Origin: Solibacillus palustris
Lineage (GTDB): Bacteria > Bacillota > Bacilli > Bacillales_A > Planococcaceae
Direction: 5' to 3'
Length of the DNA stretch: 64,000 nucleotides
NCBI RefSeq assembly: GCF_022549215.1
Contig: NZ_JAKZFC010000007.1
Coordinates: 62,001 to 126,000, forward strand
This document shows positions 1 through 64,000 of the stretch, in pieces. The stretch's first letter is position 1. Every line of letters starts with the position of its first letter. Both the position numbers and the translations under genes were made by a program. Under the pieces are notes generated by a model. That model saw only the letters and a list, made by a program, of their open reading frames with translations. It was not told the DNA's origin and ran no database searches.

Positions 1-759
1 TGTAAATTCTTTAATTCTTGGATTGAAAATTCCTGTATCTTCAGGGTTTGCTACAACGAAGCCTGCTGTTCTCTCAGACACTACTGCTTTTAATTTTTCT
101 ATATCAGGGAAACCGTTTTCATCTGGATGCAACGTAATAATCTTGTATCCCTTTACAGCCGCTGTTGCAGCTTGCGATGGATGAGAGAAAATGGTTGTGA
201 TAATCTCGTCTCTCTTATCCCTTTCGCCTCTCGTTTCATGATATTTTCTTACAATCGATGCCATTGCAAACAGTGCTTGTGTTCCACTGCTCGGCTGGAA
301 GGAGAAGCAATCCATTCCTGATATTTCACGCATACAAAGATCAAGATTATGGAAAACTTCAAGCATTCCTTGAACGGTTCCTTCATTTTGCAGGGGATGT
401 AGCTCCATCATTTTTGGATCACGAATCAATAGCTCATTAATTTTTGGAATGTACTTCATCGTACATGTGCCCTGACCGATTTCTACGTTAAAATCAGACC
501 CTAGTGTTTCTTGAGACAGTCTTAAATAATGACGCAACACACGTGCTTGACCAATTTCGGGTAGATTCGGTCTGCTTTTTCTTTGCATCGATTCCTGAAT
601 AACTGATGTACCATCACCAACAGCTGCCGCTACTTCTTTATTGACAGGAGGCAGTTCTACTCCCTTTTCTCCAGGCTGATGGAGTTCAAAAATGATCGGC
701 TCATTCCATTTTGCTTGATGGAAATCTCGTGTTTTGCTTGATCGCTTTATCCTTTCCAT
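1..759 (-). CDS. GcvPB-like glycine dehydrogenase subunit 2 paralogue, partial (3' end off window)
   Basis: The frame from ATG 759 stays open to the window edge and gives 253 residues of a protein resembling the PLP-binding subunit of split glycine decarboxylase. The recognisable blocks are CTMKYIPKINE, HPLQNEGTVQG and SGMD. Blocks normally invariant in GcvPB differ: the glycine-rich stretch before CTMKY is replaced by EIGQGT, the HGTNPAS block reads HPSQAAT, and LQPAAGAHGE reads FQPSSGTQAL. The PLP-lysine region lies outside the window. It starts 16 nt after the GcvPA-like gene, so the two are surely co-transcribed. I infer a diverged GcvP-type decarboxylase rather than the housekeeping enzyme; no gcvT is adjacent. 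Confidence 0.8.
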   Translation of the reverse strand, partial: MERIKRSSKTRDFHQAKWNEPIIFELHQPGEKGVELPPVNKEVAAAVGDGTSVIQESMQRKSRPNLPEIGQARVLRHYLRLSQETLGSDFNVEIGQGTCTMKYIPKINELLIRDPKMMELHPLQNEGTVQGMLEVFHNLDLCMREISGMDCFSFQPSSGTQALFAMASIVRKYHETRGERDKRDEIITTIFSHPSQAATAAVKGYKIITLHPDENGFPDIEKLKAVVSERTAGFVVANPEDTGIFNPRIKEFT

Positions 760-775
760 ATTAAAACACTCCTCT

Positions 776-2164
776 CTATTTGGTAATAACATCTTTAATC
801 GATTGAACTAAATGATCTATATCCTCTTTCGTATGAATCTCTGTTACACAAAATAATGCTGACTGCCCAAATTCAGGAAACTCTAGTGAAAGATCTTTTC
901 CGCCGAAAATCTTCTTCTCTAGCAGGCGCTCATTAATCTCTTCAACTGAATATCCGGTTTCATTGAAATCAACAACGAATTCCTTAAAAAATGGCGATTG
1001 TAAACGAGAGCCCGTTACATTAGAAATTTGATTCAATTGTTGCACCGCATATTGGCTATTTTGCATAATGGTTTGGCCAACCTCTTGCATGCCCTCTGGT
1101 CCAAGTAATGCTAAATAAACACCCGCTGTAATTCCCCATAAAGCCGTTTGTGTACCAACTGATTCTTTTCCTTTTTCCCTAAGAGCAAAGGACGTCCGGT
1201 CGTAGTACACATCACCAAATCCATATTCGCCTTCTTTTATCGTTGGAACAATACCAAACAACCTTGAAGGATATTCCTGAACATACTTCACTTCATCACG
1301 AGTAGCAATGAAACCAGCCTGTCCACCACTGAAATTCATGTGCATGCCAAGTGGCTGTAGGTCTCCACAGACAATATCAGCGCCATAATGACTAGGTGGT
1401 GCAAGTACTCCGAGTGAAATCGGATCCACGCCTACTACCATTAATGAATCATTTTCTTTTAATAGGTTCGAAATCTCCGGACCTTGTGCTTCAATAAACC
1501 CAAGATACGACGGATTCTCAAAATAAAGAGCGGCTACGTCTTCTGTTAATTTTGCTTTCAAATCTTCGAGGTCCATTGCCCCATTCTTCACATCAAACTG
1601 AACAAATTCAAATTGCAAATCTGGTGTACCGTAATTCATGATAATCTTGCTTCGCTCTGGGGCTGTTGTCTTCGCAAGCAACACTTTTTTCTTCCCAGTA
1701 ATCCGAGCAGCCATTCTAACAGAAGTAGCAGCAGCTTGACCCCAATCAAAAGTTGGAACATTGACAACATCCATATCTACCAATTCAGCTACTAAACTCT
1801 GATACTCAAAAAGTGCGTGAAAGCGTCCGTGGTCTTCATATGGCTCACCAGCGTATGCCGTTAAAAACTCGGAACGTTGATTAATTTCATCACATACAGC
1901 CGGGATAAAATGTTGCCAACAGCCCGCTCCCAAGAAATTTGTAAATTCTTTCGTACTCGTATTCTTGTTGAGGATTCCTTCTATATGACGTCTTAGCTCA
2001 TACTCCGTTAGAGCGGGTGGAAGATTCATAGTTTCTTTCAGCTTTAACTCTTCTGGTATGCAGGAATATAACTCCATAATATTTTCAACACCGATAACGT
2101 TTAACATTTCAGCCTGTACTTCAGGCACCATATTCGGTATATAAGGATGTACCTTTTGTGACAT
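776..2164 (-). CDS. GcvPA-like glycine dehydrogenase subunit 1 paralogue
   Basis: The protein has 462 residues, slightly longer than usual GcvPA (about 448). It aligns over its whole length: FLGAGCWQHFIPAV, SEFLTAY, ADIVCGDLQPLG. Several normally fixed blocks have changed: the YTPYQPEISQG block reads YAGEPYEDHGR, SSMYDGG reads VPTFDWG, and the FGGPHCGYFA block reads FSGGQAGFIA. The ATG at 2164 is preceded by GGAGG at 8-nt spacing. In split systems this subunit pairs with GcvPB to decarboxylate glycine with transfer to lipoyl-GcvH. The shared divergence of both subunits suggests a different amino-acid substrate or acceptor (inference). Confidence 0.85.
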   Translation of the reverse strand: MSQKVHPYIPNMVPEVQAEMLNVIGVENIMELYSCIPEELKLKETMNLPPALTEYELRRHIEGILNKNTSTKEFTNFLGAGCWQHFIPAVCDEINQRSEFLTAYAGEPYEDHGRFHALFEYQSLVAELVDMDVVNVPTFDWGQAAATSVRMAARITGKKKVLLAKTTAPERSKIIMNYGTPDLQFEFVQFDVKNGAMDLEDLKAKLTEDVAALYFENPSYLGFIEAQGPEISNLLKENDSLMVVGVDPISLGVLAPPSHYGADIVCGDLQPLGMHMNFSGGQAGFIATRDEVKYVQEYPSRLFGIVPTIKEGEYGFGDVYYDRTSFALREKGKESVGTQTALWGITAGVYLALLGPEGMQEVGQTIMQNSQYAVQQLNQISNVTGSRLQSPFFKEFVVDFNETGYSVEEINERLLEKKIFGGKDLSLEFPEFGQSALFCVTEIHTKEDIDHLVQSIKDVITK

Positions 2165-2221
2165 TCATATTACCTCCTGTCATGTTTTTATCATTTGATC
2201 ATGAGCTATGAAGCTACTAGC

Positions 2222-2998
2222 CTACGCTAACCCACCACCGTCAACTGTAATATGTGTTCCTGTTACCCAAGCTGACAGATCACTTGCTAGGAATAAAACA
2301 CCCTTAGCAATATCTTTCGGTGTTCCAAGTCTCTCTAATGGTCGTCCTTTAGCAGATGAAACTAAGAAAGCATCTTCCTGTAGATTCAATTGCTTTGCCT
2401 CACTTCTTAATAGCGGCGTATCCGTATCTCCTGGGCAAATACAGTTTACTCGGATATTTTGTGGGCCATGATCGATGGCCATTGCTTTCGTTATATTCAC
2501 TACACCAGCTTTAGCCGCACAATAGGCAGCCGCTTGGTCTCCACCCTTAAGTCCCCAGCCAGATCCGGTATTAATAATACTCCCTCCGTCTTTTTCCATT
2601 AAAGGAATTAAATATTTGGAAAGTAGATAGACTCCCTTTAAGGAAACATCGATCACTAAATCCCAGTCTGACTCTTCTAAATCAACAACCGTTTTTCTCC
2701 TTATAACGCCAGCGTTATTAAAAAGTACATCCACCTTGCCGTAATTTGCCTCAATCTGCTCCTTTACTGCGATACAATCGTTTTTGTTCGTAACATCACA
2801 GCGGAAAAACACTACCTTATAGTCTTTTTTATTTAAATCAGCAGCTGCTTTTTTCCCATTCCCTTCATTAATATCAAGCATAATCACCATCGAACCGACT
2901 TCCGCTAATAGTTCAGCTGTTGCCAACCCAATTCCTGAGGCAGCCCCTGTTACAACAGCTACCTTATCCTTTAATCCGAAATAATCTTGAGTACTCAA
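2222..2998 (-). CDS. SDR-family oxidoreductase
   Basis: Classical short-chain dehydrogenase of about 258 residues. It has the N-terminal cofactor motif TGAASGIG, the NNAG motif, the YxxxK catalytic pair in AAYCAAKAG, and a C-terminal VTGTHITVDGG block. An Asp after the second beta strand (MLDIN) favours NAD(H). The AAGGAGG site lies 7 nt before TTG 2998 but only 1 nt before the ATG at 3004, so I prefer the TTG start. It is 57 nt upstream of the GcvPA-like gene and on the same strand, probably one operon. Substrate unknown; it might oxidise or reduce the product or precursor of the GcvP-like pair. Confidence 0.85.
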   Translation of the reverse strand: MSTQDYFGLKDKVAVVTGAASGIGLATAELLAEVGSMVIMLDINEGNGKKAAADLNKKDYKVVFFRCDVTNKNDCIAVKEQIEANYGKVDVLFNNAGVIRRKTVVDLEESDWDLVIDVSLKGVYLLSKYLIPLMEKDGGSIINTGSGWGLKGGDQAAAYCAAKAGVVNITKAMAIDHGPQNIRVNCICPGDTDTPLLRSEAKQLNLQEDAFLVSSAKGRPLERLGTPKDIAKGVLFLASDLSAWVTGTHITVDGGGLA

Positions 2999-3228
2999 TC
3001 TCATTCCTCCTTGGCTTTTTAGAAAACCCTTTCAAAACTTGTTGTTCAAATTCTAAGTAAGAAAAATCCAACAAAATAGTTTTACTAAAATGTTTACTAC
3101 TTTATTTTACCTTCAATCTTTTGAATATTCAATATATTCACACTAAATTTTTTAGAATATTTTACTAAATATTATTACTAATAATCTACTCTTGTGTTTA
3201 CCTGATGGGAAGTTCTTAATCTGGGAAT
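2999..3228. other. AT-rich intergenic region
   Basis: AT-rich spacer between the SDR gene and the terminator of the glycosidase gene. It presumably holds the promoter of the SDR/GcvP-like operon, but no clear -35/-10 pair or operator stands out. No coding potential was seen. Confidence 0.5.
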
Positions 3229-3272
3229 AAAAAAAATGCCTGTCCATACGGAAAATTCGTGTGGACAGACAC
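3229..3272 (-). terminator. Intrinsic terminator after the GH63-like gene
   Basis: Read on the minus strand, TGTCTGTCCACAC pairs with GTATGGACAGGCA across a 9-nt loop and is followed by a run of eight T. It lies just downstream of the glycosidase stop codon and separates that gene from the SDR operon. Confidence 0.85.
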
Positions 3273-3307
3273 CAATCTAGCAGTTCTCAAATAGAACTAG
3301 ATCTCTC

Positions 3308-4148
3308 TTATAATTCCATTATAAATGCTTCTCTTTTATCAATTTGTTCTTCCCACAATCCATGCACTAGAATAAGAAACACGCTAGAAGTCCATGTGAA
3401 GGCAGGGTCTCGAAGCCCTTCTCCTGTTTTAGCGTTGAAATTTTCGGCCATACCGGATTGATTTGCCATCATACAATATTTTTCAGCTGTCTTCCTTGCG
3501 AAATCCTTTTCACCTATTGCATTTAAGCCGTCTACTAAAAGCATAGTGGATGGCGCCCAAATCGGTCCGCGCCAATAGCCATCTTGACGATAAAAAGGGC
3601 TATCCAAACTTTCAGTAGCAAACCCATAGTCTGTTTCGAATTGTTGTTCGATTAAACGATTTACTAATACTTCTCTTTGGGAGTTAGTGAATCTTTCACC
3701 TAAAATGAAGGGAATAAACAAAATTAAGCTTTGAGATGAAATAGATTCATGAGACCCTGACAGACAAGCTTGAAAACCTGCTTCTGTCCAAAAATGATCC
3801 ATCATTCTGTTAAACATCTCATCTGCTCTTTGCTTCCAGTCTTTTCCTTCATCCATTTTTCCAAGCCGCTTTGCAATGGTTGCTAGCACATCCATCTGAA
3901 TGATTAAAAAAGCACTCAAATCAGGAGTTTCAACGGGAATTCCCTTTGAAAAAACTGTGCTATTGTCCCATCCGCTATCATTGCCATGATTATACTGCGG
4001 GATCCCGTCGCCGTCATCATCTCTATAATTAAACCACCAATTCGTCCACCTAACTAACGGATCATATATTTCTTTTAGCTTTTCGTCTGTGATGAAATCA
4101 GAACGCTCCATCATCCATTTTAATGTCCATCCATGAATTGGCGGCTTG
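3308..4148 (-). pseudogene. 5'-truncated GH63/MGH1-like glycoside hydrolase
   Basis: The C-terminal part (about 275 residues) of an (alpha/alpha)6-barrel glycosidase of the GH63/trehalase-like group. Landmarks are GWDNSTVF, the catalytic-region DLSAFL, YWRGPIWAPSTMLLVDGL and TWTSSVFL. An ATG exists at 4114, but the conserved sequence continues upstream of it in frame (CKPPIHGWTLKWMM) and is then cut near 4148, where it meets kdpD sequence in the opposite orientation. The N-terminal half is missing. Whether this is a genomic rearrangement or an assembly join cannot be told from the sequence. Confidence 0.8.
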
Positions 4149-4438
4149 CACCGGCCGGATCCGAAATTATGATTTCAGCTAAAAAGCACAAAGATTGGAT
4201 TGTAGTAGACGTAGCAGATAATGGGCTCGGCATAGACGACGTAGCAAAGGAGCATCTCTTTGATATGTTTTATTCCACATCGCAAAGTATTGCCGATAGC
4301 CGAAGAGGAATGGGTATTGGCCTTGCTCTATGTAAGTCCATTATTCAAGCACATGAGGGTACATTAACAGTCCATGACCACTTGCCAACCGGTGCTATTT
4401 TCCGATTCACGCTACAATCACAGGAGGTTGAACTATGA
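4148..4438 (+). pseudogene. kdpD: 5'-truncated KdpD-type histidine kinase, C-terminal ATPase fragment
   Basis: Only about 97 C-terminal residues remain. They begin at PAGSEI and contain the HATPase blocks DNGLGI and GMGIGLALCKSII, then the KdpD-like ending TGAIFRFTL. The KdpD domain, Usp domain, membrane segments and dimerisation histidine are all absent. An ATG at 4133 is in frame but has no ribosome binding site and lies in the breakpoint. The stop overlaps the kdpE start (ATGA), as in normal kdpDE operons. Sensor function must be lost. Confidence 0.8.
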
Positions 4439-5130
4439 TCAAGCCATTTATTTTAATCGTAGAAGATGATGAAGCCATCAAAAATTTAATCGCAACAACA
4501 TTAGAAACACAGCACTACCATTTTCATACTGCTGGAAATGGTAGTCAAGCGATCCTAGAGGCGGTTTCGCATAATCCGGACATTGTCATTTTAGATTTAG
4601 GCTTACCCGATATTGACGGCATTGACATTATAAAAAAAATCCGTTCTTGGTCGATGATACCCATCATTGTGGTGAGTGCAAGAAGTACGGATCAAGACAA
4701 AATTGATGCACTTGACGCAGGTGCTGATGATTATTTAACGAAGCCTTTTTCTGTTGAGGAACTTCTCGCCAGTTTACGCGTGGCCATTCGACGTATTCAC
4801 TATAGCACTATAGAAAACACGCAACAAAATGCCCTCTTTACTAATGGAGAACTTACCATTGATTACGCTGGTGGTTGTGCGTATGTAAACGAAAAAGAAC
4901 TGCATTTAACACCCATTGAATACAAATTGCTTGTTCTACTTTCCAAAAATATAGGCAAAGTCTTAACACATAATTATATTACAAAAGAAATTTGGGGAAA
5001 TAGCTGGGAGAATAATGTGGCTTCGCTTAGAGTGTTTATGGCTACCTTACGAAAAAAAATCGAATCAGATCATCACCAAAAGTATATCCAAACGCATATC
5101 GGTGTCGGCTATCGCATGTTGAAAAATTAA
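4435..5130 (+). CDS. kdpE: KdpE-type OmpR-family response regulator
   Basis: 231 residues. The receiver domain (about 1-120) has the acidic pair EDDE, the phospho-accepting Asp in VILDLGLPDIDG, and Lys in LTKPF. A winged-helix effector domain (about 130-231) contains LTPIEYKLLVLLSKN and HIGVGYRML. The stretch IIVVSARSTDQDKIDALDAGADDYL is typical of KdpE. In the family it activates kdpFABC for potassium uptake; no kdpFABC is seen here. It is translationally coupled to the truncated kdpD. With the breakpoint upstream, its promoter may be missing. Confidence 0.85.
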   Translation: MIKPFILIVEDDEAIKNLIATTLETQHYHFHTAGNGSQAILEAVSHNPDIVILDLGLPDIDGIDIIKKIRSWSMIPIIVVSARSTDQDKIDALDAGADDYLTKPFSVEELLASLRVAIRRIHYSTIENTQQNALFTNGELTIDYAGGCAYVNEKELHLTPIEYKLLVLLSKNIGKVLTHNYITKEIWGNSWENNVASLRVFMATLRKKIESDHHQKYIQTHIGVGYRMLKN

Positions 5131-5140
5131 TGAGTTAGTG

Positions 5141-5193
5141 AAAAAAACAGCCACTAACGTTGTGAACTCAACGTTTTGTGGCTGTTTTTTTTT
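5141..5193. terminator. Bidirectional terminator between kdpE and the SLH gene
   Basis: An inverted repeat pairs AAAAAACAGCCAC with GTGGCTGTTTTTT, with inner arms AACGTT either side of the centre. T runs on both strands let it end both convergent genes. Confidence 0.9.
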
Positions 5194-5215
5194 GAAAATA
5201 TATTGTGGCAATATA

Positions 5216-6874
5216 TTACTGCATTCGAGCTAAAAATACTGAAAAGTGCTCCCTTGTTACAGGGTCATTCGGCTTAAAGTTGCCCTTATAGCCGATTGAA
5301 ATGCCATTTGATGCTAATATTTTAATAAAATGATAAGCATAATGTGTTTTGCTGACATCGTTAAAATCGGCGACTGGTGCTTGCATTTTTAAGTTATATG
5401 CATTCACTAAAATCTTCGCTAATTGGGCACGTGTTAACGATTGTGACAGCTGCATTTTACCGTAGCTGCCATCAATAATCCCTGCTTCATAAAATGGTGT
5501 AATGATTGTATAGTCCTCACTATTTTCCGCTACATCTTGGAATGACGTCATTGGACGAATTTTTTTAAATTGTAAATTGGTATCGCGAGAAAGCATTAAG
5601 AACACTTGTCGGCGGTTAATCGAATTTGCTGGCTTAAACGTACCATCCTCATAGCCTTTAATGATTCCTTTGTCTGTTAAATACATAATTTCCTCAACAT
5701 ACGCATTTTTTGATGTGATATCTGAAAACGGTACATCATATACCGAAATTGTATAGTCGATTTGTGGTCTATCAAAACTAGATCTTAGAATAAGAGTATA
5801 CTTCCCTGGTTCGAGATTATACGTATAATGAACGCGATTGGACTTTGCATAAATATCAGATTCTATATAGATATCCTTCGACAAATCTTGTTGGTCGCGT
5901 TTTATAAGTTGCATTTGTAAACCATTTTCTTCCGCTAGCTCACTATTGACAACTACGCCTATTTTCTTTGACTCTTGTAGCGTAAAGCTGAAATCGTCAT
6001 TACGAGAAATGACACCGCGATATTTTGTATTGAGCATAATCGGTGTGTCAGAATCACCGCGCTTGAATGTTTCAGGATTTTCAATTGGCTGTGCTTCTAT
6101 TTCAAAACGATATTGACGATCATACACACGATTCTGCGTAAAAGTTGATACGTAATACGTTCCTGGCTGTAACACTTCCACCACATGCCCTTTATTGGCA
6201 AACCATTGCTCGCCCGCTTTTAAATCTCTCCCAAAATCATACACATTTTTCTCTGCATTCGTAATTGAAACGCTTACCGAGTTATAGTCTTTATTGGCAA
6301 CTGAGCCATTAATTTTTACGAGACTTGGCACTGTTAATGTAAAACGATAATAATCACTTTGATACAAATCATCACTTGATGTCACTTGCTCAATCACCGT
6401 ATTGACCGGAATATCGATTGCTTCTTGACGACTATTATTCGGTTCTAGATAATAAAGACTGATTATATCTGACACTTGATAACTCGCCTCATAGGGCTGT
6501 TCAGGTGAATTACTAATGTAAATACCGTATGTCCCTTTTTTCAATTGAATTTGATGCACGGTCTTTTCAGGATCTCCGTCATTTACATTTGAGCTCAGCC
6601 AAATAATATCCCCCTGTTTTGTCGGACTTCCGTAGATTAACTTGATGCTCGTATCCTTTATTAAGGTAAAGGTATACAGCGAATCCTCTGCGACTTCAAT
6701 TCGATAATAACCGTATCTTTCATAGCCTGCTGAATATTTTGAAGTAGGTGCAGTTAGTACCTCACCCTCATGCCAAAAGGCTGTATTTTTTAAATAATCG
6801 CTTAATGGTTCCTCTGCATTCACCTGAAGTGAAAAACCAAAAAGCAACAAAAGTGTACATAAAAACGGTTTCAT
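5216..6874 (-). CDS. Exported SLH-domain protein
   Basis: About 552 residues. A signal peptide (KPFLCTLLLLFGFSLQVNA) is followed by roughly 360 residues of beta-rich repeats resembling bacterial pre-peptidase (PPC-like) domains. Three SLH repeats occupy the last 170 residues, with IKGYEDGTFKPANSINR, GIIDGSYGKMQLSQSLTR and GISIGYKGNFKPNDPVTR. SLH repeats bind pyruvylated secondary cell-wall polymer, so the protein should be surface-anchored. Two ATGs occur in tandem; the second (6874) sits 5 nt after GGAGG and is the better start. No enzymatic domain was recognised. Confidence 0.88.
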   Translation of the reverse strand: MKPFLCTLLLLFGFSLQVNAEEPLSDYLKNTAFWHEGEVLTAPTSKYSAGYERYGYYRIEVAEDSLYTFTLIKDTSIKLIYGSPTKQGDIIWLSSNVNDGDPEKTVHQIQLKKGTYGIYISNSPEQPYEASYQVSDIISLYYLEPNNSRQEAIDIPVNTVIEQVTSSDDLYQSDYYRFTLTVPSLVKINGSVANKDYNSVSVSITNAEKNVYDFGRDLKAGEQWFANKGHVVEVLQPGTYYVSTFTQNRVYDRQYRFEIEAQPIENPETFKRGDSDTPIMLNTKYRGVISRNDDFSFTLQESKKIGVVVNSELAEENGLQMQLIKRDQQDLSKDIYIESDIYAKSNRVHYTYNLEPGKYTLILRSSFDRPQIDYTISVYDVPFSDITSKNAYVEEIMYLTDKGIIKGYEDGTFKPANSINRRQVFLMLSRDTNLQFKKIRPMTSFQDVAENSEDYTIITPFYEAGIIDGSYGKMQLSQSLTRAQLAKILVNAYNLKMQAPVADFNDVSKTHYAYHFIKILASNGISIGYKGNFKPNDPVTREHFSVFLARMQ

Positions 6875-7115
6875 CATTTCCTCCAAATATCAAATATTTA
6901 TCATTTTATCATAGTAGATTTAGAGAAAGAAACCGCAGTTTTTCAGGTGATTTTTTCAAGAGAGCCAAAATAATGTATTTAATCTTTTGCAAAAAAAGGA
7001 TATGATTAATTTAATTGTGAATGAGACTACTATCTTTACCTGTCCAAAGAACGCATAAATGGACAGGTTCTACTCATTGCAAATTGCTATACTGTTTTTA
7101 GAAGGAGCAGATAAA

Positions 7116-7976
7116 ATGACATGGATTCAATCGATTCAGCAAGCCATTACTTATATTGAGAAAAATTTATTAGAAGAAATAGCGATCGAGGATATTGCAA
7201 GAGAGGCACATTGTTCAGCATTTCATTTCCAGCGTGTGTTTTCAATTTTAACCAATATGACCGTTGCTGACTACATTCGAAAACGACGAATGACACTTGC
7301 CGCACAGGAATTAATTAGTACAGACGAAAAAATTATTACGATTGCATTAAAGTATGGCTATGATTCACCTGAATCCTTTACGAAAGCTTTTCGTAAGCAG
7401 CATCAACTCTCCCCTTCAGAAGTGAGAAAGCAAGAAGGTACTATAACGAGCTATCTCCCATTAACAATACATGTGAGCTTGAAAGGAGCGGAACCCATGA
7501 ATTATCAAATTATTGACAAAGACAGCTTTCAAATTTTAGGTTCAAAACGCACGTACAATTGTAAAACAGGTGAAAACACAAAAAATATCCCGTTATTTTG
7601 GGACGAGGCCAATGCAAATGGCATATCGGAACTGCTATTTCAGCAAAATGATGGGGTCATTGACGGAATACTTGGTGTTTGTGTTGCCCATGCCGACTAT
7701 GCACATACCGATATGATTGACTATTGGATTGCGACATCGTCAACTGCACATTCAGATAGCTTTGAGACTTTAACGATTCCTGCTTCAAAATGGGTCAAGT
7801 TTGAAGTACATGGAGCGATGCCAGATGCGATGCAAAATACGTGGAAGCAAATTTATAGTGAATGGTTCCCTGCCCATCCTTATACACCAGCCGGAACACC
7901 TGAGTTAGAGGTATACACTGAGGATGATCCATCTAGCCCTGACTGTTATTCTGAAATTTGGATTCCGATTAAATAA
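7116..7976 (+). CDS. AraC-family regulator with GyrI-like effector domain
   Basis: 286 residues from ATG 7116, which follows GAAGGAG by 8 nt. The N-terminal 105 residues form an AraC double helix-turn-helix (IAREAHCSAFHFQRVFS, and IALKYGYDSPESFTKAFRKQH). Residues about 125-286 form a GyrI/SOUL-like effector-binding domain ending in PELEVYTEDD...SEIWIPIK. Such proteins usually sense small amphipathic compounds and act on nearby or efflux genes. No obvious target is adjacent. A terminator follows. Confidence 0.88.
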   Translation: MTWIQSIQQAITYIEKNLLEEIAIEDIAREAHCSAFHFQRVFSILTNMTVADYIRKRRMTLAAQELISTDEKIITIALKYGYDSPESFTKAFRKQHQLSPSEVRKQEGTITSYLPLTIHVSLKGAEPMNYQIIDKDSFQILGSKRTYNCKTGENTKNIPLFWDEANANGISELLFQQNDGVIDGILGVCVAHADYAHTDMIDYWIATSSTAHSDSFETLTIPASKWVKFEVHGAMPDAMQNTWKQIYSEWFPAHPYTPAGTPELEVYTEDDPSSPDCYSEIWIPIK

Positions 7977-8003
7977 TTTCAATTTTCAGCTCTAAAGTGA
8001 ACT

Positions 8004-8045
8004 AAATCGTATGTGAACCTTTAATGGGCACATACGATTTTTTTG
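8004..8045 (+). terminator. Intrinsic terminator after the AraC-type gene
   Basis: AAATCGTATGTG pairs with CACATACGATTT across a 15-nt loop and is followed by a T run. Confidence 0.88.
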
Positions 8046-8095
8046 AGCACTTCACCTAAAGCAGTATAATAGAATGAGCTTTCTTCACATTCAAT

Positions 8096-8362
8096 CTAAA
8101 AATTAGTGAAAACATAGTAATATGCAAATATGAATGCAATATTTAGTCCTATCGCAGTAATTGATTTGATGAAAGGTTCTTTTAACACAATTGCACCTAT
8201 TCCTAGAAGAACTCCGCAAAATGTCACCATTGGTGGTAAAAAAAAGATACCTATACTAAAAACCCGAAAAATAATACCGTCAAAATAGCCCGCTAAAAAG
8301 CTGATTATACTTAACGTTACATTGAAGGCTACACATAAAAATGACAATTTATTTGCTGGCAA
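8096..8362 (-). CDS. Small membrane protein, unknown function
   Basis: 88 residues with about three hydrophobic segments (SFLCVAFNVTLSIISFLAG, FSIGIFFLPPMVTFCGVLLGIGAIVL, ITAIGLNIAFIFAYYYVF). The start is a TTG at 8362 placed 7 nt after GGAGGG. I do not recognise the family. It lies next to another small membrane protein on the same strand with an 80-nt gap. Confidence 0.6.
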   Translation of the reverse strand: MPANKLSFLCVAFNVTLSIISFLAGYFDGIIFRVFSIGIFFLPPMVTFCGVLLGIGAIVLKEPFIKSITAIGLNIAFIFAYYYVFTNF

Positions 8363-8443
8363 TGGTATACCCTCCAGTGATTAAAAAATGGATTCTGTTT
8401 TTTGATTATGAAAGATAAATGAATCAAACTAACAACACCATTA

Positions 8444-8869
8444 TCAAACAAATTTTATATTTCTCTTAATAGCAATTTCAACCAATGCAAAGAGTAAACC
8501 TGCAACACTAAAAAGAATAATTGAACTAATTATACTTAGATTAAATTCTTCTATAAAACGCTCATCATAGATGATTTTAAAAACAATTGTCCCCATTCCC
8601 CCGCCAAACAAAGTAAATATTATCATTTTGAATTCAGGTTTTTTCCCATATTTACTTACGATAAATGTTAGAGGTAAAAACGAAATAGGATATAACATTA
8701 CAAGTAAAGAGGTATAAATGAATAATAAAAATGGTCCAAAATCATTCAGTCCAAAATATTCCGAAGTCCTTATTTTATTTCCTTCTAACAATTCTACGCC
8801 AAATGCTGCACAGGAAAACAACAACACAATTGGTATCCACATGATTAAACTATGATAAAAAGTTTTCAT
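8444..8869 (-). CDS. Membrane protein, unknown function
   Basis: 141 residues with about four predicted membrane segments, including one at the N-terminus (MWIPIVLLFSCAAFGVELL) and one at the C-terminus (IISSIILFSVAGLLFALVEIAI). ATG start at 8869 with a weak AAAGGTG site. No family recognised; it may be expressed with the 88-residue membrane protein downstream. Confidence 0.6.
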   Translation of the reverse strand: MKTFYHSLIMWIPIVLLFSCAAFGVELLEGNKIRTSEYFGLNDFGPFLLFIYTSLLVMLYPISFLPLTFIVSKYGKKPEFKMIIFTLFGGGMGTIVFKIIYDERFIEEFNLSIISSIILFSVAGLLFALVEIAIKRNIKFV

Positions 8870-8963
8870 CTTACACCTTTTCTTATATGGTTGACATATT
8901 TATGATAATATCTTACTCAAATTCCAATTCCACTAAATAATAGTATATCAGTTATATCTCTTA

Positions 8964-8996
8964 ACAAAAGCCTACTCGCGTCATACAAGTAGGCGT
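8964..8996 (-). terminator. Terminator after psiE
   Basis: On the minus strand CGCCTACTTG and GTAGGC form a hairpin followed by TTTTGTT, immediately after the psiE stop codon. Confidence 0.7.
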
Positions 8997-9000
8997 AAAT

Positions 9001-9429
9001 TTACGATTTTCGCAGGGGTCGCTCTCTCGGGGTAATGTTAATAATATAGTAACCTATGATTAAAACTAATATAACCGCTGCAAAAATAAGTGTATCCACT
9101 GCGGAATCATGTTCAACGATAATAAGCCGTAGCATCGCCGTAATTCCAATATACATAAAATAGCGAAGCGGGAAATGATAATCCTCTTTAAAGTATTTTA
9201 CAATCATAGTTATGAACTCGAAGTACAGGAAGAATACTAGAATTTTCGCAAAAAAATATTTGTATTCTTGCTTTTCACCGCCAACAATAAACTTTAAAAA
9301 CTCCACCATTTCAATAATAAGCATGACGCATAGAGCTAACGCAAGCACCGTTAAACCGACATTCAAAATCATTTGCAAAACTTTCGGCATTATTTCCTTA
9401 AATGGCTTAGGATCCGTTAAACGCTTCAT
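9001..9429 (-). CDS. psiE: PsiE family membrane protein
   Basis: 142 residues with four membrane segments. The hallmark block FLYFEFITMIVKYFKEDYHF and RYFMYIGITAMLRLIIVEHD match PsiE, named for phosphate-starvation induction in E. coli; its biochemical role is not known. ATG at 9429 follows GGAGGTGGG. Monocistronic: it has its own terminator, and the cyd terminator lies upstream. Confidence 0.88.
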   Translation of the reverse strand: MKRLTDPKPFKEIMPKVLQMILNVGLTVLALALCVMLIIEMVEFLKFIVGGEKQEYKYFFAKILVFFLYFEFITMIVKYFKEDYHFPLRYFMYIGITAMLRLIIVEHDSAVDTLIFAAVILVLIIGYYIINITPRERPLRKS

Positions 9430-9560
9430 TATTACCCACCTCCAGACGATATATTTTCAGATTATTCCATCATTTGGAGGATGTCAATTTTGTAAGCGAT
9501 TACTATTTCAAAAAATTTTTGGATTGCTAAAAAGAACTAATTTTTTCTAAAAATGCTTCA

Positions 9561-9595
9561 ATAAAAAGAGACACCTAATACCATTTAGGCGTCTC
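9561..9595 (-). terminator. Terminator of the cydABS operon
   Basis: On the minus strand GAGACGCCTAA pairs with TTAGGTGTCTC and is followed by TTTTTAT, just after the cydS stop. Confidence 0.9.
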
Positions 9596-9610
9596 CTGTT
9601 TCAAGATAGA

Positions 9611-9706
9611 TTAATGTGATTTTGTTTTTGTTGCGACAACGAACGCTGCAATAATCGCTAGCAATACGATCATAAATGGTGCATAGAATATTAAAAAGTC
9701 ACTCAT
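9611..9706 (-). CDS. cydS: Cytochrome bd oxidase small subunit, CydS family
   Basis: A 31-residue micro-protein starting MSDFLIFYAPFMIVLLAIIA and ending in a charged tail (TKTKSH). It is a single membrane helix with the N-terminal FLIFYAP pattern seen in CydS of Bacillaceae bd oxidases. ATG 9706 is preceded by AAGGAGAGG, and it starts 12 nt after the cydB stop codon. CydS sits beside CydA in the Geobacillus structure and is needed for the mature complex. It lies before the operon terminator. Easily missed because of its length. Confidence 0.88.
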   Translation of the reverse strand: MSDFLIFYAPFMIVLLAIIAAFVVATKTKSH

Positions 9707-9718
9707 GTTTTCCTCTCC

Positions 9719-10747
9719 TTATACATGCGTTTCATCTTCTCCTGAAATATATCCCTTGTTAAAGATAAATAGCTTAAATACTAAATAAATAGATGGTACA
9801 AGTAAACAAAGTCCCGCAATAAATGCTACAACAAGTACAATGGCCATCGTTTCATTTGTAAAGCTATCGTGAACCGTTAAATATGGGTACAACAAGTATG
9901 GATAATGTGAAATCCCATAGGCAAAAAATGCTGTCGCAAATTGGAAGATTAATAAGGTCACGGCTAAACCATACTTACTTTTTGCCCAAAGTAACCAATA
10001 CGTCGCTAAAAATAAGATTCCTGACACAATGAATAACCATGATAAATCAATCATTTGCTCATAATGCCAATTGTCAGTAGATCGCAGTTCAATTATGACG
10101 CCAAATGCGCTGATAATTAAAGGAATACCCCATACTAGTGCATATTTACGCATTAAATCACTCGCCTTTTGATCTCCAGCTTTTTGTGCATACCATGTTA
10201 AAAATATAGCGGAAATATAAAGTACGGCTGTCACACTTAAGGCGACAATCGACCAAGCGAGCGGACTGGTAAGTAATGCCCCGTAGTCTAATTGAGGACC
10301 CGCCTCGTTCATCATCACAAAGCCACCTTCAGAAATCGTCAAAACAACAGATAGAGATGCCGGAATAAATAATCCTGCTAACCCATAAGCCAGTGCATAC
10401 CCTTTATGACCTCGCATACCACTGTAGGATTCAAATGCATAGTAACTACCTCGAATTGTCAGTAAAATTAGCGCTACAGATGCTGGAACTAATAAAATTG
10501 TTCCGTAATAATAAGCTGTTTGCGGAAAGAACCCCACAATTCCAACAAAGAAGAACACTAAAAAGACGTTTGTAATTTCCCATACCGGCGATAAATAACG
10601 CTTGATGACTTTCGATAAAATATGATTTTTACCTGTAATCAAACTATATGCATTAAAAAATCCTGCCCCAAAATCAATCGACGCCACGATAACATAACCA
10701 AATAAGAAAATCCAAAGAACGGAAATACCTAATATTTCTAAACTCAT
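9719..10747 (-). CDS. cydB: Cytochrome bd ubiquinol oxidase subunit II
   Basis: 342 residues, eight to nine membrane segments, with the CydB opening LWIFLFGYVIVASIDFGAGFF and a C-terminal KLFIFNKGYISGEDETHV. CydB carries no heme but forms the pseudo-symmetric dimer with CydA in the cytoplasmic membrane. The ATG overlaps the cydA stop codon by 4 nt, showing translational coupling. cydS follows. Confidence 0.95.
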   Translation of the reverse strand: MSLEILGISVLWIFLFGYVIVASIDFGAGFFNAYSLITGKNHILSKVIKRYLSPVWEITNVFLVFFFVGIVGFFPQTAYYYGTILLVPASVALILLTIRGSYYAFESYSGMRGHKGYALAYGLAGLFIPASLSVVLTISEGGFVMMNEAGPQLDYGALLTSPLAWSIVALSVTAVLYISAIFLTWYAQKAGDQKASDLMRKYALVWGIPLIISAFGVIIELRSTDNWHYEQMIDLSWLFIVSGILFLATYWLLWAKSKYGLAVTLLIFQFATAFFAYGISHYPYLLYPYLTVHDSFTNETMAIVLVVAFIAGLCLLVPSIYLVFKLFIFNKGYISGEDETHV

Positions 10748-12078
10748 TGATGTACACCGCCTTTACGTGCTGCAATTTCCTTTTCAACAGGGTTGTTTTT
10801 AAACATTCGATGAAGCACAACCACACTTCCAATACCCAGAATTAAATACACAATACCAAAGGCAATGAACAGCCATTCGACACCAGTTGCTGTCGTAGCA
10901 CCAGCTTCTGTTCGCATTAATCCATATAATATCCATGGTTGACGTCCTAGCTCTGCTAGCCACCATCCTGCTTCAATGGCTACAAGCGATAAAGGCCCAC
11001 TTAAGACAATCAGCCATCTAAACCAACGAGCTTCAATCCATCCCCAATTTCTCCATTTCCCTAGTACAAAGGATAGAGAAAGGAAAATCATCAGCACACC
11101 AATTAACACCATAATATCAAAGAAGTAATGAATGATTAATGGTGGTCTTTCATCCTCTGAAAACTCATTTAACCCTGTAACTTCAGCATTAAAATCATCG
11201 CTCGCTAAGAAACTTAAAACCTTTGGAATTCGAATTTCATATTTGACTTCCTCGCCATCTAAAACACCGAAAAAGATTAAATCAGCACCTTCCTCTGTTT
11301 CAAAGTGCCATTCCGCTGCCGCTAATTTTTCAGGTTGATACTCTGCTAAATATTTCGCAGAGAAGTCACCAACAACAGCTGTCGCGATCGAGAAAATAAT
11401 CCCTAGTTTCATCATTAAATAAAGTGCTTTTTTGTGGTATACCTGTTCCTCACCTTTTAATAACTTATACGCAGCAATTGCAGCCAGTATAAAGGCAACC
11501 GTCATAAAGCTTGATGTTAATACGTGCCCAATTTTTGTTGGCATCGCTGGCGTAAACATTGCTAAAATTGGTTGGATATTAATTAATTCACCACCAACTA
11601 TATCGAAGCCACGTGGTGCATTCATAAAGGCATTGACCACCGTAATAAATACAGCTGACATCGAAGCACCAATTGCTACTGGGATAAGTAACAACATATG
11701 ATGCTTTGGGTTTTTAAAGCGATCCCAAGTATATAAGTAAATCCCTAAAAAGATTGCTTCAAAAAAGAATGCAAAAGTCTCCATAAATAAAGGCAGTGCA
11801 ATAATTTGTCCTGCCAACTCCATAAATTGCGGCCATAATAAAGATAGCTGTAGACCAATTACTGTGCCCGTTACAACACCTACCGCTACTGTGATCGTAA
11901 AGCCCCGTGCCCAACGACGAGCCATTAATGTATAGTGCTCATCATTTTTCTTATATCCTACATATTGAGCAATTAAAATCATGAGTGGTACACCGACACC
12001 AAGTGTTGCAAATAGTATATGGAAGGATAAAGTTAATTCTGTTAATGCTCTGCTCCAAAATACGGCTGAGTTTTCCAT
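10744..12078 (-). CDS. cydA: Cytochrome bd ubiquinol oxidase subunit I
   Basis: 444 residues, the short-Q-loop type common in Firmicutes. The heme b595 ligand His is in LSFHILFA (residue 20), a heme b558 ligand His in GHVLTSSF, and the conserved GRQPW block is near residue 360. CydA binds all three hemes and oxidises quinol, reducing O2 without proton pumping. GGAGG precedes the ATG. Its long 5' leader holds a conserved element and a possible micro-ORF, and the promoter lies near 12.3 kb next to a palindromic operator shared with cydDC. Confidence 0.96.
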   Translation of the reverse strand: MENSAVFWSRALTELTLSFHILFATLGVGVPLMILIAQYVGYKKNDEHYTLMARRWARGFTITVAVGVVTGTVIGLQLSLLWPQFMELAGQIIALPLFMETFAFFFEAIFLGIYLYTWDRFKNPKHHMLLLIPVAIGASMSAVFITVVNAFMNAPRGFDIVGGELINIQPILAMFTPAMPTKIGHVLTSSFMTVAFILAAIAAYKLLKGEEQVYHKKALYLMMKLGIIFSIATAVVGDFSAKYLAEYQPEKLAAAEWHFETEEGADLIFFGVLDGEEVKYEIRIPKVLSFLASDDFNAEVTGLNEFSEDERPPLIIHYFFDIMVLIGVLMIFLSLSFVLGKWRNWGWIEARWFRWLIVLSGPLSLVAIEAGWWLAELGRQPWILYGLMRTEAGATTATGVEWLFIAFGIVYLILGIGSVVVLHRMFKNNPVEKEIAARKGGVHQ

Positions 12079-12098
12079 GTTATTTGCCTCCTATTCCT

Positions 12099-12187
12099 TA
12101 GAAAAACACATTTCGAGCCAAATAGCGCGAAATGATGTTTTTACTTATATGGATTTCCTTGAAAAAGTTATATTCTCTTATCCACTA
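12099..12187 (-). promoter_or_regulatory. Conserved leader element, copy A (cydA 5' UTR)
   Basis: A stretch also found, with gaps, at 18441-18518. Shared blocks in minus-strand order are TAGTGGATAAGA, TTTTCAA, AATCCA, GCGCTATT and TGTGTTTTTCTA. In this copy AAAAACA plus CATTTCG pairs with CGAAATG plus TGTTTTT (one bulged base), a strong hairpin with a U-rich 3' side. TGGAT and ATCCA pair in both copies. It ends about 20 nt before the cydA start. Regulatory RNA or repeat is inference. Confidence 0.55.
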
Positions 12188-12262
12188 GAAAATCGCTGAA
12201 ACAATAGCCACCATCGCAATGGACGATAACGTGAAACTTGCAATCAAAAACCTTTTTTTCAT
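12185..12262 (-). CDS. Possible 25-residue membrane micro-protein in the cydA leader
   Basis: ATG 12262 opens a frame of 25 codons (MKKRFLIASFTLSSIAMVAI, ending in VSAIF), preceded by AAGAGGTG at 7-nt spacing. Two Lys and one Arg followed by one hydrophobic helix resemble a small membrane protein. It lies inside the cydA transcript downstream of the inferred promoter. It could be a real small subunit, a leader peptide, or chance. I do not recognise a family. Confidence 0.35.
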   Translation of the reverse strand: MKKRFLIASFTLSSIAMVAIVSAIF

Positions 12263-12306
12263 TTTTATTCACCTCTTTTAAAAGATCAATCTTACTAATG
12301 TAAATT

Positions 12307-12351
12307 ATTATAGTAAGATAATTCATCTTAAAATATAGGGGTTTACCACTA
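12307..12351 (-). promoter_or_regulatory. Inferred cydA promoter with 16-bp palindromic activator site
   Basis: The site at 12336-12351 reads TAGGGGTTTACCACTA, two 6-bp arms around a 4-bp centre. On the minus strand a TATAAT (12312-12307) follows after exactly 23 nt, and the -35 position (TATTTT) is poor. This is the layout of an activator-dependent promoter. The same site and spacing precede cydDC, so the adjacent NarL-type regulator is the likely binder. Confidence 0.6.
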
Positions 12352-12393
12352 TAACTGCTTAAAAATTTGAGCAGATTGTGGACAAAATTATAT

Positions 12394-12430
12394 AAAAAAA
12401 GCCCAACACCGTTTAACAGGTATTGAGCTT
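12394..12430 (-). terminator. Terminator of the NreBC-like operon
   Basis: On the minus strand GCTCAATACC pairs with GGTGTTGGGC (two G-T pairs) and is followed by a run of seven T. It separates the regulator gene from the cydA promoter. Confidence 0.88.
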
Positions 12431-12438
12431 CATCAGTA

Positions 12439-13074
12439 TTATTGGATATAGCCATTCGCTATGCCGTATTGAATTATTTCTGCCTTAGATTTGACTTTTA
12501 ATTTTTGCATAATGTTAGACTTGTGACTTTCTACGGTTTTAGAGCTAATAAATAGCTTTTCCGCAATTTGTACATTGGTATAGCCTAAAATTGTTAGGCG
12601 TACAATTTCTTGTTCCCGTGTAGAAAGTACATCACTTTTTTGCTTTCCTTTATTTTTAAATAATTTTTCAATTTGCTCAGGCGGTAATCCAACTTCGAAA
12701 TAGGTTTTGTTATGAATCACTGCTTGAATTGCCTCATACATAATGCCACCTTGACTATTTTTCAAAATATAGCCATCAGCTTCAACTTCGATTGCTTGTT
12801 GGATAAAAGCAACTTCATTATGCATTGTTAAAAAAATAATTTTTATATGAGGGAGATTCTTTTTAATTTCCTTTGTTGCTGTAAAACCGTCAATACCATT
12901 TGGAATCGAAATGTCCATTAATATTACATCTGGGTTCTTTTGGTACGCTAATTGGATGGCCTCCTCACCGTCATTCGCTTCTCCTACTACAGAAATATCA
13001 CCCTGATTTTCTAATAATAAAGCAATTCCTTTACGAATGAGAATATGATCATCCACTAATAAAACGTTAATCAT
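12439..13074 (-). CDS. NarL/FixJ-family response regulator, NreC-like
   Basis: 211 residues from ATG 13074, which overlaps the kinase stop codon by 8 nt (CGGAG precedes it). The receiver domain has Asp in VILMDISIPNG and Lys in ILKNS. The LuxR-type helix-turn-helix is near the C-terminus: LSTREQEIVRLTILGYTNVQIAEKLFISSKTVESHK. Its partner is the PAS kinase encoded immediately upstream. Position between cydA and cydDC, and a palindrome before both, suggest it controls bd oxidase synthesis (inference). Confidence 0.9.
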   Translation of the reverse strand: MINVLLVDDHILIRKGIALLLENQGDISVVGEANDGEEAIQLAYQKNPDVILMDISIPNGIDGFTATKEIKKNLPHIKIIFLTMHNEVAFIQQAIEVEADGYILKNSQGGIMYEAIQAVIHNKTYFEVGLPPEQIEKLFKNKGKQKSDVLSTREQEIVRLTILGYTNVQIAEKLFISSKTVESHKSNIMQKLKVKSKAEIIQYGIANGYIQ

Positions 13075-14101
13075 GCTCCGATCTCCAACTAGGTACGACG
13101 ACGTCAATCGATGTACCATTTCCTATCGTTGAATCAATGTCGAACTTTCCATTTAGTAAATCAATGCGTTCCTCCATATGCTTCAATCCTAAGCCCTCAC
13201 TTTGTATATTTTCTCGTTTAAATCCAATGCCGTTATCCCGAATATTCATATAAATATGCGTTTTATCCTTTACAATGCGAATTTGAACCTTATTGGCATT
13301 TGCATATTTTACTACGTTATGTAGAGCTTCTTGAATAACTCGATATAAGTTAATTTCTACTACCGGATCACAACGGTCTAAGCCTTTTGTTGAAAGCTCT
13401 ATTGAAATAGAAGGTAGATTTTTCATAATGTTTTCAATCATCATCCGAATCGTCGGTTCTAAACCTAATTGATCTAGGCTGTGTGGACGTAATTGATGCG
13501 AATAGGCATTAACATCATCCATCGCTTTTTGAAGTTCCTGCTGTACCTCTTTAATATATTGATTTAGTTTGTCATTATCTTTTATAAATGAATCAACGGC
13601 TTGTAAAGCCACTGAAACGGTGAATAATGATTGTCCGACCCCGTCATGTAGTTCTTGAGCAAGACGCTTATGCTCAGATTCTTTAGCTTCTATTAAGGCT
13701 CGAATCATTTTTTTGGTTGTTTCTACCTCTTGTGCTTTTTTAAATGTCTCTTGATCTCGCAGTACAAGTAAGTATTCTGTCTCACCTGTTTCATCACTCG
13801 AATAAATGGCAGCCGTACTCATTTCTACGTCAATTTTCATGCCGTGATAGGTAGGCATTTGAGATAGAAAAGAAGGAACTTCACTATTTGCTATCAAATA
13901 ACAGGTAGGTTCGCCCTCTTCTTTTTGCCTTTCCATACAAAATGTACAAAACGGCACAATGTCACTAATATTCCAGCCTGTTAATTTTTTGGCCGCTGGA
14001 TTCATCATCATAATTTTACGATTCGCTTTCATTATAATAATGCCATCTTGAATATGCTCATAAATATCTTTTAAATAATCAATCGGTGAACGAGATGTCA
14101 T
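13067..14101 (-). CDS. NreB-like sensor histidine kinase with cysteine-bearing PAS domain
   Basis: 344 residues from ATG 14101, which follows GAGGAGGA by 7 nt. A PAS domain covers about 10-120, HisKA_3 contains the phospho-acceptor His152 (QELHDGVGQS), and a HATPase domain with DNGIGF and GLGLKHMEER ends the protein. There is no membrane segment. Cys52, Cys55 and Cys67 match the C-x2-C-x11-C spacing of the first three cluster ligands of staphylococcal NreB, but the fourth position (70) is Ile. It could hold a labile Fe-S cluster or sense redox through thiols. Genome position ties it to cytochrome bd. Confidence 0.88.
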   Translation of the reverse strand: MTSRSPIDYLKDIYEHIQDGIIIMKANRKIMMMNPAAKKLTGWNISDIVPFCTFCMERQKEEGEPTCYLIANSEVPSFLSQMPTYHGMKIDVEMSTAAIYSSDETGETEYLLVLRDQETFKKAQEVETTKKMIRALIEAKESEHKRLAQELHDGVGQSLFTVSVALQAVDSFIKDNDKLNQYIKEVQQELQKAMDDVNAYSHQLRPHSLDQLGLEPTIRMMIENIMKNLPSISIELSTKGLDRCDPVVEINLYRVIQEALHNVVKYANANKVQIRIVKDKTHIYMNIRDNGIGFKRENIQSEGLGLKHMEERIDLLNGKFDIDSTIGNGTSIDVVVPSWRSEHD

Positions 14102-14222
14102 GTCACTCTCCTCCTCTTTATTTATTATCCCTCTTATAGCTTCTTTTTTAAACAATCCTGCCTGCATTCTAATAATGTCTGAATTGTTCAAACTCATCAT
14201 AAATAAAGCAATATAAATTATA

Positions 14223-14301
14223 AAGGGGTTTCCCGCTTATCAAATCATGCTTTTTTTAGTGGAAAACCCCTAGTTTTCTTTTAGAAAAATTAGCCTATTA
14301 T
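14223..14301 (+). promoter_or_regulatory. cydDC promoter region with two 16-bp palindromic sites
   Basis: Sites at 14223-14238 (AAGGGGTTTCCCGCTT) and 14257-14272 (TAGTGGAAAACCCCTA) share the pattern WAGNGG-N4-CCNCTW with the cydA site. Their centres are 34 bp apart. A TATTAT -10 box at 14296-14301 follows the second site after exactly 23 nt, as at cydA, and the -35 hexamer is poor. The region also separates cydDC from the divergent sensor kinase gene. Confidence 0.62.
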
Positions 14302-14321
14302 ATAAGAAAGGAGATGATGAT

Positions 14322-16052
14322 ATGCAGTTTTTACAGCATTTCATACATGCAGAAAAATCTAAATTATTTATGTTATTTTCTCTCTCATTTCTTATTGGGG
14401 GCAGCATTGTTTTACAAGGAATGAGCATCGTAAAAATCGTGAACCATGTTTTTATCGAAAAAGGTGATTTTTCACAGACATATATGTTCTTCGCGCACTT
14501 TCTATTAGCGATTATTGTAAGATTGGTAGCGCAGTTTACAATGGGAAGAATTGGGGGGCTCTTAGCGGAAGGCGTGAAACAATCGATTCGAGAGAAATTA
14601 TTCGAACATTGGTCTCTCACAGCAATGGAAAAGCACGTCGCCTCTCAAACCGGCGAAAAAGTCACGCTTTTAATTGATACAGTGGACCAGCTTGAAAGTT
14701 ATTACAGAGAATATATCCCTCAAGTGATTAAAACAATCATCGTACCAATCATGATATTAATTACGATCTTTATCGTTCATCCAAATAGCGGTTGGATTAT
14801 GTTGATTACCGCTCCTTTTGTTCCAATCACTTACATCATCATCGGAATGCAAACAAAGAAAAAATCGGAAGAACAATTAGATGCACTGAATCGCTTTTCA
14901 GGAAAGTTTTTAGATTTACTACAAGGCTTGCAAACGATTCGATTATTTGGTCAAAGTAAACAGCAGGAGCAAATTTTAGCCGACAGTAACGCGGGCTTTA
15001 TGTCACGTACGTTAAGTGTCTTAAAAATAGCATTTGCTTCTACGCTCTTTATCGAATTAATTGCTACACTTGGCATCGGACTCGTTGCACTCGAAATCGG
15101 CTTCCAAATGATTGTTTTTAAAACACTCACTTTTGCGCCTGCATTTTTTATTTTGACACTGGCACCCGAGTACTATAATTCGTTAAAAGAATTGGGCGCT
15201 GCATTTCACACAGGTCGTGGTAGTTTAGGCGCTGCAGCGTTGATTGAAGAACAGCTTAAACAACCAGAAAAGCCGGTTCACTGGGGAACAACCCCCTTAG
15301 CAATTCAACCTACAATCTCATTGCAAGATGCAAAATTTAGCTATTCAAATGGTCCAGTGATTGGTCCTTTATCTTTGACAATTCACCGTGGGCAAACGGT
15401 CGCCTTTATCGGACAAACCGGTCAAGGGAAAACATCGATTTTGAATATGTTAGCGAGCTTAACTGAACTAGATGGCGGCACACTGCTATTAAATGACGCA
15501 CCACGTAGTTCATATCGAGCTGAAGATTGGTATGCACAAACAAGTTATATTTCACAGCATCCTTATATTTTTGCAGGCACATTAAGAGAAAATATTTGTA
15601 TGGGACTTGAGATACCAGATGAAGAAATTAATGAAGCGCTACAAAAGGCACATTTACTCGACTGGCTAAATCATTTACCAATGGGGCTCGAAACACCCAT
15701 TGGAGAAGGTGGACTTGGCTTATCAGGCGGTGAAAAACAGCGAGTAGCCATTGCACGAGCATTTGTGAAAAAGCCTGCTATCGTATTTTTTGATGAGCCA
15801 ACTGCGGGACTAGATGTGATCACTGAAAAGTTATTAATGCAATCGATACGTGTATTACGTGAAACTGCTACGGTTATTATAGCTGCACATCAATATGAAA
15901 GCATACGTTTCGCAAATGTTATTCATATTGTAGAAGATGGCAACATCACAGCATCTGGAACACCGAAATCCTTAAAAAATCATCCATTTTACGAAAACCT
16001 ACGTAAAGGAGGGCTTAATCATGCAACAGTTATTACAGATGATATGGACTGA
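14322..16052 (+). CDS. cydD: Thiol reductant ABC exporter, CydD subunit
   Basis: 576 residues: six N-terminal membrane helices (1-310), then an ATPase with Walker A GQTGQGKTS, signature LSGGEKQRVAIARA and Walker B IVFFDEP. CydDC exports glutathione/cysteine-type thiols or binds heme and is required to assemble cytochrome bd; both subunits lie next to cydAB in many Bacilli. AAAGGAG precedes ATG 14322. The 3' end overlaps cydC by 32 nt. Confidence 0.92.
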   Translation: MQFLQHFIHAEKSKLFMLFSLSFLIGGSIVLQGMSIVKIVNHVFIEKGDFSQTYMFFAHFLLAIIVRLVAQFTMGRIGGLLAEGVKQSIREKLFEHWSLTAMEKHVASQTGEKVTLLIDTVDQLESYYREYIPQVIKTIIVPIMILITIFIVHPNSGWIMLITAPFVPITYIIIGMQTKKKSEEQLDALNRFSGKFLDLLQGLQTIRLFGQSKQQEQILADSNAGFMSRTLSVLKIAFASTLFIELIATLGIGLVALEIGFQMIVFKTLTFAPAFFILTLAPEYYNSLKELGAAFHTGRGSLGAAALIEEQLKQPEKPVHWGTTPLAIQPTISLQDAKFSYSNGPVIGPLSLTIHRGQTVAFIGQTGQGKTSILNMLASLTELDGGTLLLNDAPRSSYRAEDWYAQTSYISQHPYIFAGTLRENICMGLEIPDEEINEALQKAHLLDWLNHLPMGLETPIGEGGLGLSGGEKQRVAIARAFVKKPAIVFFDEPTAGLDVITEKLLMQSIRVLRETATVIIAAHQYESIRFANVIHIVEDGNITASGTPKSLKNHPFYENLRKGGLNHATVITDDMD

Positions 16053-17685
16053 TAAAAAAAATGTGCTCCTTGCCTTATTAGCTGGTACAGTGAGCGGTTT
16101 AACTGCGGTTGCCCTCTTTGCGCAAAGCGGTCTATTAATTTCAAAGGCAGCCCTTATGCCACCCTTTTACGTCATCTTGATTTTAACCGCCTTTTTAAAA
16201 TTATTTGGTGTCACAAAATCTGCAAGTAAATACGCTGAACGTTATATTTCACACCGCGTGACGTTTCAATTTATCAGTATTTTGCGACTGGATTTTTTTA
16301 AAAAGCTATTGCCGCAAGCACATGTACTCAATAATTATAAAAGTGGCGATTTGCTGGCACGTATTACAAATGATGTTGAAATGCTGCAAAACTTCTTTTT
16401 ACGTGTACTGTATCCACCTTTCATTGCGTTACTTGTATTTTTGGCAACGATTTTATTTACATTATTCTTTTCGCCATGGATTGCCTTCATTTTACTAATT
16501 GGAATAGTGTTAACAAGTATTGTCATTCCGTATGCTTTATTTCGTCGTCCATTTCAGACAGCAACTGCAGAAAAAAAGCAGCTAACTGTCAACGCAACGG
16601 AATATTTTTATGGTTATCGAGATCTGCTTCTTCATAATCAATTACAAGCGAGTAAAAAGACGTTATCGACATTACACACAAGCTACTCCTCAACTCGTAG
16701 AAAAGAGCTTGACCGAGAACAAACTTCTTATTTATGGAACCAGCTCATTGCCCTTCTTACAGGCTTTAGTGTTGTTTTTGTCGGTGCTTACCTTACTACG
16801 ATCGGGCAATTAGAAGGTGTGTATTTAGCGATGATTGTGCTCGTATCATTAACCGTTTTCGAATCCGCCGTACCACTTTCAATGGTGCCTATTTTTGCAA
16901 AACATACGAAAAAAGCGATAGAACAACTTGAAGAGATTACCTCGAAAAAAATAACAGATGGCACAATAGATTTAATTGATTTAAAGCAGTCCATTCAGTT
17001 AAGGAATGTATCCTATCAGTATCCTTCAGCTACACGATTAGCGATTGAAAATATTACAATGGACATCCGAGCGGGTGAGAAAGTGGCGATTATCGGACCG
17101 AGTGGCTCTGGTAAATCTACACTGCTGCAGCTTTTCATGAAGGAATTTAAAAGAAATCATGGGGAATTCTTTATTGGAGATGATGACATTGATCGCATTC
17201 GTATCTCTTCTCTATACGAGCATATGAGTACGATGTTACAGCACAATCATTTTTTCTCTGGCACGATTAAAAGTAATTTACTGTTTGCTAATCTTAAAGC
17301 AGCAGACGTTACCTTACAGCAGGCACTTACAAAAGCATGCCTCACAAAAAATTTAGAAGACCCTATCTTCGAAAAAGGTGGCAATCTCTCTGGTGGTGAA
17401 AAACAGCGTTTAGCCTTTGCTCGACTCCTTTTAAAAGAAAGTGATTTATGGATTATAGACGAGCCATTTACAAGCTTAGATATACAAACAGAGCAAGCCT
17501 TATTTAACACGCTTATGAACGAAGCACATAAAAAAACGTTAATCATGGTTACACATAAGCTAACAAATCTAGATCAATTTGATTGCATTTTTGTCATGCA
17601 GCAAGGACAAATTGTAGAATCTGGTACCGAAGAACAATTATTAGCAAAACAAGGGTTATACTATTCGATGTATCACAAAAAATGA
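16021..17685 (+). CDS. cydC: Thiol reductant ABC exporter, CydC subunit
   Basis: 554 residues: membrane domain (1-310), then an ATPase with Walker A GPSGSGKST, signature LSGGEKQRLAFARL and Walker B LWIIDEP. It starts at ATG 16021 after AAAGGAGGG, inside the end of cydD, so the two are made in fixed ratio. It forms the heterodimer with CydD in the cytoplasmic membrane. A terminator follows. Confidence 0.92.
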   Translation: MQQLLQMIWTDKKNVLLALLAGTVSGLTAVALFAQSGLLISKAALMPPFYVILILTAFLKLFGVTKSASKYAERYISHRVTFQFISILRLDFFKKLLPQAHVLNNYKSGDLLARITNDVEMLQNFFLRVLYPPFIALLVFLATILFTLFFSPWIAFILLIGIVLTSIVIPYALFRRPFQTATAEKKQLTVNATEYFYGYRDLLLHNQLQASKKTLSTLHTSYSSTRRKELDREQTSYLWNQLIALLTGFSVVFVGAYLTTIGQLEGVYLAMIVLVSLTVFESAVPLSMVPIFAKHTKKAIEQLEEITSKKITDGTIDLIDLKQSIQLRNVSYQYPSATRLAIENITMDIRAGEKVAIIGPSGSGKSTLLQLFMKEFKRNHGEFFIGDDDIDRIRISSLYEHMSTMLQHNHFFSGTIKSNLLFANLKAADVTLQQALTKACLTKNLEDPIFEKGGNLSGGEKQRLAFARLLLKESDLWIIDEPFTSLDIQTEQALFNTLMNEAHKKTLIMVTHKLTNLDQFDCIFVMQQGQIVESGTEEQLLAKQGLYYSMYHKK

Positions 17686-17734
17686 GTTCGTCAGATGACT
17701 TCCTATTTTCATTTCATTACGGTTCAATAATAAA

Positions 17735-17775
17735 TAAAAAAAGTGAAATCGCAGTCAACGGTTTCACTTTTTCTT
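17735..17775. terminator. Bidirectional terminator between cydC and the methyltransferase gene
   Basis: AAAAAAGTGAAA pairs with TTTCACTTTTT around a 13-nt loop; T runs on both strands suit the convergent genes. Confidence 0.88.
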
Positions 17776-17812
17776 ATGTCCTGACTCTGTAACGGAAAGA
17801 CGTTTCATCACT

Positions 17813-18412
17813 TTATATTCTTTTCTTCAATATCAATTGAAGCACTTTACTTCTCCCGTTATGACCAATTCCTTCTATTCGCTCTACTTCAGCACACATG
17901 AAATGAAGTACGTCATGTTTGTTTGCCCAATTGTGTAGTGCTGATTCGTTATATAAAAAATCGATTTGCTTTGGCCCACCAGTTTGATACTGCAATTGTG
18001 CATCTTCATACACTTCCATTAAAAAGATACCATCCGCTTTTAAAGAACCAACAATTTTATCTAACACTTCGTATTGATCGGCTTTTGAAAAATGACCAAA
18101 GATCATGACCGCTCCGTCATAAAAATCCTCTTCAATAGAGTCTTTAATTAAATCTTTTAATTCTGTCTTTACTTGTACTTGCTGCGACTTCGCTAATGCT
18201 ATCGTTTTCTGTAACCCTTCCTGTGCGTAATCAAATGCAGTAACATCATGACCCTTTGTTGCTAAAAAAACCGCATTCCTTCCTTCACCTTCTGCATAAC
18301 ACGCAATCCGTTTCGACTGTTCGAAGGCATTCACGTGTTGTTCTAAAAACGCATTCGGTTTCGTCCCATAAAAATACGTATCTGATTTGAATTTTTCATC
18401 CCACTGGTTCAT
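17813..18412 (-). CDS. Class I SAM-dependent methyltransferase, TehB-like
   Basis: About 199 residues. The opening MNQWDEKF...YFYGTKPNAFL and the SAM-binding region AEGEGRNAVFLATKGHDVTAFDYAQEGL are typical of the small TehB/UbiE-like methyltransferases. ATG 18412 is chosen because the upstream in-frame ATG 18421 touches the AAAGGA site. The substrate is unknown; relatives are often annotated as tellurite-resistance methyltransferases. Its leader carries copy B of the conserved element found before cydA. Confidence 0.8.
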   Translation of the reverse strand: MNQWDEKFKSDTYFYGTKPNAFLEQHVNAFEQSKRIACYAEGEGRNAVFLATKGHDVTAFDYAQEGLQKTIALAKSQQVQVKTELKDLIKDSIEEDFYDGAVMIFGHFSKADQYEVLDKIVGSLKADGIFLMEVYEDAQLQYQTGGPKQIDFLYNESALHNWANKHDVLHFMCAEVERIEGIGHNGRSKVLQLILKKRI

Positions 18413-18440
18413 TTTGAACATTCCTTTCGATATCGAAAAC

Positions 18441-18518
18441 TAGAAAAACACATAATAGCGCAAAATGCTGTCTTTTTCTTGTGGATTACATTGAAAATCT
18501 TATCTTTCTTATCCACTA
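18441..18518 (-). promoter_or_regulatory. Conserved leader element, copy B
   Basis: Second copy of the 12099-12187 element, lying between trxA and the methyltransferase start. It keeps TAGTGGATAAGA, TTTTCAA, GCGCTATT and TGTGTTTTTCTAG. GTGGAT pairs with ATCCAC, and AAAAAGACA nearly pairs with TGTGTTTTT. It lacks about 7 nt present in copy A. A perfect TTTCGATATCGAAA palindrome follows directly at 18426-18439. Confidence 0.5.
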
Positions 18519-18519
18519 A

Positions 18520-18556
18520 AAAGGCAAACGGTCGTATACAATATGCATACGACCAA
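18520..18556 (-). terminator. Probable trxA terminator
   Basis: On the minus strand GGTCGTATGC...GTATACGACC forms a hairpin just after the trxA stop, followed by GTTTGCCTTTTTAG. The T run begins a few bases after the stem, so it is a moderate terminator. Confidence 0.65.
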
Positions 18557-18564
18557 TCACACCC

Positions 18565-18879
18565 TTATTTATTGTCGCTAATGAACTCGATTAATAGCTC
18601 TTTTGGCATGAAGCCTGCTGTTTTTGCCTTTACTTCTCCGTCTATAAATAAAAGCAAGGATGGAATCGACATAATTTCATACTGTGCAGCTGTCACCTGG
18701 TTTTCATCCACATCTACTTTTACGATTTTTACATCATGACCGATTTCTGCATCTACTTCCTCAAGGACTGGTGCAATCATTTTACATGGGCCACACCAAG
18801 CTGCCCAAAAATCGACTAACACAACTCCCTCTAAAATTTCTTTTTCAAATGTTTGATCTGTTGCATGTACAATAGCCAT
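18565..18879 (-). CDS. trxA: Thioredoxin
   Basis: 104 residues with the active site WCGPC in VDFWAAWCGPCKMIAPVLEE, the cis-Pro loop IMSIPSLLLF, and the usual thioredoxin length. Cytoplasmic dithiol reductant for ribonucleotide reductase, peroxidases and others. ATG 18879 follows GGAGG by 8 nt; a TTG further upstream overlaps the ribosome binding site and is rejected. May be one of several thioredoxins in the genome. Confidence 0.93.
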   Translation of the reverse strand: MAIVHATDQTFEKEILEGVVLVDFWAAWCGPCKMIAPVLEEVDAEIGHDVKIVKVDVDENQVTAAQYEIMSIPSLLLFIDGEVKAKTAGFMPKELLIEFISDNK

Positions 18880-19125
18880 ACGTATAACCTCCAAAAAATT
18901 ATAATTAATTCATACTAAATGGTGTAATATTTGCTCACTTACTTAGCGCACATTTCGCCCCATTTTTTTCAGACTGCGGCTAACAGTCTCGTAGTGGAGA
19001 TCGACATTACTTGATAGCATTGTCAGTATGTCCAATTGACCTACTATTGGAGTACATGATGATTTTCCACTAAAACTCTCCAAACATTACGTGTTTTAAT
19101 TTAAAAGCAACTTACCCCCTAAACT

Positions 19126-19143
19126 TATACCCCTACAGGTATA
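19126..19143. promoter_or_regulatory. CsoR/CstR-like palindrome
   Basis: TATACCCCTACAGGTATA: perfect 6-bp arms around a C/T-rich centre, flanked by ACT and AAGT. CsoR and CstR operators in Firmicutes have this ATACCC...GGTAT form. It lies 247 nt before trxA and 317 nt before the nitroreductase gene, with no csoR or cstR nearby. Confidence 0.35.
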
Positions 19144-19365
19144 AAGTCAAGTGAATTGTCCAAAATTCTTAGACAGTGATTGTGTTTTTACTATCTTAAA
19201 ATGGGGCAATTACGAAAATGAAAAAACTCGTTCTGCTGAAGGAAATGAATAACTTCGACTGCGAAATACAACTATTAATAGTTAAGCCCGTAATCAAATA
19301 ATTTTTTATGTAATTATTACCTTTTGAAAAATTTGCAAGGCATATTCCACTAACCATAAATTATC

Positions 19366-19436
19366 TACTTACTTTATGTAATCAGATTATTTGCAAAAAG
19401 TAAGTAACTATATCAAAATAAGTATTGTATTACTTA
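19366..19436 (+). promoter_or_regulatory. TAAGTA/TACTTA half-site cluster before the nitroreductase gene
   Basis: Four 6-bp half-sites: TACTTA 19366, TAAGTA 19401, TAAGTA 19419, TACTTA 19431. The last two form an 18-bp perfect palindrome with a TTGTAT centre, 24 bp before the start codon. HxlR-family regulators such as YodB bind TACT/AGTA palindromes before nitroreductase and azoreductase genes, so a thiol- or quinone-responsive repressor is likely (inference). Confidence 0.5.
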
Positions 19437-19459
19437 CATACAATGAGGAGGATTTTCAT

Positions 19460-20023
19460 ATGACATTTCAAGCAAAAGAATTTCGTACAGCGGAGCATGA
19501 CATTGCCGACGTATTTTTAAATCGTTGGTCACCACGTGCATACGCAGACACACCGGTAGCAGAGGAAGTATTAAACCGTCTTTTTGAAGCAGCTCGATGG
19601 GCCCCATCTTCTGGTAATAACCAGCCTTGGCGCTTCATCGTTGCGAAAACGGAAGAGGATTTAGCGAAGTTCCATCCTGTATTAATGGAAGGCAATTTAG
19701 TTTGGGCAAAAAATGCACCTGTACTTGTTTTAGTTGTATCTGATAATACAAAGGGCTCTCATGAATTTGACGCAGGGACAGCTTGGGGCTTCTTATCATT
19801 ACAAGCTGCAAATGAAGGCTTAGTCACTCACCCAATGAGCGGTATTTATAAAGACGTAGCAAAAGAAGCATTTAATATTCCAGAAACGTTTGATGTTCAC
19901 TTAGCTATTGCTATCGGTTATAAAGGTGATAAAGAAATGCTTTCACCTGAGCTACAACAACGTGAAACACCATCTGGTCGCCGTCCTTTAGAAGAAATCG
20001 TATTCGAAGGTTCATTTAAATAA
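19460..20023 (+). CDS. Nitroreductase family protein
   Basis: 187 residues. FMN-binding and family blocks are NRWSPRAYADTPV, AARWAPSSGNNQPWRFIVA, and GWGFLSLQAANEGL. The GYKGD loop and GRRPLEEIVF end are typical. It reduces nitroaromatics or quinones with NAD(P)H in the cytoplasm. ATG 19460 follows GAGGAGG by 8 nt; an upstream in-frame ATG at 19391 lies in the operator region and is rejected. Probably repressor-controlled, as the preceding half-site cluster shows. Confidence 0.9.
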   Translation: MTFQAKEFRTAEHDIADVFLNRWSPRAYADTPVAEEVLNRLFEAARWAPSSGNNQPWRFIVAKTEEDLAKFHPVLMEGNLVWAKNAPVLVLVVSDNTKGSHEFDAGTAWGFLSLQAANEGLVTHPMSGIYKDVAKEAFNIPETFDVHLAIAIGYKGDKEMLSPELQQRETPSGRRPLEEIVFEGSFK

Positions 20024-20033
20024 GGCTACTTTA

Positions 20034-20062
20034 AGCGATGTGAATCTTGCTGTTCACATCGC
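20034..20062 (+). terminator. Hairpin after the nitroreductase gene
   Basis: GCGATGTGAA pairs with TTCACATCGC across a 9-nt loop. No strong T run follows, so termination efficiency is uncertain. Confidence 0.5.
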
Positions 20063-20155
20063 TATGTTCAATTAAAATAGGAAATCTTATTTCTTGAGAA
20101 GGGGAAACTCTGCATAATGATTTTAATTCAGTTATGCCATAGCCATTCCCCACAA

Positions 20156-20812
20156 CTAGAGCTTCTCATCCAATTTCTGAATCTTTGAGTGGGAAATTAA
20201 ATAAACATTACCTAAAATGTCAATTTTGTCTCCATTTACACGTACCGCGCAATCTTTGTTCGAAGCATAAATATTCATTTCTTCCGATAAGGGCGACAGT
20301 TCGTCTTGAACCAACGCAATGTTGTTTTCAAGATCAAAATGAGAAAGGACGGAAAAATCGTTCAGGCCGATGCCATCGTAAACAGAGCTTTTTTCAACAT
20401 TATAGCCTAAGTTTTTCGAGCATACCCATTTTGCAGACATGTTGATCGCTCCAGCGCTTGCCCCCATCACAACGGCTTCGCTTTTTTTAATCACATCCGA
20501 CAATTCATACTCCATTAAAAACTTATTTTGTTTTAGAGTATCTCCACCCAACAAGAAAATGACCGAAGCATTTTGAATTAATCTTTGGGCATCTTCCTTC
20601 TGCACGTGATAGTTAATTAAATGATATTCATCAAACATAATGCCGGCCTGATCCAGCCACGAGCGTTCCGTAGCACCATCGGCTTCATCATTTAATGGAT
20701 TCGAGCTAATCATAGTGAGTGATTTTCTATCAGCTATATCCTCCCGTAACACCTTGCCTAGTTTTTCTGGAAAAAAATCGTTAAACCAACCTAAATAATA
20801 GTGAGTTTTCAT
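20156..20812 (-). CDS. Peptidase S51 (dipeptidase E-like)
   Basis: 218 residues. The nucleophile Ser is in AVVMGASAGAINMSAKW, and the class I amidotransferase-like fold is indicated by FLLGGDTLKQNKFL and a DHF-like SHFDLE stretch. S51 enzymes cleave Asp-X dipeptides or process cyanophycin. ATG 20812 lies 5 nt after GGAGG; a more distal in-frame start is less likely. It starts 26 nt after the lipoprotein gene, which is probably co-transcribed. Confidence 0.82.
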   Translation of the reverse strand: MKTHYYLGWFNDFFPEKLGKVLREDIADRKSLTMISSNPLNDEADGATERSWLDQAGIMFDEYHLINYHVQKEDAQRLIQNASVIFLLGGDTLKQNKFLMEYELSDVIKKSEAVVMGASAGAINMSAKWVCSKNLGYNVEKSSVYDGIGLNDFSVLSHFDLENNIALVQDELSPLSEEMNIYASNKDCAVRVNGDKIDILGNVYLISHSKIQKLDEKL

Positions 20813-20838
20813 AAGTACCTCCGTAGAAAATGAAATGT

Positions 20839-21489
20839 TCATCGATTATTAATTGTAATCTGAGTGGTCTCTAATCCTAGTCGTTTTTTTAATTCTTCAG
20901 TAATAGTAAATGAAATAGTTGAGCCTTCCTCTACCCCTACAAATTTATGATGTATTCCAGTAACAACCGTTCCATCAGTGAAATATGTTTCAGTAGGTTT
21001 TGAATTCATTGTTATGTGCTCTGGATAATTCCCATTTATTTGTCCTTGCATAGTTATTTTATTTGGCAACACAAGATAGACGGGTTGCCTTTCCATCAAA
21101 GAAATCTCAATGGCAGTTTCATGTATTTCAACAATACCATTTGGTGGAACAGTTACTCCGTTTATTTCCAATTCATAATCCCATAACTTTATTGCTAAAT
21201 CTTTTAATTGAGCGTTACTATAGCCTTTAATAAGGTCATCTATCAATTGTTTATAATAATCGGCTTCCTCTTTCTTATAATTAAAATCAGTTTGAATATT
21301 ATCCAAATCAGCTTGAAGTTCCTCATTCTGCTTTTCTAGTTTGTCTATTTGAGTAGTTTTATCTTCCAGAAGCTGTGTCGAAGCGTTTACTTCATCTATA
21401 TCATCACTATTTGTAGAGTTATCGCGATTATTATCTGAGCAAGCAACGAGAATAAACATAAGACTCAAGCATCCTATTATTCTTTTCAC
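20839..21489 (-). CDS. Lipoprotein with coiled coil, unknown function
   Basis: 216 residues. A lipoprotein signal ends in LVAC (Cys16). A heptad-like stretch rich in Glu, Gln, Lys and Leu follows (residues about 40-75), and a beta-rich C-terminal domain (100-216) has no recognised family. GTG start at 21489 with a weak AGG site. Anchored on the outer face of the membrane. It precedes the S51 peptidase gene by 26 nt. Confidence 0.7.
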   Translation of the reverse strand: MKRIIGCLSLMFILVACSDNNRDNSTNSDDIDEVNASTQLLEDKTTQIDKLEKQNEELQADLDNIQTDFNYKKEEADYYKQLIDDLIKGYSNAQLKDLAIKLWDYELEINGVTVPPNGIVEIHETAIEISLMERQPVYLVLPNKITMQGQINGNYPEHITMNSKPTETYFTDGTVVTGIHHKFVGVEEGSTISFTITEELKKRLGLETTQITINNR

Positions 21490-21708
21490 CTAATCCACAC
21501 CCCTGAACTTTACATTATTTTACTAAATATACCAATTACTTTACACCATAGCAAACAAAGTCCCAAAAGCGTCGTTAGGCAACCTAATAATAATAATAAG
21601 CAGTATTCTTATTCATTGAATTCTGGGGATTTCCCTATATGCTACAATTAAAATATCATTTCACTATTTGGTGGTTATTTATAAATACTGAAGAAAGAGG
21701 TGAGTAAA

Positions 21709-22053
21709 TTGAAAAAAGCAATAACAATTAGTTTAATTTTTATTTCGATTATTCTTTCAGGATGTAATTCAATCAATTTAAGCGATGCTGAATTTACGAA
21801 CGTTACACCAGCCGAAATTAAAATGGATAACATTACTTATCTATTGACTGATGAAGTTTTAACTACTAATGAGGTTGAAGATCAAATAGGAAAGGTTACT
21901 CAGATTCAGGTGCTTGTTTCTTATTCAGAAGACCAAAACCCTTTTAAAAATCCGAGTAAAATTTTTAAGGTAAAGGATAGAAGTGTCGAAAAGGCTATTG
22001 CCATTCAAGTTAATGACAAACTATATCTTGCAAATATTGATGAATCGTTTTAA
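21709..22053 (+). CDS. Small lipoprotein, unknown function
   Basis: About 114 residues with a lipoprotein signal ending in ILSGC. The mature part (NISYLLTDEVLT-like segments and KIFKVKDRSVEKAIAIQVN) looks like a small beta domain common in Bacillus lipoproteins without assigned role. A TTG at 21709 is 6 nt after AGGTG; a GTG at 21700 overlaps that site. Divergent from the lipoprotein at 20839. Confidence 0.65.
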   Translation: MKKAITISLIFISIILSGCNSINLSDAEFTNVTPAEIKMDNITYLLTDEVLTTNEVEDQIGKVTQIQVLVSYSEDQNPFKNPSKIFKVKDRSVEKAIAIQVNDKLYLANIDESF

Positions 22054-22078
22054 TAACTGTTATATGATGAGACAATAC

Positions 22079-22567
22079 TTATTTTATTTTCTCCGCCAAC
22101 TCTAAAATAATCCCTTCTGGCCCACGAACGAAGCATAATTTATAAGCATTTTCGTAGTTTTGTATCTCACCAATAAGTTCTGCGCCTTTGTTTGTCAATT
22201 TGGTAACAAGAGCTTCAATATCTTCAACAGCAAAGGCAATATGCTGGATACCCAGATTATTTACTAAAGGATGCTGTATGGCAATTTCATCTTTTGGCGT
22301 GTGAAATTTTAATAGTTCTATATTTACGTCTCCATCTGGCGTTCGCAACAATACTAATTCAATATTTGCATCACTATCTGGCATTCGCGACATTACAACT
22401 TCCTTTCTAGCATCTTGAAGTCCCATTATTCGCTCCATGCGATCCACCCACTCACCTTCCACTTTTCCCTCACCTAGCATTTCAAGGCCTAAGTCAAGAA
22501 AAAATGCTTTCGCAGCAGGTAGATCATTGACGATTATACCAACATGATCTATTCTATGGATTTTCAT
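22079..22567 (-). CDS. VOC-family (glyoxalase-like) protein with internal repeat
   Basis: 162 residues with two beta-alpha-beta-beta-beta units. Likely metal ligands are His8 (RIDHVG), His109 (IQHIAF) and a Glu near the end (IILELAE). It most resembles the methylmalonyl-CoA epimerase/lactoylglutathione lyase branch. Residues 60-73 and 74-87 are a tandem duplicate of one 14-residue strand unit (RMPDSDANIEL and RTPDGDVNIEL), which may distort the first metal site. Monocistronic. Confidence 0.8.
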   Translation of the reverse strand: MKIHRIDHVGIIVNDLPAAKAFFLDLGLEMLGEGKVEGEWVDRMERIMGLQDARKEVVMSRMPDSDANIELVLLRTPDGDVNIELLKFHTPKDEIAIQHPLVNNLGIQHIAFAVEDIEALVTKLTNKGAELIGEIQNYENAYKLCFVRGPEGIILELAEKIK

Positions 22568-23123
22568 CTAGCATACTCCCTCTCTTCCTATTTTTTATAC
22601 TACCCTTTTCTAATGATTCTTTAGCAATCATGCCCGATTGCGGAAGATTGATTTTATTGAAAATCAATCAAATTAGTACAGCAAGTATAACATATTTATG
22701 GCTTTTATCTTTCATTCCCCAGAAGATGCGAGGAGATAACCGTCTGTCACTTACTGATACAATGCTTTTCCTAATATACATTGAATAGTTGTATAGGATG
22801 TGAGAACCCTGATATTCCTATAGTTCTCACATTGGAGTAAAGATGACCGCAAATTCACAGCGCTAAGAAATTTATGCAAAGTGACGAACCAAACAAGTAA
22901 AAATACTGCTACATTAATCGTTTGCACTTCCTGTATAAAAAGCTGTATAAATAATGATCATAAGAAAAGCCACGAAACGTTGATGTCACAACATTTGTAG
23001 CTTATTAGTTCGTTTCCAATCTTTTATTTGGGAACGTTATTTTATATGATGTTGTATAGATTAATCATTAAAATATTATCGAATAAACAACCGATTCTTT
23101 CATTAGAACACTTATATACCAAT
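22568..23123. other. 556-bp intergenic region without recognised genes
   Basis: Lies between VOC and DUF2268 genes, both on the minus strand. The only clear structure is an 8-bp perfect hairpin at 22800-22830 (GTGAGAAC/GTTCTCAC) with a 15-nt loop. No coding remnant was convincing in either strand. Confidence 0.5.
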
Positions 23124-24083
23124 TCATTTATACTTATCAAAGTATTTTCCCTTCTCAATAATCTCTTGTGAACTTAATGCTGTCCAATCTTCAGGAGTTT
23201 GGTTAGGATGTAAGTCGAGATAGGATTTAATCATCTTATACCCTTCATTGTAACCATATAGCAACGGTAAATCATTTCCACCAAATAAAATTTCTCTTGA
23301 ACGATTCAAATCCTTTTTGTTTAAATCAGGTTCAATTTTAGACCACAGTTCTTTGTTAAAAGTTAAATCTACTGGGCTATAGTCAAGATAGGGAAAAACG
23401 GTTTTCTCGAACATGACTGCCTTTCCTTCAAAAATAAGATTATCTAAAACAGATAAAGAATTGTTACCTAAATACTTTTCTGCCCAAAAACTATGATGAT
23501 ATTCGTGGGCAACACCAACTTTTATATAATCGTCATCAACATATTTATTATAGGGAATAATGATTTTTCCTGCCCCAACCGTAACGAAGGGCGCATTAAA
23601 ATCAGTAGTAGGAAATACACATACCGCAACGTCTTTATGAGAAGGTAATAGTTCTGCTGATTTCAAAAGTGCCTCTTGAATAAGTGCATTAATTATTATT
23701 TTCCTATCCTCTATTTTTTGGCTAATTGATTCCAATTCCGTAAAATTTTCAGGAACGGAATGGAGAAGATTTTTTGCCATGTAAATAAATTCTCCATTTT
23801 CAAAACAATCCTTGTAAACAGGTTGAATAATTTCTTCTTTGTATAATACCAAGTTTGAATTTTTCGGATTTTCCTTCACTTTTTCAATATACTGTTTAAC
23901 TAACGGAGTGGCATGAACGATTTTAAACTTTTGTTGAGTTTGAGGGTTCTCAAATGTATATATCATGTCACTGTCATCCGTATTTTGCTCTTTCTCCTTT
24001 TCTTCAGTTTGCGTACAGGAAGTGAGCATTAATAGTATTAAAAGTAGAATAAAAGGTGCGCTAGTTTTTAGATAGTATTTCAA
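23124..24083 (-). CDS. DUF2268 putative Zn-dependent protease lipoprotein
   Basis: 319 residues. A lipoprotein signal ends in LTSC. The zinc motif HEYHHS sits in VGVAHEYHHSFWAEKYLG, followed by a downstream Glu in LIFEGKAVMFE that may be the third ligand. This matches DUF2268 (YjaZ-like) predicted proteases. Likely tethered outside the membrane. TTG start at 24083 after AGGTGGG. No proven substrate. Confidence 0.82.
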   Translation of the reverse strand: MKYYLKTSAPFILLLILLMLTSCTQTEEKEKEQNTDDSDMIYTFENPQTQQKFKIVHATPLVKQYIEKVKENPKNSNLVLYKEEIIQPVYKDCFENGEFIYMAKNLLHSVPENFTELESISQKIEDRKIIINALIQEALLKSAELLPSHKDVAVCVFPTTDFNAPFVTVGAGKIIIPYNKYVDDDYIKVGVAHEYHHSFWAEKYLGNNSLSVLDNLIFEGKAVMFEKTVFPYLDYSPVDLTFNKELWSKIEPDLNKKDLNRSREILFGGNDLPLLYGYNEGYKMIKSYLDLHPNQTPEDWTALSSQEIIEKGKYFDKYK

Positions 24084-24152
24084 TTCATTCCCACCTTATC
24101 TAATATTCAAAGAACATTTATCCCCTTGTGGATTTGTTCGATACATTTTGCC

Positions 24153-24995
24153 TCATAAGATACCTATCGTCTCCTTGACAAAGGCCTCAAAGTGTTCAAG
24201 CTCTTCAATATACGGATGGTGATTGGATTGTTCAAATACGGTTAACTGTGCATGTGGTATTAGTTTTGCTATTTCATATGTAAATTCAATCGGGCATTGT
24301 GCATCAAAGCGCCCGCCAAATATAAAGCTTGGAATCGTAATGTTTGTTAATGCTGCACGAACATCATAACTCTTCACTTCTACTTTTCTAAAATAATCAA
24401 GCGCTCTGCCGTTTGTTTTGCCACTGTTCGGTAATGATAGTGCTAGCTTTAATTTTTCCTCATCGTAATACGACATTAATGACCATTCATATGAGTATTT
24501 TTGCCGTTCTTCCACCGTTGTAGCGGGGTTATTTAATAATTCCATGATTTCTATGATTCGTGCAAAATTTGAATTGTCCGCGCAGTACATGCTTTCAGGA
24601 TGACTTGCATAAGCCTTACTCGCCGCTGTACAGCCCGCAATCATTTTCGTTAAGGAATGAGGTGCTAAAACCGCGTATTGTAATGCCAGCATGCCACCTG
24701 TAGAATGTCCTGCAAATGCCCATTTTTCAAAACCTAATGCCTCGCGAATCGCCTCTAAATCTGCAATGATTTCTGGAAATTTCATTTGTTCATCTGCTGT
24801 GACTGGCGATGAATTCCCTGCACCGCGCACATTAATTAAAAACACTTCATAGTGCTCTGTAAATGGATTGGCAAACAAATTACCACGCGCATCAAAATGT
24901 GAAAAATAATGCGTAATTGCAAGTGGTGCACCTTGCCCTTTTGTAAAATATTCAAATGTTCCACGTGTTGTTTCAATGAAATGCTGTTTCCACAT
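24153..24995 (-). CDS. Alpha/beta hydrolase, proline iminopeptidase-like
   Basis: 280 residues. The nucleophile Ser is in GHSTGGMLAL, the acid in GGRFDAQCP and the His in SNHHPYIEE near the end. An NVRGAGNSS oxyanion-type loop is also present. Cytoplasmic, no signal peptide. ATG 24995 follows AAGGCGAG; an in-frame TTG at 25025 would overlap the GNAT stop codon. It starts 30 nt after the acetyltransferase gene, so the two form an operon. Confidence 0.85.
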   Translation of the reverse strand: MWKQHFIETTRGTFEYFTKGQGAPLAITHYFSHFDARGNLFANPFTEHYEVFLINVRGAGNSSPVTADEQMKFPEIIADLEAIREALGFEKWAFAGHSTGGMLALQYAVLAPHSLTKMIAGCTAASKAYASHPESMYCADNSNFARIIEIMELLNNPATTVEERQKYSYEWSLMSYYDEEKLKLALSLPNSGKTNGRALDYFRKVEVKSYDVRAALTNITIPSFIFGGRFDAQCPIEFTYEIAKLIPHAQLTVFEQSNHHPYIEELEHFEAFVKETIGIL

Positions 24996-25025
24996 ATGCT
25001 CGCCTTCTTTCTTAAAATTTTTCAA

Positions 25026-25544
25026 CTAAAACTTTTCTAACACAGTATCCACACTGTTCCACACATATACTTCTTCATCGATTGTTACCCCACCGATTGT
25101 AATTGGAATAGTTTTCACAAACTCCGCACCGTAGTATTTGTAAAACTCACGTGACTTATTGTCAGCTAGTACTTCGACATATACTTTGTGAAAGCCTTGT
25201 TCTTTAAACGAATGCATTATCTGTTTTAACAAAAGCTTTCCGACACCCTTACCTTGGCAGTGTTCAAATAAATAAATGGCTGATAAATCCGTTGCACCTG
25301 GTTCAGTATTCGTGTCGCGCTTTTCTCCTACAACAAAGCCGATGATTTCATCGTTCGTTTCTGCGACAAAAATATTTCTAGCAGGATTGGCCATATTATT
25401 TTGCCATAGCGTTGTGCGTTGTTCATAACTTAACTTGTCTAAAAAGCTTTGTGGAATAATATTTTTATAAGTAGTGCGCCAACTATCTACATGTACCTTG
25501 GCAATATTGGCTGCATCTTCTAGCTTTGCAATTCGAATGATCAT
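25026..25544 (-). CDS. GNAT N-acetyltransferase
   Basis: 172 residues. The acetyl-CoA loop is HCQGKGVGKLLL, preceded by the beta-4 strand AIYLF and followed by FYKYYGAEFVKTIPI. The N-terminal block HVDSWRTTYKNIIPQSFLD is typical of the group related to ribosomal or small-molecule acetyltransferases. The substrate is unknown. First gene of an operon with the hydrolase. Confidence 0.85.
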   Translation of the reverse strand: MIIRIAKLEDAANIAKVHVDSWRTTYKNIIPQSFLDKLSYEQRTTLWQNNMANPARNIFVAETNDEIIGFVVGEKRDTNTEPGATDLSAIYLFEHCQGKGVGKLLLKQIMHSFKEQGFHKVYVEVLADNKSREFYKYYGAEFVKTIPITIGGVTIDEEVYVWNSVDTVLEKF

Positions 25545-25652
25545 ATTAAATTCCTCCCGTTACCATTATTGGCTCATCACCATAAGTTGGGGATGCGTCA
25601 TGATTTTTCATTAAAATAGGATTTCATAGTCCGCTTAAATAGTATTTAATAG
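25545..25652. other. Spacer before the phased repeat array
   Basis: Start of a 670-bp gene-poor interval (25545-26217). It carries the GNAT promoter region but no feature beyond that. The rest of the interval holds the repeat array, a gene relic and a terminator, listed separately. Confidence 0.4.
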
Positions 25653-25766
25653 AAATTCGCACGTATTTTTCAAAAATCGCACGCAAATGCTCGAAATTCG
25701 CACGTATACCTTAGAAATTCGCACGCATCTTACGTAAAATCGCACGTAAAATCAAAAAATCGCACG
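25653..25766. repeat. Six-unit array with 20-21 bp period, core TCGCACG
   Basis: The core TCGCACG starts at 25657, 25677, 25698, 25719, 25740 and 25760, spacings 20, 21, 21, 21 and 20. The common unit is about AAATTCGCACGTAT with variable A/T filler. The period equals two helical turns, so all cores face the same side of DNA. No flanking cas genes or replication gene. Confidence 0.85.
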
Positions 25767-26052
25767 TATCCAATAAATCTCGATTAAGTAGTAGCCCATC
25801 TAAAGCCGATTAGAGAAATCAAGCCCATGTTTCATGATTATCCATATTATTACATTATTCAGAATTTTTGTATAGAGTATTGACCCATTTTACTCCAGCT
25901 CATTCTAGCAAACATCAAAAATCGCAAATAATAATAACTAGAAGTCATAACAGAAAATAGTTTCTTATTTGTAATGTCATTTTACAATGAATTCACGGTC
26001 AATTTTCCTTTGAAAAGTTTATTAGTTGGGACATCTTATATTTATAATTTAA

Positions 26053-26181
26053 ATTTTCAATTGCAATTTTGAACTATCTTTTTATGATGAGGAAAACTTA
26101 AATCAATTTTTTGCTCTGGGTTTTGAACGCGATGAAATGAAAGATAATTTATTGAAAATTATAGAGGTGACAATAAAATAA
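26053..26181 (+). pseudogene. C-terminal gene relic followed by a terminator
   Basis: After a stop at 26050, 42 codons stay open to TAA 26179-26181, ending in LGFERDEMKDNLLKIIEVTIK. There is no start codon with a ribosome binding site. An intrinsic terminator immediately follows in the same direction, as expected if this is the tail of a lost gene. Family not recognised; chance is possible. Confidence 0.3.
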
Positions 26182-26190
26182 CGCCTAAAA

Positions 26191-26219
26191 GCCTGCACGT
26201 AACATGCAGGCTTCTTTTT
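26191..26219. terminator. Bidirectional terminator
   Basis: GCCTGCA pairs with TGCAGGC around a 7-nt loop, with TTCTTTTTA on the plus side and TTTTAGG on the minus side. It can end both the relic and glsA. Confidence 0.85.
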
Positions 26220-27138
26220 ATAAGCAAAACAAATCGTATTGCTTTGATAACTTCGCTAAAAAATCAATGCCGGCAACACTATTTCCAACATCATCAATCG
26301 CTGGTCCGTAAAGTCCAATCCCAATTGGACCCTTTAAATGCTCGATTTCCCCGTCTTTTACAACGGCAATAATGGCACCTGATACACCACTTTTTGCTGG
26401 CAGACCAACAAATGCAGCGAATTTTCCCGAAAAATTGTACATGCCACATGTCATCATTAACGCTTTAGCAATGTTGATAACATTTTTGCTGCACGCGGCT
26501 TCACAATTTTGACCATTTGTCGCTAAATACAGTGCGATTTTCGCTAAATCTGAAGAATTCACTGAAATCGAACAAAGCTGTAAGTATACTTGTAGCGCTT
26601 CCTCAACATCGGATTTTAAGAAGCCATTCGCTTGTAATATGTAGGCAATGGCACGGTTATAATCAGCCGAATGATATTCTGACATATACACTTCATTATT
26701 TACCGATACTTGTTTATTTAATATTTTTTCAATGAAAGATGTTACAGACTTCACCTTATCAAACATTGATTGCCCGGGTAATAACGATGCAATGGTAATT
26801 GCTCCTGCATTAATCATCGGATTGAACGGCTTGTTATTGTTACTTTCTAAGCGCACAATTGAGTTAAACGAATCCCCTGTTGGCTCAACGTCTACATAAC
26901 GCATGATTTCCTCTATACCATGATGATGCGCAGCCACCATGAAACTTAGCACCTTGACAACACTTTGAAGCGTAAACGTTTTTGTGCAATCTCCAAGCTC
27001 AATTTTATCATCCATTGACATCAGACTTACCGAAAATGCAGTAGAATCTGCTTCAGCTAAAGCAGGAATATAGGATGCAACCTTGCCCTTTTGAGTCATT
27101 TTTTTTGTGTTTTCATATATTATTTGTATGTTTTTCAT
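26218..27138 (-). CDS. glsA: Glutaminase A
   Basis: 306 residues, the normal length of this serine-dependent beta-lactamase-fold glutaminase that hydrolyses glutamine to glutamate and ammonia. The catalytic Ser-x-x-Lys is in FTLQSVVKVLS (usual form QSISK), with further conserved blocks NPMINAGAI, YNRAIAYIL and LPAKSGVSGAI. Cytoplasmic. Single gene. Confidence 0.93.
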   Translation of the reverse strand: MKNIQIIYENTKKMTQKGKVASYIPALAEADSTAFSVSLMSMDDKIELGDCTKTFTLQSVVKVLSFMVAAHHHGIEEIMRYVDVEPTGDSFNSIVRLESNNNKPFNPMINAGAITIASLLPGQSMFDKVKSVTSFIEKILNKQVSVNNEVYMSEYHSADYNRAIAYILQANGFLKSDVEEALQVYLQLCSISVNSSDLAKIALYLATNGQNCEAACSKNVINIAKALMMTCGMYNFSGKFAAFVGLPAKSGVSGAIIAVVKDGEIEHLKGPIGIGLYGPAIDDVGNSVAGIDFLAKLSKQYDLFCL

Positions 27139-27350
27139 CTATCTTCTAGCTAATCGAAATAATTAGCTTCCCCCTCGCAATATTTTTAACTTGAGCGTTT
27201 TTAAAGTATCTAATTGTTTTGGTAAAAGAAAATAGTAAAGATATTTTACGAAAAGAGCGAAAGTATTTTTATATGATATTTTTTCTCACCTTGCATCACT
27301 TTGTATTGTATAATTTTAACAAATAGCTAAAACTGAATTGAGGTGATTGA

Positions 27351-28106
27351 ATGATTTCAAAAGAAGTAAAATGGCTACTCATTATTATTTTCTTCTTTTC
27401 ATCGATTTTTCATATTACAATGGCTCAAATGAATAATCCGAACCTAGGGCTATTAATGGCGATTCCCCTATTTTCGTATTTATTAATCCATATCATATTA
27501 TTTAAGAAGCCAATCAAGCAAGACTTAGCATTACATCTACCGAGGAAAAAAGCTTTACTATTATCCATTTTTCCCCCTATTCTCTTAGGATTATTAATTG
27601 ATGGCGTGTTCTATTATTCAAAAAAAGGCATTTTCTTATTTGAACATGTTTCAGAGCTATTACCTTTACTATTTATTGGACTGACCATTGCTACCTTTTC
27701 AGCACTATTAGAAGAAATCATCTGGCGTGGCTACTTACATAGTCAAATAAGAAAAATTTATTCATTTCACAAAACAGCCTGCATCACTGCATTAATATGG
27801 AGTTTTTGGCATCTACCTATCGCACTTTTCTATAAATCTTATTCAAATATTGCAATCGGGACATTTAGTTATCTCGCCATCTTATTTATTGTATCTTACA
27901 TCCTCTCGTATTTACGAGAACAAAGCCATTCTGTAATCCCAGCCGCAATTTTTCATGGATTAATGAATGTGCTTTACTTTGGTGATGGGATAGAGATGCA
28001 ATTGCCTTTGCATATAATCGAAGTGACAAAGTTGATTTTATTATGCGTGTTCTTTTTCATCCTATTACGCTTAACCAAAAAATCGCCGCTCGATAATTCA
28101 ATTTAA
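27351..28106 (+). CDS. CPBP-family intramembrane metalloprotease
   Basis: 251 residues with about seven membrane segments. The CPBP (Abi) motifs are EEIIWRG, FWHLPIALF and FHGLMNV, giving the Glu-Glu, Arg and two His of the active site. The family includes eukaryotic CaaX proteases (Rce1) and bacterial immunity or processing proteins. AGGTG precedes ATG 27351. The inactivated acetyltransferase is 14 nt downstream and was probably its operon partner. Confidence 0.88.
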   Translation: MISKEVKWLLIIIFFFSSIFHITMAQMNNPNLGLLMAIPLFSYLLIHIILFKKPIKQDLALHLPRKKALLLSIFPPILLGLLIDGVFYYSKKGIFLFEHVSELLPLLFIGLTIATFSALLEEIIWRGYLHSQIRKIYSFHKTACITALIWSFWHLPIALFYKSYSNIAIGTFSYLAILFIVSYILSYLREQSHSVIPAAIFHGLMNVLYFGDGIEMQLPLHIIEVTKLILLCVFFFILLRLTKKSPLDNSI

Positions 28107-28120
28107 TTGGAGGTATTTTG

Positions 28121-28561
28121 ATGACTTTTAGGCTTAAAAGATCTAACCAACATGAAGCAGCAATACTCTAAGCAATCCAAAAACAAGCATTTCAAGCGGA
28201 TTTACTAACATACGAGAACGTCACTTCAAGCCCTGTGAATGAACCGATTGAACGTTTACAGTATAAACTAGCGCATTTCAAGCATTTTACAATTTGGTTT
28301 GATGAGTAAATCATTGGTGGTATTGATATTCGCAAGCTATCAAACAACCATTATCGTCTCAATCGAATTTTTATTGCAGATGCTTTTCAAAATAAAGGCC
28401 TCGGTTCACAAATAATGCAGCTAATTGAAAATGAATTCCCTGATGCGCATAGCAGGTCGCTTGATACGCCGCATTTGAACACGCGCAATCATCATTTTTA
28501 TGAAAAATTAGGCTATGTCAAAATCGACGAGCATAAAATTTCGGATAAAGTGAAACTTTGA
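28121..28561 (+). pseudogene. GNAT acetyltransferase inactivated by two in-frame TAA codons
   Basis: A full-length 147-codon frame with a good start (GGAGG, ATG 28121) and GNAT features: GGIDIRKL, FIADAFQNKGLGSQIMQLIE, and NHHFYEKLGYVK. TAA stops interrupt it at codon 17 (28169) and codon 63 (28307); no frameshift is present. Both stops are single-base changes from common sense codons (CAA, GAA, AAA), so decay is recent. TAA is a normal stop in this window. Confidence 0.9.
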
Positions 28562-28592
28562 TCGGTGGGGGTTTTCTTCATCCCCCACCGAT
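28560..28592 (+). terminator. Hairpin terminator after the GNAT pseudogene
   Basis: A perfect 11-bp-plus stem (GATCGGTGGGGG with CCCCCACCGATC) overlaps the pseudogene stop. A second hairpin at about 28619-28650 (GGGGCAGT with ACTGCCCC) follows. Confidence 0.78.
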
Positions 28593-28723
28593 CATTAGTT
28601 TTCACCAATCGGGCTTTTAGGGGCAGTTGATCTCTCACTTACTGCCCCTTAATGCGGGAAAAATTAACACTTATTGATTATGAAAAAGTCCTATCAACAT
28701 TTAAAGAAAGTTAGGTGAATCAT

Positions 28724-29713
28724 ATGTTTCAACCACTAAAAAAAGGTGATAAAATCGGCATTTTCTCTTCTTCATATCCTGCAACGGTATTTGCAAAGGA
28801 ACGCTACACGCGCGCGAAAGCTTTTTTGGAGAATAAGGGTTTTGAAATTGTTGAAGGAAGTTTAACTGGGAAGGAAGATTTCTATCGGTCTGGAACTCCA
28901 AAGGACCGCGCTGAAGAATTGAATGCCCTTTTGCGTGATCCTTCCATCAAAATGATCATGTCAACGATTGGTGGGACAAACTCAAACAGTATTCTGCCCT
29001 ATATCGATTATGAGGCATTTCGAAACGAACCTAAAATTGTCGTTGGTTATTCAGACACAACTGCGATTTTACTAGCACTCTTTGCGAAAACGAATATTCC
29101 AACCTATTATGGTCCTGCACTCATTCCCTCTTTTGGTGAGTTTGAGCCGCTTGTTCAGGATACGTATGATTATTTCGAACGCTATTTTTGTAATCCGACA
29201 CTACCATATACGTTAAAAAAGTCGGCCGTATGGTCAGATGAAAGGCTAAACTGGCTTGAATTCGAAAAACCAAAAACGCTTTATGAAAATGAGTGGATTG
29301 CGGTTAATGAAGGAATAGTCGAAGGACGCTTAATTGGTGGAAATAACAATACGATGTACGGCTTTATCGGTACCCCTTATTTCCCTGAAATCAAGCATGG
29401 GGACATTTTGCTCATTGAAGATTCACTTAAAGATGCTTCAACCGTTGAAAAAAACATTGCCATGCTTAAGCTACACGGAATTTTTGACAAGGTAGGTGCA
29501 ATAGTACTCGGGAAGCATGAGCTTTTTGATGATGAGGGCACTGGCAGAACACAGCTTGACCTGCTTTTAGAGCAGCTTGATGGCAAATCCATTCCGATTT
29601 TAGCTGAAGTTGATTGTTCACATACACATCCAATGTTCCCACTCGCAATCGGGAAAAATATTCGCGTCAATACGATTGAAAAAACGATTACCTGTATTGA
29701 AAGTTGGCTGTAA
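28724..29713 (+). CDS. S66-family LD-carboxypeptidase, MccF-like
   Basis: 329 residues. The Ser nucleophile region is VVGYSDTTAILLAL, the Glu in ILLIEDSLKDAST and the His in DCSHTHPMFPLAIG, the S66 triad. S66 members are LD-carboxypeptidases in murein recycling or MccF-type self-immunity enzymes for microcin C; the insert and C-terminal form here look MccF-like. No signal peptide. ATG 28724 is 6 nt after AGGTG. Confidence 0.88.
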   Translation: MFQPLKKGDKIGIFSSSYPATVFAKERYTRAKAFLENKGFEIVEGSLTGKEDFYRSGTPKDRAEELNALLRDPSIKMIMSTIGGTNSNSILPYIDYEAFRNEPKIVVGYSDTTAILLALFAKTNIPTYYGPALIPSFGEFEPLVQDTYDYFERYFCNPTLPYTLKKSAVWSDERLNWLEFEKPKTLYENEWIAVNEGIVEGRLIGGNNNTMYGFIGTPYFPEIKHGDILLIEDSLKDASTVEKNIAMLKLHGIFDKVGAIVLGKHELFDDEGTGRTQLDLLLEQLDGKSIPILAEVDCSHTHPMFPLAIGKNIRVNTIEKTITCIESWL

Positions 29714-29777
29714 ATATAAGGAACTAATTCTTTCTCAAAACGTCTTTTGTAAATAATAGACAAAAGGAGTTGTGATT

Positions 29778-30233
29778 GTGGGTTATATCATGAATTTACG
29801 TAAAAAAATTGGTACTGACCCGATACTTATGGTAGGTGCGTGTGTATTGATTTTTAATGAGCGTGATGAACTGTTAATGCAGCATCGAATTGACAATGAT
29901 TGCTGGGGATTAGCAGGCGGCTCGATGGAATTAGGTGAAACGTTAGAAGAAGTTGCCTTACGTGAAATGTATGAGGAAACAGGTCTCACTGCACATGATT
30001 TAGCGCTATTTGATATTTTCTCTGGCAAAGATTTTTATTATCAATATCCGCATGGCGATGTTGTGTATAACGTCACAACCGCCTATATTTGTACTGACTA
30101 TAGCGGTGACTTACGCTGTGATCTTGAAGAAGCAAAAGATTTACAGTTCTTTCGATTAGATGCGCTGCCTGAGAATATTAGCCCACCAGATAAAATTGTG
30201 ATTCGAAAATATTTAGAGCGTGCTACAAAATAA
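29778..30233 (+). CDS. Nudix hydrolase
   Basis: 151 residues with the full Nudix box: G-x5-E-x7-REMYEETGL (LGETLEEVALREMYEE). Hydrolyses a nucleoside diphosphate linked to X; preferred substrate not evident. GTG 29778 is 8 nt after AAAGGAG; an in-frame GTG at 29772 is only 2 nt from the site. Separated by 65 nt from the S66 gene, so it may be co-transcribed. Confidence 0.9.
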   Translation: MGYIMNLRKKIGTDPILMVGACVLIFNERDELLMQHRIDNDCWGLAGGSMELGETLEEVALREMYEETGLTAHDLALFDIFSGKDFYYQYPHGDVVYNVTTAYICTDYSGDLRCDLEEAKDLQFFRLDALPENISPPDKIVIRKYLERATK

Positions 30234-30647
30234 AGAAGGGTGTTACATTAAACGACAAATACGCGACCAAAAGCGATTATGTGCTACGTTGACGTTTATT
30301 TTCGTAGCGACTTTGATGTATTGCAATATATTTGTACAAAGTTAAGTATCAAAATGGGTGAACAGCTAGTAAGTTTAGCTTGTTCATCCATCTTCAGATT
30401 TCCTTGTTTCGAGGTACATCGTTATTAACTTGATTCAGCGGGGTTCACCCCCCTGAATCAAGTAAGTGTGTGCGGAAAAAAGAAAAGTTGCTCCTGCGGT
30501 TACTCGTCGCAAAGCGTTTGTCAACGCGTTGAAACCACGCCCCCAGAAAAACGTCCCCCGTAACATAGAAGAACGGACTATTAGATTAATACATTTGAAT
30601 CCAAATTTTGTATTGAAAAATGCTCACTATGAGTAATGACTATGTCA
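30234..30647. other. 414-bp intergenic region with a repeat copy
   Basis: No gene was recognised. It contains the inverted repeat at 30428-30463, which is one copy of a dispersed hairpin element, followed by a more GC-rich stretch (about 30470-30560) of unclear origin. Confidence 0.5.
30428..30463. repeat. Dispersed hairpin repeat, short copy
   Basis: ACTTGATTCAG and CTGAATCAAGT form a perfect 11-bp stem, and inner GGGG pairs with CCCC. TTAACTTGATTCAGC matches the element at 60965-60980 and the reverse of its 3' end. Confidence 0.7.
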
Positions 30648-31109
30648 TCACCAATGTTTTTCCATCGCTTCTTCACATCGAGCAAATCCGTTCTTTTCGT
30701 AAAACGGCACACTGTCACTACTCGGCCAAAGGATAAGAAATTCAACCCCATTTTCTTTTGACCATTTTTCCATAGCAGCGTGTATCTCGCTTCCTAAACC
30801 TTGGCTTCTATACGCCGGGCGTGTATAGACATTCGTCACATATCCGTAATATGGGTCTGACGTTTTCCCAGGTCTGGGTACTTTATGTATCAGCTGCAAA
30901 TACATATGTGAAACGATTTCTTTTTCAGCTTCTGCCACCCAAATATACCAATCTCCACTTTCCATTGCTTTCATCAAAAACTTACGACAAATCAGATCGA
31001 ACTCCTCAAAACGAACTGCACTAACACCATTATCTTCCTCAGAAAAATCCCAACGCATTTGAACCAAAGCATCTATATCGTCTAAAGTTGCTAATCTTAC
31101 AATCGTCAA
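30648..31109 (-). CDS. GNAT N-acetyltransferase
   Basis: 153 residues from TTG 31109, which is 8 nt after AGGAGG. The CoA-binding loop is RSQGLGSEIHAAM, and the C-terminus has FLILWPSSDSVPFYEKNGFA. The N-terminal strand IVRLATLDDIDALVQMRW is classical. No substrate can be named. It lies just downstream of the DUF6176 gene, with overlapping translation signals. Confidence 0.85.
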   Translation of the reverse strand: MTIVRLATLDDIDALVQMRWDFSEEDNGVSAVRFEEFDLICRKFLMKAMESGDWYIWVAEAEKEIVSHMYLQLIHKVPRPGKTSDPYYGYVTNVYTRPAYRSQGLGSEIHAAMEKWSKENGVEFLILWPSSDSVPFYEKNGFARCEEAMEKHW

Positions 31110-31155
31110 ACAATCATCCTCCTGTATATGGTTTTTGAAAGTATAACAATCCAAA

Positions 31156-31503
31156 TCAAAAATCCATACTTGCTCGGACTTTTTTCGGAATCATTACAAC
31201 TTTTGTTGTTAAATCGAAAGAACCAAAGCTTTCATCGATGCATTCTTTCCAATATTCCAGGTGTTTTAAATCAATCCAATGCGTAGAATCATCGACATTA
31301 TCGCCACCATGTCCACGAACTGAATACCAATATAAATACTCTTCGCCATTCAAAACCTCATGAAAAATCGTTTCAACATACATTTTTTCTCCTTCAAGTG
31401 TAACAAGTACATCTTCCATATGGTCATTCAAAAAGTTTAACCATTCTTCCACTTTAGAAGATTTACCAGCCTTTACACGATACCGCGTTAATTCCACATT
31501 CAT
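31156..31503 (-). CDS. DUF6176-family protein
   Basis: 115 residues: an ABM/dimeric ferredoxin-like fold is suggested by the ELTRYRVKAGKSSKVEEWLNFL opening. MYVETIFHE and YLYWYSVRGHGG resemble DUF6176, a small uncharacterised family. It is 46 nt upstream of the GNAT gene and 12 nt downstream of the DUF2087 regulator, so the three appear to be one operon. Confidence 0.7.
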   Translation of the reverse strand: MNVELTRYRVKAGKSSKVEEWLNFLNDHMEDVLVTLEGEKMYVETIFHEVLNGEEYLYWYSVRGHGGDNVDDSTHWIDLKHLEYWKECIDESFGSFDLTTKVVMIPKKVRASMDF

Positions 31504-31515
31504 CTAAAATCCCCC

Positions 31516-32244
31516 CTACTTCTTCACCCAATATTCCGAACCATCATTACTGCGCTCCATAAAGCCATACTCTATTAAATGACGGCGTAGAGATACAAAA
31601 TCCGCATTGACTGTTTTTAATATTTCATTCACTTCTTTTTCACTATAACGCTTGCTCATGTCAAAGCGCTTTAAAATATGTTGCAATAGTATAAGCTTTT
31701 TCTTTTCCTTACTTGGAATCGTGTCAATCCCACCGTCTAAACCGTGTTTGAAATAAGTTGCTAATACCTTTTCACGTTCTTTTTCTTCAATACTATAACG
31801 TTCGTCCACTTGTCTCGCTCCCTTATGAATCGTGTAAAGCTCTGGGTTTTTCATTAGCTGCATTAACGCAATAAAAATCTTCGCCTGCTTTTCTTTCTCA
31901 CGTAGCTTAAATCGATGCTGACGTACAGTTGATACACTCGTCAAATTACTTTCAGCGACAATTTCCTGATCGGATTTTCCTTCAAAAAAGTATTGCAGCA
32001 TATCAAGCTGTACATCGGATAAACCCGTCACCTTTTTATCGAGCGCTAACAACGCATGAAATGGCGATGTATGTACTTGTTCCATATGGTTTTTCATCAT
32101 GCCCTCTGCTGTAAAAAAGCGCCCTTCCATTGGAAATACTTCATGAGCTTGAAATTGCTGCGAGCAAAACAAGCATTTATAACGATCTTCGTGAAGTTCA
32201 TAGCCCTTCACTAATGTATCTACCGAAATATTTTGAATTTCCAA
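31516..32244 (-). CDS. DUF2087-type transcriptional regulator
   Basis: 242 residues. An N-terminal zinc-finger-like unit (YKCLFCSQQF with downstream His) is followed by a helix-turn-helix (GKSDQEIVAESNLTSVSTVRQHRFKL). The C-terminal DUF2087 domain has KKKLILLQHILKRFDMSKRYSEKEVN and YGFMERSNDGSEYWVK. Likely controls its own operon with the DUF6176 and GNAT genes. TTG 32244 lies 6 nt after AGAGGTG. Confidence 0.85.
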   Translation of the reverse strand: MEIQNISVDTLVKGYELHEDRYKCLFCSQQFQAHEVFPMEGRFFTAEGMMKNHMEQVHTSPFHALLALDKKVTGLSDVQLDMLQYFFEGKSDQEIVAESNLTSVSTVRQHRFKLREKEKQAKIFIALMQLMKNPELYTIHKGARQVDERYSIEEKEREKVLATYFKHGLDGGIDTIPSKEKKKLILLQHILKRFDMSKRYSEKEVNEILKTVNADFVSLRRHLIEYGFMERSNDGSEYWVKK

Positions 32245-32420
32245 AATAATCACCTCTATAAACATTTATACTATACGTTTATTTATTTGTAAACAAAACA
32301 AAATTAATTAGCATTTCAATAAACAAATAGTTATTTCGTTTATCATTTTGAAATATCGAACCTAAAATAACTTTCCATTTTTTGTTATAATATCCATTAA
32401 TGATAATTAGGGGGGATACA

Positions 32421-33287
32421 ATGACAACTTTTGAACAACTAACAGTCGATCAATTAGAAGAAGCAGCTGCTTATATTGCCGCACTCAATTCAAACAAGAA
32501 ATTTCATATCGGCTTTTGTGGTACGGAAAAAGAGGATATTTTAGGTGATTTACACGAGGATTTCATTGAAGAGAGCCAAGTGAACATGTTTGTTACACGG
32601 AACGCAGATAAAATTACCGGACTTGTAGGCTTTGACATTTACGACGGAACGGCCGAAGTTTGGGGACCATTTTCAAGAGAGCAACAGATTGAAAACCAGA
32701 TACAGCTTTGGCATTTTGCTACTTCAAAACTAAATCAGGTCAAGGAATTTTTATTCTTTATCAACGAAGAAAATACATTTCAGCAACAATTCATGGAAAC
32801 GATTGATGCCAAAAAATCGAGTGACGAATTGTATTTAAAACGAATGAAGGAAACTTTTCAGCCTTATGAAGTAATAAGCAGTGAACCCTATTCTGAACAG
32901 GATTTCGCACAATTTGAAGCGATTCATTCACTTGCATTTCCGAATACATACTATAGCGCAAGAACAATTGTAGAAAGGCTTCATAATAGCGCGCATCAGC
33001 TCATTGTTTTGAAAGAAAATCATGCTTTACAAGGCTATGCTTACTTTGAAACCGATGACGCGCAACACTCTACACATTTAGAATTTATCGCAATTGCGCC
33101 AGCGTACCGTGGACTAGGGCTTGGTAAGCAGCTATTAAACGAGGCATTAACGCTAATTTTTGCGAATGACGCAATTACGCACGTAACATTAACGGTAAAT
33201 AATACGAACACCGAAGCAAATAGCCTGTACTACAAAGCAGGCTTCCAAAAGCAGGATGCGCTTTTGAGTTATGTATTGCAGGTGTAG
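32421..33287 (+). CDS. Two-domain GNAT acetyltransferase
   Basis: 288 residues, with a degenerate N-terminal half and an active-looking C-terminal GNAT (LEFIAIAPAYRGLGLGKQLLNEAL, then NSLYYKAGFQK). ATG 32421 lies 6 nt after GGGGGG. It starts a plus-strand group with DUF2785 and another GNAT gene, spaced by 9 and 4 nt. Confidence 0.83.
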   Translation: MTTFEQLTVDQLEEAAAYIAALNSNKKFHIGFCGTEKEDILGDLHEDFIEESQVNMFVTRNADKITGLVGFDIYDGTAEVWGPFSREQQIENQIQLWHFATSKLNQVKEFLFFINEENTFQQQFMETIDAKKSSDELYLKRMKETFQPYEVISSEPYSEQDFAQFEAIHSLAFPNTYYSARTIVERLHNSAHQLIVLKENHALQGYAYFETDDAQHSTHLEFIAIAPAYRGLGLGKQLLNEALTLIFANDAITHVTLTVNNTNTEANSLYYKAGFQKQDALLSYVLQV

Positions 33288-33296
33288 GAGGATAAA

Positions 33297-34118
33297 ATGA
33301 ACGAATCAATCAAATTTTTAACGCAAATTCATGAAAAAAAGTTTACACATTTACAACCAGAGCAACTAAATACGCTGTTAGTTTTTATGCTTGAACAAAT
33401 CGGTCATACAGACTCATATATAAGAGATACCCTCATCTACAGCGGCTTTTGCGAACTAATTTTAAACAACCATCTATCAGATTCGCAGCTTATTTTAATT
33501 GCAAAAACTTGCTGTGATGATGAATATCTCTATTTCAACATTAACGTACCACAAAGTGATGCGGTGCTGACGCGTTCCTTTTCGGCACTTGCCATTCAAC
33601 TCGTTTTATACAAAGACCAAAACGAACGATTTTTAACGGAACAATTGGCAGCACATATCATCACTAAAAGTATTGATTATTTAAAGTTCGAGCACGATTA
33701 CCGCGGCTATATTGACAATAAAGGTTGGGCACATAGTGTGGCACATGGTAGTGATTTACTTGCTCGGGCGGTTTCCCATCCCCTATTTTCTAACGTCGCT
33801 ACAACAGCTGAAGTACTTACAATAGTAGAAAAATGTTTATGTACCGATTATGCTTATATCGATAAAGAAGATGAACGCATGATGCCTGTCATTGATGCAT
33901 TATTAGAAAAGGGATTATCCGAAGCCGACCTAAATATTTGGCTTGAAAAACTATCTCAATTCCAACACGATGAGTACTTAAAACATTATCGCATTCATTG
34001 GAATATAAAAAAATTCATGCTTTCGTTATATGGGCATTTCATTCGAAAGCAACAATATAAAGGCATCACAAATTGGATTTTTAATACGTATATAGACCAT
34101 CCAAAAAATGAGGAATAA
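33297..34118 (+). CDS. DUF2785-family protein
   Basis: 273 residues, all-helical. The signature is DYRGYIDNKGWAHSVAHGSDLLARAVSHP, typical of DUF2785, with conserved YLxFNI and EKCL. No enzymatic function is assigned in the family. AGGAGG precedes the ATG. Middle gene of a three-gene operon with acetyltransferases. Confidence 0.82.
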   Translation: MNESIKFLTQIHEKKFTHLQPEQLNTLLVFMLEQIGHTDSYIRDTLIYSGFCELILNNHLSDSQLILIAKTCCDDEYLYFNINVPQSDAVLTRSFSALAIQLVLYKDQNERFLTEQLAAHIITKSIDYLKFEHDYRGYIDNKGWAHSVAHGSDLLARAVSHPLFSNVATTAEVLTIVEKCLCTDYAYIDKEDERMMPVIDALLEKGLSEADLNIWLEKLSQFQHDEYLKHYRIHWNIKKFMLSLYGHFIRKQQYKGITNWIFNTYIDHPKNEE

Positions 34119-34122
34119 TTCG

Positions 34123-34596
34123 ATGAAATATCATATCCGACTTGCAAATCGTGACGACATAAATGCCCTCTGCCATATTCGTAATAATGAAGCGCTATTT
34201 TTAAATTACTTGCAACTTCAGCTTGACGAACAAGCTTATTTAGCAGTCGCACAAGTTGAAGATGTGCTTGTTGGCTTTGGCTTATTAAAATTGAATGGGC
34301 CTTTAATTCCGAAACTGAGTGACCTTTTTGTAAAGCCTACATTTCGCCATCAAGGTATTGGTCATGCGCTCATCAAATTTCGTGAGCAGTTGGCATATGA
34401 ACGCTGCTTTGATGAAATTTTCGTTAGTGTCGATCCGATTGAAAACCCTAGAATGGTAAAACTTGTGACAACACTTCACTACGTAGCTATTTGTGAGCCA
34501 TATGGAAAAAGTGCCATCTACTATAATGAAGATGGCGCGACATATGAAAAAACGTATATGCGGGTGGATTTTAAAAAGAAGCTATATTCATTATGA
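34123..34596 (+). CDS. GNAT N-acetyltransferase
   Basis: 157 residues. The CoA loop is RHQGIGHALIKFREQL, the beta-4 strand is LSDLFVKPTF. ATG 34123 is 9 nt after GAGG, which lies in the end of the DUF2785 gene; the upstream ATG 34108 overlaps the site. Third gene of the operon. Confidence 0.83.
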   Translation: MKYHIRLANRDDINALCHIRNNEALFLNYLQLQLDEQAYLAVAQVEDVLVGFGLLKLNGPLIPKLSDLFVKPTFRHQGIGHALIKFREQLAYERCFDEIFVSVDPIENPRMVKLVTTLHYVAICEPYGKSAIYYNEDGATYEKTYMRVDFKKKLYSL

Positions 34597-34696
34597 AAAT
34601 AATTTAGAATACTAAGCAAACTGGTAAGGTCGGTTTTCTATTAAAAGAGAATATCGACCTGAGTTTTTCTTTAACTCCCCAAATTCAATTCAGTAA

Positions 34697-35245
34697 TTAA
34701 GTAAGATTTTCGAACAAAAAGCCCATTTCAATACGAACTTCATGATTTTTTACATCTTCATTTGAATAGGAAATCAAATTAAACCCTACTAACTGAAAGC
34801 CATTTTTTAAATAAAATTGAATCGCAGGATAATTAGACGTTTGTGTTTCTAATACAATTGCTCTAACGCCTAATTCTGTTGCTCTCTTTTTCGCTAGTTC
34901 AATTAAACTTCTCCCAATGCCCTTTTGCTTAAATCCTTCGTTCACATATAAATCATGAATGAGTAATGTATTATTCCACTCCATTTTCTGGATGACCATA
35001 ATTGCTGCTTCCTCGTTGTTAAACTGTGCCAAATAAACTTCTGAACCTTCTTTATACGGTTCAAAGATTTCTTCTTCCCGTTCTTTTATAAAAGGAATCT
35101 CAAATTTATCTTCTGTTAACGTAAACGTTTGCAGATGCCCTATATTTTCCGAGTGAATTTTAAAATACTTTTCTGATTGATAGGAAAAAATCACTTTTTT
35201 CCCTAAAGGATAGTTTTTCTCATCAATTTGCTGAATCGATAACAT
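34697..35245 (-). CDS. SatA-like GNAT acetyltransferase
   Basis: 182 residues. The block WNNTLLIHDLYVNEGFKQKGIGRSLIELAKK with VLETQTSNYPAIQFYLKNGFQLVGF and the tail ISYSNEDVKNHEVRIEMGF closely follow the streptothricin N-acetyltransferase group (SatA/YyaR). That group acetylates beta-lysine of streptothricin. Drug resistance here is inference. GGGGGG precedes the ATG. Confidence 0.78.
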   Translation of the reverse strand: MLSIQQIDEKNYPLGKKVIFSYQSEKYFKIHSENIGHLQTFTLTEDKFEIPFIKEREEEIFEPYKEGSEVYLAQFNNEEAAIMVIQKMEWNNTLLIHDLYVNEGFKQKGIGRSLIELAKKRATELGVRAIVLETQTSNYPAIQFYLKNGFQLVGFNLISYSNEDVKNHEVRIEMGFLFENLT

Positions 35246-35374
35246 GTAATCCCCCCCTATAAATTAATTCAAATACAAATAATATTGGTTCTCTATTGTA
35301 CTAACAAATTGATATTTAGTTTATCATATCATTCACTTATGTAAATATATACCATTTATTGTTATACTATAAAC

Positions 35375-35500
35375 GCACCACCGTAACTTGGGAGTGATTT
35401 TCCCAATCGGCTTTTGTAAAGCTTAGGCGAGCTACGACATATCTGCTTTGTGTGGATATGTACGAATCTCCAGAAATCCCCCTTCATATGATGAACTATA
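35375..35500 (+). promoter_or_regulatory. Hairpin-rich leader before the phosphotransferase gene
   Basis: Within the 285-bp gap before 35531 there are TTGGGA...TCCCAA (35390-35408), GCTTTTGTAAAGC and ACATATC...GATATGT (35437-35461). The GC content is above the surrounding spacer. It could be a structured 5' leader. No known riboswitch consensus was recognised, and no terminator stem is obvious. Confidence 0.3.
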
Positions 35501-35530
35501 ATATTTTTTTACAAGGAGTGTACAAACTGC

Positions 35531-36469
35531 ATGGAATTTCGAGAACTACATTCATTTATTGAAAACAAATGGAACATAACTATCCAAGACTATACAATTA
35601 TCCGCAATCAAGAAAAGCGCATTTTTGAAATCATCACACCAATGCAAACGTACATTGTAAAAGGTGAAAAACAAATTTTACAGGAAGTCGAGACTTTTTG
35701 TCAGTTTGCGAATCGCCTGCAAACTGTGCTGCCAATATCACCTTATCTCCAAACAACAGATTCAACTTTCGCTACAGAAAAAGATGGTTTTGTTTATACA
35801 GTTGAACAAAAAGGCATCGGGGCTGAAATTCAGCAGCTAAACGATGCGCAAATTGAAGTAATTGGTGCGATGCTTGGCAAATTACATGCCTTTTCATTAA
35901 AACATAAATTATCCTTACATAAAGCAACTTCGTGGTCGATGTTTGGCGGCAATGCAACAGTGGCGATTGGGGACTATGATGAAAATGAATTAAGTTTTCT
36001 CGATTTTAAAGAAGCATTTCAGCAGTTTGAAGCATTTTCAGCCATTGAGCAACTGTATAACGCGCACCGAAATTTATTAAGCCAGCATTGGTCAACTTTA
36101 CCGAAGGCTGCGACACAAGGTGATTTTTGTTACTATAATATGCTTTTTGAAAATAATAAAATCACCGGCATTTATGATTTTAATTTAGCTGGTGACGAAA
36201 TATTATTAAATGAATGCATTGCAGCAGCCGTTTATTGTTGCTGGCATGTAGCGTATGACGGCGAAAGTTCTTCGGAGGAAAGATATCAATTATTTATAAG
36301 CGGCTACCAGCAATTCCGTCCTTGGGCATCATTAGAAAACGATCTTGCCCCATATCTATTTTCAATTATCCGCGCATTTCGCTATGATCGCGTCAATAGC
36401 GGTATTGCCAACATCGCGCAGCATAAACTATTTCTACAACAAACGAAAGACATCTTGTCGATCAATTAA
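35531..36469 (+). CDS. Aminoglycoside phosphotransferase-fold kinase
   Basis: 312 residues with the APH/choline kinase core: catalytic-loop TQGDFCYYNMLFENN and metal-binding IYDFNLAGDEI. The His of the usual HGD motif is replaced by Gln. The family phosphorylates small molecules such as homoserine, choline, or sugars; the substrate is unknown. The AAGGAG site is 11 nt before the ATG. Confidence 0.8.
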   Translation: MEFRELHSFIENKWNITIQDYTIIRNQEKRIFEIITPMQTYIVKGEKQILQEVETFCQFANRLQTVLPISPYLQTTDSTFATEKDGFVYTVEQKGIGAEIQQLNDAQIEVIGAMLGKLHAFSLKHKLSLHKATSWSMFGGNATVAIGDYDENELSFLDFKEAFQQFEAFSAIEQLYNAHRNLLSQHWSTLPKAATQGDFCYYNMLFENNKITGIYDFNLAGDEILLNECIAAAVYCCWHVAYDGESSSEERYQLFISGYQQFRPWASLENDLAPYLFSIIRAFRYDRVNSGIANIAQHKLFLQQTKDILSIN

Positions 36470-36502
36470 AACACAGCAATATGCTTGAAAAAAATGATTC
36501 CA

Positions 36503-36541
36503 AAAAGGCCATTTCCACTACGAAGAAATGGTCTTTTTTTA
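36503..36541 (+). terminator. Intrinsic terminator after the phosphotransferase gene
   Basis: GGCCATTTC pairs with GAAATGGTC around an 8-nt loop and is followed by a run of seven T. Confidence 0.9.
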
Positions 36542-36554
36542 TTTCCTCCCCCTC

Positions 36555-36587
36555 GTTCATATTCCGTTCATATTCATTTTTTATACT
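36555..36587 (+). promoter_or_regulatory. HssR direct-repeat operator and hrtBA promoter
   Basis: GTTCATATT occurs at 36555-36563 and 36566-36574, two nucleotides apart. This matches the HssR-binding direct repeat described before staphylococcal hrtAB. A TATACT -10 box follows at 36582-36587, so the repeat covers the -35 region as expected for an activated promoter. Confidence 0.88.
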
Positions 36588-36616
36588 AGGTACATCAAGT
36601 TAACGGAGGTATTACT

Positions 36617-37645
36617 ATGAACTTAGCATTTAAAGAAATGAAAAAAAATAAAAGTAAATTTTTCATTTTCGGGTCTATTGTCTTTTTAATTAGTACCCTA
36701 ACATTTATGATTGCCGGATTAGCGAACGGGCTATCACAGGACAATGCCGCACTTATTAAAGAGATGCCGGATGGACATTTTTATATGACGACGGATGCGG
36801 AAGATAATTATGCATTGTCAGCCATTTCACCTGAACAGCAGGATAGCATTTTAAAGCAATATGATGATGCAACGGCGCTGTCAATTCAAATGGGGATTTT
36901 TTATAATGCAGAGGGCAAGCAACAAAGTGTAGCATTTGCAACGTCAACTGATTCTGAGCAGTTCCCTCAAGTCAAAAGCGGTGAAATCATCGTTGATAAA
37001 TCGTTACAAGAAGATGGCTATAAAGTGGGCGATATTTTAACAAACAATCAATATAGCGGACAGTGGAAAATCGTTGGGTTTTCAGAGCAAACGAAATTTA
37101 ACCACGCGGCCGTAGCCTTTATTCACCCAGATAATTTTGCCGAAATGTATCGCACACTGGATAAACAATTAATCTATATGCCTGGCGATGAGGCTTCAAT
37201 TGATGGATTAACTGCATACACGAATAAAGAATTTTTAAACACGATTCCAAGCTATTCTGCAGAGCAATTAAGCTTGAACATGATTATTTGGTTTTTAGTT
37301 GTCATTAGCGGCTTACTCTTTGCTATTTTCTTCTACATGATGAACATTCAAAAAACGAGTCTCTTCGGTATTTTAAAAGCGATTGGTGTCAAAACGAAAA
37401 CATTATTCGTCATGATGTGGGTGCAAATGCTATTTATTACGGCGATTTCACTTGCTTTATCAATCGGCTTAAGTCAACTGTTCCAGCAAGTTGCACCAGA
37501 CGGTATGCCGTTCCATTTAACAATTGAAACGACTTTAGTTTTTGCAGCTATTTTCTTAATTATTGGCTTTATTGGTGCTACCTTATCGGGCTTACAAATC
37601 AAAAAAATTCAGCCACTTCAGGCGATTCAACAAGGAGAGATGTAA
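36617..37645 (+). CDS. hrtB: Heme efflux ABC transporter permease HrtB
   Basis: 342 residues, FtsX-like permease: one N-terminal membrane helix, a large external domain (about 40-220) and three C-terminal helices. SYSAEQLSLNMIIWFLVV, FFYMMNIQKTSLFGILKAIG and the ending follow staphylococcal HrtB closely. With HrtA it extracts excess heme from the membrane. GGAGG precedes the ATG; the HssR operator lies 40 nt upstream. Confidence 0.9.
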   Translation: MNLAFKEMKKNKSKFFIFGSIVFLISTLTFMIAGLANGLSQDNAALIKEMPDGHFYMTTDAEDNYALSAISPEQQDSILKQYDDATALSIQMGIFYNAEGKQQSVAFATSTDSEQFPQVKSGEIIVDKSLQEDGYKVGDILTNNQYSGQWKIVGFSEQTKFNHAAVAFIHPDNFAEMYRTLDKQLIYMPGDEASIDGLTAYTNKEFLNTIPSYSAEQLSLNMIIWFLVVISGLLFAIFFYMMNIQKTSLFGILKAIGVKTKTLFVMMWVQMLFITAISLALSIGLSQLFQQVAPDGMPFHLTIETTLVFAAIFLIIGFIGATLSGLQIKKIQPLQAIQQGEM

Positions 37646-37646
37646 C

Positions 37647-38327
37647 GTGGAGACATTCAAATTACAGCAAATTAAAAAATCCTTCTTCATTGAAGATCGT
37701 GAAGAAGTGATTTTAAAAAATATTGATTTATCGTTAAATAAAGGCGAATTAACAGCATTAGTTGGTGCATCAGGCTCTGGGAAAAGTACATTATTAACGA
37801 TTGCAGCTGGTTTACAACAAGCAACGGATGGACAGATTTTATTTGAAAACCAAGATTTAGCGAAATTATCCGCGGAACAAATCCGTGCCATTCGCGCCAA
37901 AAAATTCGGCTTTGTCTTTCAGTTTTCACATCTTGTTCCCTTTTTAACAGTGGAAGATCAGCTAACACTCATGTTAGATGTTGCCGATAAAAAGATCAAT
38001 AAAGCCGAAGTAACGCGAGTATTACAGCTTGTTGGTATGGACCATCGTAAAAATGCCTACCCTTCTTCCCTTTCTGGTGGTGAAAAGCAGCGTGTAGCCA
38101 TTGCCCGTGCCATAATTCATCAGCCTGAAATTCTTTTTGCCGATGAACCGACAGCGAGCCTTGATTCGAAAAAAACAGAAGATATTATGGCATTGCTACA
38201 AACATTAACAAAAGAGCTCAATTTAACAACTTTACTTGTCACACATGACCAAGAAGTGCTACATTTTGTAGACAACATTGTAACGATGCAGGACGGAGAA
38301 ATTATTCAAACCCCTGTGCAATCGTAA
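37647..38327 (+). CDS. hrtA: Heme efflux ABC transporter ATPase HrtA
   Basis: 226 residues: Walker A GASGSGKST, signature LSGGEKQRVAIARAI, Walker B ILFADEPTASLD, and the His switch VTHD. It belongs to the MacB/LolD class that pairs with FtsX-like permeases. GTG 37647 lies 7 nt after AAGGAGAG and immediately after the hrtB stop. Confidence 0.9.
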   Translation: METFKLQQIKKSFFIEDREEVILKNIDLSLNKGELTALVGASGSGKSTLLTIAAGLQQATDGQILFENQDLAKLSAEQIRAIRAKKFGFVFQFSHLVPFLTVEDQLTLMLDVADKKINKAEVTRVLQLVGMDHRKNAYPSSLSGGEKQRVAIARAIIHQPEILFADEPTASLDSKKTEDIMALLQTLTKELNLTTLLVTHDQEVLHFVDNIVTMQDGEIIQTPVQS

Positions 38328-38359
38328 TGTACAAATTCATATGATGAGGTGTTTTAACT

Positions 38360-39034
38360 ATGACAACTCTCCTAATTGTAGATGACGACCCGAAAGTTCG
38401 GGAAGTCATCTCCATTTATTTTTCGCAAATTGGCTATACGACTGTAATGGCACAGCACGGCATTGAAGCGCTCGAAACGTTAAAAACCGTTCCTATTGAT
38501 GTGGCGATTGTCGATGTTATGATGCCCTATTTAAGCGGCATTGACGTTGTAAAGGAAATTCGAAGACTGTATAATTTGCCCGTAATTTTACTTACAGCCA
38601 AAGGGCAAATCGAGGACAAGGAACAAGGCTATCATGCTGGTACGGATGATTATGTCGTGAAGCCTGTTGATCCGAAAGAATTACAATTTCGCGTGGAGGC
38701 ATTATTGCGCCTATATGACACGACCCCAACTGATACCTTACGACTTGGGCCGCTTAGTATTCACCCGAATCGCTATGAAATTCAAATTGGCGATCAAACA
38801 TTGCTCTTTCCATTGAAAGAATTTGAGCTCTTAAGCTATCTCGTGAAAAATCATGGGCGTGTTTTGACGCGTGAACAAATTATTGATGAAGTATGGAATA
38901 TTGATTTCGCTGGCGATGAACGAACGGTTGATGTGCATATTAAACGTTTGCGCGCACGGCTTTTGCAATTAGCACCTAATCTACACATCAAAACGGTGCG
39001 CGGTGTCGGCTATTCCATAGAGGTAAGCAAATGA
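38360..39034 (+). CDS. hssR: Heme response regulator HssR
   Basis: 224 residues, OmpR type. The receiver has DDDP, Asp in VAIVDVMMPYLSG and Lys in VVKPVD; the winged-helix domain has LFPLKEFELLSYLVKNHGRVLTREQIIDEVW and the GDERTVDVHIKRLR block seen in HssR. It should bind the GTTCATATT repeats before hrtB. It overlaps hssS by 4 nt. Confidence 0.88.
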   Translation: MTTLLIVDDDPKVREVISIYFSQIGYTTVMAQHGIEALETLKTVPIDVAIVDVMMPYLSGIDVVKEIRRLYNLPVILLTAKGQIEDKEQGYHAGTDDYVVKPVDPKELQFRVEALLRLYDTTPTDTLRLGPLSIHPNRYEIQIGDQTLLFPLKEFELLSYLVKNHGRVLTREQIIDEVWNIDFAGDERTVDVHIKRLRARLLQLAPNLHIKTVRGVGYSIEVSK

Positions 39035-40416
39035 AAACATTGTATACAAAATTTGTCGTCACGACGATCGTTATTATGATTTTTAGTAGTTTAACGGCAT
39101 TTTTCATTTCTAATTTGTACTATCAATCTTCATTAAAGCCTAAAAACGATGCGAAAACAACCGAGCTCGCAGTTGAAATGGTGCAATACATTGAAAAGCA
39201 TCCGGAGCTACCATTAGCAAATTACTTACAGCATAGTGCTGCGACCGGTTATCACATAATGCTAATTGATAGCAAAAATAATACCAAGATGTTCGGCGAG
39301 CCTTTTCGCGATACAGCCCTTGACCAGACAACTATTGATAAAGTGCTAAACGGTGAAATTTTTCACGGCATTGCTGAATTTCCACAACAAACTTTTGTAA
39401 CTGGATTTTTTGCCAATGAGCTCAAAAATTCTATTGGTGTGCCCCTTCACTATGCTAATGAAACATATGCTTTCTTTTTAAGACCGAATGTTAAAATTGC
39501 TTTCAATGAAATGCATTATTTATTTGCAGCACTCATTATTTTTACGATTTTATTAAGCATAATTCTTGTATTGCTCAGTACCAAATTTATCGTTCAACCA
39601 ATTAAAAAATTGAAAGCAGCTACATCGTCAATTGCCGATGGAAACTATAAAATTCAACTGGATCATCGAAATGATGAATTGGGTCAGCTATCGGAAAGCT
39701 TTATGCAAATGGCAAAAAAGCTGTCATATGTCGATGAAAAGCGTAAGGAATTCATTTCGAACATTTCGCATGATATCCAGTCCCCTTTATCGAATATTAA
39801 AGGATTTATGACATTAATCGAAAACGAACATACCATTAAAGAACAGTATGCACTATCGATCAATGCTGAAATTAATCGACTCTCGACGTTAACAAATCAA
39901 TTGCTTCAACTTACGACATTGGATCAGCAGGAACGTACCGTAAAGTTCAAAAACTATTCGTTAGACGAGCAGCTACAAAAGCTGATTCATCAATACCAAT
40001 GGCAATTTCAACAAAAGGATCTCATGGCTAGCTATTCCCTGCCTGCTACAACTATTTACGGCGATAGCGAATTATTAAGTATGGTGTGGGATAATTTACT
40101 GTCAAATGCGATTAAATACACAAACGAATTTGGCATGATTGGCATTCAATTACAGCAAGATTCAGACGCAATTTCCGTGATTTTTCACGATAACGGCATT
40201 GGGATTCCTGAACAGGAGCAACAGCGAATTTTCGAACGCTTTTACCGCGTCGATTCTGCCCGAACACGTACAATTGAGGGGACAGGCTTAGGCTTAGCGA
40301 TCGCCCAACAAATCGTTCAGCTGCATAACGGAACCATTGATGTAGTAAGTACAACCGGTGCAGGCACAACAATTACGGTAACGATTCCGCAAAATGACGC
40401 GAATGACTATTTGTAA
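39031..40416 (+). CDS. hssS: Heme sensor histidine kinase HssS
   Basis: 461 residues (staphylococcal HssS is about 457). Two membrane helices (about 8-28 and 167-190) flank an external domain, then HAMP, HisKA with ISHDIQSPLSNIKG, and HATPase with DNLLSNAIKYT, DNGIGIP and GTGLGLAI. Senses heme stress at the membrane and phosphorylates HssR. The order hrtB-hrtA-hssR-hssS on one strand differs from staphylococci, where the pairs diverge. Confidence 0.88.
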   Translation: MKTLYTKFVVTTIVIMIFSSLTAFFISNLYYQSSLKPKNDAKTTELAVEMVQYIEKHPELPLANYLQHSAATGYHIMLIDSKNNTKMFGEPFRDTALDQTTIDKVLNGEIFHGIAEFPQQTFVTGFFANELKNSIGVPLHYANETYAFFLRPNVKIAFNEMHYLFAALIIFTILLSIILVLLSTKFIVQPIKKLKAATSSIADGNYKIQLDHRNDELGQLSESFMQMAKKLSYVDEKRKEFISNISHDIQSPLSNIKGFMTLIENEHTIKEQYALSINAEINRLSTLTNQLLQLTTLDQQERTVKFKNYSLDEQLQKLIHQYQWQFQQKDLMASYSLPATTIYGDSELLSMVWDNLLSNAIKYTNEFGMIGIQLQQDSDAISVIFHDNGIGIPEQEQQRIFERFYRVDSARTRTIEGTGLGLAIAQQIVQLHNGTIDVVSTTGAGTTITVTIPQNDANDYL

Positions 40417-40424
40417 AATTATGT

Positions 40425-40453
40425 TTGAATTTTCACCAAAATCATGCCATAAT
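40425..40453 (+). promoter_or_regulatory. Promoter of the ABC-F leader
   Basis: TTGAAT (40425-40430) and CATAAT (40448-40453) are separated by 17 nt, a good sigma-A arrangement that begins just after hssS. It would start transcription near 40460, ahead of the leader peptide. Confidence 0.6.
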
Positions 40454-40481
40454 AGCACTATCTAACTTGAAGGGACGATGA

Positions 40482-40517
40482 ATGGCCGATGAAATTATAA
40501 TTCTATTTTACACGTAA
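40482..40517 (+). CDS. Leader peptide of the ABC-F attenuator
   Basis: An 11-codon frame MADEIIILFYT from ATG 40482 ends in TAA 40515-40517. AAGGGA lies about 7 nt upstream. An alternative 4-codon frame (MNGR) starts at 40478. Its place between promoter and antiterminator fits a ribosome-stalling leader peptide. Confidence 0.5.
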   Translation: MADEIIILFYT

Positions 40518-40543
40518 AATGTATACGCATTTTCACTTAAAAT

Positions 40544-40643
40544 AGGATTAGTCTGCCCATTTATAATACCTTTATAATGCCGTTTTTTCGGCTTATTTAC
40601 GTATACTTACTAATCCTTCTGACTATTCAGAAGGATTTTTTTA
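40544..40643 (+). promoter_or_regulatory. Transcription attenuator of the ABC-F gene
   Basis: A terminator is formed by ATCCTTCT (40613-40620) and AGAAGGAT (40629-40636) with a T7 tail, 132 nt before the gene. Upstream AGGATTAGT (40544-40552) is exactly complementary to ACTAATCCT (40609-40617), which shares bases with the terminator stem. The two structures exclude each other. Confidence 0.8.
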
Positions 40644-40774
40644 TGGCATTAAACAATTCACTATACAATTTAATCCTCCTATTTGAAAAAATACATCACG
40701 TTTTTTTCAAAGGTGTCAATGCGTATACTTTCAAACTTTTAGAATCAGTATCTATTTATTTGGAGGAATGCTAT

Positions 40775-42235
40775 ATGCCAATCGAATTCAAACATGTCCA
40801 TTTTAGCTATGATACATTAGATGAAGCGTTATTTCACGATGTCAATTTAACGCTGGATACATCTTGGAAGCTCGGCTTAATAGGTCGCAATGGTCGTGGT
40901 AAAACAACATTATTAAACATGCTTATGAACAAATTATCGTATCGCGGTGAAATATTTAGCGATGAAGAATTTGTTTATTTCCCACAAACAATTCGTGATC
41001 CGAACAACATTACGTATTATGCGATTGATGAAGTGACGCCTGTTGAGCTGTGGAAGCTTGAGCGTGAGTGCCAGTTGCTTGGTCTTGATAAAGCACTATT
41101 ATGGCAACCATTTGAACAGCTTTCGGGCGGTGAGCAAACGAAGGTATTACTGGCTGCGCTCTTTTGTGAGGAACACCGCTTTCCCCTTCTCGATGAACCA
41201 ACAAATCATTTAGACCGAAAAGCGCGCGAAACTGTTGCGAAGTATTTACAAAAGAAAAAAGGCTTCATCGTCGTTAGCCATGACCGCGCATTTGTTGATG
41301 CTGTGGTAGATCATCTATTAGTAATTGAAAAAAGTCAAATTGCTTTATATAAAGGAAATTTCACTACGTACGAACAGCAAAAACAGCTACAAGACGCGTT
41401 TGAGCTTGAACAAAACCGCACGCTAAAATCAGAAATTGACCGCTTGCAAAAAACGGCGCGTGAAAAATCAGATTGGGCGGCACAACGTGAAAAACCGTCT
41501 GGCAATGACCCATTTGGGAATGCGATTGCGAAACGTATGAATAAACGTTCCAAAGCGATCGAAAAACGTACTACTGAAAAAATTGAGGAAAAAACGAAGC
41601 TATTGAAGAATATTGAATCGGTCAGTGATTTAACGATAAACTGTCAGTTCAGCCACCGTAATCCGGTGCTACGTGTGAGGAATTTTTCATTAAGTTATGA
41701 CGGAGTGCCCCTGTTCAAACCACTTACATTTGAAGTGCTACAAGGTGACCAAGTCGCAATCGTTGGACCTAATGGTAGCGGAAAAACGTCCCTTTTATCG
41801 TATTTACAAGGTACATTTACGGGCGAAGTACATGGAGAAGTTTATATGCCTCATGGATTGTCTCAAAGTGCAATTCGTCAGCAGCATCATGACAATGTTG
41901 GAATGCTCAAGGATTTTGTTAATGCGCACAATATTGATTACACATTATTTCTAACTAACTTACGCATTTTAGGCTTTGGCCGTGATGAGTTTAATGTCGC
42001 GATTGAACATATGAGTAATGGCCAGCAGAAGAAGGTAGAATTCTCAAAATCACTAGGCTCCCCTGCCGAACTGTATGTATGGGATGAGCCACTTAATTAC
42101 TTAGATGTGTTTAATCAGCAGCAAATCGAGGCAATGATTACACGTTATAAGCCGACGTTGTTATTTGTCGAGCATGATATTACGTTCGTAGAATCCGTTG
42201 CTACGAAGGTAATATCGCTTGAGAAGGAAGAGTAA
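40775..42235 (+). CDS. Lsa-like ABC-F ribosomal protection protein
   Basis: 486 residues with two ATPase domains and no membrane segments. The first has GRNGRGKTTLLN, LSGGEQTKVLLAALF and DEPTNHLD; the second has GPNGSGKTS, MSNGQQKKVE and DEPLNYLD. WKLGLIGRNGRGKTTL and DEPLNYLDVFNQ match Lsa/Vga/VmlR-type antibiotic-resistance ABC-F proteins (lincosamides, streptogramin A, pleuromutilins). ATG 40775 lies 8 nt after GGAGG; longer in-frame extensions fall in the leader. Confidence 0.88.
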   Translation: MPIEFKHVHFSYDTLDEALFHDVNLTLDTSWKLGLIGRNGRGKTTLLNMLMNKLSYRGEIFSDEEFVYFPQTIRDPNNITYYAIDEVTPVELWKLERECQLLGLDKALLWQPFEQLSGGEQTKVLLAALFCEEHRFPLLDEPTNHLDRKARETVAKYLQKKKGFIVVSHDRAFVDAVVDHLLVIEKSQIALYKGNFTTYEQQKQLQDAFELEQNRTLKSEIDRLQKTAREKSDWAAQREKPSGNDPFGNAIAKRMNKRSKAIEKRTTEKIEEKTKLLKNIESVSDLTINCQFSHRNPVLRVRNFSLSYDGVPLFKPLTFEVLQGDQVAIVGPNGSGKTSLLSYLQGTFTGEVHGEVYMPHGLSQSAIRQQHHDNVGMLKDFVNAHNIDYTLFLTNLRILGFGRDEFNVAIEHMSNGQQKKVEFSKSLGSPAELYVWDEPLNYLDVFNQQQIEAMITRYKPTLLFVEHDITFVESVATKVISLEKEE

Positions 42236-42280
42236 ATAGTAGTTTTGCAATAGAAGGTAACTACTTGCAATTTTGCCGTT

Positions 42281-42313
42281 TAGGTACACAAATGGATCAT
42301 TTCACTTGTGTAC
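42281..42313. terminator. Hairpin between the ABC-F and HAD genes
   Basis: TAGGTACACAA and TTGTGTACCTA form an 11-bp stem between convergent genes. Only a weak T-rich tail is present on either side. Confidence 0.55.
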
Positions 42314-42349
42314 CTACATTTAAATATTGAGTAACTTTACCAACTATCA

Positions 42350-43024
42350 TTATTGCAAAAAATCAAATAGTCTATCAAAAGAATTAATCTCGGCATACGG
42401 TTTGATTTCGGTATTATTATCGATTCCATGAGGATTGAACCATATACCCTTTATATTTACTTTTTGACAACCACTTATATCCTTTTCTAGGTCATCTCCA
42501 ACAAATAAAGTTTCTTCTGGATGCACATTAAGCTTATTCAATGCTAATTCGAATATGCGACTGTCGGGTTTGCTAAATCCTACTTCTTCAGAAATAAGTA
42601 TTATATCAAAACAACTATTTAAATTAGTATTTATTATTTTAGCTTTCTGTCTCTGAGTTACACCATTTGTTATAATTGTAATGCTTACTTGAGATTTTAG
42701 AGTATTTATAATTTTTATGGTATCTTGGCTAATCGAGAAACAATTAGGGAAATTATTATTCCAAAAATCCTGAATGTCATCGCTAGGCAATCGATGTTTT
42801 GGTGGGAATTCATCAAAAAATGATTCTATCATTTTGGTTTTATCCCCGTAACCATAAACGCTCTTATCGTATTCTTTGAACTTTTGTAGCATTTCGTTTT
42901 TGAATGAATGATGAACGCCTTCATAACATTTTTCTAAAATTACTAAAAACATTTGAACTATTGCCTTATCCCTATCAAGTAAGGTATCATCTAAATCAAA
43001 TATTATTGCTTTATATCTTCCCAA
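42350..43024 (-). CDS. HAD-superfamily hydrolase, YjjG-like
   Basis: 224 residues. The four HAD motifs are IIFDLDDTLLD, ITNGVTQRQK, the Lys in GFSKPDSRIF, and FVGDDLEKDISG. A helical cap lies between motifs I and II. The form resembles the noncanonical nucleotidases/YjjG group, but the substrate cannot be fixed. Cytoplasmic, single gene. Confidence 0.88.
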   Translation of the reverse strand: MGRYKAIIFDLDDTLLDRDKAIVQMFLVILEKCYEGVHHSFKNEMLQKFKEYDKSVYGYGDKTKMIESFFDEFPPKHRLPSDDIQDFWNNNFPNCFSISQDTIKIINTLKSQVSITIITNGVTQRQKAKIINTNLNSCFDIILISEEVGFSKPDSRIFELALNKLNVHPEETLFVGDDLEKDISGCQKVNIKGIWFNPHGIDNNTEIKPYAEINSFDRLFDFLQ

Positions 43025-43087
43025 ATAACTTTCCTCCCTTTGATTTCTTGATTATTACTTTGTCCATTACTTCATCCAATGAAATGT

Positions 43088-43849
43088 TTATTCTTTCTTA
43101 TTATGCACAGGTTTAACATCTAGTTGATTCACAATAAATTCATTCTTAGTGTCATCGAATTCATAGGTTACTATAATATCAACCACATATGTTGGTGAAG
43201 CGTATATTCCAACAGATCCTACAAAATTCAATTTTATCTTTTGATTTTCTAAAAAATAAGTGACTTGACCACCGAAATAAAGTTCATCCTGCTCTAACTT
43301 TAAATCTGTTTGTGGATCAATAGCAAAATCAAAATTATGTTCTTCCCCTTGTACTTTCACTGTTATCCCTAATGTATTTCCATCTTTTATTACAACTTTT
43401 GACTCCATATGATTCCTAACAATTTCCTCATAACTTGGGACCTTTAATTCATGTAAATCCTTATCCACGATATGTATATCATAAAGACTTAGCTCTGTCC
43501 CGCTACCTATCTTTAGAATAATAACAGCTTCTTTCTCTCCATCGCCTGTAACATCTTTATAAAATACTTGAGGGTCAGTGCCCGTATCACCAGGGTTTTC
43601 CCAGTTAAAATCTTTAACCTTACCATTCATAACAAGTTTTACGCCATTTGCTTTTTCATATAGCTTTACTTCTTTGTTTTCAGATGATCCTATTAATTTG
43701 GCATCTATTATATCCTCTTTTGTTACTTGTTGTTCACTTGATATTTCATTAAAATCTTGTTTTTGTACGTTATCTCCACCATTATCTGTATTACACCCTG
43801 AAAACATGACGGCACTCAACAATAACATCGCACTTATATCTTTTTTCAA
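43088..43849 (-). CDS. Lipoprotein, unknown function
   Basis: 253 residues. A lipoprotein signal ends in VMFSGC. The mature protein is acidic and beta-rich, with FYKDVTGDGEKEAVIIL resembling a VCBS/FG-GAP-like DxDGDG calcium loop. The C-terminal part has no recognised family. Start is TTG 43849 with AAAGGA 11 nt upstream, a long spacing. Confidence 0.65.
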   Translation of the reverse strand: MKKDISAMLLLSAVMFSGCNTDNGGDNVQKQDFNEISSEQQVTKEDIIDAKLIGSSENKEVKLYEKANGVKLVMNGKVKDFNWENPGDTGTDPQVFYKDVTGDGEKEAVIILKIGSGTELSLYDIHIVDKDLHELKVPSYEEIVRNHMESKVVIKDGNTLGITVKVQGEEHNFDFAIDPQTDLKLEQDELYFGGQVTYFLENQKIKLNFVGSVGIYASPTYVVDIIVTYEFDDTKNEFIVNQLDVKPVHNKKE

Positions 43850-43947
43850 TGTAAATTAAATCCTTTCGCGATCTTTTTAAAAATATAATGAAGTTTTCAA
43901 TAAATGATTTAAATTACCCTTCCTTCCAATCAGCTCTTTGTCCCATT

Positions 43948-44781
43948 TTATTCTTCATACCACCTCGGTACAACGCGCGTAAATCCATCATGGTCGGCAG
44001 TAAAACGTTTGGCATGCTGCAATAAATTCGCTCCATCCTCCATCAGCTGCCCCCACACAATGGCCGAAAACACACCCATAGCTAAATAGAGCGCGTATAA
44101 CTCCCAAAATGCTTCGCTCGGCTGACCGCCATAATAGCCCTCAAGCAAACCTTTGCAAAACGGCACACTGAGTTCCGCACTAAACATCCCAAGCTTAATA
44201 AAATCATGCACTGGATCACCGTAATCAAATCTACCGAAATCAATAACGCCGTTGTAGTGCCCATCATTCACAATCAAATTCGGTAAATGAAAATCATCGT
44301 GCTGTAATACGCTTGGGCGGCCTTTCATCAAATGGATTCGTTCTTCAATAAACTGCATTATTTGCGTATCCCCTTCAATTTTAAGTGGCAGTTCCTGATA
44401 ACGCGCTATGTATCGGCGGTATTTCGAAACCTGACCTTCATACCAAGTATTTTCATTCGCCTCAATCGTATGAATTTTACGTAAGTCCGCACTTGCAGCA
44501 ACACCAAGATCATACTGTTGCTGAGCGGATAGCGTATGAATTGCTTCTTCCCCATCGATTCCTTCTATAAAAGACGACACCATTTTGCCCGTCTCAATCG
44601 TAATCGGATTCGCGCAATTTACACCACGTCCATAGGCCTCTTCCATAACCGCATATTCGCGTTCTTTACGTTCCTGATTATCAAACAAGCGCACTACTAC
44701 TTTTTCACCGTTCATCTCCGCGACGTATTTTTTATCCTTTGAAAAGCCTTTAGTAATATCATAGAGTTTTATTTCTCTCAT
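43948..44781 (-). CDS. APH-fold small-molecule kinase
   Basis: 277 residues. Catalytic loop QHDDFHLPNLIVND and metal site GVIDFGRFDYGDPVHDF are those of aminoglycoside/choline-type kinases. The central insert and GGQPSEAFWELYALYLAMG resemble a Bacillus group annotated as phosphotransferase without known substrate. Antibiotic modification is not demonstrated. Confidence 0.83.
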   Translation of the reverse strand: MREIKLYDITKGFSKDKKYVAEMNGEKVVVRLFDNQERKEREYAVMEEAYGRGVNCANPITIETGKMVSSFIEGIDGEEAIHTLSAQQQYDLGVAASADLRKIHTIEANENTWYEGQVSKYRRYIARYQELPLKIEGDTQIMQFIEERIHLMKGRPSVLQHDDFHLPNLIVNDGHYNGVIDFGRFDYGDPVHDFIKLGMFSAELSVPFCKGLLEGYYGGQPSEAFWELYALYLAMGVFSAIVWGQLMEDGANLLQHAKRFTADHDGFTRVVPRWYEE

Positions 44782-44961
44782 GCCTTCTCCCTTTCTACAT
44801 TTAGTTCAAAGGAATATTTTAACATTTACGATTTGTTTTGCAAAATTTAAAAAGCGAGATTAATATACAGTATTTGATTGAAGATTATTTTATCTGCATA
44901 AATGCTACAAAGAAAAACAAACTAATGAAGAAACTAATTCAACATTTAGGAGGTAAAAAGT

Positions 44962-45204
44962 TTGAAAAATGACCGCCACGACACCTTTAATAAGCCATCC
45001 AAAAATGGGCTTAGTGTAGGAAAAATGATAAATAATACGAAGGAAAATATGCAAGAAGCTGAAATTAGCATGGAATTTGCAACACCCGAGGAACTAGAAC
45101 ATTTAGAGGAGAAAAATGCGCACCGCAAATCGTCAATTGCCCAAATGGAAAAGCAAATAAGGGAGGAAAAAGCTTTCAAAGCCCGAAAAAATGAATTTAA
45201 ATAA
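44962..45204 (+). CDS. tlp: Small acid-soluble spore protein Tlp
   Basis: 80 residues, hydrophilic. NTKENMQEAEISMEFATPEELEHLEEKNAHRKSSI follows the Tlp family pattern (NTIEN..EAE..M.FAS.EE...I.EKN.RR..SI). Tlp accumulates in the forespore under SigG/SigF control. TTG 44962 follows AGGAGG. Good marker that the host makes endospores. Confidence 0.9.
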   Translation: MKNDRHDTFNKPSKNGLSVGKMINNTKENMQEAEISMEFATPEELEHLEEKNAHRKSSIAQMEKQIREEKAFKARKNEFK

Positions 45205-45233
45205 CAGAATTTGCCTTCAAAATTGATACGTAT

Positions 45234-45274
45234 GCCTTCTATCCTAAGATTCATCCGATAGAAGGCTTATTTTA
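45234..45274 (+). terminator. Terminator after tlp
   Basis: GCCTTCTATC pairs with GATAGAAGGC around a 13-nt loop, followed by TTATTTTAT. Confidence 0.85.
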
Positions 45275-45412
45275 TTTCACTTCAAACAAAGAAGAATCGC
45301 CGTAAAATTACGCGGCATTTTTTAGATAATGAAAGTCCTTTGAACGTCTAGGTTGAAATAACGTGCCAACATATACTATTTTGAGATTTATTTTATATTG
45401 GAGGTGAGCACT

Positions 45413-45736
45413 GTGACATATTATTCGCGACAAAATAGAATGCAAATGCCTCAACAGCAATTTGGGCCTCCCCCTATTGCTAGACAACCATTTGGATATC
45501 CAATGCAAAATTCATTTACACCACCAAGAAATTCTAATTACCCAATGTATCCGCAAAATCCCTATAGTTATGGGCAGGGACAGCAGCCTTTTTCGCCATA
45601 TCAGCAAATGCCAATGCAACGTCCTAATGAAAGACCCGATCATTTAAATACGATTATGGGTCATATGGGGACAATTAATAATGGCCTTAATATGATCAAA
45701 CAATTCAGTTCTATTATGAGCATATTTAGAGGTTAA
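45413..45736 (+). CDS. Pro/Gln/Met-rich small protein, YppG/YqfQ-like
   Basis: 107 residues. The first 70 are low-complexity (Pro, Gln, Met, Asn, Tyr); the end DHLNTIMGHMGTINNGLNMIKQFSSIM is an amphipathic helix. This layout is seen in YppG/YqfQ-type spore coat-associated proteins of Bacillus. GTG 45413 follows GGAGGTG by 6 nt. Spore role is inferred from layout and the neighbouring tlp. Confidence 0.68.
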   Translation: MTYYSRQNRMQMPQQQFGPPPIARQPFGYPMQNSFTPPRNSNYPMYPQNPYSYGQGQQPFSPYQQMPMQRPNERPDHLNTIMGHMGTINNGLNMIKQFSSIMSIFRG

Positions 45737-45902
45737 TTTATCACAATAAGTGAATTGTCTAGAAGTATTTTTAAACCAATATTCACCTAGGCATATGAAA
45801 TTACTGTATTTCATATGCCTTTTTTCTATTTGATTTTGAATCGTTTATAGTGGCACGTATTTCATGAGTTATGGTAGCGTTAAGCTAAGGTAGGTGACAA
45901 AA

Positions 45903-46289
45903 ATGAAAAAATGGCTATTAGTACTTACAACCATAGTATTACTTGCGGCATGTAGTGAAAAAGAAGCAAAAGGTCCAACGATTGACAAGGTTGAAAATGT
46001 CAATGAGGACGTGCAATCATTAGTTGATATAACAGAAGATGATAAATTTGCTTCGTTTATTTACAGCGAAACCGGCACGAGTTATTTATTATTAAATGCG
46101 ACAGGCACAGTATCAGTTGAGATAGAGCCATCGGACAATCTTTTAAATGTACAAATCACTCAAAAAGACGATCAAACACCAGATGAAATTGACGATATTG
46201 TCTATGCCCTTAAATTAGATAAAGCATATGAAACCATTCATATCTTTGAAAATGGAAAGGAAATTGAATTTGAAGTTTGGTATGAGTAA
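45903..46289 (+). CDS. Small lipoprotein, unknown function
   Basis: 128 residues. Lipoprotein signal MKKWLLVLTTIVLLAAC. The mature part is acidic and ends in IFENGKEIEFEVWYE, a small beta domain with no recognised family. ATG 45903 follows AGGTGAC. A terminator follows. Confidence 0.7.
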   Translation: MKKWLLVLTTIVLLAACSEKEAKGPTIDKVENVNEDVQSLVDITEDDKFASFIYSETGTSYLLLNATGTVSVEIEPSDNLLNVQITQKDDQTPDEIDDIVYALKLDKAYETIHIFENGKEIEFEVWYE

Positions 46290-46319
46290 TTGCTAATTTG
46301 ATAAGCATCGAATACATAA

Positions 46320-46358
46320 ACATACAGCCCTTCTGAGAAAAGAAGCGTTGTATGTTTT
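46320..46358 (+). terminator. Terminator after the small lipoprotein gene
   Basis: ACATACA with TGTATGT and inner arms CTTCT/AGAAG form a hairpin followed by TTTTTCT. Confidence 0.82.
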
Positions 46359-46593
46359 TCTATTTAATTTCGAATTTTAAGCGTATGGACGTAGTTTTTT
46401 AGTGTATTTTGCTCAATACATACGTACATAAGAAATAGCATTTATAGAAAAAAAGTAGTGCTTATTTGTGAACTACTTTAATTTCGTCACAATTTTTTCA
46501 AATGAATTAACTATACATCCGCTCATTACAGGAAATTTATGTTATACTTTTCCAAAAAGATATATAGTAAATTCATCTTATGGAGGTACGACA

Positions 46594-47547
46594 ATGCTTT
46601 CTATATTCACATCAAAAAAAGAGGATATCGATTTATTTAAGCAAAAAATTGATGATTTAAATTCCAAATTAGATAAAAAAGATCATGCGTTTCAGATTTT
46701 TTTAAACGAACTACATAAAGAGCTCATTTTAGCGATTGAGCAGCATGACAAAGTAAATAGCCAACATCTTACATTGGGTGCAATGGTGAAGGATATTCTT
46801 GCGGAATTTAATCAGGTAGAACAAAGTACGCATCAATCCAATGAGATTTCTATTGATGCGCTAAATAAAAGCAGTAATTTAATCGAGGTATCAAATGTGA
46901 TGGTGGACGTATCGCAAAAAAGTCACGAAGCCGTAGCAGACGTCAAATCAATCATTGATGAATTAGGACAAGAATCGAAAAAAACGGCTCATAATATGAA
47001 CGAATTAAGTATTCGTTCAAAAGAAATTGAGGATATCGTAACGGTCATTAGTACGATTTCAAACCAAACAAACTTACTGGCGTTAAATGCTTCAATTGAG
47101 GCTGCACGTGCTGGAGAGCATGGCAAGGGCTTTGCTGTTGTAGCAGACGAAGTGAGAAAATTAGCGGAAAGTACAAAACAGAGCGCTGAAAATATTGTAA
47201 GTCTAACAAAGGACACGCAGTTACAAATTGAAAAGGTTTCTGAAAATACAAGTCGCAATATGCACATCGTTGAACAAGGTATGAAAACAACCTCTGAAAC
47301 ATCGGAAAAAATTGATCATTTACTAGGCATGATTGACAATGTACAAGTTGAGATTCACTCATTGTTAAGTTTAATTACTAAACAAAAGCAGTCGAATGAA
47401 CAAGTGCTTAATAATTTTAAGCGCTCAACTTCTATTTTTGACGAAACGAATACCATCCTGATGCAGCATATCGAAGAATCGGATATCGTGACCGTCAAGC
47501 TTTTAAATGCGGTTGACAAGGTGAAGCAATATTCAATTGAAAACTAG
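46594..47547 (+). CDS. Soluble methyl-accepting chemotaxis protein
   Basis: 317 residues without membrane segments. The MCP hairpin tip [36 protein letters not shown] is at about residues 150-190, flanked by long coiled coils. The N-terminal 70 residues begin with [22 protein letters not shown], also coiled coil, with no known sensor. It should signal to CheA from the cytoplasm. ATG 46594 is 8 nt after GGAGG; a longer in-frame extension lacks a site. Confidence 0.88.
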
Positions 47548-47620
47548 TTTTTAGCAATATTAATTCATACAACTGTGAAATGAAAAAAAGTTGTTTAATT
47601 ATACAAGCTCAAACAAAATT

Positions 47621-47645
47621 ACCCCGTTCTAATTTAGGACGGGGT
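47621..47645. terminator. Terminator between the chemoreceptor and amidase genes
   Basis: ACCCCGT pairs with ACGGGGT around an 11-nt loop. The minus-strand tail AATTTTGTTT best suits the amidase gene. Confidence 0.65.
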
Positions 47646-47764
47646 TAGTAATATAGTTGTTTAATTTTTATTGAAGATACTTACCTATCCTAAAAAAAAT
47701 AACAGTAAAGTCGTTTGAAAATCTAAGTGTTATTGTACAATCGCGCCATATCGTGGATAAGATA

Positions 47765-49243
47765 TTAACACTTTTCATCAAATTTTGGAGCCTTCCTGAA
47801 CTTGGTTGCCTGTTCAAATGCAAATGCAAATTTTATTAAAACTTCTTCACTAAAAGAAGTGCCCGAAAAAGTTATACCAAATGGCCTTCCATTTTCCATA
47901 TATCCAGCTGGTACAGCTATAGATGGATATCCAGCTTTAGCACTAATTGTAGACCCAATATATGAAGGGAAAAGAATTGCATCTAATTCATATTTTTTCA
48001 ATGCGTAATCAATTCCTTGTTCCTGAGAAAAATATAAGTCTTCAATTTTTGCGTTTAAATACTCTGGATTTCTTAATGTATTAGGAAATCTCACTCTATT
48101 GTCCAATTTGTCCTGCCCATATTTCAATGCTTTGCCTTCTATACTTTTATTAAACTGAATCAATTCTATTATTGAATGTACCGGCATATGGGATGGCAAT
48201 TTAGAAAGATAATTATCTAGACTATGCTTTAATTCATATAAGGTTACACCCCAATTCCATTTTCTATGGAAAGAAGGAATCTCGATGTCTTCAATAACGG
48301 TTGCACCTTGTTCAATTATAACTTGAATAGCTTTCTCAAATAAATGTTCGTCATACTCACCGGATTCATAATATTCTTTTGGAGCATTATTATAAATTCC
48401 AATCCTAGCACCGTTTAATCCATTTGGAATTAAATAACTTTTATAATCTTGATGTAACCTACCCTCACTTTTATATGTAGCAACGTCTTTCTTATCGATA
48501 CCTATTAATGCGCCTAATAAAATAGCTGCATCTTCAACGGTTCTAGCAAAGGGACCTGCAGTATCCTGAGAATATGTAAAAGGAATTATACCACTTCGAC
48601 TAATTAAACCAACAGTGGGCTTGATACCGACTACCGAGTTTTGAATTGCAGGACTAAGAATTGATGCATCTGTTTCGGTTCCTACAGATAACATTGAAAA
48701 ATTTGAAGCAACTGCGACTGCCGACCCTGAACTAGAGCCTCCAACAAAAAGTTTAGAATCACCATATGGATTTAATGTTTGTCCTCCTCTAGAACTGTAC
48801 CCTGCCCACATTTCACTGGACATTCCATTTGCTAATTCTGTCATGTTTGCCTTACCTAATATAACAGCACCTGCTTCACGGAGCTTTTCCACAAGAAATG
48901 CATCGTGATTAGCTAAATAATTTTCTAATGCAATTGTTCCTGCACTTGTATGCATCAAATCATTCGTTTCAATATTGTCCTTGAGTACAACTGGAATACC
49001 ATGTAAAGGTCCCCTTACACCTTTTAATTGTCTTTCATTATCTAGTGCTTCTGCAATAAATATCGCTTCAGAATTTATTTCAAGCATAGAATTAATTTTT
49101 GGTCCATCCTGATCATACTTTGCTATTCTATACAAATAATACATTACTAATTCTTTTGAAGTTATTTCTCCGTTATCCATAGCTTCTTGAATCTCTTTTA
49201 CTGACAGTTCTTCCCTAAAAAAGCTTTTATAAGTTATCTCCAT
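47765..49243 (-). CDS. Amidase-signature family hydrolase
   Basis: 492 residues. Catalytic Lys in GIPVVLKDNIET, cis-Ser in FVGGSSSGSAVAVA, and nucleophile Ser in VGTETDASILSPA, where the usual DGS is DAS. The C-terminal YPSIAVPAGYMENGRPFGITF is conserved. Hydrolyses an amide of unknown type; not part of a gatCAB operon. No signal peptide. Single gene. Confidence 0.9.
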   Translation of the reverse strand: MEITYKSFFREELSVKEIQEAMDNGEITSKELVMYYLYRIAKYDQDGPKINSMLEINSEAIFIAEALDNERQLKGVRGPLHGIPVVLKDNIETNDLMHTSAGTIALENYLANHDAFLVEKLREAGAVILGKANMTELANGMSSEMWAGYSSRGGQTLNPYGDSKLFVGGSSSGSAVAVASNFSMLSVGTETDASILSPAIQNSVVGIKPTVGLISRSGIIPFTYSQDTAGPFARTVEDAAILLGALIGIDKKDVATYKSEGRLHQDYKSYLIPNGLNGARIGIYNNAPKEYYESGEYDEHLFEKAIQVIIEQGATVIEDIEIPSFHRKWNWGVTLYELKHSLDNYLSKLPSHMPVHSIIELIQFNKSIEGKALKYGQDKLDNRVRFPNTLRNPEYLNAKIEDLYFSQEQGIDYALKKYELDAILFPSYIGSTISAKAGYPSIAVPAGYMENGRPFGITFSGTSFSEEVLIKFAFAFEQATKFRKAPKFDEKC

Positions 49244-49301
49244 TCTAGTTAACCAGTCCTTATTTTTATGTATTTTAATCCTTTATATATTCAATAGTTG
49301 A

Positions 49302-49400
49302 GTTGGGAAATCCTTTATATTACAGGCTTCAGATGATTGGAAAAATATCTATAAGCGATTTGGATTTATAGACGTCGGAGAAATGGTTGTATTTGAATAA
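49302..49400 (+). pseudogene. C-terminal relic of a GNAT acetyltransferase
   Basis: After a stop at 49299, 33 codons run to TAA 49398. They encode KSFILQASDDW, then IYKRFGFIDVGEMVVFE, matching the LQASxxGxxLYxxLGF-VGEM end of GNAT enzymes. No upstream part is present on this strand, as the amidase gene occupies it. Confidence 0.7.
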
Positions 49401-49416
49401 AGGGTTTGTTACTTCA

Positions 49417-49450
49417 GCAAAAAAGCTTTAATCCTTCTTAGATTAAAGCT
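49417..49450 (-). terminator. Terminator after the glycosyltransferase gene
   Basis: AGCTTTAATC and GATTAAAGCT make a perfect 10-bp stem. On the minus strand it is followed by seven T. It is about 105 nt after the glycosyltransferase stop. Confidence 0.82.
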
Positions 49451-49557
49451 CCTGTTTAGTTAAGTATATTATTTCACAATCTGTTTCCCTTTTTTTATCT
49501 CTCATCTTGAAATCAGCTTTAGTTTAACTTATAAACAATCTTATGGTATTACTATTT

Positions 49558-50319
49558 TTATCTATCTTGATTTTCATAATATGCTTCATCTGCATATTTT
49601 TGGTCTGTTCCCTTTAGATAAGCTAAGATCATTTTCGGACGTTTAAGTAAAATCCAGTCTCCATGTTTATCAAACTTTCTAGTTGAAGTTATCATCCCAT
49701 TTTGAATCGTCCCGTATTTTTTTCCCTTCTTTTTTCCCCACTCTTTTAATCGTTTAGCGAAATCTGCATCTTCTGCCATAAGCATACGTTCATTAAATCC
49801 CTTGATCGATTTGAAATCCTCTTTGTAGCACCAAAAGATTCCCACAGAAATTGCACCATATTTAAATAATAGTGGTCCAATTAATAACAAAGTTGAAACA
49901 AAAATTCCTAAAGACATTCTGTCAAATTTCCCTGTAACTCCGCCGCCAATGTACTTTCCAGATATTAAGTTCTCTTCTACCTTAGACAACAAAAGTTCGT
50001 TCATCTGTGTATCTGCATCAATTGTAACGATGATTTCACCTCTAGCTATTTCAACACCTGCGTTCCTAATCTTAGATAGGTTTTTATCGTTATTCTTTAT
50101 TACAATACAGTTATAAGATTTTGCAATTTCTTCTGTTCTGTCTGTACATCGATTTAACACAACAATGATTTCAAGTTGATTTTCAAATAATTTCGAGGCT
50201 TTTGAAATCGATGCTAGGCATTTTCCAATGTACTTTTCTTCATTAAGGGCGGGTATTATAATTGAAATTTTTATATCCTCTTTATTTTTATTTTTTGCAG
50301 AGTTATCTTTTTCGTCCAT
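49558..50319 (-). CDS. Family 2 glycosyltransferase
   Basis: 253 residues. The GT-A core shows ISIIIPALNEEKYIGKCLASI, IVVLNRCTDRTEEIA, ARGEIIVTIDADTQ (the metal DxD) and FNERMLMAEDADFAKRL. One central hydrophobic stretch (GIFVSTLLLIGPLLF) may contact the membrane. The product is unknown. ATG 50319 is 9 nt after GGGGG; the upstream in-frame extension has no site. Confidence 0.87.
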   Translation of the reverse strand: MDEKDNSAKNKNKEDIKISIIIPALNEEKYIGKCLASISKASKLFENQLEIIVVLNRCTDRTEEIAKSYNCIVIKNNDKNLSKIRNAGVEIARGEIIVTIDADTQMNELLLSKVEENLISGKYIGGGVTGKFDRMSLGIFVSTLLLIGPLLFKYGAISVGIFWCYKEDFKSIKGFNERMLMAEDADFAKRLKEWGKKKGKKYGTIQNGMITSTRKFDKHGDWILLKRPKMILAYLKGTDQKYADEAYYENQDR

Positions 50320-50519
50320 ACAATATTTCCCCCTTAAAATGAAACAATTTTTTTTCCGTAACTGCAAATTGAAACAAACAAGAGTTAATGATTTCACCTT
50401 AATTAATTATATGAATTATAGAAATTTAATATTTTCTTAAATATGTCAATAACTAAAACTTTAAGCATACTATTTATTCAATAAACGCAAAATTCCTTTT
50501 GAATAATTTTGTTGCATGT

Positions 50520-51044
50520 TTACTTATAAATATATTCCATTACTTGATTTATATAAGAATTTAACGGCTCCTTGCTATTTACCGTAAGAAAATCGTCATT
50601 CAGCGGTTTTTTACAATGCTTAAGTGCATTATGAAAAGCCTCGACGGATTTCACCTCAGAAATTTGACTTAATCGCTTTTGACGACTTGTTAAACGACTA
50701 TTTATCTCTGAAAAATCATTGAGATAACATTCGATATATTTGTATTTAACTTCAAATTTGCGAGATATTGCAGTACCTCTCTCAATGATTTCACTATATA
50801 AACATGGGCTATCTAAAATGACACTTCTCCCCTGTGCTAAATAAAAATCGACTAAAGCAAAATCCATATTATAGGCAATTTTACCGGTAGCGTTTTCTTC
50901 AATTTCGCCTTCAACCACCGACTGTAATAATGCCGTTTTCGTAACATCATGGTCTACAATAATACAGCCCGTTCGATTGGCAATTTCTAGTGCTAATGTA
51001 GACTTCCCCGAGCCTGGGAAACCGGACATTTGAATAAAGAACAT
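50520..51044 (-). CDS. P-loop kinase-like ATP-binding protein
   Basis: 174 residues. Walker A GFPGSGKSTLA directly at the N-terminus, IIVDHDVTK, and SVILDSPC as likely Walker B. The layout is that of small-molecule kinases/zeta-like AAA_33 proteins (for example chloramphenicol phosphotransferase-like). No antitoxin gene is adjacent. Substrate unknown. Confidence 0.8.
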   Translation of the reverse strand: MFFIQMSGFPGSGKSTLALEIANRTGCIIVDHDVTKTALLQSVVEGEIEENATGKIAYNMDFALVDFYLAQGRSVILDSPCLYSEIIERGTAISRKFEVKYKYIECYLNDFSEINSRLTSRQKRLSQISEVKSVEAFHNALKHCKKPLNDDFLTVNSKEPLNSYINQVMEYIYK

Positions 51045-51108
51045 CGTATTGCTCCTTTCATAGCTATTTCAATAGCTTATTCTAATCCAGACTATACACC
51101 TCCCGTAA

Positions 51109-51666
51109 CTAATTACTCGGCAAGGGTTGTTTGTTTTTCTGTTGAAGCTCCAGCTCTATATATTCCCGTCGCCATAAAAAGCCGAAGAAAAAGACATAGA
51201 AAAGTAGATAGATGAAGATCCAAATAGGAATATAATTTTCCACCTCATTAATATTTAGGTGAATGCCTACTGAAATTAGTAGCTGTGTCAACAGATGCAG
51301 GCCAATAAAAAGCTTTGGAAAAATACTTTTTTTCGTTGGTACAATTTCTTTTGACACACTAAAAATGCAGGCTAAATAGAAAATATAAAGTAATCCGATG
51401 GCAATCTGCACTACTTGCATCGGGAACGCGACTGGCTCATATAAATACAGCCCTTGTGTTTTTGGTAGAAATAGTTCGACAAATGAATTTATCATCAATG
51501 GCACCGCGCAATACATGCCGACCGCTGCGTATGGAACTGTCAGCTTCGAAAACGCAAAAGCCACGATTACATAGCCAATAAAATCCGGAATGATATCGAA
51601 TCCATTTATATTAAAATCAATGAATAGAAACAGCATACTAATTACGATACGCCTATGAAAATTCAT
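51109..51666 (-). CDS. Integral membrane protein, unknown function
   Basis: 185 residues with about five to six hydrophobic segments and conserved-looking FNINGFDIIPDFIGYVIVAFAFSKL near the start. ATG 51666 overlaps the stop of the upstream gene (ATGA) and follows GAGGGGAA. Forms a coupled pair with the exported protein. I do not recognise the family. Confidence 0.72.
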   Translation of the reverse strand: MNFHRRIVISMLFLFIDFNINGFDIIPDFIGYVIVAFAFSKLTVPYAAVGMYCAVPLMINSFVELFLPKTQGLYLYEPVAFPMQVVQIAIGLLYIFYLACIFSVSKEIVPTKKSIFPKLFIGLHLLTQLLISVGIHLNINEVENYIPIWIFIYLLFYVFFFGFLWRREYIELELQQKNKQPLPSN

Positions 51667-52457
51667 TTTTCCCCTCGCTCCTTCACGACTTCCTCTACCC
51701 ACTCTGCACTTGGAAGACTATTTAAACTATTGCTGTGCGTTAATACGATTTCATTGTTATATTCATCTAATCCAACCAAGTCAATTGTAAAATGATCCAT
51801 TTGAAAGCGTGACATACCATCTGTTGTAGCAAGAAAAATCGTATCTTTTCGATCTAATTCAATCGGTTGCACTAAAGGTAGCGACACTTCCTTGTTATTA
51901 ATTTGGAAGCTTGTCAGTTCGACCCTATCCCCCACCACGTTCACATCCGTTAATGTAAATGATTTACGTAGCCGATAGCGTGCCTCCGTGCCATTTGATC
52001 CAGCTGAGCTTCTGATAAATTCAAGGAAATCGTTATGCGCTGTTTTTCGATGTGTTAGCGTGACTTTCTCTGAATAGCCATCTGTAAAATACAATGTTCC
52101 CTCTGTTGCGTTTGCTAATTGATTGGCTAATTCTTTCGTTTGTAGCCCAATGGTTGGGGCAAAAATCGCATAATACGCATACTTGGCATAGCTTTGGTCT
52201 TGAATTGGCTGCATTGAAGGATTATACATAAACCAATCATTATGCCCCGGATAGAAGTGCATCCCATCAATTTCAATGGTTTGCAACTCACTCGGTCGCA
52301 TCAAATTTGAAATAAACGAGATGTTAATTTGATTCGTATCACCATTGACTTCAGTAGCTATCACAATCGGTTTCTCCAGCATTTTTGATTCATAATAAAC
52401 AATGCTCGCAAATTGGAAAAGCCCCACAACAGCAAGAATCACCAGTAATTTTTTCAA
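51663..52457 (-). CDS. Membrane-anchored extracytoplasmic protein, unknown function
   Basis: 264 residues. An N-terminal signal anchor (LLVILAVVGLFQFASIVYY) precedes a beta-rich external domain (residues about 30-255). No catalytic motif or known domain was recognised. GGGGGAGAAGG precedes the ATG. It is translationally coupled to the membrane protein, so the two products probably act together. Confidence 0.72.
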   Translation of the reverse strand: MKKLLVILAVVGLFQFASIVYYESKMLEKPIVIATEVNGDTNQINISFISNLMRPSELQTIEIDGMHFYPGHNDWFMYNPSMQPIQDQSYAKYAYYAIFAPTIGLQTKELANQLANATEGTLYFTDGYSEKVTLTHRKTAHNDFLEFIRSSAGSNGTEARYRLRKSFTLTDVNVVGDRVELTSFQINNKEVSLPLVQPIELDRKDTIFLATTDGMSRFQMDHFTIDLVGLDEYNNEIVLTHSNSLNSLPSAEWVEEVVKERGEK

Positions 52458-52750
52458 CCTTCTCCCCCTATCCAGTTATTTGTAATTGAATAAAATCAAC
52501 ACTATGTATATTTTATTTTATAACAAAAATTGGAATTAGGCATCGTTATCCATACATTAAAAAATCAAGTATTTCCCTTCACACTCCAATTACAAAATAT
52601 GAAACTTATTAAATAAACCTTCTATCTTCAGTCTTCAATACAACCAATATTTTCTTTTGCTTTGCTATTCAATCGTTAGGCGTCTTTCTTTAACTAAGTA
52701 TTGTTCATAAATTGAACTGAAGACAATCGGAAGTGTATTTTTTACCATCT

Positions 52751-52797
52751 AAAAAAGCATCTCCTTAGTTGAATCACTCGATCCTACTTGAGATGCT
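52751..52797 (-). terminator. Terminator of the sugar catabolic cluster
   Basis: On the minus strand AGCATCTC pairs with GAGATGCT across a 31-nt loop, followed by six T. It is about 135 nt beyond the RpiR-type stop codon. Confidence 0.7.
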
Positions 52798-52830
52798 CAT
52801 CATTTATTTATACTGTCAGTAATATTACGC

Positions 52831-52859
52831 TGGGGGACTTCTACTGTATCAAGTTAAAA
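52831..52859. repeat. Decayed copy of the dispersed hairpin repeat
   Basis: Matches 61042-61070 at 25 of 29 positions, including GGGGGACTTCT and GTTAAAA. Only the 3' end of the element is recognisable. Confidence 0.6.
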
Positions 52860-52930
52860 CTATTACGATCAGTCAAAACGGTCCTGACTTTTCGTAACAG
52901 TTTAATTAAATAACTTTATAGATCTTTACG

Positions 52931-53785
52931 TTATAGCATTTTTTCAATAACAGCCTTTGCAGTTCGTTCTTTGTTGGGAACTGCTTCCGTAATCGTTCGT
53001 TTAAAATATTCAAAGTAGAGAAGATCTAAAAGATACAGTTGCGCGATTTTTGCAGATAAACTCCCCCCTTGAAGTGGACCTTCATTCGCACCGCTAAGCA
53101 AAGTAATGTCCGAGAAGCTCGTCAAAGGGGATTTTGCGAATCTTGTAATGGAAATAATTTTTGCGCCGCGTTCTTTTGCTACTTTTGCCACTTCGATCGT
53201 ATCTTTTGTTGAACCTGAATAGGAAATGAGGATCGCTACATCTTTTTCTGTCATTAAGGCAGCGGACATTACTTGAAGATGTGAATCGATCGAGCATTCC
53301 GTTTTATTCGTAATCCTCATAAACTTGTTTTTCGCTTCCATTGCGGTCATTAAGGAGGAACCTACCCCAAAAAAGTGAATCCTTTCCGCTTGTACCATAC
53401 TTTCAACGGCATCGGAAATATCAATTTCTGACATTAAATTATACGTCTCTGTTAGTGCATTTACATTTGAGGATAATGCTTTAGAAGCTAACTCTCCAAT
53501 CGTGTCTTGCAAAGTAATAACGCTGGATAGTTGTGGGGTTTCGTCATCAAGGGAAATGCTATGTGCTAAAACAATTTTAAATTCTTGGTATCCTTTCAAA
53601 TCCATCGTTTTGCAAAATCTAAAAACACTGGATTCCCCTACATTGCATGCGTCTGCTAAATCCGTTATGGACATGTAAATAACGTCTTTCATATTTTCAA
53701 GAATATAGTCAGCCACTTTTTTCTCTGTGTTCGTGAATGAATTATACCTTGAATGAATGAGTGAAAAAATATCTTGGTTTCCCAT
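52931..53785 (-). CDS. MurR/RpiR-family regulator with SIS domain
   Basis: 284 residues. N-terminal HTH_6 (NTEKKVADYILENMKDVIYMSITDLADACNVGESSVFRFCK), then a C-terminal SIS phosphosugar-binding domain (RIHFFGVGSSLMTAMEAKNKF and ILISYSGSTKDTIEVAK). Such regulators sense a sugar phosphate made by the operon, here probably a hexosamine 6-phosphate. ATG 53785 is 6 nt after AAAGGAG. Last gene of the cluster. Confidence 0.92.
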   Translation of the reverse strand: MGNQDIFSLIHSRYNSFTNTEKKVADYILENMKDVIYMSITDLADACNVGESSVFRFCKTMDLKGYQEFKIVLAHSISLDDETPQLSSVITLQDTIGELASKALSSNVNALTETYNLMSEIDISDAVESMVQAERIHFFGVGSSLMTAMEAKNKFMRITNKTECSIDSHLQVMSAALMTEKDVAILISYSGSTKDTIEVAKVAKERGAKIISITRFAKSPLTSFSDITLLSGANEGPLQGGSLSAKIAQLYLLDLLYFEYFKRTITEAVPNKERTAKAVIEKML

Positions 53786-53802
53786 GTTGAACTCCTTTAT
53801 TT

Positions 53803-54681
53803 TCAATTTTGATGAAGTGACACTGCACCAAGAAGTCCGGCCTTATTGCCAAGGGAGGCTTTCATAATTTTCACATCTGAAAAGCACTCCATAGTCAACT
53901 CTCGAACTTTACTTGATACCATATTGACAACACTTTCCTGCTCCATTACGCCGCCACCGATAATAATTGCTGGTGGGTTAAAAATGTGAATAAGGGATGT
54001 GAGGCCTAATGCTACTTCTTCAACCCAATCATGAAGAACTTTTGCGAGGCTTTTATCTCCCTCAGCTAATCGATCAAAAAATAGGCGACCATTTATTACG
54101 TCAGGATGTATTTCCTGTGCTTTTTTAATTAAAGCGGTTGTCGAGGCATATGTTTCATAGCAACCTGCCTTGCTACAGTTACACTTATTTCCAAAAGGGT
54201 GGGTAATGATATGCCCAAACATTGCCGCCAAACCGTTATTCCCTTTATATAGTTTTGAATTCATTACAATGGCACCACCAATACCTGTACCATATGTTAA
54301 ACATAAAAAATCATTAAACTCCTTGGCAACACCAAAGTGCAGTTCTCCTAAAGCGGCTGCATATACATCATTTTCAACTTTAACGGGAACTTTAAAGTGA
54401 TTTTCTAAAATTTTCTTTAATTTTGTGCCGGTATAGTACGGAATATTGTCGTTCGCATAAATGATCGAACCTTCTATACTATTAACCTGCCCAGCAGTGC
54501 TAATGCCAATCGCATCAAAGTCCTCGTATTCACTTATTATCTTAATTAGTTTTTCAACTAAATATTTTCCACCTTTTTCACTTTCCGTGCCGAACGCTTT
54601 CAATAATTCAATCTTACCCTCTTTATTTGAGATGCCAACTTTTATAGATGTTCCGCCAATATCGGCTGCCAATATTTTCAT
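53803..54681 (-). CDS. ROK-family sugar kinase with altered sugar site
   Basis: 292 residues. ATP site [12 protein letters not shown], catalytic Asp in [13 protein letters not shown], and a zinc site built from His and CNCSKAGC. The ROK hallmark ExGH reads MFGH (AAMFGHII), so the sugar-contacting Glu is Met. Its place beside nanE suggests a ManNAc kinase; the lost Glu hints at a different or modified sugar. ATG 54681 is 9 nt after GAGG. Confidence 0.88.
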
Positions 54682-54728
54682 TTTCGTCATCCTCTACATC
54701 TATCTTTTCTAGCAGAATAATAACTTCT

Positions 54729-55424
54729 TTATTCATCTTTTATGGCAGAAATAAATCTTTTGGTAATTTCCATAGGTCTCGTAATCGCTGTGCCAACGAC
54801 AGCTGTATGAACGCCTACTTCGAAAACGCGCTTCAGTTGCTCCGGCGTCCAAATTCCCCCTTCAGCAATGACAGGGATCGGGAAATCCTGTACTAATTTT
54901 TCCATTAACGCTAGATTGGGTAATTGCTGCCCCATTGTATATTCCGTATAACCGCTTAATGTTGTACCTAAGCAATCAAACCCTAATTCATAAGCCTCTT
55001 TCGCTTCTTCATAGGTCGAACAATCCGCCATAAAAATTTGCTCTTTATACGTTTCCCTAATTTCAGGGAATACTTCACTGATTGTCTTTCCGTCAGGTCG
55101 AATCCTTTTCGTTGCATCGAGTGCAATAATATCTACACCTTCCACGTAAAGAAGTTCAATTTCTTTATTTGTCGGTGTTATAAATACATCCGACCCTTCA
55201 TACACCTGCTTAATAATGCCAATAATCGGCAGTTCAACAACCTTTTTCATTTCTTTAATATCTTCCACACTATTAGCTCGAATCCCCTTTGCTCCTCCAA
55301 GCATTGCAGCGTAAGCCATTTTACTCATAATAAAAGGGCTATGAAGGGGTTCTTCTGGAAGCGCCTGACATGAAACGATTAATTGTCCATGAATACGACT
55401 AAAAATTCTTTGTTTATTATTCAT
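54729..55424 (-). CDS. nanE: N-acetylmannosamine-6-phosphate 2-epimerase
   Basis: 231 residues, TIM barrel. Diagnostic blocks are LIVSCQALPEEPLHS, GAKGIRANS, IIGIIKQ, DIIALDATKRIRP and VIAEGGIWTPEQ. Converts ManNAc-6-P to GlcNAc-6-P. No sialate lyase (nanA) is present in the window, so ManNAc itself or a ManNAc-yielding compound is the likely input. A gap of 330 nt separates it from the esterase gene upstream. Confidence 0.94.
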   Translation of the reverse strand: MNNKQRIFSRIHGQLIVSCQALPEEPLHSPFIMSKMAYAAMLGGAKGIRANSVEDIKEMKKVVELPIIGIIKQVYEGSDVFITPTNKEIELLYVEGVDIIALDATKRIRPDGKTISEVFPEIRETYKEQIFMADCSTYEEAKEAYELGFDCLGTTLSGYTEYTMGQQLPNLALMEKLVQDFPIPVIAEGGIWTPEQLKRVFEVGVHTAVVGTAITRPMEITKRFISAIKDE

Positions 55425-55475
55425 TTACATACATCTCCACGTAAAAAATATTACATCGTCCGCGTCTCTTAAAGA

Positions 55476-55509
55476 GGCCGGGAGTAAAGCAGGTGCTTTA
55501 CTCCCGGCC
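55476..55509. repeat. Perfect 15-bp inverted repeat before nanE
   Basis: GGCCGGGAGTAAAGC and GCTTTACTCCCGGCC flank a 4-nt centre. GC-rich for this genome. No strong T run follows on either strand, so it is not a classical terminator. It lies in the 55425-55754 gap, which otherwise shows nothing clear. Confidence 0.75.
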
Positions 55510-55754
55510 TTACGTATTTTCGATGAAAATAAAAGACTGTTATTTTATTCAATATATAGAGCTGTCTTAATTTGTTGAGGTTGCCGATTGCCAAATTGAC
55601 CTCCATCTAATGTTCCTCGTAATTATTATGGCTAAACAAACAACTACTGTATTTTGCATAATTTAAATACACATTTTTAACAATTGGAAAATTGAAATTC
55701 CGAAATCAGTGCTGAGGAACACAATTTCCGGTAAAAACAGCTCCAAATAGAAGC

Positions 55755-56462
55755 CTACTTTACAAAAAATCTTAATGTATTTAATAAATCATTTTCCCAA
55801 ACACGCCAGAGATGTTCATCTTGCGTTTCTTTATAGTTCACATTTGCACTGTGTAAAAGAAAGCATTTATACAATTGACGGTTTCTCGTCAAAATATATA
55901 ATTTTTCGTTTGACATGGGGGTAATAAATTCGTCTTCGTAAATACCAACAGTTTGATATACATGCCACCCCGAAAGATTCAGGTTCCCTATTCGCCCTAT
56001 ATCCTCTATTGACACCGCAGGAGATTGTAGCATTAAATGCGTCCATCGATCCGGGTTGTCCAATGCAATATTTAAACTAATATTACCTGCCAACGAATCT
56101 CCTAATAGCCCTCTTTTTAAAATCACTTCAACCTGTAAACTTTTCTCGAAAGTGGGGATAAATTCGTCGTTCATAAAGCGAATATAGTGCGAAAATAGCG
56201 CACCCTTGCTACTAAATGATGCCCATCTTTCAAACGAATCTCCAGGATGAATGCACACAAATACAAGGTGCTGTGCTAGTTCAGGATTGTCACGTACTAA
56301 ATGAAGCATAGCTTGTTCTAAATTGCCCAATTCCAAATAGTCAAATCCGTCCTGAACATATACTATATACGCATTTTTTATATCATTACACATCGTGAGA
56401 ACTGTATAATTTATCGCTTTATTTAAATGCAAACTATTGAACACACTATGACTTTTATTCAT
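55755..56462 (-). CDS. Esterase of the Fes/EstD type (alpha/beta hydrolase)
   Basis: 235 residues. Nucleophile Ser in LLGDSLAGNISLN, His in QDEHLWRVWENDL at the end, and IVYVQDGFDYLELGN as the first core strand. Belongs to the enterochelin esterase-like putative esterase family. No signal peptide. In this cluster it could remove acyl groups from a sugar or cleave an ester link (inference). AAGGAG precedes the ATG. Confidence 0.82.
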   Translation of the reverse strand: MNKSHSVFNSLHLNKAINYTVLTMCNDIKNAYIVYVQDGFDYLELGNLEQAMLHLVRDNPELAQHLVFVCIHPGDSFERWASFSSKGALFSHYIRFMNDEFIPTFEKSLQVEVILKRGLLGDSLAGNISLNIALDNPDRWTHLMLQSPAVSIEDIGRIGNLNLSGWHVYQTVGIYEDEFITPMSNEKLYILTRNRQLYKCFLLHSANVNYKETQDEHLWRVWENDLLNTLRFFVK

Positions 56463-56517
56463 TACATTTAGCTCCTTCTAGCAGCGTGGCAATATACGTA
56501 TTCATTATCTGCGTGCT

Positions 56518-57696
56518 TTATTTTATGAACCTTTCAAATTCGCCCCACCATTGATAATCCTCTAAATAGATCGTGTCAAATAACATAACCCCATTTGTTT
56601 GTTCTTTACATAACTTTACAGCCTTCAAAAATTGCTCGACATTATCTTGATAATCTTTCAAATACAAACTAGCGATAACAGGTATTTGTCCATTAATCAC
56701 TTCTTTGCTCATTTCAATTGCACCTTCAACGCTGTACCAATTGGCTGGTCTTTGATTGTTTTTAGCCTCTTCTATCGTGACTTCTGGGTAATAGCAGCCT
56801 GTCATGATAAAATCAAATTCCTCTGCATACGCTGCTGTGCAGTATGTATCAGAAACCCATTCGAAAGATGGCTGATACGTTTTGCTGCCCCAGTTGACAC
56901 CTTCATTGTAATAAAGTGGGTACCACGAACCAACATATACAGTAAAAATTAAATCTGTGTTTTTTGTTTTCACTACATTCCTTGCTTTTTTAACAAAATT
57001 CTTAATATTATTTGCTCGGAACTCTGCCCATTTAGGGAACAGCTTACCAAAAACAGGTTTTTTATGCTCCACTGTCATAATATCTGTCGGCCAATTTTCT
57101 ATTTTTTGTTCAATGTAAGCTTCAAATTTCTCTTTGCTTAAACGACTAAAATCGCCATAAATATTCGGATAACGGCATCGATCTAATACGACACCATCGA
57201 TTTCGTAATGATTAATAATTTCTTGAATAATAGATAATTCGTATGCTTCCACTTCTGGGTGAATTGGATTGACGAAAATGGTCGGATCATTATGATTTTC
57301 CATAGCTGTCGGCATATTAGAAAATGACTCATCATAGAGCGTAACTCTCCACTCTGGTTTGCTATATACCATTCCTTCTTTATTGATGCCACTGCCTTCT
57401 GAAAACACATCAACATTTGCAATAACCTTCAAACCAGTCCCTTTGGCATGTTCAATCATCTCCTGAAGAAAATCTCGGCCTTCCCATCTCTTATATTGTT
57501 CATCTTTCATTTCGCTTACATGGAAGGCAAATTGACTTGGATATGTTGTAAATCCATATGGAATTTTCGCATCAACTACTAAATGCGTTATTTTACAATT
57601 TTGGGCATGTTCGATTAACTCTTTCATTTTATTAGCATCTAGCAATCTAGTAGCATTTGCTAAAAAATCTACCCATAAAATATTCGATTGTTCCAT
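56518..57696 (-). CDS. GHL10-like putative glycoside hydrolase
   Basis: 392 residues, TIM barrel, no signal peptide. Blocks are VVDAKIPYGF, LKVIANVDVF, NPIHPEVEAYELSIIQEII and YEIDGVVLDRCRYPNIY, the last being the GHL10/DUF4015 acidic strand. C-terminal GVMLFDTIYLEDYQWW is also typical. Probably cleaves a glycosidic bond of an imported sugar in the cytoplasm. It starts 16 nt after the FAD gene stop. Confidence 0.83.
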   Translation of the reverse strand: MEQSNILWVDFLANATRLLDANKMKELIEHAQNCKITHLVVDAKIPYGFTTYPSQFAFHVSEMKDEQYKRWEGRDFLQEMIEHAKGTGLKVIANVDVFSEGSGINKEGMVYSKPEWRVTLYDESFSNMPTAMENHNDPTIFVNPIHPEVEAYELSIIQEIINHYEIDGVVLDRCRYPNIYGDFSRLSKEKFEAYIEQKIENWPTDIMTVEHKKPVFGKLFPKWAEFRANNIKNFVKKARNVVKTKNTDLIFTVYVGSWYPLYYNEGVNWGSKTYQPSFEWVSDTYCTAAYAEEFDFIMTGCYYPEVTIEEAKNNQRPANWYSVEGAIEMSKEVINGQIPVIASLYLKDYQDNVEQFLKAVKLCKEQTNGVMLFDTIYLEDYQWWGEFERFIK

Positions 57697-57712
57697 TTAG
57701 TTCTTCCTTTCC

Positions 57713-59290
57713 TTATAAGTCAATATCCTCTGGCCAATGAAGCTGAACGCCATTAGCAAGAAGTAACGATTGGTACTCTTTCAAATACTTTTCCTCTTGT
57801 CTTACCTGATGAGGCGTAACCTGATTCAACATCGAAAATGCCACTAAATATCCTGCTGATTCACCAATATTCCACTCTGTTGGATGAAGCCTATAGCAGC
57901 CATTTGTAATTTGTGTTGTGCCAATATTTTTACAAGCTGGAATTACATTTTTTACGCGGATAGGCAGTAAGGCGCCTAATGGGATTTCATAAGGATAGTT
58001 TGGTATATAAAAGCTTCGGTTCGTTACCGTCGTATGATGTAGATCTAAATGATAGCTACCAACACCGACACTATCGAAATAGGTGCAAATGCCTTTTTCA
58101 CCCCTTATTTCCTTACTAACTTCTTGCTCTGTTATTGTATGCATGGCTTTAATTCTTCTCGATTCTCGAATATATGGATACTTTGCTAGCCCATCCTCTG
58201 TACCCATAACATCCTTTCGAAGCCTTAAACTAGGAAAACCTTTTCCCCCATCTAATCTTGGCGCCTCTGTTTGAAGCCAGTATAAGAGGGATAAGCTTTG
58301 TTGTTTAGCATTTTTTAAGTTCTTCTCAATTTCCTCATTAGAAACTCCAATAATTGGCCCTAGAAAATAATCATTTTGCGCCCAATTTATTAGTGATATA
58401 TCACCCTCATATAGCGCTCCATCAATATTATTAGTATCCAGTATTCTCCGATATGTAAACAAAGAGGGTATCTGTTGTTCATTGGGGAATAATGTGAATT
58501 CCTTTAATTTTGTCGTATCATCAGCATCTACTGCATACCAGCTAAATAAAGGAAGGTGCGAGAACTTTGGCATATAGTTACGCCAAAAATCATATTGCTC
58601 TGGCTTTTCAATAACAAAATTTCCACCCTCTATATAATCAACAGCAAAAACATAAGTAAAGGACTGCATATCTTTCGGATTTGATTCTTCTAATGCATGA
58701 GGTTCCCCAGTAATTAATCTAGATTCAGCACCTGTTACATATTCAACCCCTGCAATTGGTAAGACATCACCACATTCAGTTGCATCCAAAAAATAGTGCC
58801 CACTCAATTCAATTTTTGCCAACTCATTGACATGTACAACTGTGATGGACTGTACCGTATCTCCGTCCTTTGTTGCCTCTATCGGTTTATAGTTATATAA
58901 AATTTTTATTTTCCCACTATTTACAAAGGGTGCCAGCATATCGGAAATTACATTTAGCGCAACTTTAGGCTCATGTGCCAGCCTACTCACCCAGCCATTG
59001 CCAGGATTCAATAAATCATTTTCTTTTGCTTCTTTAGTAAGTGGATAGTTGTCACGATAATATTGACGCACTCGATTCCTAAATTCTCGGTACGTGCTCG
59101 TGCAGCCAAAGTGCTCAATCCATCGATGTTCATCTGGCGGTACTCCTTGACTTGTAAGTTGTCCACCTAACCAATCTGTTTCCTCCGTCATAATAACCTG
59201 ATAGCCCATTTTGGCAACCGCTAATGCTGCCATACAACCTCCTAGGCCTCCACCTATTACAATAACATCCGAATTTTCTTGTTTCATCAT
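57713..59290 (-). CDS. FAD-dependent oxidoreductase (FAD_oxidored family)
   Basis: 525 residues. Rossmann motif VIVIGGGLGGCMAAL at the N-terminus, DWLGGQLTSQG, YFLDATECGDVLPIAG, and a C-terminal GCYRLHPTEWNIGESAGYL block. Relatives are often annotated xanthan-lyase-like and occur in carbohydrate clusters. Cytoplasmic. May oxidise a sugar hydroxyl to activate the glycoside for cleavage (inference). GGGGGG precedes the ATG. Confidence 0.88.
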   Translation of the reverse strand: MMKQENSDVIVIGGGLGGCMAALAVAKMGYQVIMTEETDWLGGQLTSQGVPPDEHRWIEHFGCTSTYREFRNRVRQYYRDNYPLTKEAKENDLLNPGNGWVSRLAHEPKVALNVISDMLAPFVNSGKIKILYNYKPIEATKDGDTVQSITVVHVNELAKIELSGHYFLDATECGDVLPIAGVEYVTGAESRLITGEPHALEESNPKDMQSFTYVFAVDYIEGGNFVIEKPEQYDFWRNYMPKFSHLPLFSWYAVDADDTTKLKEFTLFPNEQQIPSLFTYRRILDTNNIDGALYEGDISLINWAQNDYFLGPIIGVSNEEIEKNLKNAKQQSLSLLYWLQTEAPRLDGGKGFPSLRLRKDVMGTEDGLAKYPYIRESRRIKAMHTITEQEVSKEIRGEKGICTYFDSVGVGSYHLDLHHTTVTNRSFYIPNYPYEIPLGALLPIRVKNVIPACKNIGTTQITNGCYRLHPTEWNIGESAGYLVAFSMLNQVTPHQVRQEEKYLKEYQSLLLANGVQLHWPEDIDL

Positions 59291-59331
59291 ATAGAAGCCC
59301 CCCTTTAGTCACTAGCTTTCTCATTCCTTGC

Positions 59332-60849
59332 CTATTTGATATGTTCAACAGTCAAGCCAACTTCAAACATCCGGCTCCATGGCATCGTACATTCCTTGAT
59401 GTGTATGCTATTTTCATCATCGATTAGATGCTCTTGTATAAATGAGGTTAGTTGTGATTGCACAATGTTAGCAACGACCCCTTTTTTGCCATCCACACGG
59501 AAGTAATTGTAACCTAGCTCAGGTAATCTGTTATTCGTTACATCATTCCTTACATAGCTACAATATCCCGCATCTTCTACATAGCGTAATGCTAAAAAAT
59601 TGCGATGGGCTTGTGATTCCCCAAAAATATTGTAAAACATCCCCTGCGCTATGCATGTACCTAATGAATTTGAACTTGTATTCCAACCTGCATAGCCAGC
59701 CAATGAGAAAAGAATGTTTTTATATTTCATTAATTTTAATAGCTCTAAGTCTGAACCATTCGCGAAAGCTACATCCGCTACGATACAAGGAATAGTTCGT
59801 TTCTTCACCGTGAATTCAAGCTGCTCAACAAAATCAATAAGATTTCGATTCACTTGATAAGTTGTACTCAGGTCCCCTTGACAGGAAGCCTCTAACATTG
59901 GTTCTACAGGTGCATTTACAAATAAAACAAGATCCGCTTCTTGCATATTTGTCGTCATCAGTCCCCCCGCAGCTAATATTTGATATTTAAGTGTCTCCAA
60001 TAATGGCCTGTCTTCGTATAGTGGCGTAACTGCAGGTCCTTGACTACTCGAAAATACCGGATAAATCAACGGTCTCTTGTCTTTAAAAGCGTTCAACATT
60101 CTGGCAAGTAAAGTGCAACCAACTTCATCCGCGCCTGGATACATATAGACATCTAGTTCTAAATGATGGGCTGCAATAGCTCCTCTTACTGCCTGTTGAT
60201 CCATAGCGGTCCAACCATAGGGAGCCGAATCATCTTGCGGAATAATAAGAAAATCAATGATTCCCTTGCTCACATATTCGAGTACAAGTTGATTGACACC
60301 GACATTAACCTTTCTTCTAGCTAAATAATCCTCAACATGCTCTTTAGGCAATTGACACTTTAATGCTTCACATTCCTTTTTCTCCTCCAATGATGCGAGG
60401 TTAGCAGCTATTAAATGTGAAAGTTCGCCATACCGGAAAATTTCCTTTCCCCAGTACTCATAGTAATCGGGCTCTTCATCATTACTAGAATACTGAGGAC
60501 ATCTCATAATGAGATTAAAAGCATATATTTTTACGTTTGAGTTACCCGCTTTAATTCTTGAAAGTTTGTTTAGTATTTTTTCGCAATCCTCTAACGACAA
60601 TTGATGCAGTCTTGAAGGGATAATTCCGCCAAATAATAATGTATCTATTGAAAGAATAAGACCATCTGCATCCATGGACTCCTTATATAACCAATCCCAT
60701 AGTTGTTCTATGTCCCCTGGTTTCTTTTTTTCCCCCATTAAATTTAAACTAGGGCGTACGAGATTTACTTCCGTTTGGTCGGTTAAAAGGTTTGGAAAAG
60801 AATAATTACATGGTCGCTCATCTAATGGAACATAAACAATTTTTTGCAT
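59332..60849 (-). CDS. DUF4127-family protein
   Basis: 505 residues. Opens with VYVPLDERPCNYSFP, the DUF4127 hallmark; other blocks are LILSIDTLLFGGIIPSRLH, LIIPQDDSAPYGW, and MYPGADEVGCTLLARML. No biochemical function is established for this family as far as I know. The conserved Asp, Glu, Arg and His residues suggest an enzyme. First gene after the repeat element; GAGGGGGG precedes ATG. Confidence 0.87.
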   Translation of the reverse strand: MQKIVYVPLDERPCNYSFPNLLTDQTEVNLVRPSLNLMGEKKKPGDIEQLWDWLYKESMDADGLILSIDTLLFGGIIPSRLHQLSLEDCEKILNKLSRIKAGNSNVKIYAFNLIMRCPQYSSNDEEPDYYEYWGKEIFRYGELSHLIAANLASLEEKKECEALKCQLPKEHVEDYLARRKVNVGVNQLVLEYVSKGIIDFLIIPQDDSAPYGWTAMDQQAVRGAIAAHHLELDVYMYPGADEVGCTLLARMLNAFKDKRPLIYPVFSSSQGPAVTPLYEDRPLLETLKYQILAAGGLMTTNMQEADLVLFVNAPVEPMLEASCQGDLSTTYQVNRNLIDFVEQLEFTVKKRTIPCIVADVAFANGSDLELLKLMKYKNILFSLAGYAGWNTSSNSLGTCIAQGMFYNIFGESQAHRNFLALRYVEDAGYCSYVRNDVTNNRLPELGYNYFRVDGKKGVVANIVQSQLTSFIQEHLIDDENSIHIKECTMPWSRMFEVGLTVEHIK

Positions 60850-60879
60850 GTATACACCCCCTCGTAATCGATGTTTATC

Positions 60880-61070
60880 AATTACGCCCCAGCGTAATTG
60901 CGTCCAGATTTTTTCGAGCTCGCTCGAAAACCTCCCCTAAAAAATCTGTGACATCCGCCGGAGCTTAACTTGATTCAGCCGGGGTTTGAATCCCCACTGA
61001 ATAGAATTACTTTTTCGGCATTCATCCCCCACTTATAGAAGTAGGGGACTTCTGCTGAATCATGTTAAAA
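60880..61070. repeat. Dispersed multi-hairpin repeat, long copy
   Basis: Four stems in tandem: AATTACGC/GCGTAATT (60880-60899), CAGATTTTTT/AAAAAATCTG (60905-60948) with an inner TCGAGC/GCTCGA, TTCAG..GGGG/CCCC..CTGAA (60974-61001), CCCCACTT/AAGTAGGGG (61027-61047). Its parts recur at 30428 and 52831. It fills the gap between the permease genes and DUF4127 and may attenuate or process the operon transcript. Confidence 0.75.
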
Positions 61071-61084
61071 AATTTGCAGACCAT

Positions 61085-61930
61085 CTATCCTTTTATAGCT
61101 CCTGAAATGCCTTCCATAAAGTATTTTTGAGTTAATAAAAATACGATAATAATAGGAAGAACAGAGATAACCGTTCCAGCTGCTATCCATCCAAAGTTAT
61201 AAGAAAACTGTCCATTTAGGAAACTTAAAGCAGAAGCTAATGGGTACTTGTCTGTATTCAATACGATAATTGGCCATAAAAAGCTGTTCCAACTTGCCAT
61301 AAATTCGAATAAGGCAACAACAGCAATCGCTGGTTTTATCATCGGCATCATCAGTTGCCACCAAATACGTAATTCAGAGGCACCATCCATCTTTCCAGAA
61401 TCCCTAATGTCGCTAGGAATCCCCATAAATGCCTGCCTAAATAGAAATACATTAAAAACGGTTACTAAGCCTGGAAGTACCACGCCAGTAAATGTATTGA
61501 TTAAACCAAGCTTATTTATTGTTAAATAATTGACAACTAGACCCGCAGCAGCAGGGATAATCATCGTAGCAATCAACGCCACAAAAATAATATTCTTCCC
61601 TTTAAACTTGAATATAGCTAATGGATATGCGGTTAAACTACATAATAAAATACTGAATACCACACCAAAAAATGTGATAATGACTGTATTCCATATGTAT
61701 TTAAGGAAATCCATATACTGCCAAACATCTACATAATTTTTAAAATCAATAAATGTCGGAAATATAGCAGGTGGAAAAGCAAATACATTTTTCCCAGGCA
61801 TTAGCGAAACACTTAGTAACCAAAGGAATGGCCCCATCATTAAAAGAGCAAATAGCATTAACGGTATATAAATAAGGACTTTATTTTGAATGGTTTTTAG
61901 TAGTTTTCTATTTTTCATCGCTTTATCCAT
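61085..61930 (-). CDS. Carbohydrate ABC transporter permease, MalG type
   Basis: 281 residues with six membrane helices. The EAA loop is in SGKMDGASELRIWWQLMMPMIKPA, and the N-terminus has MGPFLWLLSVSLMPGKN. Pairs with the MalF-type permease, which overlaps by 1 nt (TAATG). The cognate ATPase is not in the window; many such importers share a general MsmX-type ATPase. Confidence 0.92.
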   Translation of the reverse strand: MDKAMKNRKLLKTIQNKVLIYIPLMLFALLMMGPFLWLLSVSLMPGKNVFAFPPAIFPTFIDFKNYVDVWQYMDFLKYIWNTVIITFFGVVFSILLCSLTAYPLAIFKFKGKNIIFVALIATMIIPAAAGLVVNYLTINKLGLINTFTGVVLPGLVTVFNVFLFRQAFMGIPSDIRDSGKMDGASELRIWWQLMMPMIKPAIAVVALFEFMASWNSFLWPIIVLNTDKYPLASALSFLNGQFSYNFGWIAAGTVISVLPIIIVFLLTQKYFMEGISGAIKG

Positions 61931-62829
61931 TAATATGGATTTACACCACCCTTCTTATTAAATAGGAAGATGAAAATACTAAAGAACATAATAATAAAAC
62001 TAATAATTAACCCTAATGCTGATGAATATCCAAATTCAAATACTTCGAATCCTTGTTCGTAAATATAGAGGCTACTCGTTAACGTTGCATTCCCAGGACC
62101 TCCAGATGTCAGGACAAATACTTCATCAAACACACGTATCGCTGACATGAGGGAAATCAATGTGCAGAAAAACACATATGGTTTTAATAAAGGAATGGTG
62201 ATTTTTCTAATGACTTGGAAGTTGCTTGCCCCATCTATCTTCGCTGCCTCAATGCAGTCTGTCGGAACTGCCTGTAAGCCTGCAAGATAAATCATCATAT
62301 AATAGCCCAACCCTTTCCACAGGGTAATAAACATTACTGCCCAAAGTGCCGTATCCTTATCAGATAACCAACTGATTTTTTCATTTATAATGCCAATAGA
62401 CAGTAGTATGTAGTTCAAAACCCCATTTGAACTCATTAACCAACCCCAAATAATCGAAACCGCAACCATCGATGTAACGACAGGAATATAAAAGGCAGCT
62501 CGGAAAAATTTAATCCCCGCTATCTTTCGATTGACTAATATCGCCATAAATATCGATATAATTTGAATAAAAGGAACAATAATCATATAAAACAGCGAAT
62601 TTTTAACAGACGCAATAAAATTGACATCAGAAAATGCCCGTTTAAAGTTTTCAAACCCTACAAATTTTGTTTCGCCGATCACCGAATAATTTGTAAAGGC
62701 TAGAGGGACACTATAAATAATCGGCCAAAAGGTAAAAATAGCGAGCAATATGAGTCCTGGAGCCATAAATAACCATGCTGTTTGGACTTCTGAAAATCTA
62801 CTTAATTTTGCAACTCTTTTCTGTTTCAA
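61930..62829 (-). CDS. Carbohydrate ABC transporter permease, MalF type
   Basis: 299 residues with six membrane helices. AWLFMAPGLILLAIFTFWPIIYS is the usual first helix, and the EAA loop is EAAKIDGASNFQVIRKITIPLLKP. Between binding-protein and MalG-type genes. GGAGG precedes the ATG. Confidence 0.93.
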   Translation of the reverse strand: MKQKRVAKLSRFSEVQTAWLFMAPGLILLAIFTFWPIIYSVPLAFTNYSVIGETKFVGFENFKRAFSDVNFIASVKNSLFYMIIVPFIQIISIFMAILVNRKIAGIKFFRAAFYIPVVTSMVAVSIIWGWLMSSNGVLNYILLSIGIINEKISWLSDKDTALWAVMFITLWKGLGYYMMIYLAGLQAVPTDCIEAAKIDGASNFQVIRKITIPLLKPYVFFCTLISLMSAIRVFDEVFVLTSGGPGNATLTSSLYIYEQGFEVFEFGYSSALGLIISFIIMFFSIFIFLFNKKGGVNPY

Positions 62830-62887
62830 AGGACTTCCCTCCTATCGAAAATGGGCAGAAATGCATCTGCCCATTCGTTTTTTGTCT

Positions 62888-64000
62888 TTAGCGACTTAAA
62901 ATATCGTTAATTTCTTTTTCAGCTGCATCCAATTCAGTATTAAGATCTTGTTCATTAATATAGATATTTTGCAGGCGCTTATTAAAGGCTTTATTTACAT
63001 CATTCGCATTTTCAATACCTAGGTAAAAGTCCGACGCTTTATCTAAACTTTCAACAGATGCTGTTAATGCTTGCCCCTCTAATGTTCCATCGTTTTTATA
63101 GAAGAATTCATCCTTTGCAGCTGCTTTCGTTGAAGGCAGTGTACTTGCTACTTTAGAGAATGCCAATTGATTTGCATCGTTTGTTACATAGTGTGCAAAT
63201 GCAGTTGCTGCTTCAACATTATCAGAAGCATTTGGTACAACTAGATTCATAGAGTTCGTAAAACGAATCCCTGCTTTTCCAAGTGGTGCTGGCACGGCAA
63301 TCGTTTTCTTGTATACATCTGGTGAAGCCGTTTTTAATTGATTAATAAATGATGAACTCGAGATAATCATCGCTACTTGCTCACTACCAAATAGTTGAAC
63401 TTGTTGGGCGAATGCAGGAATATCCTTAGGAATAACCCCTGCTTTAATTAGCTCTATATTGCTTTGGATATACGCTTTTACTTCATCATTATTAAATGCC
63501 GCTTTTCCTCCTTCAGCCACTTTGAACCCTTCTTCAAGAATAGAGCGCGTTTCCATCGTGAAAACATAACCGAAAGAACCCGTTTTTTCTTGAATTTGTT
63601 CACCCCAGTTAGCCAAATCTGCTTTTGTTTGTGGAGGATTATTAATATCTAGTCCAGCTTTTTCTACTAAGTCTGTGTTGATATAAAGCACAGGAATTCC
63701 TGTATACCAAGGCAATGCATATGCACCATTATCAACTACTGTAGAATTGTAGATTCCGTCAAAATAGATACTTCGCTGTTCTTCTGTTAATTGTTTATTA
63801 AAGTCTGTTAATGCACCTTTTGAAGCCATTTGACTTGCCAATTCAGTATTTAAATTGACAACATCTGGTGCTTGCTTACTCGCAATGCTTGTTAATAATT
63901 TATTTTGGATTGCGTCATACGGGAAGTCTTTCCAATCAATTTTTACACCTGGATTCTCTTTCTCATAATTCGCTATTAATTCATTAAAGTAATCATTAAA
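62888..64000 (-). CDS. Extracellular sugar-binding protein, partial (N-terminus off window)
   Basis: 370 residues of a family 1 solute-binding protein; the frame runs off the right edge without its signal peptide. Landmarks are ENPGVKIDWKDFPYDAIQNKLLTSIASKQAPDVVN, ALPWYTGIPVLYINTDLV and a C-terminal NKRLQNIYINEQD. It delivers the sugar ligand to the two permeases downstream. Ligand unknown; the operon suggests an amino-sugar glycoside. Confidence 0.9.
   Translation of the reverse strand, partial: FNDYFNELIANYEKENPGVKIDWKDFPYDAIQNKLLTSIASKQAPDVVNLNTELASQMASKGALTDFNKQLTEEQRSIYFDGIYNSTVVDNGAYALPWYTGIPVLYINTDLVEKAGLDINNPPQTKADLANWGEQIQEKTGSFGYVFTMETRSILEEGFKVAEGGKAAFNNDEVKAYIQSNIELIKAGVIPKDIPAFAQQVQLFGSEQVAMIISSSSFINQLKTASPDVYKKTIAVPAPLGKAGIRFTNSMNLVVPNASDNVEAATAFAHYVTNDANQLAFSKVASTLPSTKAAAKDEFFYKNDGTLEGQALTASVESLDKASDFYLGIENANDVNKAFNKRLQNIYINEQDLNTELDAAEKEINDILSR

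Follow-up and report, generated by a model that had tools for sequence, protein, structure and literature searches.

The ten genes at positions 52931–64000 of the Solibacillus palustris window, the 64,000-nt stretch of DNA analyzed here, form an operon whose gene set is conserved across many Bacillales and recurs in some distant members of the phylum. This operon seems to tie DUF4127, a protein of unfamiliar predicted shape, to a flavin enzyme in the breakdown of amino-sugar oligosaccharides. We consider it about evenly balanced whether the genes serve the catabolism of an imported, cell-wall-type amino-sugar oligosaccharide, which would contain GlcNAc together with ManNAc or a ManNAc-yielding residue and would be partly O-acylated. 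Gene content, family membership, conserved linkage and the lack of a typical NanA were established by computation.

An earlier note on this DNA had described ten consecutive minus-strand genes of the families in Table 1, and this was borne out by a Pfam scan: all ten open reading frames are intact and each product exceeds the curated cut-off for its kind. For the binding protein the scan covered 317 aa; its gene continues for ∼195 bases beyond the window and encodes 435 aa in full (L002 12888–14195). Its nearest structures are uninformative on ligand specificity. The genes are mostly tightly spaced, with overlaps between the RpiR and ROK genes and between the two permease genes, and larger gaps of 330 bases between NanE and the esterase and 235 bases between DUF4127 and the adjacent permease. 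The exact core of the inverted repeat in the first of these gaps occurs once in the genome, and six other sites match it with two mismatches. A promoter and terminator scan returned no more sites than in shuffled sequence. None of the ten genes encodes an ATPase for the importer; an open reading frame that by eye resembles MsmK/UgpC lies just outside the window on the opposite strand (L002 15387–16658).

Table 1. Features of the operon in the window (positions are those of the window).
Feature	Positions	Strand	Basis
RpiR/MurR-type regulator	52931..53806	-	Pfam HTH_6 + SIS; best PDB match 4ivn
ROK sugar kinase, probably ManNAc kinase	53803..54690	-	Pfam ROK; best PDB match 5nck
NanE, N-acetylmannosamine-6-phosphate 2-epimerase	54729..55424	-	PF04131, 226 bits, and NCBIfam NF002231, both over cut-off
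Inverted repeat between esterase and NanE	55474..55511		16 perfect pairs, 4-base loop (17 with G-T)
Putative esterase (alpha/beta hydrolase)	55755..56462	-	Pfam PF00756 Esterase, 61 bits
GHL10 glycoside hydrolase-like protein with DUF4985	56518..57696	-	Pfam
FAD_oxidored flavoprotein	57713..59290	-	Pfam PF12831, 327 bits
DUF4127 protein	59332..60849	-	Pfam PF13552, 548 bits
CUT1-type sugar ABC permease	61085..61930	-	Pfam BPD_transp_1; nearest NCBIfam models
CUT1-type sugar ABC permease, second	61930..62829	-	Pfam BPD_transp_1; nearest NCBIfam models
Sugar-type solute-binding protein	62888..64000, on to about 64195	-	Pfam SBP_bac_8; best PDB match 6wpm

Conservation analysis showed that this gene arrangement is far beyond chance. 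The earlier note had held that its reading would be refuted if these genes did not co-occur in other genomes, and the reading survived this check: within up to 10 kb of the best 80 of 462 DUF4127 matches, mostly from Paenibacillus, we found NanE in 63, the binding protein in 61, FAD_oxidored in 58, RpiR in 51, ROK in 43, GHL10 in 18, GH84 in 13 and GH20 in 12, counts that lean upward because the counting HMMs were partly built from those loci. Twenty control stretches, taken at hand-picked positions from seven cluster-bearing genomes with no Paenibacillus records among them, contained neither NanE nor FAD_oxidored, and their only matches were one weak RpiR-like and one permease-like protein. 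A sample of 398 genomes of the phylum gave 51 NanE matches of 140 bits or more, 11 of which have DUF4127 within 12 kb (0.38 expected), and in 62 DUF4127 genomes 22 of 94 FAD_oxidored matches lie within 5 kb of it (0.46 expected); the expected values were computed for genomes of 3 Mb with genes placed at random, and both samples include the window's own genome. DUF4127 was tallied in 63 of the 398 genomes, including G251, whose sole match is below the cut-off, and the FAD_oxidored and NamZ searches covered the other 62. The distance counts use 87 of 96 DUF4127 rows (leaving out six presumed second pieces, two rows of G067 and one of G251) and 94 of 95 listed FAD_oxidored rows (leaving out a partial row in G272). 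Within the window's genus, DUF4127 was found in only 4 of the 16 genomes searched as genus. Distant genomes of the phylum carry the gene set with another FAD_oxidored subfamily. Literature searches returned no account of this conserved sugar cluster, in agreement with its earlier designation as undescribed. The linkage with NanE and FAD_oxidored supports the view, already put forward in the earlier note, that DUF4127 belongs to the catabolic gene set.

DUF4127 also occurs apart from these partners. Among the 87 DUF4127 genes counted in the phylum sample, at most 65 are without a strong FAD_oxidored match in the surrounding 6 kb, an upper bound because in many genomes the candidates from the first-pass search were only partly scored. 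Of 65 tree rows, 31 show neither FAD_oxidored nor NanE nearby. Outside the cluster its contexts are mixed and no general partner was seen. Among the 80 near relatives, three loci (L066, L085, L099) carry DUF4127 with ABC genes alone, two (L067, L073) carry no partner genes, and one (L092) carries only permeases of another type.

The regulator, kinase and epimerase point to ManNAc. The best PDB sequence match of RpiR is Vibrio vulnificus NanR with bound ManNAc-6P (4ivn, E 3.6e-38), and that of ROK is a ManNAc kinase (5nck, E 7.7e-57). The Pfam scan of the ten genes detected no NanA, and none of 14 cluster-bearing genomes exceeds the strict TIGR00683 cut-off, the best reaching 218 of 382 bits (G408). 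Since the nearest solved regulator binds ManNAc-6P, the nearest solved kinase is a ManNAc kinase and a typical NanA is lacking, a route from ManNAc via ManNAc-6P to GlcNAc-6P is well supported by sequence comparison, which strengthens the earlier suggestion that NanE without a sialate lyase points to ManNAc. Two NagA genes are present in this genome, and amidohydrolase and glucosamine-isomerase-family genes resembling NagA and NagB adjoin one related cluster. We drew no conclusion on ROK specificity from its motif, whose residues are variable: one position is Met in the window, Val in one same-species and one same-genus genome, and Glu or Asp in most cluster kinases.

Taken together, the following pathway can be proposed. 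The binding protein and the two permeases would import the oligosaccharide with the help of an ATPase encoded elsewhere, and the esterase would then strip its O-acyl groups. The backbone would be split by GHL10, joined in some relatives by GH84 or GH20 hexosaminidases. FAD_oxidored and DUF4127 together may then deal with a linkage or ring beyond the reach of ordinary hydrolases, opening it through oxidation and subsequent elimination/hydration on the sugar, with release of ManNAc. ROK would convert ManNAc to ManNAc-6P and NanE would convert this to GlcNAc-6P, with NagA and NagB encoded elsewhere finishing the route, and RpiR would sense ManNAc-6P. Import, the phosphorylation and epimerization steps, and sensing are modeled on relatives of known function; the details of deacylation and backbone cleavage, and the whole of the redox step, draw only on association and analogy.

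The oligosaccharide could come from wall polymer or from peptidoglycan. GHL10 (PF02638, 85.3 bits versus a cut-off of 27.9, profile positions 13–233 of 311) has no signal peptide recognizable by eye and weakly matches Cwp19 in sequence (E 0.0013). In related clusters the esterase slot is filled by AXE1, GDSL or other alpha/beta hydrolases, and the clusters of some relatives also contain GH84 or GH20 hexosaminidases, and that of one a GH3 protein. SLH-bound, ManNAc-containing secondary wall polymer, which the earlier note had named, is a plausible source. We regard it as a real possibility, although one that we lean against, that the operon degrades this polymer or the ManNAc-GlcNAc linkage unit of wall teichoic acid, with a hexosaminidase taking GlcNAc, the esterase acetyl groups, and DUF4127 and FAD_oxidored cleaving or unmasking beta-ManNAc, e.g., by removal of a 4,6-pyruvyl ketal. 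The published Paenibacillus alvei wall polymer is [4)-beta-GlcNAc-(1-3)-4,6-Pyr-beta-ManNAc-(1], and NanE and ROK would account for its ManNAc. In line with this, a GHL10 protein with three SLH domains is found in one related locus, but SLH was seen in only 1 of 7 proteins scanned. Likewise, the genome carries one PS_pyruv_trans gene (181 bits), possibly CsaB, but this family is broader than CsaB, and 8 of 14 control genomes also have a match above its cut-off.

Against a wall-polymer source stands the published activity of two GHL10-type proteins. Cwp19 shares the GHL10 domain with the window protein, and DigH is one that we take to belong to GHL10 as well; both differ from the window protein, which carries DUF4985, lacks a visible signal peptide and lies in a sugar-import operon. 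Cwp19 is described as a GHL10 lytic transglycosylase that cleaves glycan and acts on peptidoglycan, and DigH as cleaving denuded peptidoglycan glycans. Peptidoglycan fragments therefore fit the hydrolases about as well as the wall polymer does. The corresponding salvage model, in which GHL10 and hexosaminidases would yield MurNAc or anhydro-MurNAc from GlcNAc-MurNAc or 1,6-anhydro-MurNAc and FAD_oxidored and DUF4127 would replace MurQ, giving ManNAc, appears unlikely to us. The esterases would suit O-acetyl-MurNAc, and a GH3 protein adjoins one DUF4127/FAD locus and NamZ another, with 2 of 32 NamZ matches within 12 kb of DUF4127 (in G235 and G272; 0.31 expected, P ∼0.04). However, NamZ is near DUF4127 in only 2 of 20 NamZ-bearing genomes among the 62, so that it is a weak candidate at best for a regular partner, and it has no match in the window's genome at E 1e-20. 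Moreover, the operon contains no MurQ, the genome's sole match over the cut-off being on another contig (C1), and NanE would be left unexplained without new chemistry.

DUF4127 itself matches PF13552 over almost the entire profile (547.7 bits versus a cut-off of 27, positions 1–488 of 489). The structure prediction that the earlier note had suggested gave a high-confidence model with a pLDDT of 94.7, for which Foldseek found no convincing fold match in the PDB; a credible sequence match in the PDB was not found either. Among the matches listed, nine have E values of 0.001 or below (best 6e-5) and the probability reaches 0.94, for a UDP-GlcNAc 2-epimerase, but in none of the 50 does the TM score exceed 0.31 on either length, and the rmsd is always at least 12. 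Distant relationships to the AP_endonuc_2-like protein compared, NamZ and GHL10 were rejected, with hhalign probabilities of 0.3%, 0.5% and 0.1%, respectively. Literature and structure searches yielded no function or solved structure for DUF4127. Several Asp, Arg and Asn residues are invariant in 13 members with 28–93% identity to the window protein, and so many invariant polar residues make DUF4127 enzyme-like.

Its partner FAD_oxidored was modeled with a pLDDT of 85.2, and the fold did not single out a chemistry: the structural matches are FAD enzymes of many kinds, including pyranose oxidase, with TM scores of 0.22–0.37 on the query. By analogy, the best reading is that DUF4127 and FAD_oxidored would carry out a redox-coupled cleavage, and the oxidation-assisted glycoside cleavage that the earlier note had raised for an FAD enzyme beside a glycosidase is plausible. 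Gfo/Idh and AP-endonuclease-like families act in four-enzyme oxidation-elimination-hydration-reduction pathways (PMC7676230, PMC10628242). As in the Lgd levoglucosan operon of Bacillus smithii (PMC7676230) and the GlycDH/AtOGE operon of Agrobacterium (PMC10628242), an oxidoreductase is placed beside candidate cleavage proteins, namely FAD_oxidored here and Gfo/Idh in eight Paenibacillus loci, where the sugar substrate is in each case a presumed one. In contrast to those operons, the putative oxidoreductase of the window is a flavoprotein of the FAD_oxidored family (PF12831), NanE and an amino-sugar context are present, and none of the ten genes encodes an AP_endonuc_2-type TIM-barrel isomerase, eliminase or hydratase. 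Such a gene is part of a Gfo/Idh and AP_endonuc_2 pair ∼5–7 kb beyond the operon, to which the Paenibacillus pairs are ∼59% and 50% identical. In the eight Paenibacillus loci, which look like one species group, such a pair adjoins NanE-DUF4127 in place of the FAD_oxidored of the main cluster; as ROK and RpiR were not seen there either and the ABC genes belong to a different type, these loci share only NanE and DUF4127 with the main cluster.

In a more specific version, which we hold to be rather doubtful, DUF4127 would be the first known member of a new fold of sugar lyases or hydratases. Together with FAD_oxidored it would act on 2-acetamido glycosides (beta-ManNAc, or GlcNAc that is inverted at C2), cleaving them through successive oxidation, elimination, hydration and re-reduction. 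If C2 were protonated on the manno face, ManNAc would be the product, and this would account for the occurrence of NanE alongside GlcNAc-type hexosaminidases without a sialate lyase. We know of no classical hydrolase for beta-ManNAc glycosides.

It is also improbable that the operon simply serves the use of ManNAc/GlcNAc oligosaccharides, with DUF4127 as an accessory, e.g., a binding or editing protein that cleaves no bond, and with FAD_oxidored detoxifying a side product. The three loci that keep DUF4127 and ABC genes without FAD_oxidored, NanE, ROK and RpiR, and the mixed contexts outside the cluster, would fit such a role, whereas the invariant polar residues and the proximity of FAD_oxidored far above chance argue for an enzyme. 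A variant of the sialic acid nan operons, with which the window operon shares NanE, a NanK-like ROK and a NanR-like RpiR with a ManNAc-6P-binding best match, is very improbable given the absence of NanA described above, the lack of a sialidase among the scanned proteins, and the additional DUF4127, FAD_oxidored, GHL10 and esterase genes.

For one large branch of DUF4127, the conserved operon narrows the role to the catabolism of amino sugars in conjunction with a redox enzyme. The cluster names partner proteins and candidate substrates, and a small number of purified proteins would suffice to test the function of DUF4127. Should the redox-coupled reading be true, bacteria would possess a means of cleaving beta-ManNAc and similar glycosides, and a recycling route for ManNAc-bearing wall polymers.

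ORF reading and Pfam matches bear out the ten consecutive minus-strand genes described in the earlier note, in the order RpiR, ROK, NanE, esterase, GHL10 with DUF4985, FAD_oxidored, DUF4127, two CUT1-type permeases and a solute-binding protein whose gene extends ~195 bases past the window. None of the ten encodes an ATPase; on the opposite strand, the next 2.5 kb past the operon carry a PucR-type regulator and an MsmK-like ATPase ORF (the ATPase named by eye). The 4.0-Mb host genome, in which the window occupies C40:62001-126000, has one DUF4127 gene and, off the operon, two more FAD_oxidored genes. A search of 16 genomes as same genus found DUF4127 in 4, among them the window genome and another of its species. 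In the same-genus genome G408 the esterase gene is broken into two, and the 19.5-kb stretch read (L153) showed no NanE, ROK or RpiR, so that the operon there looks decaying or rearranged. In the 330-base gap between the esterase and NanE genes, 16 perfect pairs around a 4-base loop make up an inverted repeat whose exact core is unique in the genome; it is kept in a same-species genome (L154) and absent from another stretch read, L152, and may be an RNA-processing mark or a divider of the operon.

Coordinates of the operon, its features and the related loci discussed
Feature	Sequence	Positions
Ten-gene operon, minus strand	window	52931-64000
Inverted repeat	window	55474-55511
GHL10	window	56518-57696
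FAD_oxidored (PF12831)	window	57713-59290
DUF4127 (PF13552)	window	59332-60849
Second FAD_oxidored gene	contig C39, window genome	52430-53857
Third FAD_oxidored gene	contig C33, window genome	174927-176168
AP_endonuc_2, Gfo/Idh-like and second AP_endonuc_2-like genes	L161	793-3624
Split esterase gene	L153 (G408)	5099-5992
GNAT acetyltransferase	L116	3188-4105
GNAT acetyltransferase	L098	9040-9984
ADP-ribosylglycohydrolase-family protein	L115	11798-13162
FAD_oxidored, NamZ fusion, DUF4127	L131	3-10743
Tandem DUF4127 genes, GHL10 genes and GH84-like gene	L110	1778-13871

The earlier note had made its reading depend on co-occurrence of these genes in other genomes, and a profile scan of genome contigs shows that they do travel together. 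It gave 462 encoded DUF4127 relatives, the best 80 of which (48-74% identity in the best segment; mostly Paenibacillus, with Psychrobacillus, Fredinandcohnia, Neobacillus and some others) were examined together with flanks of up to 10 kb either way, complete in 60. By score thresholds, NanE lies near DUF4127 in 63 of these 80, the binding protein in 61, each permease in 60, FAD_oxidored in 58, RpiR in 51, ROK in 43, GHL10 in 18, GH84 in 13, GH20C in 12 and the esterase in 8; FAD_oxidored and NanE occur together in 51. In contrast, 20 control stretches of 20 kb from seven cluster-bearing genomes, read with no score threshold, yielded only one permease-like and one weak RpiR-like match. Eight loci, L035-L042, which come from Psychrobacillus, Fredinandcohnia and two Bacillus sp., carry the complete set of ten gene types.

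Across the phylum, DUF4127 was found in 63 of 398 sampled genomes, the window genome included. Of the 43 genomes with NanE, 27 have DUF4127, against 34 of the 355 others. DUF4127 is at most 12 kb away for 11 of the 51 strong NanE genes (0.38 expected under random placement), and at most 5 kb away for 22 of the 94 strong FAD_oxidored genes in 62 DUF4127 genomes (0.46 expected). Pointing the other way, 65 of the 87 DUF4127 genes have no strong FAD_oxidored gene inside 6 kb; many of these 65 belong to other clades with mixed contexts, and some of them carry what by eye is a signal peptide. A 65-row tree places the window DUF4127 in a supported clade of 35 rows, 26 of them with FAD or NanE nearby; the remaining eight FAD/NanE-linked rows lie elsewhere.

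Much of the gene set recurs in distant genomes of the phylum. Loci L116 and L117 have NanE, RpiR, ROK, ABC genes, GHL10, FAD, DUF4127 and GH84; L129 and L149 carry a GH20-type or similar protein instead of GH84, L121 and L130 are without GHL10, L115 is without both NanE and the ABC genes, and L150 is without FAD. The FAD protein of these clusters is of a different PF12831 subfamily, mostly 450-500 aa and scoring 54-106 bits against the Bacillales-type model. That this position is filled by two different subfamilies suggests conservation of the redox step itself, rather than of one particular FAD protein.

Several further arrangements were seen around DUF4127. A second DUF4127 clade (L125, L133, L145, L149) occurs with FAD_oxidored and a ~231-aa TIM-barrel-like protein, which had no Pfam match in the L145 copy scanned, aligned with NanE at an hhalign probability of 88.7% and so may be an epimerase relative. 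Less than 11 kb of L131 brings together DUF4127, a FAD_oxidored that looks secreted and a NamZ protein with a fused copper amine oxidase N-terminal domain, apparently an extracellular version of the FAD_oxidored-DUF4127 pair; in genome G272, FAD, DUF4127 and NamZ lie inside about 12 kb. A GNAT acetyltransferase between FAD_oxidored and DUF4127 (L116, L098, also L117) perhaps N-acetylates a free amino sugar. ADP-ribosylglycohydrolase-family proteins recur near DUF4127 (L115 by Pfam, L117; L052, L064 and L101 by eye), and L110, from a MAG labelled Acholeplasmataceae, has three tandem DUF4127 genes, three GHL10 genes and a GH84-like gene.

In eight loci that look like one Paenibacillus group (L056, L058-L060, L062, L063, L084, L095), a Gfo/Idh/MocA oxidoreductase and an AP_endonuc_2 protein, families assigned by a Pfam run on L084 only, directly precede NanE-DUF4127. 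None of these eight showed FAD_oxidored, ROK or RpiR, and their ABC genes score low, so that they share only NanE and DUF4127 with the main cluster. Proteins of the Gfo/Idh and AP_endonuc_2 families are described as acting on levoglucosan (PMC7676230) and O-glycosides (PMC10628242) by 3-oxidation, beta-elimination, hydration and reduction. Among the findings, this replacement hints most strongly that DUF4127 acts alongside an oxidation of the sugar, and its basis is possibly a single evolutionary event. A Gfo/Idh relative is present alongside FAD in L052, and the window genome has relatives of both proteins (~59% and ~50% identical) ~5-7 kb past the operon. There, in L161, ~5-7 kb past the binding-protein gene, an AP_endonuc_2 gene, a Gfo/Idh-like gene and a second AP_endonuc_2-like gene stand in succession ahead of what by eye is an oligopeptide-type ABC transporter, and likely form a neighbouring second oxidation-elimination sugar operon.

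At the product end, the best sequence match of the window RpiR among solved structures is 4ivn, described in a preprint as Vibrio vulnificus NanR in complex with ManNAc-6P, which Streptococcus pneumoniae NanR also binds (PMC12713135); that of the ROK kinase is 5nck, a ManNAc kinase. NanE without a sialate lyase, as first noticed from the sequence, is supported: NanA is absent from the ten genes and reaches the cut-off, albeit a strict one, in none of 14 cluster-bearing genomes. In the related cluster L098 the next genes code for members of the amidohydrolase and glucosamine-isomerase families (Pfam) that by eye resemble NagA and NagB, and two NagA genes pass the cut-off elsewhere in the window genome. 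Together these findings make the predicted route ManNAc to ManNAc-6P to GlcNAc-6P well supported.

At the substrate end, relatives add hexosaminidase-type proteins (GH20C in L035, GH84 in L076, GH20 in L129), a GH3 protein (L145) and esterases (AXE1 in L118, GDSL in L035 and L098, another alpha/beta hydrolase in L054). Of the two candidate sources, we rank wall polymer above peptidoglycan. The related cluster L044 encodes a 1553-aa GHL10 protein bearing three SLH domains, and a single PS_pyruv_trans gene occurs in the window genome; the wall polymer of P. alvei is described as GlcNAc and 4,6-pyruvyl-ManNAc (PMC6030368). For peptidoglycan, 2 of 62 genomes have NamZ no more than 12 kb from DUF4127 (against an expected 0.31 matches; P about 0.04), and NamZ was not found in the window genome, whose sole MurQ over the cut-off is outside the operon. 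DigH is presumably a GHL10 member. The GHL10-type Cwp19 is reported as a lytic transglycosylase (PMC6016235), and DigH as cleaving denuded glycans (PMC12288456).

The AlphaFold2 model of DUF4127, built from 49 sequences, has a mean pLDDT of 94.7 and a pTM of 0.93. Foldseek against the PDB gave nine matches at E <=0.001 (best 6e-5; probability up to 0.94, for UDP-GlcNAc 2-epimerase), but the 50 rows listed mix two-domain Rossmann-type proteins with TIM barrels at query TM 0.13-0.22 and rmsd >=12, and we therefore accepted none as a fold match. Sequence search of the PDB gave nothing credible. Residues P8, D10, R12, P13, N15, R80, R116, R179, D207, D241, E242, E279, D280, D359, N364, D367, N390, D426, R434, W491 and R493, among others, are invariant in 13 members, a pattern that is enzyme-like. 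Residues 3-314 match phrog_20208, an unnamed phage protein family (E 8e-24), and DUF4127-like proteins thus occur in phages. The FAD_oxidored model (pLDDT 85.2) matches FAD enzymes of many kinds, which single out no chemistry.

The operon would import an O-acylated amino-sugar oligosaccharide and take it apart, feeding its ManNAc into GlcNAc-6P, while FAD_oxidored and DUF4127 would make a redox-coupled cleavage not provided by ordinary hydrolases. Amino-sugar catabolism via ManNAc-6P is probably the right overall class, the redox-coupled role of DUF4127 is a tentative proposal that we consider rather less probable than its opposite, and the full scheme stands at even chances. Among the openly licensed PMC papers searched, we found none that uses the term DUF4127 or that treats NanE with an FAD oxidoreductase and unknown domains, and PF12831/FAD_oxidored turned up in one, on the Brucella ovis flavoproteome. 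The cluster is a new form of amino-sugar catabolic operon, and DUF4127 may represent a new enzyme family.
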